A stretch of 36,230 bases of DNA, taken from Deltaproteobacteria bacterium. Lineage in GTDB: Bacteria > Desulfobacterota > Desulfarculia > Adiutricales > Adiutricaceae. How positions within the stretch are numbered: position 1 is the first letter of the stretch; each line of letters begins with the position of its first letter. A program made the translations under genes and the position numbers. The stretch covers positions 1-36,230 of the forward strand of contig JAIRTO010000236.1 of assembly GCA_031254895.1 (NCBI GenBank), given 5' to 3'. The notes under the pieces were generated by a model that was not told the DNA's origin, made no database searches, and saw only the letters and a list, made by a program, of their open reading frames with translations. Below, piece by piece: positions 1-36,230 of this stretch.

Positions 1-411
1 AAATTTCGTCTGGGGCTTCGCCTCGGATTCGTCGCCAAAAGGCGCGGGGCTCTTCCGTCTGCCGACTGGCTTGGTTCCCTAAAAAAAACGGCAGTTTTCG
101 GCGTTGGCCAAATTTCTTCGAGACGCCGCGTCAAAGAGACTATTCTAGTTTCGAGGCTGTTCGAGCGCCGAGGAAATTCAAACGCCGAGGCTATTTAGTG
201 CGATGAGGATTTCGGGCCTAAGTCGGAGAAAGAGCCAAGACCGGGTTTTGGGGGGATGCGCGAGCGATTTTGGGAGACATTTCGTCGCCGAGAAAGAGTC
301 GCCAAGGAGGAAAAGTTTTTGGAGACGGCTGGGTAGAGGCTTCACCGAATCGACGGCCCCCAAAAAGGCGCATGTTGGCGGGAAAATTTTTTGCGGATAA
401 AAAAAGAGGAG
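1..411. other. Left-edge stretch with no recognisable gene
   Basis: I see no credible coding region here. The open frames on both strands are short, and their translations are low in complexity and match no family I recognise. The sequence could be the downstream flank of a gene lying left of the window. Confidence 0.5.
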
Positions 412-499
412 AATTAGGCCCAATACTGTTAACTTAAGCGGCGAGTTGATGCCAGTAAAAATCAATTCGCCGCTTAAGTTAACAGTATTGGAATTAGGC
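412..499. mobile_element. 72-bp palindromic element flanked by 8-bp direct repeats
   Basis: Two 31-bp arms (420-450 and 461-491) are inverted copies with a single mismatch at 466, separated by a 10-bp loop (451-460). The octamer AATTAGGC occurs immediately outside each arm (412-419 and 492-499), as a target-site duplication would. If the outermost base pair is left out, the direct repeat can be read as 9 bp. The element codes for nothing. It looks like a minimal palindromic or MITE-like insertion, and an RNA copy would fold into a long hairpin. It lies just beyond the tRNA-Asp terminator. The inverted arms and direct repeats are seen directly; transposition is inferred. Confidence 0.6.
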
Positions 500-501
500 A
501 T

Positions 502-527
502 AAAAAAAAAGCCCAAAAATGGGCTTT
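502..527 (-). terminator. Rho-independent terminator of tRNA-Asp
   Basis: On the minus strand an 8-bp stem (508-515 pairing with 520-527, loop 516-519) is followed by nine consecutive T (510 down to 502). It sits about 65 nt beyond the 3' end of the tRNA-Asp gene, where its transcript should end. Confidence 0.8.
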
Positions 528-590
528 CTAAAAGTCGTATGAAGACCCGCGATCTGACGGGACGGCTAATTGAGGCGAGAAAATTGTGTA

Positions 591-667
591 TGGCGGGGAC
601 GACGGGATTTGAACCCGCGATCTTCTGCGTGACAGGCAGACGTGTTAAACCGCTTCACTACGTCCCC
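591..667 (-). tRNA. tRNA-Asp (anticodon GTC)
   Basis: The minus strand folds as a standard cloverleaf. The 7-bp acceptor stem is GGGGACG (667-661) with CGTCCCC (601-595). The anticodon loop is CTGTCAC, giving anticodon GTC (Asp). The T loop is TTCGAAT, and the discriminator base is G, as expected for tRNA-Asp. The CCA end is encoded (593-591). The gene has its own consensus promoter and terminator and appears to be a single-gene transcript. Confidence 0.96.
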
Positions 668-772
668 ATATACAATAAACCAGGCTTGAAAGCGACAGGG
701 AGCCGGATCCGAAAGAAGCCGGAAATTCCAAAACCGTCAAGCGACGACTTTGAAGTTGGCCCTGAACTTTTA

Positions 773-800
773 ATTATACTCTTGAGTCGATTTTTGTCAA
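773..800 (-). promoter_or_regulatory. Consensus sigma70-type promoter for tRNA-Asp
   Basis: On the minus strand a perfect -35 hexamer TTGACA (800-795) and a perfect -10 hexamer TATAAT (778-773) are 16 bp apart. The predicted transcript start lies near 766, giving a leader of about 100 nt before the mature tRNA. Both hexamers match the consensus exactly, as expected for a strong stable-RNA promoter. Confidence 0.85.
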
Positions 801-837
801 TACTCGGTTGGGATTTTTTTTTGAACCCGGAATGAAC

Positions 838-1016
838 TACCCCGCAGCAGAGCTGCGGGGTATCACGAAGAAAAGATCCCCTTTAGCCGGACTTATCAAG
901 AGGCCGAGCAAGATCTCTTTTAGCCGGACGCCCTTAGGGGGCGCTGCAAGATCCCTTTTAGCCGAATACATCTTAGATTCTGAAGAGAAGAGCCGCAGCA
1001 GAGCTGCGGGGTATTA
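838..1016. repeat. REP-like cluster: two similar hairpins bracketing three 19-bp repeats
   Basis: A perfect 11-bp stem with a 3-nt loop occupies 838-862. A 22-bp stretch of it (842-863) recurs exactly at 993-1014, where the stem is shorter. Between them a 19-bp motif containing AAGATCyCyTTTAGCCG occurs three times, at about 873-891, 910-928 and 948-966 (period about 38 bp). The arrangement resembles repetitive extragenic palindromes. The repeats and spacers are too short and too few for CRISPR. Confidence 0.6.
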
Positions 1017-1530
1017 GACCCATAGGGAATAAATCTTTTTCCCGAGCGGCCGGGCCTTCTGCGGAGATGGCGGCTTGCGCGGTCAGGGGGAGAATAATGG
1101 GAAATCGGTTCGCCCGATCGGCGAACGGGCGGAGACTGTCGACGATATTCAGTCGCCGGGGGCTGTCGACGAGATTTTGACTGCGGGGAACGGGCGGCGA
1201 CGGAACGGTTCGACGTTTTTGAAGTGGAAAATTGCGCGAAATCGCGAGCGCTTTCGTCATCCATCCGGCTCGCCTCGGCTCCCAAGTCGGCCGGAGGGTC
1301 TTTCGCCGCAGCTCCAGGGAGGCGCTGCGGCGCTCCGCTCCCTGACGGGGCCGGGCTTTTAAAAAGACGGCTTTCGGAGTAACATATGCTTCATGATGAA
1401 GCGTTAATGCTTATCTCCTTTGACTTTCCATCAAAATATCCATATGGAGCCGGTCTTTGCGACGTCAAACCGCGCTTCAAACGAAAAGACTAGCCCTTTC
1501 CAGGTTGGCCGCGCTAGAAAGGACGGAGGC
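1017..1530. other. Intergenic stretch without a recognised gene
   Basis: The open frames here overlap on both strands and show no family signature. Short features include a 15-bp palindrome (GCTTCAT-g-ATGAAGC) near 1388-1402 and GC-rich inverted repeats near 1108-1130. The Smr gene begins at 1531, after an AAAGGA ribosome-binding site. Confidence 0.4.
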
Positions 1531-2388
1531 ATGGGCAAGCGAAAAGGCTTGAAGAAAAAAGTCAAACCAAGTCATACCTCTTCGTCGAGCCCGTCGGCAA
1601 GCGACGAGAGGCAAGTCCAGCCGGCCGATTCGGCTTCCGATCTCCGTTTCCGCGCCGACGATTCTTCTTCGGGTTTTCTGGATGGTCCTTTCGCCGGGTT
1701 GGCGAAACTCAGAAACGAATTGCTCGACGTTCAACGTCAGGCGGCCTTTCGAAAAGCCGATCAAAGCAAGAAAGAACTGAAGGCGGCCAAGGCGGAAAAA
1801 CGAGCCGCAGAGACCCGAGCGATTAAACCTCATCCTATCTCCGCCGAGGAAGATCAGCGTTTTTTCGAGCAGGCCATGGCCGGCGTCGTCCCTTTGGCTG
1901 ACGCCTCTTTCCGACGCGAGCCGACGCCGAAATCCCCCAAGAGCTGGAAGACCCCTATCCATGAAGACGAAGACGCCCTCGCTTTGCGAGAGTTGAACGA
2001 TCTGGTCTTGGGGAAGGTGGAGTTCGATTTTTCGGCCACGGACGAAATGGTCGAAGCCAAAGTCAAGGGCGCTTCGGAAGGGCTGATGCACATGCTCCGT
2101 CAAGGGCGCATACCTGTGCAGGATCATCTGGACCTCCACGGCCTGACTCTGCCGGAGGCCGAAAAAGCCATTGCCGAATTCGTCACCAGAAGCGTCTATC
2201 TCGGCCGGACGTGTCTACTGTTGATTCATGGCCGAGGACATCGCTCTCCGGGCGGCGTTCCCATCCTCAAACTGAATCTGGAGCGACTGCTGCTCCGCAG
2301 TCCCATCAAAAAACACATCTTGGCGTTCACGACGGCCAGACCGATAGACGGCGGCTCGGGCGCCTGCTATCTTCTCCTTCGGCGTTAA
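1531..2388 (+). CDS. Smr-domain protein (possible endonuclease)
   Basis: This 285-residue protein ends in a complete Smr domain, the small domain related to the C terminus of MutS2. The three hallmark motifs are present: LDLHG at residues 200-204, HGRG at 233-236, and the closing GGSGACYLLLRR. In characterised relatives this domain nicks or cleaves nucleic acid (branched DNA or RNA), so nuclease activity is known for the family and inferred here. The N-terminal two thirds are highly charged, with Lys/Glu/Ala-rich helix near residues 75-100, and are probably a flexible arm. I chose the ATG at 1531 because AAAGGA lies 7 nt upstream and the product opens with a basic MGKRKG stretch. An in-frame start at 1420 has no comparable site. 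Stand-alone Smr proteins are common in Proteobacteria; the in vivo role is not shown by the context. Confidence 0.82.
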   Translation: MGKRKGLKKKVKPSHTSSSSPSASDERQVQPADSASDLRFRADDSSSGFLDGPFAGLAKLRNELLDVQRQAAFRKADQSKKELKAAKAEKRAAETRAIKPHPISAEEDQRFFEQAMAGVVPLADASFRREPTPKSPKSWKTPIHEDEDALALRELNDLVLGKVEFDFSATDEMVEAKVKGASEGLMHMLRQGRIPVQDHLDLHGLTLPEAEKAIAEFVTRSVYLGRTCLLLIHGRGHRSPGGVPILKLNLERLLLRSPIKKHILAFTTARPIDGGSGACYLLLRR

Positions 2389-2611
2389 GGGAAATCCGGC
2401 TTTTTTTGCGGCGGCAAGATTTCGCTGATATTGTCGGTTCGTCTTCTTTTTTTTTCCGACGTTTTTGGCCGCTAATACCGGCCGGATCTGTTTCGGCCGC
2501 CTTTGGAGTCGTCTCTCTTCGCCCAGAATTTTTCGACAGTTTTTCTTTTTTCAAAACCCGCCCCGAAAAAAGCCGCCCCATTGGCGGCCAATAGGGGGCG
2601 ACGGAGTGAAA
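2389..2611. other. Spacer between smr-like gene and metallophosphoesterase gene
   Basis: An open frame runs upstream of the metallophosphoesterase start through this spacer, but the translation is low-complexity (poly-Phe) and unlikely to be made. No terminator hairpin with a T run is evident, so the two genes could be co-transcribed. Confidence 0.35.
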
Positions 2612-3775
2612 ATGTTCTTATATTTCAGCGTTATTCTGACTGGATACGTGTTTCTCAGCTACCTTCTGCGTTTGCCTGTCAGCCGAACCGTCAAGTTCGG
2701 CCTCGTCGTCCTAACCTTCGCGTCCGCCGGGCGGATCATGATTATGCGCTCCATCTACGGCGGCCTGGGCGGCATAGAGGCGCCCAAGTGGCTCCTATTC
2801 TTCTCTTCTTTCATGCAAGATCTGATCATCATGCTCTTTCTCGTTTCCATCATAAGGGATCTTAGTTGGCTGCTTTCTTTTCTGGCCGGCAAGGGCATCG
2901 GCAAGACCATGCGGGTCTGGCTGAACGGCTCTACGGCCGCCTTGGTCATGTTGGGGCTGGCGGCGGCGATGGATCTGGCCGGTTTGGTCGGGGCGGCGCG
3001 GGTTCCGAACGTGCGGGAGAGGATGGTGACCATCGAGGATTGGCCGGAAGGTCTGGACGGGCTGAGGGTGGCCGTTTTGGCGGACATGCACATTAGCCGT
3101 TTCTTCGATCGCCCTTGGGTGGAACAGGTCGTGGAACGGACGATGGCCGAAAGACCGGAGATGATTTTATTGCCGGGGGACATGGTCGACGGCGAAACGG
3201 ATCTGCGGGCCGACGACGTGGCCCCTCTGGCCGCCTTGTCCGCTCCTTACGGCGTCTGGGCCTCAGTGGGCAACCACGAATACATTTCCCGGCTTCAACA
3301 ATGGCTGCCGGTTTTCGAAAAGTTGGGGCTCAAGATCCTCTACAACGCCCACGCCGTGGCGACGCCCAGAGGCATTCCCATAGTCGTGGCGGGACTGGCC
3401 GACCTGACGGCCTTAAGTTCCCGCTTCGACATGCCTGGCCCTGATTTGGCCTTGGCCTTGAAGGGCGCCCCGGAGGACGTTCCGGTGCTACTGATGGAGC
3501 ACCGTCCTGTCCGGGCGAAAGAAAACGCTCTTAATCCCGGCATAAAACTCCAGCTCTCCGGGCATACCCATGGCGGCATGATGCCTGTTTTGGCTTCATT
3601 CATCAAAAGAGCCAACGACGGTTATGTCTGCGGAGAGTACGACGTCGACGGGCTGAAGCTTTTCGTCCAGCCAGGTCTGGGGCTTTGGTCCGGTTTTCCC
3701 GTCAGGCTGTTCACTCCGAACGAGATAACCATTTTGACCATCCATGCCGCCGGAGACGGTCATGCAGGGGTTTGA
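2612..3775 (+). CDS. Membrane-anchored metallophosphoesterase (YkuE/YaeI-like)
   Basis: The 387-residue product has about four N-terminal membrane segments (roughly residues 1-20, 28-46, 60-90 and 105-128), then a calcineurin-like phosphoesterase domain. The metal-binding motifs appear in family order: DMH at 158-160, GDMVD at 189-193, GNHEY at 220-224, and SGHTHGG near residue 315. These ligate a two-metal centre that hydrolyses phosphomonoesters or diesters. The closest named relatives are membrane phosphodiesterases of the YkuE/YaeI type, some of which act on lipid A precursors or lipid-linked substrates; the substrate here is unknown. The ATG at 2612 has GGAG five bases upstream and opens directly on a hydrophobic segment, so I prefer it to upstream in-frame starts. 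A leader hairpin and corA follow. Confidence 0.85.
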   Translation: MFLYFSVILTGYVFLSYLLRLPVSRTVKFGLVVLTFASAGRIMIMRSIYGGLGGIEAPKWLLFFSSFMQDLIIMLFLVSIIRDLSWLLSFLAGKGIGKTMRVWLNGSTAALVMLGLAAAMDLAGLVGAARVPNVRERMVTIEDWPEGLDGLRVAVLADMHISRFFDRPWVEQVVERTMAERPEMILLPGDMVDGETDLRADDVAPLAALSAPYGVWASVGNHEYISRLQQWLPVFEKLGLKILYNAHAVATPRGIPIVVAGLADLTALSSRFDMPGPDLALALKGAPEDVPVLLMEHRPVRAKENALNPGIKLQLSGHTHGGMMPVLASFIKRANDGYVCGEYDVDGLKLFVQPGLGLWSGFPVRLFTPNEITILTIHAAGDGHAGV

Positions 3776-3818
3776 AAAAACGTTCGTTTGGGGCTGGACC
3801 GGAGAGAGGCCTATGGGT

Positions 3819-3866
3819 CCGGCCCTGCCGGATCCGACAGGCCCCGACAGGGGCCGGCAGGGCCGG
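3819..3866. repeat. GC-rich inverted repeat between metallophosphoesterase and corA
   Basis: Perfect 13-bp arms (3819-3831 and 3854-3866) enclose a 22-nt centre that itself contains a shorter inverted repeat. There is no following T run, so it is not a canonical terminator. It could be a REP-like element or an mRNA-stabilising hairpin at the 3' end of the phosphoesterase transcript. Confidence 0.5.
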
Positions 3867-3968
3867 CAGCGAAAAAGCGAGCTTTATGTTCAAGCGAGCT
3901 TCATTTTGGCCTTTTTGGCCGTTTGGCGGCTGCGAGTCTGACCGAAAAGAGGCTTGGAGCCGAAGATG

Positions 3969-3991
3969 TGGACGCCTAACTTCGGCGTCCA
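3969..3991 (+). promoter_or_regulatory. Hairpin immediately upstream of the corA ribosome-binding site
   Basis: A perfect 8-bp stem, TGGACGCC (3969-3976) with GGCGTCCA (3984-3991), encloses a 7-nt loop. It ends a few bases before the GAGGGA site that serves the start at 4007. It could affect translation or mark RNA processing. I do not recognise it as a known magnesium riboswitch. Confidence 0.35.
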
Positions 3992-4006
3992 GGAACGAGG
4001 GAAACA

Positions 4007-4942
4007 ATGCTGACCAGGTACAGATTCACTGAAGACGAGCCTGGCTACGTCGTCTGTCGCGAGGATGAAGAGGCCCAATGGGTCAACTTGGAAGATCCCA
4101 ATCAAACGGAGATCGATCATGTCGTCGCTCGTTGGGGCGTTTCTCCGCAATGTCTCACCGACCCTCTTGATCCCAGAGAGAGGCCCAGATTGGATCAGGA
4201 GGACGACAGCGACCTGATCATCGTCAGCGTGCCCTATCTCAGATCCCCGGAAAGACGCCATGTCTTCGCCACCATTCCTCTCGGGATGGTCTTTTGCGGC
4301 GACATGCTGATAACGGTCTGCTCGGAGGTGGGTCTGGTCGGAGATCTGTTGAATCGTTGGAGCAAAAAGCCCAAACCGATAAACTGTCGTCGAACGATGA
4401 TCAAGATTCTGATCGAAAGCTCCATCGATTTCATCAGACATCTGGAGCTGATGGAGAACAGCACCGAAAAGGCCGAACGCTCTTTGGGCAAATCTCAACA
4501 AAGCGAAGCGATCATGGCCCTATTGAACATCGACAAGGCTCTCATCTTCTATACCGTGGCCCTGAAATCCAACCGAGGCATCATGACGAAAATGATGGAA
4601 GGAAAGAGCCTGTCTCTGACGGAAGAAGAGCTTGACCTTGTGGACAAAGCTCTCATAGAAAATCAGCAGGCCATCTACATGGCGGATATTTTCGGGCAGA
4701 TAATGGGGAGCTTGGGGGACGCCTTCGGCAACATCATCAACAACAATCTCAACAAAATAATGAAGTTTCTGGCCGGGATGACCATCATTCTCATGCTGCC
4801 CACTCTCATCGCCGGAGTCTACGGCATGAACATCGAGCTGCCCTTGGCCAGTCATCCCAAAGCCTTCTGGATCATCAGCCTGATCTGCGTGGTGGTTTCC
4901 AGTCTGGTCTGGCTTTACTTTTTGCGAAAAAAGTGGCTGTGA
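4007..4942 (+). CDS. corA: CorA-family divalent cation transporter
   Basis: This 311-residue inner-membrane protein carries the family signature YGMN (GMN at residues 273-275), at the mouth of the pore between two C-terminal transmembrane helices (about 252-274 and 287-306). The preceding 250 residues form the cytoplasmic funnel: a mixed alpha/beta N terminus, then long charged helices. The C terminus is basic (RKKWL), as in CorA proteins. The family forms pentameric channels for Mg2+ and often Co2+ or Ni2+. The length matches the family. The loop after GMN reads IELPLASHP, typical of the YfjQ/CorA-like branch, so the exact ion is uncertain. The start is supported by GAGGGA a few bases upstream. 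It appears to be transcribed alone or with the phosphoesterase. Confidence 0.9.
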   Translation: MLTRYRFTEDEPGYVVCREDEEAQWVNLEDPNQTEIDHVVARWGVSPQCLTDPLDPRERPRLDQEDDSDLIIVSVPYLRSPERRHVFATIPLGMVFCGDMLITVCSEVGLVGDLLNRWSKKPKPINCRRTMIKILIESSIDFIRHLELMENSTEKAERSLGKSQQSEAIMALLNIDKALIFYTVALKSNRGIMTKMMEGKSLSLTEEELDLVDKALIENQQAIYMADIFGQIMGSLGDAFGNIINNNLNKIMKFLAGMTIILMLPTLIAGVYGMNIELPLASHPKAFWIISLICVVVSSLVWLYFLRKKWL

Positions 4943-5108
4943 AAAAAAACGACGGGCGGCTTCGTCAATGTCTTCGCGGCCATAGGGGGCGGAAGAAAAT
5001 TCTCGTTCGTCGGGGGCTGAAGGCCAAGGGGCGGGCGTCGGGGAAGGAAGGTCTCTTGTCCAAGCGAAGCTTAGGCGCGACGATAAACGACGATTACGCG
5101 GCTTCGAC

Positions 5109-5156
5109 AAATCCTTGGCCAAATCCTTGGCCAAATCCTTGGGCAAATCATTGATC
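5109..5156. repeat. 12-bp tandem repeat, four units
   Basis: The unit AAATCCTTGGCC is repeated at 5109, 5121, 5133 and 5145, the last two copies slightly diverged. It lies in the gap between the convergent corA and Mrp-type ATPase genes. The remainder of 4943-5231 shows no gene or clear terminator. Confidence 0.75.
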
Positions 5157-5231
5157 AAAAAGCGCGACTCCGCGCCGAGAAAAAACGCCTCTGGCGGCTT
5201 TCGGCTCCGCTTCGGCCAAAAAGGGCGAAGG

Positions 5232-6044
5232 TCAGAGTTTGGCCGCCAGTTCAATCAACTTCAGAGTCAAAGGACTGTCCGGGGCCGCTTCCACAAGCGG
5301 CGTCTTTTTTTGATCCGCCAGGAGAGAGGCGGCCGGATCCATGGGCAGATCGGTCAAATAGGAAATGCCCGCCTCCGAAGCCAGCTTCTGACAGCCGCCA
5401 AGGCCGTAGAGAGGCGTTTTTCCGCCGCATTCCGGACAGATCAGACTGGAAAGGTTTTCGACCAAGCCGAACGTTTCGGTTTGGCAGGTCTTAAGACAGT
5501 CCAAAGCCTTGGCCACGTCGGAGATGGACATGGACTGGCCGGTGGAGACCACCAAAGCTTTCACGTCGGGGATGTTTCTGAGGACCGTCAGAGTTTCGTC
5601 GCCGGTTCCTGGAGGCGAGTCTATGAAAAGATAGTCCAGCTCGGGCCAGGCCGTCTCGCTGATGAACTGGATTATGGCCCTAATTTTTCGGGGACCGCGC
5701 CACATGACGGCTTCTTGTCGTCGCCCCAAAAGGTGCTGAACGGTCATGACCCAGAGGTTTTCGGCCGCTTGCGCCGGGATGAGGCGTCCGTTCTCGTCGA
5801 CGGAAAGCCGGCGGTCTTCAAGATACATGGCGTGGGCCAGATCCGGGCCGTGCAGGTCTATGTCCAGAAGTCCGACTTTATGGCCCTCTTTGGCTTTGAG
5901 CCAGGCCAGGTTGACGGCTACCGTGGTTTTGCCGACCCCTCCTTTGCCGCTTAAAATGAGGTATTTCTTGTCGAACTTCCGGAGGGAGGTCTCCACCGCT
6001 TTTTGCTGCAATCGTTGGTCCAAAGTCCCCAATGTCGTGATCAT
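5232..6044 (-). CDS. Mrp/NBP35-type P-loop ATPase (Fe-S cluster carrier family)
   Basis: The protein has 270 residues from the ATG at 6044. It has the deviant Walker A motif SGKGGVGKTT at 32-41, a DIDLHGPD switch region at 61-68, the family WRGP at 115-118, and DSPPGTGDE at 142-150, all typical of Mrp/ApbC/NBP35 proteins. A CPEC pair (Cys203, Cys206) sits where these proteins bind a bridging 4Fe-4S cluster at the dimer interface. The inferred role is ATP-dependent Fe-S cluster assembly or transfer in the cytoplasm. The N-terminal MIP18-like domain of long Mrp proteins is absent. A TTG eight codons upstream (6068) is in frame, but neither start has a strong ribosome-binding site. It lies downstream of the large membrane-protein gene on the same strand, about 126 nt away. 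Confidence 0.88.
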   Translation of the reverse strand: MITTLGTLDQRLQQKAVETSLRKFDKKYLILSGKGGVGKTTVAVNLAWLKAKEGHKVGLLDIDLHGPDLAHAMYLEDRRLSVDENGRLIPAQAAENLWVMTVQHLLGRRQEAVMWRGPRKIRAIIQFISETAWPELDYLFIDSPPGTGDETLTVLRNIPDVKALVVSTGQSMSISDVAKALDCLKTCQTETFGLVENLSSLICPECGGKTPLYGLGGCQKLASEAGISYLTDLPMDPAASLLADQKKTPLVEAAPDSPLTLKLIELAAKL

Positions 6045-6170
6045 AAGAAGCCTAAATGCGAAAGCCAATCGGCGAAGTTCCGAGACTTCAGGTCGACGGG
6101 ATCAAAAAAAAGCCCGGAAGCGTCCATTTAGACCGCCTTTTTTGGCGATCGGCGAGAGAGGAAAAAACCT

Positions 6171-8204
6171 TTAGGGCGTGGTCAGATTGTAGATGATCTG
6201 ATCTTGGTGTTGCATGCGTTCCCGCAAGAGCTCGTTTTGCGCTTCCAGAACGGCGATCTTGGTTTTGAGAGTCAAGTTTTCCTGAATCAAGGAATCCAGC
6301 GTTTCTTGCTGGCTCAAGTCGCGGGCGGGAGGCTGTTCGGGGGCAGAGTCAGCCTCCAGAGCCAGAAGGGAAGTGACAGGCAGATCGCTCGAAATGACGG
6401 GGGCGAAGGTTGTCGGGTTGTGTCCGACTTCCAGAGAGGTGACTCTGACCAGTCCCGTCTCTTCCTGAGGCCGCGTCTCTGGCGAACCGGCCTGAGCCGT
6501 TCCGGCCGCCGGCGTTCCTTCAGGGGAAGCGGCGACTTCCACGTTTTGGTCGGCTTGAGTCCCGCCGGCGTCCTGCTCCTCCGGTTTGGCCGGGACAGGC
6601 TGACTGTCGGTTTGGGCGACTACGGCCGTCTCTTGGCCGGCTCCGACGTCGGTTGACGTCTGTTCTGCGCCTGCCGACGCAGCCGGCTCAGCCGGGGCGT
6701 CGGCGGCGGCGACGCTCGTATCGCTGGGAGCAGCGGCGGCGGAGGCGACGACAGAGCCGTCGCTCGATTCAGCGGCGGAAACGGCCGGCTCTCCGGCTGG
6801 CGGCTGTTGAGAAAGGCCTTCCGTCTTCTCGGCGTTCGAGGCGACCTCGCCTGAATCGGCCGGGGGAACGGCCGAAGGCTCGGCTGAAGCCGCCGTTTCC
6901 TGGATCGGAGCCGTTTCAGCGGCCGGAGGAGCGGCCGCCGGAACCGAAGCGACCTCGGTCCCTCCCGCCGTCTCGGCAAGACTGGCCTCGGTCTGGGCCG
7001 TCTCGGCCTGGACGGCCGGCGTAGCCGGCGGAGCCGGCTGAACCGGCGGTCTGCGGGCGGCGACTAGAGGCCGCGCTGGCTGAGGAGGATTCAAGGACGC
7101 GTAGTACTGGGCCGCTCCAGGCAGCAGACCTCTCAGGGAGGCGGCGGCTCCGGGGAAATCGGTCTTGGCCGGAGCGAAGCTCATAAAGCTGTAGATCAAA
7201 ATGACGAATCCCCCTAAAGAAAGCCAGAGAGCTCCAAAATGGCGCTGGCCGGCGGGGGCGTTTTTATTGGCGACAAGCTGATCTCTCAGCAAAAAAACCG
7301 AGGCCAGGGGAGGCACCAAAAAAGCCAAGAGGGCCTGGGGCCAGAAAAACCAAGGGACGATGTCCGTGATGAAGCTAGGGCTGTTGTTCAAGATCTGCAG
7401 ATTGAAATTATAGATGGGCTGGCCTTTGAAGAGGAGAAGCTCCAGAATGGCGAAACCGGGAGCCAGGAGCGGATAGAGCAAGATGGCCGAAAGAACCAGG
7501 CTGACCTTGTTCTTCCGCATGTCCTCGTGGCGAATGATGGCGGTGACGAGCCAAATCCAGACGAGAACGAGGATAATGGTCCAGACCAGAGCCATCGGGA
7601 TGCCCGGCAAAAACATGGCGTCCGGATTGTAGAGAGAACAGACGGCCAAACCCAGAGCCCCGCCAAGACCGGCCAGTCCGGCTCTGGTCTTGACCTGAAA
7701 GGTTTTCATGGTCGGGATGGTCAGGACGATGACGGCCAAAGCTATGAGAGCCGATTCCAGGCTGTAGGGTTCGCCCAAAAGAAATGAGCCGACGGCGAAA
7801 GCCGCCAGGCCGAGCAAGGCCAGAAAATGGACGAAAAACCACCTGTAGCCGCCGCGATCGTCTTTTTGGACGTCTTTTTTGACGGGCGCGTCGGCGTTTT
7901 TCTTCTTCTTTTTCGAAGAAGCCGCCGGCTTCGGCTGAGGTTCTCCCAGATCGATCTCGTCCAATCCCTCCAAATCTTTGACGGCCTGGCTTTTAGGGGA
8001 CTCGGCCGCAGATTGGAAGGAAGAAGGTTCGAGGTCTGGCGCATCCAGGCTGAGATCCCCGTCGAGACTGTCATTGGCGTCCATTTTGAAGTCCCCGTCC
8101 AGGCCTTCATTGGCGTCAATTTTGAAATCGTCGTCGAGGCTGTCGTTGGCGTCAATTTTGAGGTCATTGTCGTCAGTCAGGGTTTTATTTTCGTCTTCAT
8201 TCAT
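6171..8204 (-). CDS. Large membrane protein with acidic N-terminal repeats, Ala/Pro/Glu-rich domain and C-terminal coiled coil
   Basis: I recognise no named family for this 677-residue protein. Residues about 14-57 are an acidic 12-residue repeat of 3.5 copies (units like DFKMDANDSLDG). A Lys-rich stretch (98-113) follows, then several hydrophobic segments between about 122 and 345 that look like six or seven membrane helices. Residues about 346-620 are rich in Ala, Pro, Glu, Ser and Gln and are probably disordered. The last 40 residues contain a heptad-like coiled coil with LTLKTKIAVLEAQNELLRER. Opposite-strand frames are shadows. The acidic N terminus is probably cytoplasmic and the Pro-rich tail periplasmic, but topology is inferred. 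The start at 8204 has only a weak upstream GGTAG. The Mrp-like ATPase follows on the same strand. Confidence 0.75.
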   Translation of the reverse strand: MNEDENKTLTDDNDLKIDANDSLDDDFKIDANEGLDGDFKMDANDSLDGDLSLDAPDLEPSSFQSAAESPKSQAVKDLEGLDEIDLGEPQPKPAASSKKKKKNADAPVKKDVQKDDRGGYRWFFVHFLALLGLAAFAVGSFLLGEPYSLESALIALAVIVLTIPTMKTFQVKTRAGLAGLGGALGLAVCSLYNPDAMFLPGIPMALVWTIILVLVWIWLVTAIIRHEDMRKNKVSLVLSAILLYPLLAPGFAILELLLFKGQPIYNFNLQILNNSPSFITDIVPWFFWPQALLAFLVPPLASVFLLRDQLVANKNAPAGQRHFGALWLSLGGFVILIYSFMSFAPAKTDFPGAAASLRGLLPGAAQYYASLNPPQPARPLVAARRPPVQPAPPATPAVQAETAQTEASLAETAGGTEVASVPAAAPPAAETAPIQETAASAEPSAVPPADSGEVASNAEKTEGLSQQPPAGEPAVSAAESSDGSVVASAAAAPSDTSVAAADAPAEPAASAGAEQTSTDVGAGQETAVVAQTDSQPVPAKPEEQDAGGTQADQNVEVAASPEGTPAAGTAQAGSPETRPQEETGLVRVTSLEVGHNPTTFAPVISSDLPVTSLLALEADSAPEQPPARDLSQQETLDSLIQENLTLKTKIAVLEAQNELLRERMQHQDQIIYNLTTP

Positions 8205-8581
8205 AAAGCTACCAATCTGGTCTCCGAGAATATTCAGAGAGGCGGTTTGGATCCAAAAAAAGGTCCATGCATGAAAATTATGTCAAATAGCCGGAAGAAA
8301 ATGCTATAAGGACATATATGGAAGATATGTAAATGAGTATAACAAAAAATATGGCGTCATGATAGACGGATATGCGTTTGATCCAAGACAATTTTAGAAA
8401 TGTCGGTTTCAGTTGTCTGGTCGTTTCTGAATAGCTAATAGCCTTCGTCCTTTTAGTGTTCAACTTATGCTATCATAGATAAATATTGCTGGCAACATCC
8501 GCATCGTTCGCCGGCATCTCGACGCTTCGCCGTTCCAATGCGGCTGGCGACATCAAGTCAGGTCGGAAGGCAGTCTGTTTC
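8205..8581. other. Divergent intergenic region, AT-rich
   Basis: This gap lies between divergently transcribed genes and should hold both promoters. I see AT-rich candidate -10 boxes (for example TATCAT near 8471) but no pair of hexamers good enough to call. Short minus-strand frames here have no family signature. An in-frame TTG at 8486 upstream of the UbiB-like gene lacks a ribosome-binding site. Confidence 0.4.
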
Positions 8582-10270
8582 ATGGCCAACCCTTCAAGTC
8601 CCATAATCCGTTTGACCAGGGCGTACCGCCACTTGGAGAGATTGACCGAACTTACCCGCATCATGGTCAAGTTCGGATTCGACGAGATCTTCGATCGCAT
8701 AGGATTGGGAGACGTCCTTTTGCGGGCGCGTCGACTGGTCGGCTTGACGGTTCCGGATCATCGTCCGACCAGACCGAGAAGACTGCGTCAGGCTCTGGAG
8801 GAGATGGGCCTCGTCTTCGTGAAGCTGGGACAGTATCTGTCCACCCGTCAGGACATCCTGCCGCCTGAATATCTGGCGGAATTGGCCATTTTGCAAGATT
8901 CCGTTCCGCCGATGCCTTCGACGGAGGTGGAACGCATCCTGAAAGAGGAGCTGCCCGAGGGGATCATAGAGGAAATTTCCGAAAAGCCGCTGGCCGCCGC
9001 TTCCATAGGGCAGGTGCATGAAGCCAGGTTGACCGACGGCAGCGAAGTCGTCGTCAAAGTCCGTCGTCCCGGCTTGAAGAGGCAGATCGCCACCGACATG
9101 GAAATATTGGCCGAATTGGCCGGTCAGGTGGAAAGATATCTGCCTTTTCCGGAGTTCGTGCAACCCAAAGACGTGGTGGCCGAGTTCAAGCGCAACCTGA
9201 ACTCCGAACTCAATTTTCGATTGGAGGCGGTCAATCTGGAGCGTTTCGGCCGCTACTACAGTCAGTGGGCTCGGGTAAAAATACCTGCTCTCCGCAAATC
9301 CCTCTGCACGGAAAACATTTTGGTCATGGAAAAAATAAGCGGACTGCGTCTGGACGATCTGGAAGGATTCAAGCGAACAGGCATAGATCCGGCGTCCGTG
9401 GCCAAGTTGGTCTCCAAGGCGGCCATCGATCAAATCATGCGCTTCGGTTTTTTCCATGCCGATCCGCACCCTGGAAACATTTTGGTCATGCCGGGCCCCG
9501 TCTTGGGGTATTTGGATTTTGGCCTGATAGGCGTGGTGGATAGACGGTTTCGGGACAGCCTTATGGGCCTGGCTCTGGGGGTGGTGAAAAAAAACGAAGC
9601 CGGAGTGGTCAGACATCTATTGAGGCTGACCCGGCGAGAAACGGCCCCCAACCGGGAAAAGCTGGAGCTGGAGATAGGCGCGTTCATGGAAACGCACCTG
9701 TCCGGCTCCCTCAAGGACATTAAAATAGGCTTGCTTTTGAAGGACGCTCTCGAACTATTGACGCAGCACGAGCTCATCATCCCCAACGATCTTCTTTTGC
9801 TCGTCAAGACGTTGGTTCAGCTGGAAAGCTTAGGCTTGAAGCTTGACCCCAACTTCAACGTCATAAACGAGGTTCGGCCTATCCTCGTCAACTTGTACCG
9901 TCGACGTTTCAGCCCGATGTATTGGCTGGACGTCGCGAATCGTCGCGGTCTGGAAATGGCCACGACCTTGGAAAGTCTGCCGGAAGATCTGTCGCCGCTG
10001 TACAAGACGCTGAAAAGCGGCAGATTGCCGGCCGATCTGACCATCAAGGGCTTCGAGCGGATGGGGCAATTTCTGAATCAAGCCAGCTATCGCTTGTCCT
10101 TCGCCATAGTGCTGGCTTCTCTGGTCATCGGCTCTTCCGTGGTCATGCACGCCAAACTCCCGCCCTTATGGCGAGGTTTGCCTATTCTGGGGCTGGTGGG
10201 CTTCTTGGGCGCCGGGGTGGTCGGGTTCTGGCTGGTTCTGGATTTCTTGCGCAAATATAAAGATTTTTGA
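8582..10270 (+). CDS. UbiB/ABC1 (AarF)-family atypical protein kinase
   Basis: The 562-residue product has the family's diagnostic motifs. KLGQ at 81-84 begins the KxGQ extension that covers the active site. The Ala-rich nucleotide loop AAASIGQVH is at 138-146, with the ATP-binding Lys in VVVKVRRPG about 157-164. The later ADPHPGNI and LDFG motifs carry the catalytic and metal-binding residues. Two hydrophobic segments close the protein (about residues 515-530 and 535-555), as in UbiB. The family is ATPase-like and is linked to ubiquinone or other isoprenoid-lipid metabolism and to membrane lipid handling. In an anaerobe the partner is likely menaquinone or another lipid; that is inference. 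I chose the ATG at 8582 (GGAAGG about 12 nt upstream) over the TTG at 8486. It is divergent from the membrane-protein gene. Confidence 0.9.
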   Translation: MANPSSPIIRLTRAYRHLERLTELTRIMVKFGFDEIFDRIGLGDVLLRARRLVGLTVPDHRPTRPRRLRQALEEMGLVFVKLGQYLSTRQDILPPEYLAELAILQDSVPPMPSTEVERILKEELPEGIIEEISEKPLAAASIGQVHEARLTDGSEVVVKVRRPGLKRQIATDMEILAELAGQVERYLPFPEFVQPKDVVAEFKRNLNSELNFRLEAVNLERFGRYYSQWARVKIPALRKSLCTENILVMEKISGLRLDDLEGFKRTGIDPASVAKLVSKAAIDQIMRFGFFHADPHPGNILVMPGPVLGYLDFGLIGVVDRRFRDSLMGLALGVVKKNEAGVVRHLLRLTRRETAPNREKLELEIGAFMETHLSGSLKDIKIGLLLKDALELLTQHELIIPNDLLLLVKTLVQLESLGLKLDPNFNVINEVRPILVNLYRRRFSPMYWLDVANRRGLEMATTLESLPEDLSPLYKTLKSGRLPADLTIKGFERMGQFLNQASYRLSFAIVLASLVIGSSVVMHAKLPPLWRGLPILGLVGFLGAGVVGFWLVLDFLRKYKDF

Positions 10271-10945
10271 TTTTGGGAACATTTTGGGCGGCTTTTGGGG
10301 CAGCGGCGTTGAATCAGCCTATAGGGCCGAAAAAAGGCGCAAAACCGAGCCGCCGCCTAGACCCGGCCGGCTAGCGGCGGCCAAGGCGCTCGCCTCGAAG
10401 ACTTGTCGGGGAAGGCTTGTCGGGGATGCACATTAAAATATGATCCGCCGCGCGAAAAAGAGCCTCAGTTCGCTCGAGGCCAGGGCGGGGCTGGAAGTCA
10501 AGGGGTCAAAAGGCCAAAGAGGTCTAATCGGGTCAAAGGGAGCAAAGGGGTCAAAAGAGTCGCGGGGGGTCAAAAGAGTCACGGAGGGTCAAGGGAGTCG
10601 CGGGATTCAAGGGAAACCCTTCCGCCGGTGGCCGATTCTTCTCGAAGGCGAGGCCGGTTTTAGGGGCGGCGAGGAGAAACGGGAACGAACTTTCGGCGAA
10701 AACGATTCAAGTTGATCTGTCAATATTTATGATGTAAACTTAACGCGTTGGATCGAAATGTCCAGAAAATTTGCCCCAAGTTCGCCAGATCCGGCGAGCG
10801 AGCGACAAGTTGGTCTGGATTTCGACTTCGGCGTTTTTTTTTCGCCTGCGGCCAATGGACTTCCGTTTATGGGCCGACAGGCTCAAAATCGTTTCCTCGT
10901 GTGAAATATAGCAACCATTAAGACTTCAACTATGGAGGTTTGAAG
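10271..10945. other. Intergenic region with degenerate repeats and a possible rubrerythrin promoter
   Basis: No gene is recognisable. Between about 10495 and 10612 a purine-rich motif (GGGGTCAAAAGAGTCGCG and variants) recurs several times with periods near 18 bp. A TTGATC and TAAACT pair 17 bp apart near 10711-10739 could be a promoter for the downstream rubrerythrin gene, but would give a 5' leader of about 200 nt. Confidence 0.4.
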
Positions 10946-11449
10946 ATGTCCGCGACTGACCCCAAAGTCATTGAAGATCTCAAGGCGGCCTTTGCCGGAG
11001 AATCTCAGGCTAATCGCAAATATTTGGCCTTCGCGGCCAAAGCCGATCAAGAGAAGGAACCCTTCGCCGCCAAGGCTTTTCGCGCTGCGGCCGAAGCCGA
11101 AACCATCCACGCCCACAGCCACCTTCGCCTGTTGGCCGGCGTCAAGAGCACGGCCGAAAATCTTCAGGAGGCCGTCAGCGGCGAGACCTTCGAGTTCACC
11201 AGCATGTATCCGGAGATGATCAAAGACGCTCAGAACGCCGGAGACAAGGCGGCGGAACGCGACTTCCACTTGGCCAACGAAGCGGAGAAGGTTCACGCCG
11301 AGCTCTTCAAGAAAGCCGCTCAGAATCAGGGCAAGCCGGCACCTAAGCTTTTCGTCTGCAAGGTCTGCGGGCATGTGGCTGAGGGAGCCATCCCCGACGT
11401 CTGCCCCATTTGCGGCGGCAAGCATCAGGTCTACTTCGAGATCGAATAG
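10946..11449 (+). CDS. Rubrerythrin
   Basis: The protein has 167 residues in two parts. Residues 1-130 form a ferritin-like four-helix bundle with di-iron ligand candidates Glu19, Glu52, His55, Glu90, Glu114 and His117. Residues 135-167 form a C-terminal rubredoxin-like domain with the iron-binding pairs CKVC (138, 141) and CPIC (153, 156). Rubrerythrins reduce hydrogen peroxide with electrons from rubredoxin or NAD(P)H partners and protect anaerobes from oxidative stress in the cytoplasm. The length is slightly shorter than the 190-residue Desulfovibrio type and close to the short clostridial type. The ATG at 10946 has a strong GGAGG seven bases upstream. A terminator follows, so the gene seems monocistronic. 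Confidence 0.95.
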   Translation: MSATDPKVIEDLKAAFAGESQANRKYLAFAAKADQEKEPFAAKAFRAAAEAETIHAHSHLRLLAGVKSTAENLQEAVSGETFEFTSMYPEMIKDAQNAGDKAAERDFHLANEAEKVHAELFKKAAQNQGKPAPKLFVCKVCGHVAEGAIPDVCPICGGKHQVYFEIE

Positions 11450-11468
11450 AAATTAACCTTCGGAAAAT

Positions 11469-11495
11469 GGCGGCCAAGCCTAAAACTTGGCCGCC
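11469..11495. repeat. Hairpin after rubrerythrin
   Basis: Perfect 10-bp arms GGCGGCCAAG (11469-11478) and CTTGGCCGCC (11486-11495) surround a 7-nt loop. There is no T run; it precedes the canonical terminator and may protect the mRNA 3' end. Confidence 0.55.
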
Positions 11496-11513
11496 GGACA
11501 TGTCAAGCAATTC

Positions 11514-11550
11514 GCCAGCCTCCGGCGTCAGCCTGAGGCTGGCTTTTTTT
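11514..11550 (+). terminator. Rho-independent terminator of rubrerythrin gene
   Basis: A perfect 9-bp stem GCCAGCCTC (11514-11522) with GAGGCTGGC (11535-11543) is followed directly by seven T (11544-11550). Confidence 0.85.
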
Positions 11551-13106
11551 ATGTCCAGTTTTCCTGGCGCCTTGGGCCAAAGGCGCGGTTTTATCGGTCG
11601 GAAAAACGAGGCTGACTTAGGACAAGCGAGAAAAGGGGAAGCTGCTTGGCGAAGAAAACTGACGATTTGAGGCCAAGATGGCGAGGATGAGACATTTTTG
11701 GATTGAGAAGGAAAAACTTGTTTTGGGCTTGCAAAAATTGCATTTTTTAAACTTGTTCGGCGGCTGGAGAGGAAAGGGGACGGGATAAGCCAAAATTCGA
11801 AAAATTCAAACAAGGGCGAAAAAGATATTGCAAAATGGGCGAACCTCATCGGCGGGCCAACCAGCTTTATCGGTTTGACAGTAGAACGAACGCTTGAACG
11901 ATGAATTTGAACGAAAGCTTGAACGACGGATTGGATGGCACGAAAGACGGTCAGTCCGACAATGGCGGAAGACGTGAACGACAAGGAGCGCCAAGGGAAC
12001 GGTCGCCAAGGGAACGGCCGCCAAGGGAACGGCCGCCAAGTTCGTTTTGACAGGCTCGGGAACTGCGGGAATAAGAGCCAAAAATAAGGTCGAGTCGCTT
12101 CGATTCGGGTCGAAAACCTGCGGCGGCGCTCGTTAAAAGTTCGAATATTTCTGGCTATTTGGCGTGAACATGAACGAGGCTCGCTAAGGAATTTAGGGCG
12201 AGAGGGAAGTTTTTAAAGTCAATCCGTCGGTTGTCGCTCATGATGGTTCGACGAAGGGCTCGATAAAGATCTTATGGAGCCAGGGCGTGTGGCTCGCTTG
12301 GAGACAAAGGTCGACTATGGGGGAATAGTCGAGGCCAAAAGGGGAAAGAAGAGGATATGAAAAAAAACTATCGATAGTTAGTGGGTCATTTTGAAAGTTT
12401 CATTGCTTTGACCTTCATGATGTATAAATCTCGTCAATTGGCAAAAATAACGAACAAAAGTTAGTAATTGATAATACGGAAAAGAGCCGCCTGAGTCCCT
12501 TGATCCCGTACAGAAAAATACTTCGATTTACGAACGTACATGAGGCAACAAAATATCGCTTCCTAATGATTTTGGAGGGAAGGGCAGGGAGGATAAAAAG
12601 TAAATTGTTGATATTAAAAGGATAATATGAAAAGGAATGTCGCCGAGAAATTTTTTTGGCCGGTCGAACTTTTTTTCTTGATCTTGAATGAAAAATGATA
12701 TAGTCTGTTCAGAACGAACAGTTGTTAGCGATAAAAACAACCAGCCAACTTGAAAATCACCATCTCCAAAACTGAGCAGACTGACTAAAATTGCCGACCC
12801 GAAAGTTCGTTACGAAATTTGCATCGACCATGAACGGACAAAAAAAGAGAAGAAACATTTTAAAGTTGTTTCAAGCGGGCATAAAAATAATTTTGACTTA
12901 TTAAATCTATCTTTTGGTTGATGTACGATTGTTAGTTCAACTGACTGCGAAAGAGCGAATATAACCTCGACGCTCGAGCTGCTTTGAGCTGCCGCCTTGG
13001 CCAGGAAAAGAAAACGGCGACATTGGGCCGTCTTTTTCTGCGGCGTAGCTTGCGGCGAGGTTTTCTCAAAAAACCTGCTTACGCTGAAGTTGAGGAAGTT
13101 GAAAAA
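11551..13106. other. Long gene-poor region, AT-rich in its right half
   Basis: About 1.5 kb with no supportable gene. Near 11986-12040 a 15-bp unit (GGCCGCCAAGGGAAC) is repeated about 3.7 times. Its translation on the minus strand gives a short Leu-Ala-Ala-Val-Pro repeat that I regard as an artefact. The stretch 12360-12960 is clearly richer in A+T than the flanking genes and has many stops in all frames. It may be a decayed or foreign segment. Confidence 0.45.
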
Positions 13107-13121
13107 GCGGCGAAACGCCGC
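13107..13121 (+). promoter_or_regulatory. Small hairpin in the leader of the GyrI-like gene
   Basis: GCGGCG-aaa-CGCCGC forms a perfect 6-bp stem ending 6 nt before the strong GGAGGTGA site (13128-13135) of the gene starting at 13141. It could modulate access to the ribosome-binding site; function is not shown. Confidence 0.3.
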
Positions 13122-13140
13122 AAATTTGGAGGTGACCATT

Positions 13141-13686
13141 ATGTCGGGCACGGTTCATTTTGACGTCGTCGAAAATCTTCCGAAGAAGACCCTCGTCGGC
13201 TATTGCTCGGTGCTCAATTCCATCGACGTGCCGCAGTATTACGATTTGTTGTGGTACAGATTTTTGGAGAGGCTGACTTGGAGCCTCATCCCGCCGGATA
13301 GGGAGCTTTACGGCGTCTGCGCCAATCTGAACATCAACGGGTTTTTCGAGTACTGGACGGCGGTCGAAGCTCGGCCGGGCGATTTGCTCCCGGACGATCT
13401 CATCGCCATCCCCATGGACGCCGGCACTTACGGCAGTCGCGTGGAGATGCCGGAAAAGCCGCTGCCGGTGTTCTACGGTCAGTTGACCAGTTGCTGGGAG
13501 ACGCCTTCCGAATACATGCTGAATTGGAAACAGCCGTTCTATGAGGTGTATAAGCCTGATTGGGCCAATCGAAGCGCGGTCAAGATTTGCGTCCCCCTTT
13601 TCGCGTCCATGGCCGCCAGCGAGTTCCAGCCGCTGGTCGAATGCCGCGCCCCGGAATTGGAGCCAAACGGGGCGAACCCTATTTGA
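13141..13686 (+). CDS. GyrI-like / AraC-effector-binding domain protein
   Basis: This 181-residue protein resembles the small-molecule-binding fold found at the C terminus of AraC/MerR-type regulators and in stand-alone GyrI/YdeE-like proteins. Family-like features are an opening strand of the type VENLPKKTLVGYCS, a central region with PPDRELYGVCANLN, acidic and aromatic residues likely to line a pocket, and a closing strand with TSCWETPSEYMLNWKQPFYEVYKPDW. There is no DNA-binding helix-turn-helix, so by itself it would bind a ligand, a drug or a protein partner. The start at 13141 is well supported by GGAGGTGA 5 nt upstream. An in-frame upstream extension (from 12997) is Lys/Arg-rich and unlikely to be translated. 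It is alone in a gene-poor stretch near two TetR regulators. The family assignment is moderate because it rests on overall pattern. Confidence 0.62.
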   Translation: MSGTVHFDVVENLPKKTLVGYCSVLNSIDVPQYYDLLWYRFLERLTWSLIPPDRELYGVCANLNINGFFEYWTAVEARPGDLLPDDLIAIPMDAGTYGSRVEMPEKPLPVFYGQLTSCWETPSEYMLNWKQPFYEVYKPDWANRSAVKICVPLFASMAASEFQPLVECRAPELEPNGANPI

Positions 13687-13767
13687 GTCGGACTTTTGCG
13701 GCCGAAAAAGCGGCCGGAAGGGTGGGGCCGTTTGGCCGCCTCTCCGAGGGTTTTTTGTATAAAATGC

Positions 13768-13795
13768 TTGACTTTAAAGAAAAAGTCAGTAAAAT
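13768..13795 (+). promoter_or_regulatory. Promoter-like site overlapping an inverted repeat
   Basis: TTGACT (13768-13773) and TAAAAT (13790-13795) are 16 bp apart. A perfect 7-bp inverted repeat, TGACTTT (13769-13775) and AAAGTCA (13782-13788), covers the -35 box and spacer, as an operator might. No gene begins within a kilobase downstream on this strand, so the site may be an orphan. Confidence 0.3.
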
Positions 13796-14347
13796 GTAAA
13801 ATATTTCGCTAGTTTGAATGATTAATTTTTTTTAGTTTATTGAGATAGTTTTTGCCTTGGATATGACAGTGAATTGATTTGCATTTTGAAATGATGTCGC
13901 ATAAAAAGACCGGAGGCATAATCCAGTTAGGCTAGCGAAAACGACTAAATTAGGTAAATTATATATTTTGCACGCTTAGGCATAATGTATTTAGGCGCTT
14001 TAACTAATTTGGACTTGAATTTCCGCTGGCGTCTCACATGTTCATATATTTTCAAGTCTTATATTTTAGAGTTAATAACGACGTTACCCTTTTAAATTTG
14101 TCTCTAACTATATATAGTCACGAAAACGCTGTTTCTTGACTCTTCCAATCTGCCTTTTTTTTTTGCTTCTGGGAGACTGCTCAAGACGAAGGATCTTCTC
14201 GCGCCGGAATAGCGGCCTATTGGGTCGATGATTTTGGCTTGCAAACTTTTTTTTGCAATTGCGTCAAGTAAAAAGTTTATAAATGTCTCAAGTTGCAGGC
14301 GCAGAGCTTAGATTAGGCCACTCTAGAGAAAATCGGCTGGACTAAAA

Positions 14348-14370
14348 GCGTCAATTTAATAAATTGACGC
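14348..14370. repeat. Perfect 10-bp inverted repeat
   Basis: GCGTCAATTT (14348-14357) and AAATTGACGC (14361-14370) surround a 3-nt centre. It could be a regulator-binding palindrome or a weak terminator; there is no gene immediately adjacent. Confidence 0.5.
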
Positions 14371-14956
14371 AAATTTTACATTGAAATCGGAACAAAGTCA
14401 TATATGATTTTTCAAACAAACTCTATCATTGCTAAAAGCGCTTGTTTTGTATTTATGGCAGACAAAAGGCGAGTAACAGGAGGACAAAAACTATTTTCGT
14501 CAGATCCAAAGTTTAGTTGATCAAATGAAGCTAGATCGTGGTAAAATGGCCAAGTTTTGGAATAACGAAATCCCGAACAAATGATAGCTAGCTGCGACAA
14601 TCGCCAAAAACGGCTGTTTTTTTTGCCAGTCTTGAAAAACAACTAATGTTAGTTGGCTTGTATATGACGATCGACTATTCGTCAAAAAGTCGCGACATGT
14701 TTTGATTAGCTTCATCCAAACGACGGCGATTTTTCGCTTGACTCGTTTCCAAGCGGTTCCAGAGCGTTCCGGGGCAAATCGTCAGGGCAGTCCGCAGCGT
14801 CTTCCTGACGGTTTCAAAAACGCGCCGCCGCCGACGTCATCTCCTAGTCTTGACGGCTGATGGAAGCCGCTTGGCAAAGTCGACGTCTGGCCGGCGCGCA
14901 GACATTTTCTTTTTCTTTAAATTGCCGTGATCGGTGTTTTTTTAGGCGTTAAGACT

Positions 14957-15631
14957 ATGACTTCAAAACCAAGAGTTGATTTAAAGTATAAAATATTTGG
15001 CGATGTAGTTCCTTTGCCGTTATTTGAGGACTCATCGAAAACTAAAGATTTAATTGTAATTGAATCAACCATGCTTTTTGCAAAAAAAGGCTTTGACGCG
15101 GTTTCCATTCGCGATATTGCGGCGGTCATCGGGATCAAGCCTTCTTCGCTCTACAACCATTTCGAGAGCAAGGAGGCCTTGTTCGACGCCGTGATCAAAC
15201 ATGCCGAAGATTTGTATTTGCTCTATTTTCAGCATCTCGACAACATGATGACGGCCGCCGCCTCTTTTTCCGACGTTCTGGACATCGTCTTTCTCGAACC
15301 CATAAAGATGTCCAACACCTTCACCTGCTTCGCTTTTTCCTTGGTTCAGACCGAGCAGTTCCGCTACAATCGGGCCTCAATGATCTTCACCAACACTTTT
15401 CTCGACTACAGCATCAATTTCTTTAAGAGCAGATTTGAAGACTGCGTGTCCAAAGGCTTGTGCAAGCCTTTCGATTGTCGGACAGTGGCCATGATCATAA
15501 TGCACAGCGTTTTGATCGGCATCAATCTGAGGGTTCACGAATATCTCGATCAGCATCCGCCTTATTCTTTCGCTGAAATGTTCAACGATCTCAAACAGTT
15601 CATCATGAGCGTGGCTTGTCCGGAAGCTTAG
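14957..15631 (+). CDS. TetR-family transcriptional regulator
   Basis: The protein has 224 residues from the ATG at 14957. The N-terminal TetR helix-turn-helix is clear: VSIRDIAAVIGIKPSSLYNHFESKEALFDAV at about residues 50-80. The remainder is the helical ligand-binding and dimerisation region. I prefer 14957 to an in-frame GTG at 14927 because a related protein encoded at 16333 begins at the equivalent point (both reach IFG within 15 residues) and neither start has a strong ribosome-binding site. The two proteins share the DNA-binding domain and later motifs such as DYSI and the KPFD/RPFD region, so they are paralogues. TetR proteins usually repress their own or a neighbouring gene, but no obvious target gene is next to this one. 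The first 120 nt are unusually AT-rich. Confidence 0.85.
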   Translation: MTSKPRVDLKYKIFGDVVPLPLFEDSSKTKDLIVIESTMLFAKKGFDAVSIRDIAAVIGIKPSSLYNHFESKEALFDAVIKHAEDLYLLYFQHLDNMMTAAASFSDVLDIVFLEPIKMSNTFTCFAFSLVQTEQFRYNRASMIFTNTFLDYSINFFKSRFEDCVSKGLCKPFDCRTVAMIIMHSVLIGINLRVHEYLDQHPPYSFAEMFNDLKQFIMSVACPEA

Positions 15632-16332
15632 AGCTTCCGCCTTCGCGAAGATCATGATCGGTCGAAAACTGTCCGCGTCAGCTTTCGCGTTCTCGCCAGA
15701 GGAGATAAGAAAACCCCAAGTTCAAAACATCAGAAAATAATTAATGAATCTGTTGGCCCCTGAGTTCTCGATCTGACGGGCGGGAGCTGGGGAGAAAAGG
15801 ACAAAATAGTTGATTGCGGACGTCTCCTCCGTATATTTTTCGATTCCTTGGTTTTGTTTTATGTTCTCTTCCAGCCCATAAATTCCAGCCAAACTAACTC
15901 ATTCGCCTATAATCAGCGTTTAATTGCATAAGGAATTATAATTTAAAGCAATGATCTCCTAGCGACATTGTTTTAAAAATGGATAATTGCGGTTTGTTTT
16001 ATGAAGATCTAAATGCTTGCCTTCATGTCTATTCTGGTCGAAACTTTGTCTTGAAACGAAGCTTTCGACCTGAACAGGAAAATGACGTTTGAAGCGCGGG
16101 AGTCGTCGCGAGAATCTGACCCATGACGGCGCCGCGAGGGATCATGGCCTAGATTTGCCTATTATTGTCCGGCCTTTGGCCGGAACCGAAACATCCTTTA
16201 ACGCCAAGACTTTTCGCGGCCAAGATTGACTCCGCCAGGGCGGCGGTTATTTTTGGTCGGCCAAGTTTTTTGGTTAAAGGCGAAATCAACTCCCTCTACT
16301 TCTTTTAGAGGCGTTTAATTGGAGCTTGTTAG
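15632..16332. other. Intergenic region between the two TetR genes
   Basis: About 700 bp with no gene I can support. It is AT-rich around 15830-16010 and GC-richer after 16080. It presumably contains the promoter of the downstream TetR gene, but I find no convincing hexamer pair or operator. Confidence 0.4.
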
Positions 16333-18003
16333 ATGGAAAAAGCCGAGAAATTTTTCCGCATTTTCGGTCGAAACGTGACCGACGACATATTGGGAGACAG
16401 TTCCGACACCAAAGCCGGAATCATTCTAGAGGCCGCTTCGCTTTTCGCCGAACGGGGCTTCGATCAAATATCCATACGCGACATCGCCGACGCCGTGGGC
16501 ATCCAGGGCTCGTCGATCTACAATCATTTCGTCGGCAAAAAAGCTTTGTTGGACACCATCATGGTCTTGGTCGAGGATCTTTACTTCCATTTCCTGGCGG
16601 CCATGAAGGAGAAAGCCAGAGGGGCCAAGTCCTTCCCCGAAGGGCTTGAAGCGGTGGTGGCCGATCCCAGAACCGATTTGAGCAAGTTTTCCTGCTACGT
16701 CATCTCTCTGATTCACTGCGAAAAATACCGCAACATGAAGTCGGCCAGAATCTACACCGACATCTTCATGGATTACAGCATCACCGCCATCAAAGACATT
16801 TTTTCGACTTACGTCCAACAGGGATTGGCCAGACCGTTCGACGTCAACATGTCTGCGGTGATAGTCAATAACATGTTCCACACGAGCGTCAGCATGCTCA
16901 TGCAGGAGTATCTTGGACTTCAGCCGCATTGCGATCTGCGGCCGATAAGGGACGGGCTCAAGAAGTTTCTTCTGGACTTGGCCCAAACGCCCTCCTCGAC
17001 CGTCTGGACCGAAGTCCTGCGGCCGATGACGACGCCGCCGTTTCTGGACGAAGTTTTGGCTCTTCAAAAGTCGACTGACCGGCCGGCGGAACTGGGGAGA
17101 GCGGCGGAGACGGGTCGAGAGGTCGAAGGAAAGGTCGCGGACAGCGGGCCAAACCTTGTTCTGGAGGAAAGGCTCGAAGGTTATCTGAAAATCTACGAAG
17201 CGCAGTTCGAGCTGTTGCCTAGATTGGGCCTGGGCTGCGAAGCCGAGAAGGTGTTCAAATCCTTCTGCGACGACTATCTCGAGTCCGCCGTGACGGCGGA
17301 TGACGATCCCGACGGAAATCCGGACGTGGCCAAACTTATTTCTCGCGAGGTGGACAGATGGCGGAGTTCCAAAGCCAAAGCCTCGGAGATGTTCAAATCG
17401 TCGGACGCCTTGGGGAAGCGCATCACCGAAATGATCCGGAAGGCCGCCTCGTTTTTGAAAACTCGAACTGACGGCGGCGACGGCTTATTGCCGGCGGCGG
17501 AGGGGGGGGACGAGGCGGATTCTCTCGTTTTGTCCGTCGATTCTTTCGGACACGTCGCCTCGGGGGAAGGTTTCGTCCCAAGCGCGGCGGCGGCCGAGAT
17601 GGCCGAGCCGGCTCGGCCGAGCCTGACGGCGGATGGAGAAAAGGGGGCGGCCCAATCCGCACTGAAGACGGAAGGCGCCGCCGTGTCCTGTCCAGGGTGG
17701 AAAGCTTTGGAGTCGGTCGTCAGCGGCCGCCTGATCGTCGCCGGGGAGGATGAACGGACTCCGGCGACCTTGGAAATGGCCGACGAACAGACGGTTCGAT
17801 CGCGCAAGCGGAAAGTCGGCTCGGGGGAAGGCGGATCCAGACGCTCGGTCAAGGCGACGAACGGGCCGAGCCAACCGGAAAATCCAGGCGACCGCCCCAG
17901 CGCCAAGATCCTGAGAGACAGAACCAGCCAGAGGGCCAAAGCTGCGGAAGAAGATGGTCCGATAGTCAAAAGGCGCCTGTCCGCTCAAGGTCGCGGTCGA
18001 TGA
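16333..18003 (+). CDS. TetR-family regulator with long C-terminal extension
   Basis: This 556-residue protein begins as a normal TetR regulator. The helix-turn-helix ISIRDIADAVGIQGSSIYNHF lies at about 47-67, and a helical effector domain runs to about residue 220, closely similar to the product encoded at 14957. It then continues for some 330 residues not seen in ordinary TetR proteins of about 200 residues. Residues about 275-380 are predicted helical and charged. Residues about 385-556 are low-complexity, rich in Ala, Glu, Ser and Gly, with a strongly basic end (RKRKV, KRRLS and similar). Start: ATG at 16333 with GGAG 8 nt upstream. The extension could be a protein-interaction or extra DNA-contact region, or a fusion of a second gene. 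Long antisense frames in the extension are shadows of its GC-rich sequence. Confidence 0.8.
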   Translation: MEKAEKFFRIFGRNVTDDILGDSSDTKAGIILEAASLFAERGFDQISIRDIADAVGIQGSSIYNHFVGKKALLDTIMVLVEDLYFHFLAAMKEKARGAKSFPEGLEAVVADPRTDLSKFSCYVISLIHCEKYRNMKSARIYTDIFMDYSITAIKDIFSTYVQQGLARPFDVNMSAVIVNNMFHTSVSMLMQEYLGLQPHCDLRPIRDGLKKFLLDLAQTPSSTVWTEVLRPMTTPPFLDEVLALQKSTDRPAELGRAAETGREVEGKVADSGPNLVLEERLEGYLKIYEAQFELLPRLGLGCEAEKVFKSFCDDYLESAVTADDDPDGNPDVAKLISREVDRWRSSKAKASEMFKSSDALGKRITEMIRKAASFLKTRTDGGDGLLPAAEGGDEADSLVLSVDSFGHVASGEGFVPSAAAAEMAEPARPSLTADGEKGAAQSALKTEGAAVSCPGWKALESVVSGRLIVAGEDERTPATLEMADEQTVRSRKRKVGSGEGGSRRSVKATNGPSQPENPGDRPSAKILRDRTSQRAKAAEEDGPIVKRRLSAQGRGR

Positions 18004-18034
18004 CCAAAAAAACTTCCGCCGGAAATGGGGGCGC

Positions 18035-18082
18035 CCCCTTGGTCGCCCCCTTGGTCGTCACCTTGGTCGTGGCCTTGCTCGT
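18035..18082. repeat. 12-bp tandem repeat, four units
   Basis: The unit CCCCTTGGTCGC and variants occurs at 18035, 18047, 18059 and 18071, just after the stop of the extended TetR gene. Later copies diverge at three to five positions. Confidence 0.7.
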
Positions 18083-18150
18083 TCCCATGATCGTTCTTTT
18101 GGCGAGCAAAGGCTGGCGGCTCGGCTGAAAGCGAGGCCCGCTCGGGGATT

Positions 18151-18198
18151 GTCCGCTCTCCTCGCGGGGATTGGCCAATCCTCGCGAGGAGAGCGGAC
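18151..18198. repeat. 48-bp near-perfect palindrome
   Basis: Two 24-bp arms (18151-18174 and 18175-18198) are inverted copies without spacer, with one mismatch (18182). It could extrude as a cruciform, or pair in RNA as a very stable hairpin. It sits directly before a 28-bp tandem repeat. No T run follows on either strand. Confidence 0.75.
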
Positions 18199-18203
18199 GA
18201 CGG

Positions 18204-18342
18204 CTTTTGGCCCCAAAGGCACGAGAGGAGACTTTTGATCCCAAAGGCCCGAGAGGTGATTTTGGTCTCAAATGGCCGAGAGGTGATTTTTGGCCCCAAA
18301 TGGCCAAGAGGAGACTTTTGGTCTCAAATGGCCGAGAGGAGA
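18204..18342. repeat. 27-28-bp tandem repeat, five units
   Basis: Five units begin at 18204, 18232, 18260, 18287 and 18315. Each contains CTTTTGG, CAAA, then a GGCC/GAGAGG-AGA segment. Because the unit length is not a multiple of three, the frame would shift in each copy, so the array is non-coding. Confidence 0.8.
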
Positions 18343-18745
18343 TATGGCTCTTTCTGGGCCATATCCGAGGGGGCTTGGCCGAAATTTGCCTTTGAAGCGT
18401 CTTTTGTGATAGAATTTTATCGTTCAACGCTTTTTGGGTTCGCCTGCCTGCGGTAAGGTCGGGTGTGGGGTTGGGGGGCCTATAAATCTTTTAAATTGCG
18501 ACTGATCAGTGTTTCTGAAGGTCGAAGACGACTTTTTTCGCTCGTCTTCGGCTTTTTTTTTTCGGCTTTTTTTGTTGGTCATTTTTGTTTTCGTCGCCGA
18601 GGCGATCCGCGAGAGGGGATTCGCCTCTTGTCAAAAAGACGGCTTTTGCGGGGCGATTTCGCCAAAAAGCCGGCCGCTAATCGGCTCCCGAGGGCAGGAG
18701 ACGCGAAGGTCAATCTTGTCCGCGTTTGGAGCGAGGGAGGGAAAG
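18343..18745. other. Leader region of metY
   Basis: No gene is supportable here. I looked for a SAM riboswitch because metY is often controlled this way, but I do not recognise a SAM-I or SAM-II core. The open frame that continues upstream of the metY start is low-complexity (Phe-rich) and probably untranslated. Confidence 0.4.
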
Positions 18746-20038
18746 ATGTCAGAAAAGAAATATCGCCTCGAAACTTTGGCGGTTCACGCCGGACAGGAAG
18801 CCGACCCGACGACCCTGGCCAGAGCCGTGCCTGTTTACCGCACGACGGCCTATAAATTCCGAAACAGCGAGCACGGCGCCAATTTGTTCGCCCTAAAGGA
18901 ATTGGGAAATATTTACGCTCGCCTCATGAACCCGACCAACGACGTTCTGGAAAATCGGCTGGCGGCTCTGGAGGGCGGAAAGGCCGCCTTAAGTCTGGCC
19001 AGCGGCACGGCGGCCGTTTATTTCGCCGTCACCAACATTTTGAAGGCCGGCGACGAGCTGGTCAGCGCCGTCAATCTCTACGGCGGCACCTACACCATGT
19101 TCGACGCCATTCTGCCCCAGTCGAACGACATCAAGGTTCGCTTCGTCAAGATCAACGACGAGGCCTCGCTGGAATCGGCCATAAACGAAAAAACCAGGGC
19201 CGTCTTCGTCGAGACCATCGGCAATCCCGCTCTGGATGTGGCCGATTTGAAGATGTACGCCAAGGTGGCCGAAAAACATCATCTGCCTTTGATGGTGGAT
19301 TCCACCTTCACCCCGCCGACATTGCTGAGGCCCATAGAGCACGGCGCCGACGTGGTCATCCATTCCCTAAGCAAGTGGATCGGGGGTCACGGCGTGGGCA
19401 TAGGCGGGGCGGTCGTCGACGCCGGCAAGTTCGATTGGCGCGACCCGAAATTCGCTTTGTACAACGAGCCTGACCGGGGTTATCACGGCCTTCGCTTCGC
19501 TCACGACCTCGGCGACTTGAATCCCGTCGCCTTCGCCCTGAGACTAAGGACGGTGGGGCTCAGGAATCAAGGACCGACTTTGGCGCCCGACGCCGCCTGG
19601 CAATTTCTGCAGGGCGTGGAGACTCTGCCCCTTCGAGTCGCTCGTCATTGCGAAAACGCTCTGAAAACGGCCCAATACCTCAAAGCCCACCCGAAAGTGG
19701 CCTGGGTCCGCTATCCTGGCCTGGCAGGCGATCCGGCCAAAAAATTGGCCGACGAATATCTCCCCAACGGAGCCGGCGGGATGGTCGTCTTCGGCGTCAA
19801 AGGCGGCAGCGAGGCGGCCGTCAAACTAGTCGACAACATCGAGCTCTTTAGTCTTTTGGCCAACGTCGGCGACGCCAAGAGCCTCATCATTCATTCCGCT
19901 TCGACGACGCACTCGCAACTCAGCGAGGAAGCCCAGAGCGCGGGCGGACTTCATGACGACTTGGTGAGGCTGTCCATAGGCATCGAACACATCGACGACA
20001 TCTTGGAGGCCCTGGACGACGCTCTAAAGCTAATCTGA
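18746..20038 (+). CDS. metY: O-acetylhomoserine sulfhydrylase (PLP-dependent, Cys/Met metabolism family)
   Basis: The 430-residue enzyme belongs to the Cys/Met metabolism PLP family. It shows the early signature LAVHAGQEADPTTLARAVPVY, the substrate-facing Y58 in NIYARLMNPTND, LASGTAA at 84-90, and the PLP Lys210 in VIHSLSKWIGGHG. The insert after this Lys (DWRDPKF.LYNEPDRGYHGLRF) and the overall length near 430 are typical of MetY (O-acetylhomoserine + sulfide to homocysteine) and longer than MetB or MetC. C-terminal HSASTTHSQLSEE and VRLSIGIEHIDDI match the family. It should act in the cytoplasm, supplying homocysteine by direct sulfhydrylation, which suits a sulfide-rich habitat. The ATG at 18746 has GGAGG five bases upstream. 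It ends at a bidirectional terminator. Confidence 0.95.
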   Translation: MSEKKYRLETLAVHAGQEADPTTLARAVPVYRTTAYKFRNSEHGANLFALKELGNIYARLMNPTNDVLENRLAALEGGKAALSLASGTAAVYFAVTNILKAGDELVSAVNLYGGTYTMFDAILPQSNDIKVRFVKINDEASLESAINEKTRAVFVETIGNPALDVADLKMYAKVAEKHHLPLMVDSTFTPPTLLRPIEHGADVVIHSLSKWIGGHGVGIGGAVVDAGKFDWRDPKFALYNEPDRGYHGLRFAHDLGDLNPVAFALRLRTVGLRNQGPTLAPDAAWQFLQGVETLPLRVARHCENALKTAQYLKAHPKVAWVRYPGLAGDPAKKLADEYLPNGAGGMVVFGVKGGSEAAVKLVDNIELFSLLANVGDAKSLIIHSASTTHSQLSEEAQSAGGLHDDLVRLSIGIEHIDDILEALDDALKLI

Positions 20039-20060
20039 CCGCCGTCCTTTCAAGGCCGCG

Positions 20061-20099
20061 AAAAAAAACCAGGACCAAAAAAGGCCCTGGTTTTTTTTT
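20061..20099. terminator. Bidirectional rho-independent terminator between metY and lgt
   Basis: An 11-bp near-perfect stem (20066-20076 with 20083-20093) has a 6-nt loop, a T run on the + strand (20091-20099) and an A run on the left (20061-20068). It can therefore stop transcripts of metY (+) and of the lgt operon (-). Confidence 0.85.
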
Positions 20100-20158
20100 C
20101 GAAAGCGTCTTGTTCTCTCCAGGTTTTTCCCTTTGTCGATCTGCCGGCCATAGCTTGA

Positions 20159-21034
20159 TCAGTCGTTCGAAACGGGCTCGGCCGGCTCCTCCTCCTCCTC
20201 GGCCAAAACTTCGGCTGGTTGGGCCAAGGTCGGAAGGGCGGCGGAGGCTTGGGTCAGAAGGCTCTTGGCTTTTCGTTTTTGGCGGACCACGAGAAAGACG
20301 ATGAGAAAAAGACCGGACAAGGCTATGCAAAGAGCCGCCCAGGAGGTCGGCACGAGACCGAAGGTTCTGGGGCCTCGGAAGTCGCCTCTGTATTGATCGA
20401 CGATGAAGCGAAGACAGCCGGAAAGGGCCAAATAGGCGCCCAAAACCAGACCGACCGGGCGTTTTCTTTGGAGCAGAAACAGAAGGATGGCCGTAATGGC
20501 GAACAAGCCCAAGCTTTCGGCCGCCTGGGTCGGGTAAAGGGGCCGGCCGGCCGGGGCCAAGGAGCCGAAAGGAAAGGTCTGGCCGAAGGGAAAGGAGTCG
20601 GGAGCGACGAAGCCGTAGCAACAGCCCGCCAGCAAGCAGCCGAGGCGGCCGAAGGCTTGGCCCAAGGCCAGACCGGGAGCGATGGCGTCGGCCATCATGA
20701 GAAGGTTCAGATGTTGGAGGCGGGCCAATATGACGGCGACGAGGAGACCGGCCAAGAGGCCGCCCTGAAACATCAGTCCGCCTTCCCAATATTTGAGCAT
20801 GGATATGGGATTGACGGCGTAATGGGGCAGATGAAACAGGACGTAAGCCAATCTGGAGCCGAAGATGCCGGCGATGATCAGGTAAAAGGCCATGTCGAAG
20901 GCTTTTTTGCCGGTCGTCCCGGCTTTCGGGGCGGTCTGGCCCAAAAGCCAGAGTCCCGCGACGACTCCCGCCATGACCATGAGCCCGTAGCCGCTGAAGC
21001 TGAAAGGACCCAGAGACAAACCTTGCGGCAACAT
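20159..21034 (-). CDS. lgt: Prolipoprotein diacylglyceryl transferase
   Basis: Lgt moves a diacylglyceryl group from phosphatidylglycerol to the lipobox cysteine of prolipoproteins at the inner membrane. The 291-residue product has seven likely membrane helices and the family motifs: GGLMFQGGLL at about 85-94, GRLGCLLAGCCYG at about 129-141 (the Lgt signature containing the essential Arg), and LYPTQAAESL at about 166-175. The C-terminal 30 residues are acidic and low-complexity (AEVLAEEEEEPAEP), an extension beyond typical Lgt and probably cytoplasmic. The gene lies 18 nt after the purH-like gene on the same strand and should be its co-transcribed partner. An early G-F-Y-G-L-like stretch reads SGYGLMVMAG. 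The start is the only ATG fitting the first helix. Confidence 0.93.
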   Translation of the reverse strand: MLPQGLSLGPFSFSGYGLMVMAGVVAGLWLLGQTAPKAGTTGKKAFDMAFYLIIAGIFGSRLAYVLFHLPHYAVNPISMLKYWEGGLMFQGGLLAGLLVAVILARLQHLNLLMMADAIAPGLALGQAFGRLGCLLAGCCYGFVAPDSFPFGQTFPFGSLAPAGRPLYPTQAAESLGLFAITAILLFLLQRKRPVGLVLGAYLALSGCLRFIVDQYRGDFRGPRTFGLVPTSWAALCIALSGLFLIVFLVVRQKRKAKSLLTQASAALPTLAQPAEVLAEEEEEPAEPVSND

Positions 21035-21052
21035 TGGTCGGAATCGCCTTTT

Positions 21053-22348
21053 TTAGTGCTTGAAGGCGCGCTGGCCGGTGAAGACCATGGCCACGTCGCT
21101 TTCGTTGGCCGCCTTTAAACTTTCGAAATCGCGCAGAGAGCCGCCCGGGTGGGCGATGGCGACGACGCCCTGCTTGATGGCCTCGTCGACGGCGTCGCGG
21201 AAGGGGAAGAAAGCGTCCGAGACCATGACGGAGCCTTTCAGACCGCCGCAGGTTTCCTCAACTTGGCGCAAAAGCTCGGTGACGGCTTGTTTGGGGACGG
21301 AGCCGGCCGCGACGGCATGCTCGAGCTCGGAAAAAGACAGGCCATGATGGAAGAAAGAGAGGTGTTCGGCGTAATTCCGGCGGGCTTTGTAAGCGGCGAT
21401 GGCCACGACTCCGACTCGATCCTGCTGGCCGCAGCCTATGGCGGCGGTGACTTTGTTTTTGACGAACAGGACGCTGTTGGATATGACGCCCTGTTCCACC
21501 GCCCAGCCGAAAAGAAGATCTTGCGTTTCCCTCTCGTCGGGTTGACGGGCGCTGACGATTTTTTCGCCTTTTTCCTCGGCTTGGGCCGGTTTGAAATCCC
21601 CTGGGGACAGAATTTTGTTCAAAGCCGACTGTTGCAAAACCAGTCCGCCGTCGATGAGACTTTTTATGTCCAAAAAGGGTTCGTGCCGGCGCTCGGAGAG
21701 CTTGTGGATGTTGGGAATCCGGAAAATGCGCAGATCCGGCCTTTTGGCCAAAAGGCCCACAACTCCTTCCTCATAGTCGGGAGCGGCCACCACTTCCATG
21801 TATCTGTCGGACATGGCCTTGGCCGCGGCGAGGTCCAGGGGCCGGTTGACGACCAGAGCCCCGCCGAAGGCGGCCACGCGGTCGGCTTCGAAAGCCTTGT
21901 GGAAAGCCCCGGCCAAGGTCGCGTCGGCGGCCGCGCCGGAGGGGTTGTTGTGTTTGACGATGACGGCCGCCGGTTCGGCGGAGAGATGCCGCAAGATGGC
22001 CAGGGCCGAATCCACGTCGGTCAGGTTGGTTTTGGACGGGTGCTTGCGGCAGCCGTACAGGCTGTCGTCGGTCTCGCCGAGGGAAGAGACCAGGGGCTTG
22101 TCCGGCCCGACGTATTCGACTCCGGCGATGACGAGATTGCCGTTGACGAGACGGTACAGAGCCGCTGGCTGATCGGGATTCTCGCCGTAGCGAAGGCCGC
22201 TTTGAACAAGCTTGCCTTCGGCGTCGGGCAGATTGAAAAGCCTTTTTCGGTAGATGAGGCTTGTCGTCCCCAAGGTGACGGTCAGTTCGTCGGGAAAATT
22301 TTCCGTCAAATCTTTTCGATAAGCTTGTTTCAAGTCAACGGTAGTCAT
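21053..22348 (-). CDS. purH: AICAR transformylase (PurH C-terminal domain only)
   Basis: The 431-residue protein corresponds to the AICAR formyltransferase half of PurH, which formylates AICAR with 10-formyl-THF in the penultimate step of IMP synthesis. It has LRYGENPDQ at 52-60, the catalytic-type KHNNPSG at 132-138 (Lys-His retained, usual Cys replaced by Ser), AFGGALVVN, SVMVSDAFFPFRD and AIAHPGGSLRD, all PurH landmarks. The usual N-terminal MGS-like IMP cyclohydrolase domain of about 190 residues is missing, and the region upstream (22349-22713) encodes nothing like it. The closing IMPCH step must be encoded elsewhere. Split forms of this sort are known in some Deltaproteobacteria and Archaea. 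Start: ATG 22348 with AAGG about 7-8 nt upstream. It is followed by lgt. Confidence 0.92.
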   Translation of the reverse strand: MTTVDLKQAYRKDLTENFPDELTVTLGTTSLIYRKRLFNLPDAEGKLVQSGLRYGENPDQPAALYRLVNGNLVIAGVEYVGPDKPLVSSLGETDDSLYGCRKHPSKTNLTDVDSALAILRHLSAEPAAVIVKHNNPSGAAADATLAGAFHKAFEADRVAAFGGALVVNRPLDLAAAKAMSDRYMEVVAAPDYEEGVVGLLAKRPDLRIFRIPNIHKLSERRHEPFLDIKSLIDGGLVLQQSALNKILSPGDFKPAQAEEKGEKIVSARQPDERETQDLLFGWAVEQGVISNSVLFVKNKVTAAIGCGQQDRVGVVAIAAYKARRNYAEHLSFFHHGLSFSELEHAVAAGSVPKQAVTELLRQVEETCGGLKGSVMVSDAFFPFRDAVDEAIKQGVVAIAHPGGSLRDFESLKAANESDVAMVFTGQRAFKH

Positions 22349-22713
22349 TCAAGAGCCTTTTTTATAAATTTTCATTAAGGTCAGGCCCGGCGGGCGGGTG
22401 AACGTTTTGGCTCGATTCGCCAAAAGGGACGCGAAAAATGCGGCGGAAAAAGGCGGGCCCCGGCTGTCCGTCCGGGGGGGTGGATCAAAAAGCCGGCCCA
22501 AAAGGGGAGAGTTTGGCGTTTCTCGAAGGCGAGTCTTCTGGCCGGCGAGCCGGCATGTCGGCGAGCCTGTTGGCCGGCAAGCCAACTTGTCGGCGAGACT
22601 GTTGGTCGGCGAGCCTGCATGTCGGCGGGACGATTGGCCGACGAGTCGGCGGAGATTGGTCGCCGGTCGACCGCCGCGTCCCAAAAACAAAAATTCCGTC
22701 GGGCCAAGGCGGA
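22349..22713. other. Intergenic region with degenerate tandem repeats
   Basis: Between about 22539 and 22655 a motif of the form TTGGCCGGCGAGCC / TGTCGGCGAGCC recurs about seven times with a period of roughly 15-16 bp. No gene, terminator T run or consensus promoter is obvious in the rest, so whether purH-lgt continue the folC-lptD transcript is open. Confidence 0.5.
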
Positions 22714-25506
22714 TCAGCCGCCGTACGAGGACAGTCTTGTCGTCGGAGTGCCTATGGAGCCCAAGCCCAGAAGGTCGAAGATGAGGCCGACCCGTCGGTC
22801 GTCGTAGGTGCTGGTGTAGACGAAAGAAAGGCCGTAGCATTGGGTGTTGTACGAAAGGGCGAAGTAGCTCTCCAACTCCTTGTTCTGCACGAAATCGAAT
22901 CGACTGGAAATGCTGGCCGTCCAGCCGTGAGTCAGGTTGAGATTTATGTCGCCTCGGACCTGACTGGTGTTGTTGGATTGGGTCGGCCCTTGTCTGAAGG
23001 TCGGATTGTCGTAGTCGTAGATGAGGGCCAGGGAGTCGCCTCTGGCGTCGGCCAGATTCATGGATATCTCATGGCGGGTGAATTTGCCGGCCCGACCGTC
23101 GTAGCTCGACAAGAGCCTGGTCGACACGCCCTGAGCCAGATTGCTCTCCACCTCGATTTCCAGAGGGCCTTGACCTTTGTCGAAATAGCCGGTGGTGTAG
23201 TAGCGGGCCCAGTCCTTGGCGGCCCATTGAATGTTCGAGGCGAATTCGTAGCTGGAATAGATGCCGATCTTCATGATTTCCTGATAGTCGGCGCCGATGA
23301 GCTGCCCTTGGGGGTCGTAGACGGGCGTTTTGGCGGTGAGGGAGTTCTTCAGTCCGTAACGCAGCGTCCGCCGCCGCAAGCGGCGATCGAGGAAATCGAA
23401 GTAGGGCAGATCGTCTTCGTCAGGCGCCTGAACCACTTCCAGAGACACGATCGGGGTGACCTGGTGGAGAGTCTGGGTTGCGGCTCCCGGCCCGAAGTCG
23501 TAGATCCTGCTCAGAGATGTGGAGAGCTCGACGTCGAAGGCGCCGGAAAGGTCGCTTTTGAAGCCGGAACTGTAGCGCAGGCCGGCTCCGGTCGGTCCGG
23601 TCCCTTCCGGGGCGTAGGCGGTCAGGCGGCTCGCGGCTTCCACTTTTAGATTCGCGAAAGAGCCCAAGTTGGCGTTCCAAAAGAGAGAAGGGGCCGCCGC
23701 CAGGCGATGACCGGTCTCCGAGATGTAGCTGTTGGCGTCATGACGGCGGGTGAAGAAGTCGTACTGGAGGTCCAGGCTGAGTCTGGGCCCCCGGGGGCTG
23801 CCGGGCATGGCGGGGCCTATCCCGAGCGGGCGGCTGACTATGTTGTACTGAATTTTGGGAAGATTTTGCAGAGTGTCTATATTTTTGCGGCGGTACAGAT
23901 CTTGATTGTAGGTGAGCGAGCCTCTGAGGTAGGTGTCCGAGCCGGCTTTCTGGGCGAAGAAGGTGGACAGCCGGGTGGGATCGAGCTCCTCGTTGACGGT
24001 TCGGCCGAAATATTGGGAGAAAAGTCTCTGAGAGTTGAAGAAGCCGTCTATGTCCGATCTGAAGGCGTAGAGATATAAGGGGTCGGAGACCAAATCCAGA
24101 TCCAAATTGAGATTCCAGCCCGCCGCGTTCCAGCTGTTTTGGGTGCGCAGCCAGTAGAGGTTTTTGGAATTGCGGGCGGGAGAGCCGAAGGAGCGGTAGT
24201 TGAATAAATTGTCCTGATCGTCCTTAAGGTAGGTGACGAGCCAAATGCCTTCGCCGGCGTCGAAATTGTAGCGGCCTTCCAAAGTCATGGCCAGGCCCCG
24301 GCTGGAGCGCCAGACCGGGGTGATGGTCAGATCGTAGTCTTCAGCCAGGTTCCAGAAAAAGGGCGCGGCGGCGAAAAAGCCGTCTCGTTTGGAGTTGGCG
24401 ATTTCCGGGATCAGAAAGCCGGTTTGCCTTTCGCCTTTGATGGGCGCGGCGAAGTACGGCATGTAAAACATGGGAAACCATTTGTTGCTGAAGCTTACGC
24501 CGCTGGCCGTGGCCAAGCCGCCCCGGTTGATCAGGAGGTTGCCGGCCTTGAGGCGCCAGGAAGGCTCCGGGCCGTCGCAGGTGGTGAAGACGGCTTCGTT
24601 GACGTATATGGTTTCGGCTCCTTGCCGTTCGATCACGTCGCCTTCGACGTAATAGTGGCCTTTGGGAAAAAAGGCTTTGCCGTCGTACAGCTTGGCCAGC
24701 TTAAGATCCAAATTGATGGCCGCTCTGGCGGCGGTGGCCGTGAAATCGGGGGTCGACATCTTCACTTCCCCGCTGATTTCCGCCGTTTGGGTCGGTTCGT
24801 GCCAAAGGGCTCTCTGGCCGGAGAAGACGTCTTGATCTCTGGTGATGACGACGTTGCCGATGAAGTCGATGCGTCTGGTCAGATTGTCGTGGCGGGCCTC
24901 GTCCGCTTCGATGACCACCGGGGACTGGCCGTCGTCTATTTCCAGCCTCACCCGTTCCCCAGGAGTCGGGGCGTCCGGAAGCGAATCCGCTCCGGAGGTC
25001 AAGTTGGAGCTGTAGTAGAGGGAAAGATCCGGGGCGGCCGCCGGAAAGGCTTCTTCAGGAAAAGGACCGGGCTGGGGGACGTCCTCGGGCCATTCGGCGA
25101 GGCCGTAGACCGAGGGCGAGAGCGTCGGACCGTCGGGCCCCGGGAAGTCGACGTCATTTTGACTTTGTCCTCTGGCGGCTATCGGATCGGCGGAGTCGGG
25201 CGGCGCGGCGGCTTCGGCCAGGGAAGGCCGGACGCCGAAGGCCTGAGCTTGGACCGGGGCGGAGGAGAAGAGAACCAGAAAAAGCGGGCCGAGAAGACAA
25301 AAAATGGAAAGAACGGAAAAAAGGGCGCGAGGCGAACCAAGAGAAGGAAGCCGGCGAGAAGGAAGCCGGCGGAAAAACCCGGGCGTCGATTTGCAGGACG
25401 AAGACGGCCGGACTGAGGGAAGGCCGACGACGCGTCGGCTCGGCGCCGCTTCGGCTCTTTGGTCGGCCGGCCGGAGAGCGGCCGCTTTTGGGGACGGGTT
25501 CGTCAA
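22714..25506 (-). CDS. lptD: LPS-assembly outer-membrane protein LptD
   Basis: LptD forms the outer-membrane channel that inserts lipopolysaccharide. This 930-residue protein has a hydrophobic signal segment at about 61-81 ending in AQA (cleavage near 88), then a low-complexity stretch to about 200. A periplasmic OstA/LptA-like beta-jellyroll follows (IEADEARHDNLTRRIDFIGNV, then WHEPTQTAEISG), then the signature region with TTCDGPEPSW, FPMFYMPYF and GFLIPEI. The remainder is a beta-barrel of alternating strands. The only in-frame start is TTG at 25506, with GGAG 5 nt upstream, overlapping the folC stop by the four bases TTGA. The result is an unusually long basic n-region (about 60 residues) before the hydrophobic core. 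An apparent longer frame reaching 26382 only shadows folC. Confidence 0.93.
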   Translation of the reverse strand: MTNPSPKAAALRPADQRAEAAPSRRVVGLPSVRPSSSCKSTPGFFRRLPSRRLPSLGSPRALFSVLSIFCLLGPLFLVLFSSAPVQAQAFGVRPSLAEAAAPPDSADPIAARGQSQNDVDFPGPDGPTLSPSVYGLAEWPEDVPQPGPFPEEAFPAAAPDLSLYYSSNLTSGADSLPDAPTPGERVRLEIDDGQSPVVIEADEARHDNLTRRIDFIGNVVITRDQDVFSGQRALWHEPTQTAEISGEVKMSTPDFTATAARAAINLDLKLAKLYDGKAFFPKGHYYVEGDVIERQGAETIYVNEAVFTTCDGPEPSWRLKAGNLLINRGGLATASGVSFSNKWFPMFYMPYFAAPIKGERQTGFLIPEIANSKRDGFFAAAPFFWNLAEDYDLTITPVWRSSRGLAMTLEGRYNFDAGEGIWLVTYLKDDQDNLFNYRSFGSPARNSKNLYWLRTQNSWNAAGWNLNLDLDLVSDPLYLYAFRSDIDGFFNSQRLFSQYFGRTVNEELDPTRLSTFFAQKAGSDTYLRGSLTYNQDLYRRKNIDTLQNLPKIQYNIVSRPLGIGPAMPGSPRGPRLSLDLQYDFFTRRHDANSYISETGHRLAAAPSLFWNANLGSFANLKVEAASRLTAYAPEGTGPTGAGLRYSSGFKSDLSGAFDVELSTSLSRIYDFGPGAATQTLHQVTPIVSLEVVQAPDEDDLPYFDFLDRRLRRRTLRYGLKNSLTAKTPVYDPQGQLIGADYQEIMKIGIYSSYEFASNIQWAAKDWARYYTTGYFDKGQGPLEIEVESNLAQGVSTRLLSSYDGRAGKFTRHEISMNLADARGDSLALIYDYDNPTFRQGPTQSNNTSQVRGDINLNLTHGWTASISSRFDFVQNKELESYFALSYNTQCYGLSFVYTSTYDDRRVGLIFDLLGLGSIGTPTTRLSSYGG

Positions 25507-26867
25507 TTTGACTCCACGGCCGGGGAACCGATCAGATAGGCTCGGGTTTCGCCGACGGTAAATAATGAGCCGCAGACCACCACCAGATCGGACGGTCCGG
25601 CGGCCGAGGCGGCGGCGGTCAAAGCCTCGGGTATGGTCGGGAAGAGGGCGTGGGGACATTTCGGAGGCCCCGCCGCTTCCGTCAATCTGGCCAAAAGAAG
25701 TTCGGGACTGGCCGCCCGGTGATAAGCCGGTCTGGTCAGATAAAGACGATCGGCCAGTTGCAGGACTGGGGCCAGAACTCCGCCGATGTCCTTGTCGGCC
25801 ATGACCCCGGTGATGAGATGGAGCTCCTTTTTGGGAACGGCGGCCAGAAGCTCGGACAGAGCCTTGGCCCCGTCGGGGTTGTGAGCCCCGTCCAGAATGA
25901 GAGGAGCCTTGCCCTTCGGCGAGGTCGGCGGCCAAGATTCCGGCTCGAAGGTCTCGGCCCGTCCCGGCCATTTGACCGAAAGCAGACCTTTTTCGGCCGC
26001 TTCCGGGGAGACGGGGAACGACGTCGATTCGAGGGTCTCGGCCATGGCCAGGGCCATGGCCGCGTTGTCGGCTTGATAGGAGCCGGCCAAAGCCAATCTG
26101 AGGTTTCGGAGATTCCACTTCGGCCCCGCATAATTTATGACTGTCCGGCCGCTGGGGGCGGTCTCGACGATCTCGACGCGGTAATCCCGTCCCAAAAGGA
26201 GACATTTGGGAACCTGGCATTCGGCGGCTTTGGCTTCCGCCGTCGCCAAGGCCTGGCCGGTCAGGCGTCCGCCCACGAAGGGGACTCCAGGCTTTATTAT
26301 GCCGGCCTTTTCCTTGGCGATGAGGTCGATGGTCGCCCCTAAATGTTCGGTGTGCTCCAGACCGACGTTGGTGATGCCGCATAAGACGGGAGAAATGACG
26401 TTGGTGGAGTCGAGTCTGCCGCCTAAGCCAGTTTCCATGACGGCCACATCCGTCTTCCGTCTCCGGAAATGCAACAAAGCCATGGCCGTGACGAACTCGA
26501 AAAAAGTCGGCGGCGAATCCGGGTCGGTGGCCGGCCAGATTTCTTCGCTCAAGGAGGCGACGTCCTCTTCGCTTATGTATTCCGAATTTATCTGGATGCG
26601 CTCTCGGAAAGTGATGAGATGGGGCGAAGTGTACAGACCGGTCTTATAGCCCGACAAACGCAGAAATTCGGTCAACATGGCCGCCGTCGAGCCTTTGCCG
26701 TTCGTGCCGGCCAGGTGAATCAGCTTGAGCTCCCGTTCGGGATGGCCCAGCTTGTCGAGGAGGCGTTCCATGGAATCCAGACCGAACTTCATGCCGAATT
26801 TCTGCAGCTCGAAGAGTCTGGCGATTATGGTTTGGTAGTCGGCGTGTTTGGCGGAGGTCATTTCCAT
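25503..26867 (-). CDS. folC: Folylpolyglutamate synthase / dihydrofolate synthase
   Basis: FolC adds glutamate to dihydropteroate and folates in the cytoplasm. The 454-residue enzyme belongs to the Mur ligase superfamily. It has the nucleotide loop GTNGKGSTAA at 54-63, the folate-binding omega-loop region with YTSPHL, ETGLGGRLDSTN, and the C-terminal DGAHNPDG that precedes the glutamate ligase domain. Length and motif order match bacterial FolC. Two ATG codons (26867 and 26861) are adjacent; a run of in-frame codons upstream to 27056 is low in similarity and not needed. Its TGA overlaps the TTG start of lptD, so the two are probably translationally coupled. Folate from this step supports the 10-formyl-THF used by the downstream AICAR transformylase. 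Confidence 0.94.
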   Translation of the reverse strand: MEMTSAKHADYQTIIARLFELQKFGMKFGLDSMERLLDKLGHPERELKLIHLAGTNGKGSTAAMLTEFLRLSGYKTGLYTSPHLITFRERIQINSEYISEEDVASLSEEIWPATDPDSPPTFFEFVTAMALLHFRRRKTDVAVMETGLGGRLDSTNVISPVLCGITNVGLEHTEHLGATIDLIAKEKAGIIKPGVPFVGGRLTGQALATAEAKAAECQVPKCLLLGRDYRVEIVETAPSGRTVINYAGPKWNLRNLRLALAGSYQADNAAMALAMAETLESTSFPVSPEAAEKGLLSVKWPGRAETFEPESWPPTSPKGKAPLILDGAHNPDGAKALSELLAAVPKKELHLITGVMADKDIGGVLAPVLQLADRLYLTRPAYHRAASPELLLARLTEAAGPPKCPHALFPTIPEALTAAASAAGPSDLVVVCGSLFTVGETRAYLIGSPAVESN

Positions 26868-27345
26868 TTCTTCAGTCGGCGGACGGCGCCCAAAAGGAGG
26901 CGGTCTGACGAAAGCCCAAAAAAAGCGTTCGAGCAAAAGCGCGATGGTCGGATGGCTTGAGGCGACGGTCAAGAGCCAAAAAAGCTTAAAAAAGGCGAAA
27001 GGCGGCCCGATTCGCCGTCGCGAACAAAAGTCCGCGATCTTAGGGCGAGAGGACAAAAAAAATCGGTCGTCCGCGCCCGAAGGAGTTCGTCGACGAACGA
27101 AAACAAGACGTTTTCTGTCAGAACGGAAAAATCAAGCGGGCCAGAAGGCGCAGAAAATATGAATAGCCCAACTGGATTGGGGCTATTTTAGATCAATTGC
27201 CGTCCCAAAACCAGTACTGGCGAGAAAAAACAGCCGAAAAACAGCCGGGAAACAACCAAAGAAGCGAAATCGAGGGGCGTCGGCCGCGCCGCCGCCCGCT
27301 CTCGCTCGCCTTGGGAGCGTCGGAAATTTAGGACGGAAATGAAGC
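26868..27345. other. Gap between uvrD-like gene and folC
   Basis: No gene is recognised. The gap holds the hairpin at 27162-27187 and presumably a folC promoter, which I could not identify. The sequence 26900-27140 is open in one frame upstream of folC but has no family resemblance. Confidence 0.4.
27162..27187. terminator. Putative terminator between uvrD-like gene and folC
   Basis: An 8-bp stem, AATAGCCC (27162-27169) with GGGCTATT (27180-27187), has a 10-nt loop. On the minus strand the trailing sequence is CATATTTTC, a poor T run, so termination efficiency is uncertain. Confidence 0.45.
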
Positions 27346-29649
27346 TCAATCGTTCGCGAGAACCAGTTTGGCGTACTGATACGTCAATTTTTTCTTGCCC
27401 GTCTGATCGAAATCGATGAACACATGGGGGCCGTCGACGTAAAGAACCACTCCATGGCCGAAGACGGAGTGTTTGATCCTTTGCCCTTTTTGAGGATGAA
27501 GCAGGGTTTCCGAGGGCTCGGCGGCGGCGGCCTTTTTCTTGGCCGGCTTTTTGTCGGCCATGAGGGGATGCGCTTTGCTCGGCTTTGAGGCCGGCGCGGC
27601 GAAAGGGGAACTGGCCGGAAAGTTGGGCGCGACGGAACGTAAGAACCGCTCGGTTTCGGACGGCCAGATTCGAGCCTCGCGGCGGGCGTTGGAACTGAAG
27701 AACCCGAAGTCGCGGCTTTCTTTGCCGTCGACGAAAAGCTGCGCGTCGCCTTCTTTCAGAAAGGACAGAAAGCGGCTGGGTTCGTTCGGCTCGTAGGAGC
27801 CGGGCGTGTTGATCGGCATGAACAGCAAGAGGCGTTCCCTGGCTCGGGTCACGGCCACGTACATCAGCCGGAGCTCTTCTTCGATGTCCTTGTCGCCTCG
27901 GCTGTAGGCCGAAGGAAATCGGCCGTCCACGGCGGAGATGATGTAGACCCTGCCCCATTCGAGTCCTTTGGCCGAGTGGACGGTGGACAGGGTCAGGTCG
28001 TTCCGCCCTCGTCCTTCTTCAGGTCCCGAGGAGACGGTGTTGGGCGGGTCAAGAGCCAGTTCGGCCAGAAACTGCACCAGATCGGCGGCTTCGGCGGCCA
28101 TGGCCGCCGCCTCGTTGATGTCGGACGCGCGGCTGGGGTAATCGTCAGGATATAGAATCGGCAGAAGTTCGGCATAGAACTTTTGGACAAGCTCGACTTG
28201 TCCGGCGATCTCGTCTTCCCATTCGGCCGAATGAACCTGAACCAGAAGTCGGGACAGAGCGGTCAGGGATTGTCTGGCTCTGGCGGTCAGTCTCGGGGTT
28301 TCGGGCAACAGATGATCGTAGTTCAATTTGCTGAAAGCGAACTCGATCGTCGACTCCACCCCTTTGGGACCAAGGCCGGGCTGGTGACTCAGGACGCGGC
28401 GGAGGCTCTGCTCGTCCCTCGGGTTGACGACCAGCCGAAGATAGCAGATGAAATCCTTGGTGTGGGCCATCTCCAGAAATTTGCGGCCGCCGAATTTGCT
28501 GAAAGGGACGCCGAGCTTGGTCAAGACAGTTTCCAGTTCGAAGGAATGGGCGGCGGCCCGAAACAGAACGGCCATGTCCGACAAAGGGATCCCTTTGTTC
28601 AGGTCGGCGAGAATCAGGTTGGCCACCGTTTCGGCTTCGGCGCGCGGATCCAGAACGGAGTAGACGGCCGGGGGAGAGCCGGCGGGGCGATTGGCTCGGA
28701 GGGTCTTTTCGAATTTGTCTTTGGCGATTTTGATCAATTTGTTGGCCACGTCGAGGATCTGCGGACAGGAGCGATAGTTTTCCTCCAGCTTCAGAATTTT
28801 CGCGCCCGGGAAGATGGCGGGGAAGTCCATGATGTTGCGGAAATTGGCTCCTCTGAAGGCGTATATGGACTGGGCCTCGTCGCCCACGGCGGTCACGTTG
28901 AGATGATCCCGACCCAAAAGATGGGTCAGTCTGGCCTGCGCGGCGTTGGTGTCCTGATATTCGTCGACCAGAATATGGGCGTACTGGCCGGCGATGACGC
29001 GGCGGACGTCTTCGTTTTCTCGGAGGAGCTTTTCCAGATTGATCAGGAGATCGTCGAAATCCATCTGATCGTTTTCTATTTTGTATTCTTTGTAAGCTTC
29101 GGCGATCCTCGAGATGGGCTTGACGAAATCGTCCAAGTGCTGAAACGAGGATTTGATCGTCGAGGCTATGTCCATATCTTTGTTGGCCGACTGGCTGATG
29201 ACGTTAAATATGGTCCCGCGTTTCGGAAAGCCCGAGCCCGCGTCGCCGACTTCAAGGGCTCTGATTTTGCCGACCAAAATTTCGGCGTCGTCTTGATCCA
29301 AGATGGCGAAACGGTTGGTGAAGCCTATGGTCGGAGCCCATTTGCGCAAAAGAAGGTGCGCGATGGCGTGAAAAGTGCCGCCGGACACTTCGCTGGCCCT
29401 GTCGCCCGCCAGTTCCGCGCACCTTTTCAGCATTTCGTTGGCCGCTTTTCTGGTGAAGGTCAAGAGAAGAATGGAGGAGGGCTCCAGCCCCTGATCCACC
29501 AGCCAAGCGACTCGGTGAACCAGCGTGCGAGTTTTGCCCGTCCCGGCCCCGGCCACGATCAACAGAGGTCCGCCCAGGTAGGTCGCCGCCTGATATTGGG
29601 CGTCGTTCAACAATTTTTTCAGATCTAAGCTGAAACCGAAAGGGAGCAT
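27346..29649 (-). CDS. UvrD/PcrA-type SF1 DNA helicase
   Basis: The 767-residue protein carries all superfamily 1A helicase motifs in order. Walker A GAGTGKT is at 34-40, motif Ia is TFTRKAANEML, and motif II is LVDEYQDTN. Motif III is GDEAQSIYAFRGA, motif IV YRSCPQIL, motif V TVHSAKGLEW, and motif VI YVAVTRARERL. The C terminus ends in a PcrA/UvrD-like tail with GQRIKHSVFGHGVV, which in PcrA contacts RNA polymerase. It should unwind DNA 3' to 5' during excision repair or replication restart. A Lys/Ala-rich linker precedes the tail. PcrA is the best guess, but UvrD and related Rep-type helicases cannot be separated by eye. It is encoded downstream of cobA-hemD with a 205-nt gap of tandem repeats. 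The ATG at 29649 has no strong ribosome-binding site. Confidence 0.9.
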   Translation of the reverse strand: MLPFGFSLDLKKLLNDAQYQAATYLGGPLLIVAGAGTGKTRTLVHRVAWLVDQGLEPSSILLLTFTRKAANEMLKRCAELAGDRASEVSGGTFHAIAHLLLRKWAPTIGFTNRFAILDQDDAEILVGKIRALEVGDAGSGFPKRGTIFNVISQSANKDMDIASTIKSSFQHLDDFVKPISRIAEAYKEYKIENDQMDFDDLLINLEKLLRENEDVRRVIAGQYAHILVDEYQDTNAAQARLTHLLGRDHLNVTAVGDEAQSIYAFRGANFRNIMDFPAIFPGAKILKLEENYRSCPQILDVANKLIKIAKDKFEKTLRANRPAGSPPAVYSVLDPRAEAETVANLILADLNKGIPLSDMAVLFRAAAHSFELETVLTKLGVPFSKFGGRKFLEMAHTKDFICYLRLVVNPRDEQSLRRVLSHQPGLGPKGVESTIEFAFSKLNYDHLLPETPRLTARARQSLTALSRLLVQVHSAEWEDEIAGQVELVQKFYAELLPILYPDDYPSRASDINEAAAMAAEAADLVQFLAELALDPPNTVSSGPEEGRGRNDLTLSTVHSAKGLEWGRVYIISAVDGRFPSAYSRGDKDIEEELRLMYVAVTRARERLLLFMPINTPGSYEPNEPSRFLSFLKEGDAQLFVDGKESRDFGFFSSNARREARIWPSETERFLRSVAPNFPASSPFAAPASKPSKAHPLMADKKPAKKKAAAAEPSETLLHPQKGQRIKHSVFGHGVVLYVDGPHVFIDFDQTGKKKLTYQYAKLVLAND

Positions 29650-29712
29650 AAAAAGTCTCGGATAATCGTCGGCGAAGGGGCGTTGGCGGCCAAGATCGAA
29701 AAAGGAAAGGAG

Positions 29713-29822
29713 CGCTTCGAGCTGTTTGGCTTCGAGGCGCCGGCCTCGAGGCGTCGACTTCGAGGCGTCGGCTTAGAGGCCGTCGACTTCAAGCTGTCGG
29801 CTTCGAGCTGCCGACTTCAAGA
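29713..29822. repeat. Degenerate 14-15-bp tandem repeat
   Basis: About eight units of the type GGCTTCGAGGCGTC / GACTTCAAGCTGTC follow each other between cobA-hemD and the helicase gene. Alternate units begin with GG and GA, suggesting a higher-order period near 28-29 bp. Confidence 0.65.
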
Positions 29823-29854
29823 AAATTTCGGCGGAGCCGGAACAAGTCGGAAAA

Positions 29855-31459
29855 TCAAGATGAACGCCCGTCGCCGGAGGTGAAGTAGTTTATGACCGCT
29901 TCGGTCAAGGCGGCTATGGTGGCCGTTTTGGCTTCGGCGACGACGGCGAAGCCGGCTTCTTCGGCGGCTTTGGTCGTAATTGGTCCGATGGAGGCGACGG
30001 GAAGCGACGAGCGTTCGGCCGGCGGGACGTGGGCGGCCAAACCCTTGGCCGTGCTGGCGCTGGTCAAGGTGGCCAGATCCGGCCGTCTGTTTCCGGCGGC
30101 CGAGGATTTTGAAGCTTCAGAAGTTTCTGAAGATTCCGAAGACTCGGAGTTTCGGCTAAAGGAAAATTCCACGTCGGGCCAGACTGGCGTCATTGTACGG
30201 TAAATGGGAATTAAGTCAATCTCGAAGCCGAGATCCGAAAGACTTTTCGGCAGAACGTCTCGACCTTCTTCCGCTCGGGCCAGAAGGCAGCGGCCCCGAG
30301 GCAGCTCTTGGAAAGACTTGATCAGTCCTTCGGCGATGAATTCTTCCGGCGTGAGGTCGGCTTTGAGGCCGAAGGCGGCCAAGGCTTTGGCGGTGCCCGG
30401 TCCCAGAACGGCTATGTTTAGGCCGGCCAAGGCGCGGCCGTCCCGGCCGCTTTCCAAAAGGGCCTCCATGAAAATGGAGGCGCCGTTGGGAGAAGTCAAA
30501 ATGAGGTGCTTGTAGTCGGAGAGCTCGTCGAAGGCGCGGAGCAGCCGGGGATTGGGGTTTATTTTTTCAATTTTGATGGCCGGCTTCTCGATGACGTCCG
30601 CCCCTAACTCCCGCAGAGCCCGGCTGAGTTCGCCGGCCTGCTCCCTGGTGCGGGTGACGAGCACCGTTCGGCCCCATAAAGGCCTGTCTTCGAACCAGTT
30701 GAGGCTCGGCCGCAAATTGACCGTCCGCCCCACCACCAAAAGGGCCGGGGCGCCGACGGCGTCGCGTTTGGCCAGAGCGGCGATGTCCTTTAAAGGGCCG
30801 GCGACGGTCCTTTGTCTGGGCGTGGTTCCCCATTGGACCAAGGCGGCCGGCGTGGCCGGATCCTTCCCGGCCGAAAGAAGATTTTGGACGATTTGCGGAA
30901 GATTCTCCGCCCCCATGACCGCGGACAACGTGCCCATGGCCGCGAGGGCCGCCCAGTCGTGGTCGGAGCGTTCCTTGCCCGGCTTTTCTCGGCCGGTCAT
31001 TATGACCGCCTGAGAAGACATGTCCCGGTGAGTCAGGGGGATGCCGGCGGCGGCCGCCGCCGCGACGGCCGAAGTGACCCCGGGAACGACTTCGAATTTG
31101 AGGCCGGCTTTTTTGAGCTCCAAAGCTTCCTCGCCGCCTCGTCCGAAAATGTAAGGGTCGCCCCCTTTCAAGCGGACGACCGTGTGGCCGGCTAGGGCTT
31201 CTTGAACCAGAAGAGAGTTTATCTCCTCTTGCTTGAGGGCGTGTTTCGGCCCGATTTTGCCTACATAGATTCGCCTGGCCGAGGCCGGAGCCAGATCCAG
31301 AAGGGCGGGGGCAGCCAGATGATCGTGCACGACCACGTCGGCCCGCCCCAGAAGTTCGGCTCCCCGCAAGGTCAAAAGACCCGGATCTCCCGGCCCGGCC
31401 CCGACGAGATAGACCTTGCCCGGAGCGATGCCGGCTTTATGTTCGTCGTTTTGGCTCAT
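29855..31459 (-). CDS. cobA-hemD: Fused uroporphyrinogen-III C-methyltransferase / uroporphyrinogen-III synthase
   Basis: Two enzymes of the tetrapyrrole pathway are joined in one 534-residue chain. Residues 1 to about 250 are SUMT (CobA), with VGAGPGDPGLLTLRG at 19-33, GGDPYIFGRGGEE at 99-111 and PGVTSA at 126-131; it methylates uroporphyrinogen III to precorrin-2, leading to siroheme, cobalamin or the alternative heme route. Residues about 263-534 are HemD, which cyclises hydroxymethylbilane to uroporphyrinogen III, with LILTSPNGAS and VLGPGTAKAL. A Ser/Glu-rich insert (about 434-456) interrupts the HemD part. The start is backed by GAGGAAGG just upstream. It lies 87 nt after hemC on the same strand, so the three consecutive activities are made together. 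This fusion is found in several Firmicutes and Deltaproteobacteria. Confidence 0.93.
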   Translation of the reverse strand: MSQNDEHKAGIAPGKVYLVGAGPGDPGLLTLRGAELLGRADVVVHDHLAAPALLDLAPASARRIYVGKIGPKHALKQEEINSLLVQEALAGHTVVRLKGGDPYIFGRGGEEALELKKAGLKFEVVPGVTSAVAAAAAAGIPLTHRDMSSQAVIMTGREKPGKERSDHDWAALAAMGTLSAVMGAENLPQIVQNLLSAGKDPATPAALVQWGTTPRQRTVAGPLKDIAALAKRDAVGAPALLVVGRTVNLRPSLNWFEDRPLWGRTVLVTRTREQAGELSRALRELGADVIEKPAIKIEKINPNPRLLRAFDELSDYKHLILTSPNGASIFMEALLESGRDGRALAGLNIAVLGPGTAKALAAFGLKADLTPEEFIAEGLIKSFQELPRGRCLLARAEEGRDVLPKSLSDLGFEIDLIPIYRTMTPVWPDVEFSFSRNSESSESSETSEASKSSAAGNRRPDLATLTSASTAKGLAAHVPPAERSSLPVASIGPITTKAAEEAGFAVVAEAKTATIAALTEAVINYFTSGDGRSS

Positions 31460-31546
31460 GAGGCCTTCCTCTCGTCTCCGCCCTGCGCCGTCTTCGTCTC
31501 CAGGCTCGTCGACTTTTCTTGAATCTGTCGGTTCTAAAAAAGGGGC

Positions 31547-32473
31547 TTATTCCTGAAGCTTCGAAGCGACGAGGCGGCCGAGTTCGGCCGCTTCGGCGGC
31601 GGAGTCGCCTCTTCGACTTAAGGCGACATGTTTGGGCTCGCGGCTTCCGGCCTCGAACAGGAAGGCTCGCATGAAAAGACGATCCGGCTCGGCAAGCGAG
31701 CAATGCGCGGCGACCGGAGCCGTGCAGCCTAGTCCCAGGCGGCTCATGAAGGCGCGTTCGGCGGCCAGGGCCAGGGCGGCGGGAAGGCGTTCAAGCCTGG
31801 CGGCGAGACTTTCGGCGAAGGAGTCGTCGTCGCGCCGTTCCAGAGCCAATTGGCCTTGACCTGGGGCCGGGGCCATGACGTCCAGAGGGATGTCGAAAAC
31901 GCCGGCGTCGGCGGGCAGAAAACTTTGGACGTCCAGCCTATTCAAGGCCGCTTTGGCCAGGATGACGGCCGAGCATTCCCGGCCAATTTTTTTAATCCTG
32001 GTTTCTATGTTTCCCCTGACGGGCAAGATGACCAGATCCGGCCGACATAGCTGCAGAAAGGCCGAGCGCCTCAGACTGGAAGTCCCGACGACGGTTCCGG
32101 CAGGCAGCTGATCCAGAGGCAAATTCGGCCCGCTGACGAGGACGTCCCCCGGGTCGTCCCTTTCGCCGGCCGGGCTGACGACCAGTCCGTCGGGCAGAAG
32201 AGAGGTCATGTCTTTCGCGCTGTGCACGGCCAGGTCTATCTGGCCGGAAAGCAGAGCCGACTCGATTTCCTTGACGAACAGGCCTTTCACCCCCGAAGAG
32301 CCGTAGGGACGCGAGGTCGGGTCGTCGCCGCTGGTTTTGACGGCTTGAAAGACGAAAGTCGTCTCGGGGCTGAGCTCCTGCAGCTGGGCGATCACCTTGG
32401 CCGTCTGGGCGCGAGACAGGGCGCTGCCCCTGGCTCCGACCCGGACCGTTCGGCCTTTTTTAGCGAGAGCCAC
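31547..32473 (-). CDS. hemC: Hydroxymethylbilane synthase (porphobilinogen deaminase)
   Basis: HemC links four porphobilinogen units into hydroxymethylbilane. The 308-residue protein shows VHSAKD at 83-88 (with the catalytic Asp88), GTSSLRR at 130-136, RGNIETR at 153-159 and LGLGCTAPVAA, in which Cys250 should carry the dipyrromethane cofactor. The length is normal for the family. The start is a GTG at 32473 that overlaps the 3' end of fmdB by 14 nt, implying coupled translation, since no clear ribosome-binding site precedes it. The product feeds directly into the HemD domain encoded next. Confidence 0.95.
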   Translation of the reverse strand: MALAKKGRTVRVGARGSALSRAQTAKVIAQLQELSPETTFVFQAVKTSGDDPTSRPYGSSGVKGLFVKEIESALLSGQIDLAVHSAKDMTSLLPDGLVVSPAGERDDPGDVLVSGPNLPLDQLPAGTVVGTSSLRRSAFLQLCRPDLVILPVRGNIETRIKKIGRECSAVILAKAALNRLDVQSFLPADAGVFDIPLDVMAPAPGQGQLALERRDDDSFAESLAARLERLPAALALAAERAFMSRLGLGCTAPVAAHCSLAEPDRLFMRAFLFEAGSREPKHVALSRRGDSAAEAAELGRLVASKLQE

Positions 32474-32699
32474 AGCCGACGCACGAACTGGCGTTGCAAG
32501 AGCCGCAAGAGGAAGAGGACGAGGACGAACTGGAAGCGAGATCCATCGTTCCCCCAGCCGGGCCTAAGCGAAAGCTGGACAGGTGTTTTTGGCAATTGGA
32601 GCGCCCGCAAACGGGACAGACGGGCTCAGCCGAACGGCTGAGCATGAGCTCTTCGAACTCTTGCCCGCAGTCCTGGCACTTGAATTCGTATATGGGCAT
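32460..32699 (-). CDS. FmdB-family zinc-ribbon protein with Ser/Cys-rich tail
   Basis: This 79-residue protein begins MPIYEFKCQDCGQEFEEL and continues with CPVCGRSN, the paired CxxC zinc ribbon of the FmdB family. Members are small and poorly characterised; some are annotated as regulators. The C terminus is a run of nine serines followed by Cys-rich CGSCNASSCVGCGSR, a common but unexplained feature of the family. I chose the ATG at 32699 because it gives the canonical MPIYEF start, with GAGG about 10 nt upstream. An in-frame start at 32768 has no family support. It overlaps hemC and is probably the first gene of the tetrapyrrole operon. Confidence 0.9.
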   Translation of the reverse strand: MPIYEFKCQDCGQEFEELMLSRSAEPVCPVCGRSNCQKHLSSFRLGPAGGTMDLASSSSSSSSSCGSCNASSCVGCGSR

Positions 32700-32798
32700 A
32701 AAAGAGAACCTCGGAAAAAGGCGGTCGGAAACGATTTCGCCGCCAGACTGAGGGTTTTTGACTGGCAAAAAATGGTTGTCGCGGACGCGACAGCGGTC

Positions 32799-32828
32799 AT
32801 ATTATCATCATAAGCGCGGCGGTGGCAA
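32799..32828 (-). promoter_or_regulatory. Putative promoter for the fmdB-hemC-cobA/hemD operon
   Basis: On the minus strand TTGCCA (32828-32823) and TAATAT (32804-32799) are 18 bp apart, about 100 nt upstream of the FmdB start. Agreement with consensus is fair only. Confidence 0.4.
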
Positions 32829-33124
32829 ATTCGCCGCCGTTTTTGGGCTCATCTTTCCGGGGAGCTATTTGGCCTTTTGGCTAAAGTCGGTTAGGCTTTC
32901 GTTTTTTTTCGGCCAAGTCGCTTCAGAAAAAGAAAAAAGAGCGAGAGAGCTCGCAAAATTGCCTTCGCGAGCGGCGCTCCTTTTTGGTCAAAAGCCGATC
33001 GCCTGCGGTTTTGACCAGCTCCCTTATGTCGCCGGGAAAAAGCCATGGGGCGATCCGTTTTTTTTGGCGGGCGCTTCAAGGACGTCTCGCGTCCCTGAGG
33101 CGCCAGCCTTAGGGGGGCAAGAGG
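32829..33124. other. Intergenic region between arsM and the fmdB operon
   Basis: No gene is seen. An imperfect 14-bp inverted repeat at about 33069-33101 lies downstream of arsM, without a T run on the arsM strand. Frames here are low in complexity. Confidence 0.4.
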
Positions 33125-34189
33125 TCAGCAGCCGCAAGCGGAAGATTGGCCGGAAGCGTTGACGGCATGGCCATTGGACGAAGAGCCTTCGGCGCAGTCG
33201 AAGGCGCCGTAATGAACGGCGATGTCGCCGAGGATTTTGAAGAATTTGCCGTAGCGGCTCTGAGACAGCATGGCGGCGGTGTTTCCGCAGACGAGCTTCG
33301 GTTTTCCGGCGAAAAAACGATGATGGTCGTCGAGGTCGAAGAAATGCGGCAAGCCGGGAATGCCGCCGTCGTAAACGGCCGTCTGGCCATAGTCTTCGCA
33401 GGCGTCTTCCAGACCTTCGATTTTGAAGGCTCGGATCGTTCGTTGGGTGAAGCTGACGAAGCCTATTTGGCGATAAATTTCCTCGTCGTCTATCGGGAGC
33501 GGACTGACGGAGACGTGGCGACAATCGACGAAACCGACTCTTCCCATCAGTCTGCGGAAATCCCCGACGTACATGGCTCCGCCCAGACATTCGCCGAGCA
33601 GCGTCAGATTTTTCGCCGCCCATTCCGGCATTCTTCTGTCCGCGAAGACGTCGGAGAAGATCAGTTCGCCGCCCGGTTTCAGAACTCGCCAAATTTCCTT
33701 GAAGACGTCTTCCTTGAACGGCGAGAGGTTGATGACGCAATTGGAGATGACGACGTCGATGGAATCGTCTTCGATACCCGCGTCGCGCAGATTTTCCATA
33801 TAGCCAAGATGGAAGACGACGTTGGATTCGTCGAACCCGAAGATGACCCTTTGTTTTTCCTGGCAGGACTTGGCTAGAGCTATCTGCTCCTCGGTCATGT
33901 CCACGCCGATGGCCAGGCCCTTCGGACCGGCGAGCTTGGAGGCGACGAAAACGTCGCGGCCGGAGCCGCAACCCAAATCGAGAAGCGTGATCCCTTCCAA
34001 CAGAGGCGGAATGGGAGAGCCGCATCCGTAAGATTTTTGGATGATTTCGTCGGCGACGAGAGGCAAGACGTCCCTGACTTCTTTTGAATAGGCGTCCTGG
34101 TCGCACATGCACGACTTGGTCTTCAAATCGTTTTTGCTTCCGAGAATTTTGCCGTAATGCTCCTGCACGGACTTATGCGTTTCGTTCAT
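33125..34189 (-). CDS. arsM: Arsenite S-adenosylmethionine methyltransferase
   Basis: The 354-residue enzyme methylates trivalent arsenic with SAM. The Rossmann SAM site is LLDLGCGSGRD at 69-79, with a VDMTEEQI region at 97-104. Three cysteines fall where arsenic is bound in characterised ArsM: Cys56 (YGCGSPIP), Cys151 (SNCVINLSP) and Cys201 (GECLGGA), and a CMC pair (27, 29) precedes them. Later DFRRLMGRVGF and the C-terminal domain also match. It ends in ACGC, a Cys pair that may help bind arsenic. The ATG at 34189 has AGGAG about 6 nt upstream and lies only 17 nt after the arsR stop, so the gene is co-transcribed with the ArsR-type repressor. This is the one clear metalloid-resistance unit in the window. 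Confidence 0.94.
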   Translation of the reverse strand: MNETHKSVQEHYGKILGSKNDLKTKSCMCDQDAYSKEVRDVLPLVADEIIQKSYGCGSPIPPLLEGITLLDLGCGSGRDVFVASKLAGPKGLAIGVDMTEEQIALAKSCQEKQRVIFGFDESNVVFHLGYMENLRDAGIEDDSIDVVISNCVINLSPFKEDVFKEIWRVLKPGGELIFSDVFADRRMPEWAAKNLTLLGECLGGAMYVGDFRRLMGRVGFVDCRHVSVSPLPIDDEEIYRQIGFVSFTQRTIRAFKIEGLEDACEDYGQTAVYDGGIPGLPHFFDLDDHHRFFAGKPKLVCGNTAAMLSQSRYGKFFKILGDIAVHYGAFDCAEGSSSNGHAVNASGQSSACGC

Positions 34190-34206
34190 TATGACTCCTA
34201 TTTCGT

Positions 34207-34515
34207 TCAACGACATTGGTCGTCGGATTCATGGGGATTTTCGGTTACGGCCGTTAAGGTCAGCAGCAACTCCGCCGCTTTTCGGCTTTTCTCTTCGTCG
34301 ATGGAATACCAGGTCCATTTGCCGGCTTGGCGAGCGTTGACGATTCCGCTTTCAACTAGGACTTTCAGGTGATGCGACAAAGTCGACTGGCAGACGTCCA
34401 CTTTCTCCAAAAGAACGCAGGCGCATTTTTCGCCGCTTCTTAAAAGCTCAAGAACCGTAAGCCGGGTTTCGTCGCAAAAAGCTTTGAAGATGGCGGAATC
34501 GGCTTGTTTTTTCAT
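34207..34515 (-). CDS. arsR: ArsR-family metalloregulator
   Basis: The 102-residue protein has a winged helix-turn-helix (VDVCQSTLSHHLKVLVESGIV at about 39-59). Cysteines at 31, 33 and 42 (EKCACVLLE, DVCQ) are suited to bind As(III) and release the DNA. ArsR proteins repress their own operon until arsenite appears. Here it would control itself and arsM, which follows directly. The ATG at 34515 has GAGG about 7 nt upstream. A promoter and a matching inverted repeat lie just ahead, supporting autoregulation. The C-terminal tail (ESDDQCR) has a further cysteine. Confidence 0.93.
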   Translation of the reverse strand: MKKQADSAIFKAFCDETRLTVLELLRSGEKCACVLLEKVDVCQSTLSHHLKVLVESGIVNARQAGKWTWYSIDEEKSRKAAELLLTLTAVTENPHESDDQCR

Positions 34516-34524
34516 GGTATTCCT

Positions 34525-34546
34525 CAAATCGATTTTTTACGATTTG
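34525..34546 (-). promoter_or_regulatory. Putative ArsR operator
   Basis: A perfect 7-bp inverted repeat, CAAATCG (34525-34531) and CGATTTG (34540-34546), with an 8-nt AT-rich centre lies directly downstream of the arsR -10 box. It would cover the transcription start, as expected for an autorepressor site. Binding by ArsR is inferred. Confidence 0.6.
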
Positions 34547-34575
34547 ATAATAGCCAATTCTCGCTCCTTCGTCAA
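34547..34575 (-). promoter_or_regulatory. Promoter of the arsR-arsM operon
   Basis: On the minus strand TTGACG (34575-34570) and TATTAT (34552-34547) are 17 bp apart. The hexamers are close to consensus and the 3' edge touches the operator repeat. Confidence 0.7.
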
Positions 34576-35098
34576 TCCCCTTGCCGCCTTGTAGCCTGGC
34601 GCCATGGCCGCCTGGCCCTCTTGACCTGCCGTTTGAATCCCTCTTGACCTCTTGGCTGGCGAGCGGGATATGCTCTTTTTGGTTCGGTCGGCTCGTTTCA
34701 TCTTCGGCTTCTTACGTAAAGACTTTACAAAAGGCTTCGCTAGAGCGGTTCGGCGACCGATTCAAGGTCTGCTTGAACAATTTGCGGCGCCCCGACCTAA
34801 AGTCAGTTTACAAACGCGTCTGCTTGAAGCCGAATTTCTTTGAAGCCGAATTTGTTTGAAGCAGAGTTTGCTTGGAGCTGCGTCCGTTTGAAGCTGGTTT
34901 CGCGGAGATTGGCGCGAATTGGCTTATTTCTGAGATAGCCGACAACCTTCGGCTGCGGGATGCCGCCGAAGGCGGTTCCGGCGACTTTATTTAGGAAAGG
35001 GAGGACTTTTAAGGCGGAGAGATTGAGAAATATCTTCGGATGCCGGCGGGATGAGGGAAAACGCGGCGCGTCGCAAAACGAAAAAATCGAAAATTGTG
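34576..35098. other. Intergenic region with a 16-bp degenerate tandem repeat
   Basis: No gene is recognised. At 34822-34897 a 16-bp unit (GTTTGAAGCCGAATTT and variants) is repeated about 4.6 times. Short frames over it are repetitive and not credible proteins. Confidence 0.5.
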
Positions 35099-35127
35099 TT
35101 GACTTTTTTCCTGACTAGGTGTTAAAT
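35099..35127 (+). promoter_or_regulatory. Promoter of tRNA-Glu
   Basis: TTGACT (35099-35104) and TTAAAT (35122-35127) are 17 bp apart and end 14 nt before the tRNA, so a transcript start near 35134 would give a very short leader. Confidence 0.7.
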
Positions 35128-35141
35128 TGCCATTTTTGAGG

Positions 35142-35217
35142 GGTCCCATCGTCTAGTGGTCTAGGACACCGCCCTCTCACGGCGAAAACAGGGGTTCGAG
35201 TCCCCTTGGGACTACCA
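35142..35217 (+). tRNA. tRNA-Glu (anticodon CTC)
   Basis: The cloverleaf has acceptor stem GGTCCCA (35142-35148) with TGGGACT, anticodon loop CTCTCAC (anticodon CTC, Glu), T arm AGGGG-TTCGAGT-CCCCT, discriminator A and encoded CCA (35215-35217). Two oddities are a G-U first acceptor pair and a C-A mismatch at the outer end of the anticodon stem (27-43). The gene has its own promoter. Its CCA end runs directly into a truncated AAA-type gene, which is typical of a tRNA used as an integration site. Confidence 0.93.
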
Positions 35218-35359
35218 GCCTCAATGACGCTGACATCGGCAAAGACAAAATTGTTGTCATAGACGATCCGGTGTCGAGCATGGATAGCAGTGTCTTGTTC
35301 ATCGTCAGCACGCTTGTACGGGAGATGGTCGAGGTCTGCTATAACATTGTTGCGCCAGA
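35217..35359 (+). pseudogene. Remnant of an AAA-type ATPase gene (AAA_13/RloC-like C-terminal part)
   Basis: A frame beginning at the last base of the tRNA CCA reads SLNDADIGKDK, then IVVIDDPVSSMDSSVLFIVS and VREMVEVCYN. IDDPVSSMDS is the Walker B / D-loop of ABC-type ATPases of the AAA_13 group, which includes RloC/PrrC-like anticodon nucleases and related defence proteins. Only about 47 residues survive. The 5' part is missing at the tRNA junction and the 3' part is replaced by the repeat array of the next element. It is a gene scar, not a working protein. Confidence 0.7.
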
Positions 35360-35747
35360 GTTAAAATGTCGTCTGTTATCCAAAGTTAAAATGTCGCAAA
35401 TGACCTTAAGGACGAGGTTAAAATGTCGGTTTTTTTAGGTTAAGAACAATATTGAAATGTCACATTTCAGGTTTAGCGCATTGTTAAAATGTCATGTTTT
35501 TGCAACAATAAATTTTAAAAATACCTATCCTAAGCACACAGTTAAAATGTCACAGGGTTAAGGGCAACTTTAAAGTGTCATTATTTGTATACATTAAGCC
35601 CATTGTTAAAATGTCCTGAACTACACATAAGCGCAAAGTTAATTTATCATTGGCCATGTTCAACTTAAGCGCCAAGTTGAAATGTCGGTAACATTTAACC
35701 CCAAAGTTAAAATGACGGCCGGCACTTAACACCAAAGTTAAAATGTC
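35360..35747. repeat. Array of about 12 copies of an 11-bp motif upstream of a transposase
   Basis: The motif GTTAAAATGTC or a close variant begins at 35360, 35385, 35417, 35451, 35483, 35541, 35569, 35605, 35638, 35676, 35706 and 35737, spaced mostly 28-36 bp apart. One 58-bp interval may hide a decayed copy near 35512. Most copies are preceded 3-10 bp earlier by a TTAAG/TTAAC motif. All copies point the same way and lead to the transposase gene at 35800, so the array is probably the transposase-binding end of the element. Confidence 0.8.
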
Positions 35748-35799
35748 CTAAAATTCTCCTTTTGCCTTTCAATAGATCCCTCGCAAAGGAGAATTTCGC

Positions 35800-36230
35800 A
35801 TGAACCCAATTGACCGCAAACCAGACAATCACGCCAAGCGTCCAGACGATGACGTCAAACACAAAGACTCATCTAATGACACAGTGCAGGTAAAGGAGCC
35901 ACGTACCGGAGACCGTGAGTCAGACTTCCCCCCCCCAACTTTAACGATGATGAGGTCATAAACAAAAACTCACCTGATTGCAAGAACCAGCCAACCGACA
36001 AGAGTCCTGCTGAAAGAGCCGCCATCATCGGCAGGGTCGTCAACGAGAGAATGCCCCAAGCTTACGCAGCCAAGCTCTTGGGGCGCAACATCAGGACGGT
36101 CCAGAGGATGGCCGGCACGTACCGTGCCGAAGGCGCGGCCGGACTTGCCCATGGGCTCTGCGGCCGGCCTTCCAACAACAGCAGGCTGGCCCTCCAAAGG
36201 GACGTGGCCATCGCTCTCATACGGGACAAA
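35800..36230 (+). CDS. ISNCY-like transposase, N-terminal part, frame broken at a C run; continues beyond window
   Basis: A strong AAAGGAG site lies 8 nt before the ATG at 35800. The first frame gives 53 residues of charged sequence (MNPIDRKPDNHAKRPDDDV...) and stops at 35959-35961. From the nine-C run (35928-35936) another frame is open to the end of the window and encodes a helix-turn-helix with AAKLLGRNIRTVQRMAGTYR and then EGAAGLAHGLCGRPSNN, highly typical of ISNCY/ISDol1-type transposases. Joining the two frames needs a -1 slip or one extra C. This may be programmed slippage, a true inactivating mutation, or a base-calling error in the homopolymer. The catalytic DDE part lies right of the window. 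Confidence 0.78.

Follow-up and report, generated by a model that had tools for sequence, protein, structure and literature searches.

The window analysed here, i.e., the whole stretch of 36,230 nucleotides from a deltaproteobacterial contig, carries twelve copies of a short sequence motif, all in the same orientation, at the left end of an insertion sequence. It belongs to the IS1202 family as a variant form whose left end has been expanded one-sidedly, and this expansion is specific to one clade. Judging from sequence comparison, the motif copies are very probably the places where the element's own transposase binds, and on balance we favor the reading that the array is an expanded transposase-binding end that also represses or titrates its own transposase. 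We think that the main effect of the array would be to limit transposase output via the adjoining promoter, with end assembly as the chief rival.

The site array and the element that carries it

Eleven sites matching GTTAAAATGTC with at most two mismatches, seven of them exact, were found on the + strand between positions 35360 and 35747, and a twelfth, weaker copy, GTTAATTTATC, lies at 35638 on the same strand. The sites were identified by motif matching and are conserved relative to the spacers; their cores start at 35360, 35385, 35417, 35451, 35483, 35541, 35569, 35605, 35638 (the weak copy), 35676, 35706 and 35737. The sequence-only reading made before this analysis had reported about 12 motif copies in this segment, and they are indeed present at a density beyond that of shuffled sequences: the 36-kb window contains 23 matches of the GTTAAAATGTC type where 6.6 ± 2.3 are expected, a count reached in none of 100 shuffles. 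Strict PWM thresholds yield 10 sites in the window and 3 in a related element, L121; direct reading yields 12 and about 7, respectively. The repeated unit is longer than the 11-mer, with a consensus of about TTAAGcgCAA followed by AGTTAAAATGTC and a length of ~22–26 bp.

The exact 11-mer occurs 18 times in the 3.54-Mb genome (376 contigs), and 16 of these occurrences are located in ends of the window's element type. The window accounts for seven of them, a second copy on contig C239 for six, C364 for two and C75 for one; the remaining two of the 18 lie elsewhere. The reversed 11-mer, used as a control, has no occurrence genome-wide, and several other k-mer counts were set aside as unrelated tandem repeats or G+C-rich coding repeats. 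A search of a plasmid collection gave no match, and a DNA search of 60 relatives gave the genome's own copies, two places in one genome of the same genus, and two further ~25-bp matches at chance level. Elsewhere in the window, positions 34824–34871 consist of three tandem 16-bp units, TTGAAGCCGAATTTNT.

The element starts at position 35348 (TGTTGCGCC...), 12 bp before the first core motif. The start was placed there because the terminal sequence TGTTGCGCCAGAGTTAAAATGTC (35348–35370, + strand), which holds site 1, occurs without a mismatch at four places in the genome and is bordered there by different outer sequences. The insertion flank is a fragment of an AAA_13 ATPase gene at 35226–35347 on the + strand (Pfam PF13166, E = 6.6e-12), with tRNA-Glu directly on its 5' side (35142–35347 in all); this arrangement may be what is left of an island that had integrated at the tRNA gene. 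Downstream of the array, the 5' part of an ISNCY/IS1202-type transposase gene extends on the + strand from an ATG at 35800 to 36230, as identified by its family match, its HTH domains and the reading frame of the C239 copy, which is 90% identical to the element in the window. The best family for this partial transposase is NF033594 (ISNCY transposase, 42.9 bits), and the array had thus been correctly assigned to one end of an ISNCY-like element, namely the left one. Compared with the C239 copy, the gene has a frameshift located at nine consecutive C nucleotides (35928–35936), for which mutation, a slippage hot spot and an assembly error are candidate causes. The contig stops at 36230 inside the transposase gene, so that the right end and the catalytic domain with its catalytic residues fall past the end of the window; a search of the same genome for the right end using the conserved sequence GCAATTTCCGTGCC gave one match with 1 mismatch. 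Two small end remnants in this genome, one with two sites at a contig edge (L003, G000:C364, 1503–1550) and one with a single site flanked by a 13-bp direct repeat (L004, G000:C75, 1503–1525), look like scars of a lost element.

Array elements, ordinary relatives and the transposase

About ten elements of the same bacterial family have 5–13 left-end sites each. The complete element L036 is 1973 bp long (TGTCACCGC...GCGGTGACA) and consists of 13 left sites, one long open frame and two inverted right sites; L052 is an identical locus. A second complete element, L116, has a length of 2402 bp and a broken transposase gene, and both its boundaries are fixed because a perfect 15-bp duplication, TCCGAAATTCCGAAA, flanks the element outside the array. 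No target duplication is visible at L036, L121, L114 or L029. Further left ends are those of L121, L114, L118, L052, L122, L133 and L029. The motif differs among most elements (ATTAAAATGTCC, TTCAAATGTCC, ATAGAAATGTCC, GCAGTAGAAATTTCC, CAGCGAAAATGTCC and others), and the sites form the inner part of the terminal repeat: TGT...ACA ends with inverted repeats of ~24–26 bp are found in L036, L116, L121 and L114, and in the window at the left end only. The right ends carry two sites (three in L114 alone), which are closest to the left array of their own element, the true pairing being the best of 120 possible pairings of five elements. Each of the six right ends of the clade that could be read has a G+C-rich palindrome with 14–22 paired bases, situated between the right sites and the transposase gene (L036, 5251–5292; L115, about 3105–3146; also L116, L121, L114 and L029), which was detected in none of 19 ordinary relatives. 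The palindrome is often centred on GGTACC and is not followed by a clear T run, so that it may not be a terminator.

Ordinary relatives were collected from a scan of one genome per species and from 395 sampled genomes of the phylum, and they occur in many lineages. Those with both ends readable have, with few exceptions, two left sites 24–26 bp apart and two right sites ~25 bp apart, in line with the earlier remark that simple insertion sequences have one or two sites per end. Exact duplications of 15–17 bp are common at these elements and represent most of the cases with any duplication. The site array is absent from all ordinary relatives found in the two scans. The findings that the sequence-only reading had named as refuting it were not encountered: copies with the same motif either have the array or are tiny scars, and every array seen is accompanied by a related transposase, except where the contig ends.

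On transposase trees the array elements group together in a single clade (support 100/99). This clade holds without L116, which is a long branch with a broken gene, and a separate quick tree places the short pieces, the 69 residues from the window among them, within it (99). The simplest history suggested by these sequences is a single gain of the array from an ancestor with two sites at each end; we assume gain rather than loss because the two-plus-two arrangement is widespread, the root of the tree not being fixed by an outgroup. Arrays have persisted among elements whose transposases differ at more than half of their residues.

The transposases of L036 (317.8 bits) and of L115/L027 (347.6 bits) pass the 250-bit cut-off of NF033594, and the residues D, D and E, together with a Q seven residues after the E, are unchanged across 24 relatives, array elements among them. 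A structure model of the L036 transposase (mean pLDDT 82) comprises two N-terminal helical segments fitting two HTH domains, an RNase H-like core and a C-terminal beta domain. The model resembles IstA and TnsB most closely (E from 3e-15 to 3e-8), with modest whole-chain TM-scores of 0.34–0.45; in view of these matches, the earlier comparison with the multi-site ends of Tn7-type transposons is an apt one.

Site spacing, site conservation and the putative promoter

The spacings in the window are, in order, 25, 32, 34, 32, 58, 28, 36, 33, 38, 30 and 31 bp. The 62 spacings of at most 45 bp in 11 elements have a mean of 31.0 and a standard deviation of 3.5; the values thus cluster at 31 bp, and the statement that the spacing is mostly near 31 bp holds as an average. 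The outermost pair is 24–26 bp apart in nine of the 11 listed elements (in L114 and L116 the outer site escaped the strict scan) and the remaining spacings are mostly 27–38 bp. The outer pattern of 25, 32, 34 and 32 bp followed by a long gap is similar among diverged elements. The sequence-only reading had further proposed that the sites are spaced by whole helical turns and that bound proteins would face the same side of the DNA. A scan of phase coherence over periods of 8–14 bp has no peak near 10.5 bp; helical phasing was rejected since this period is not distinct from others, and, given the variable spacing as well, the same-face argument is unsupported.

When the element in the window is compared with its sister element L029 from a same-genus genome, the sites differ at 26 of 121 positions and the spacers at 132 of 264 (p = 1e-7), in an alignment that may favor the sites because they are the easiest anchors; the order of spacings is nearly identical in the two elements. 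Comparison with the C239 copy gives no such difference, the changes (4 of 121 positions in the sites, 11 of 261 in the spacers) being too few to distinguish the two. Exactly one ~31-bp unit is missing from the C239 copy, and units can therefore be gained or lost.

The last site (35737–35747) sits in the spacer of a predicted promoter, TTAACA-17-TAAAAT (35726–35754, + strand), found by a consensus scan, and the array thus overlaps the element's own putative promoter, as had been suspected. Because the site lies between the -35-like and -10-like boxes, a protein bound to it would cover the promoter. The same geometry recurs in ten leaders, i.e., those of the clade members with an intact leader and of the one-site remnant L014: a -10-like hexamer follows the last site by 0–3 bp (TATAAT in three leaders, TAAAAT and TACAAT in two each, and TATTAT, TATCAT and TATTCT in one each). 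Several elements have weak -35 boxes, the mean being 3.2 of 6 matches versus 2.6 at random. At or just past the -10 box lies the upstream arm of a leader inverted repeat, which in the window is a perfect 12-bp stem formed by AAATTCTCCTTT (35751–35762) and AAAGGAGAATTT (35785–35796), both given on the + strand, the downstream arm holding the AGGAG ribosome site at 35787–35791. A perfect stem of 6–12 bp pairs the early leader with the ribosome site in 8 of the 10 leaders; a leader hairpin occurs in 7 of 25 ordinary relatives, counts that are not independent, the elements being related.

Proposed function of the array and comparison with known systems

Each unit of ~22–26 bp most likely serves as a bipartite target of the transposase's two helix-turn-helix domains, as the motif common to both ends and the conservation of the sites indirectly suggest. 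Two outer sites per end are apparently enough for transposition across the family. The additional sites seem to be unneeded for cutting and joining, because the relatives manage with two at each end and the right ends of the array elements have two (once three); the expansion has taken place at the promoter end only. The extra left sites link the terminus to the putative transposase promoter. Once the array was occupied, transposase would switch off the promoter of its own gene, and a pool of transposase would also be retained on the array, so that output would be self-limited by dose; such a dose sensitivity fits the anatomy of the promoter. A transcript initiated at this promoter would be without part or all of the upstream arm of the inverted repeat, while a transcript from outside would carry the whole arm; the hairpin would then mask the ribosome site solely in transcripts that read through from outside and so guard against them.

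The preservation of the outer spacing pattern in diverged elements counts against this explanation, since it also suits a structural complex, and so do the weak -35 boxes, the leader hairpins of some ordinary relatives and the frameshifted, cut state of the copy in the window. In a mainly structural role of the array, many transposases would bind the left end for finding it by avidity and for building an asymmetric complex, the overlap with the promoter being incidental. The preserved spacing pattern and the TnsB/IstA-like predicted fold would agree with such a role, as would the precedents of Tn7-like, Mu and Hermes left ends, the last of which uses several subterminal repeats (PMC10368747). 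We regard this role as possible but doubtful, since two plus two sites serve the wider family and two serve the right end of the very same elements, and since the spacing is variable, by several bp and without a helical period, in contrast to VchCAST, where a change of a single bp matters (PMC10201428).

Self-limitation of the transposase has two weaker competitors. The absence of exactly one ~31-bp unit from the C239 copy is what slippage or unequal recombination could leave behind, and the extra sites might be a functionless, tolerated by-product of such events; this is improbable because the sites are better conserved than the spacers and because arrays have survived such extensive divergence of the transposases. 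It is more improbable still that the array lies outside the element as a host operator, replication iteron or partition-site cluster beside which an insertion sequence has landed. Spaced direct repeats upstream of a gene do resemble iterons and operator arrays, in form only, but the motif is the terminal repeat itself, is specific to the element, recurs at its right end and is nearly absent elsewhere in the genome, and in the complete element L116 the 15-bp target duplication is outside the array. Returning to self-limitation, we tentatively suggest a wider version of it: a clade of one-gene insertion sequences with composite left-end control, in which a copy-number-dependent sink or operator of 5–13 sites, a leader hairpin against read-through and an insulating G+C-rich palindrome at the right end would act jointly in one lineage, with the sites changing in step with the transposase.

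The IS1202 family (ISNCY; ISAjo2 and IS1202 groups) has NF033594-type DDE transposases with residues D, D, E and a Q at E+7 (PMC10132070), which the array elements have in common with it, as they do the TGT...ACA ends and the inner site repeated beside the terminal one. Target duplications in the family are 3–5, 15–17 or 24–29 bp long (PMC10132070), and the 15 bp of L116 resembles the long-TSD group, with its duplications of 15–17 bp. The ISAjo2 group, which inserts 5 bp from a dif-like site with a 5-bp duplication, was rejected given the 15-bp duplication of L116; no dif target was seen in flanks that were not searched systematically. Compared with the one additional inner site per end of the family, the right end is as expected but the left end has 5–13 sites instead of two, and the elements reach 1.9–2.4 kb and add a leader hairpin (in most) and the G+C-rich palindrome (at every readable right end). 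We filed the array element as a variant rather than a typical IS1202 member because the number of left sites departs from the family. Literature searches among open-licence papers for insertion sequences carrying arrays of sites did not turn up any IS1202-type end of this kind.

A Tn7-like transposon was rejected, L036 being 1973 bp with one long transposase frame and without TnsA, TnsC or target-selector genes. The TnsB-bound ends of Tn7 and CAST elements are alike in the TnsB-like predicted fold, several spaced sites and asymmetry, Tn7 having three left and four right sites (PMC13370975), but the array element has one gene, no TnsA, TnsC or TniQ, far more sites at one end and no helical periodicity. 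Unequal numbers of transposase sites at the two ends are also known from the eukaryotic elements Hermes, which locates its left end through several subterminal repeats (PMC10368747), and piggyBat, where an extra left-end site limits activity (PMC11707139), although these have unrelated transposases and hosts and far fewer sites.

In IS10 and IS50, an inverted repeat hides the ribosome site only in transcripts begun outside the element. The leader inverted repeat of the array elements could likewise hide the ribosome site in outside transcripts, but the families differ and the array elements combine the inverted repeat with a site array.

Ends with many transposase sites have mostly been considered in large transposons of the Tn7 and Mu kind and in certain eukaryotic elements. 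The one-gene family described here illustrates the change from two plus two sites to an asymmetric array within a single clade, with unmodified relatives as controls. It thereby allows testing whether extra sites help to assemble the end or to limit the element itself, as has been asked for piggyBat (PMC11707139). The diverged elements with different motifs also provide matched transposase–site pairs for studying specificity change. As a separate observation, L120 (G031:C109, 222–1447) contains about 35 repeats of the CCAAGCTTTCCC type, mostly every 20 bp, in the vicinity of a degenerate piece of an ISNCY transposase.
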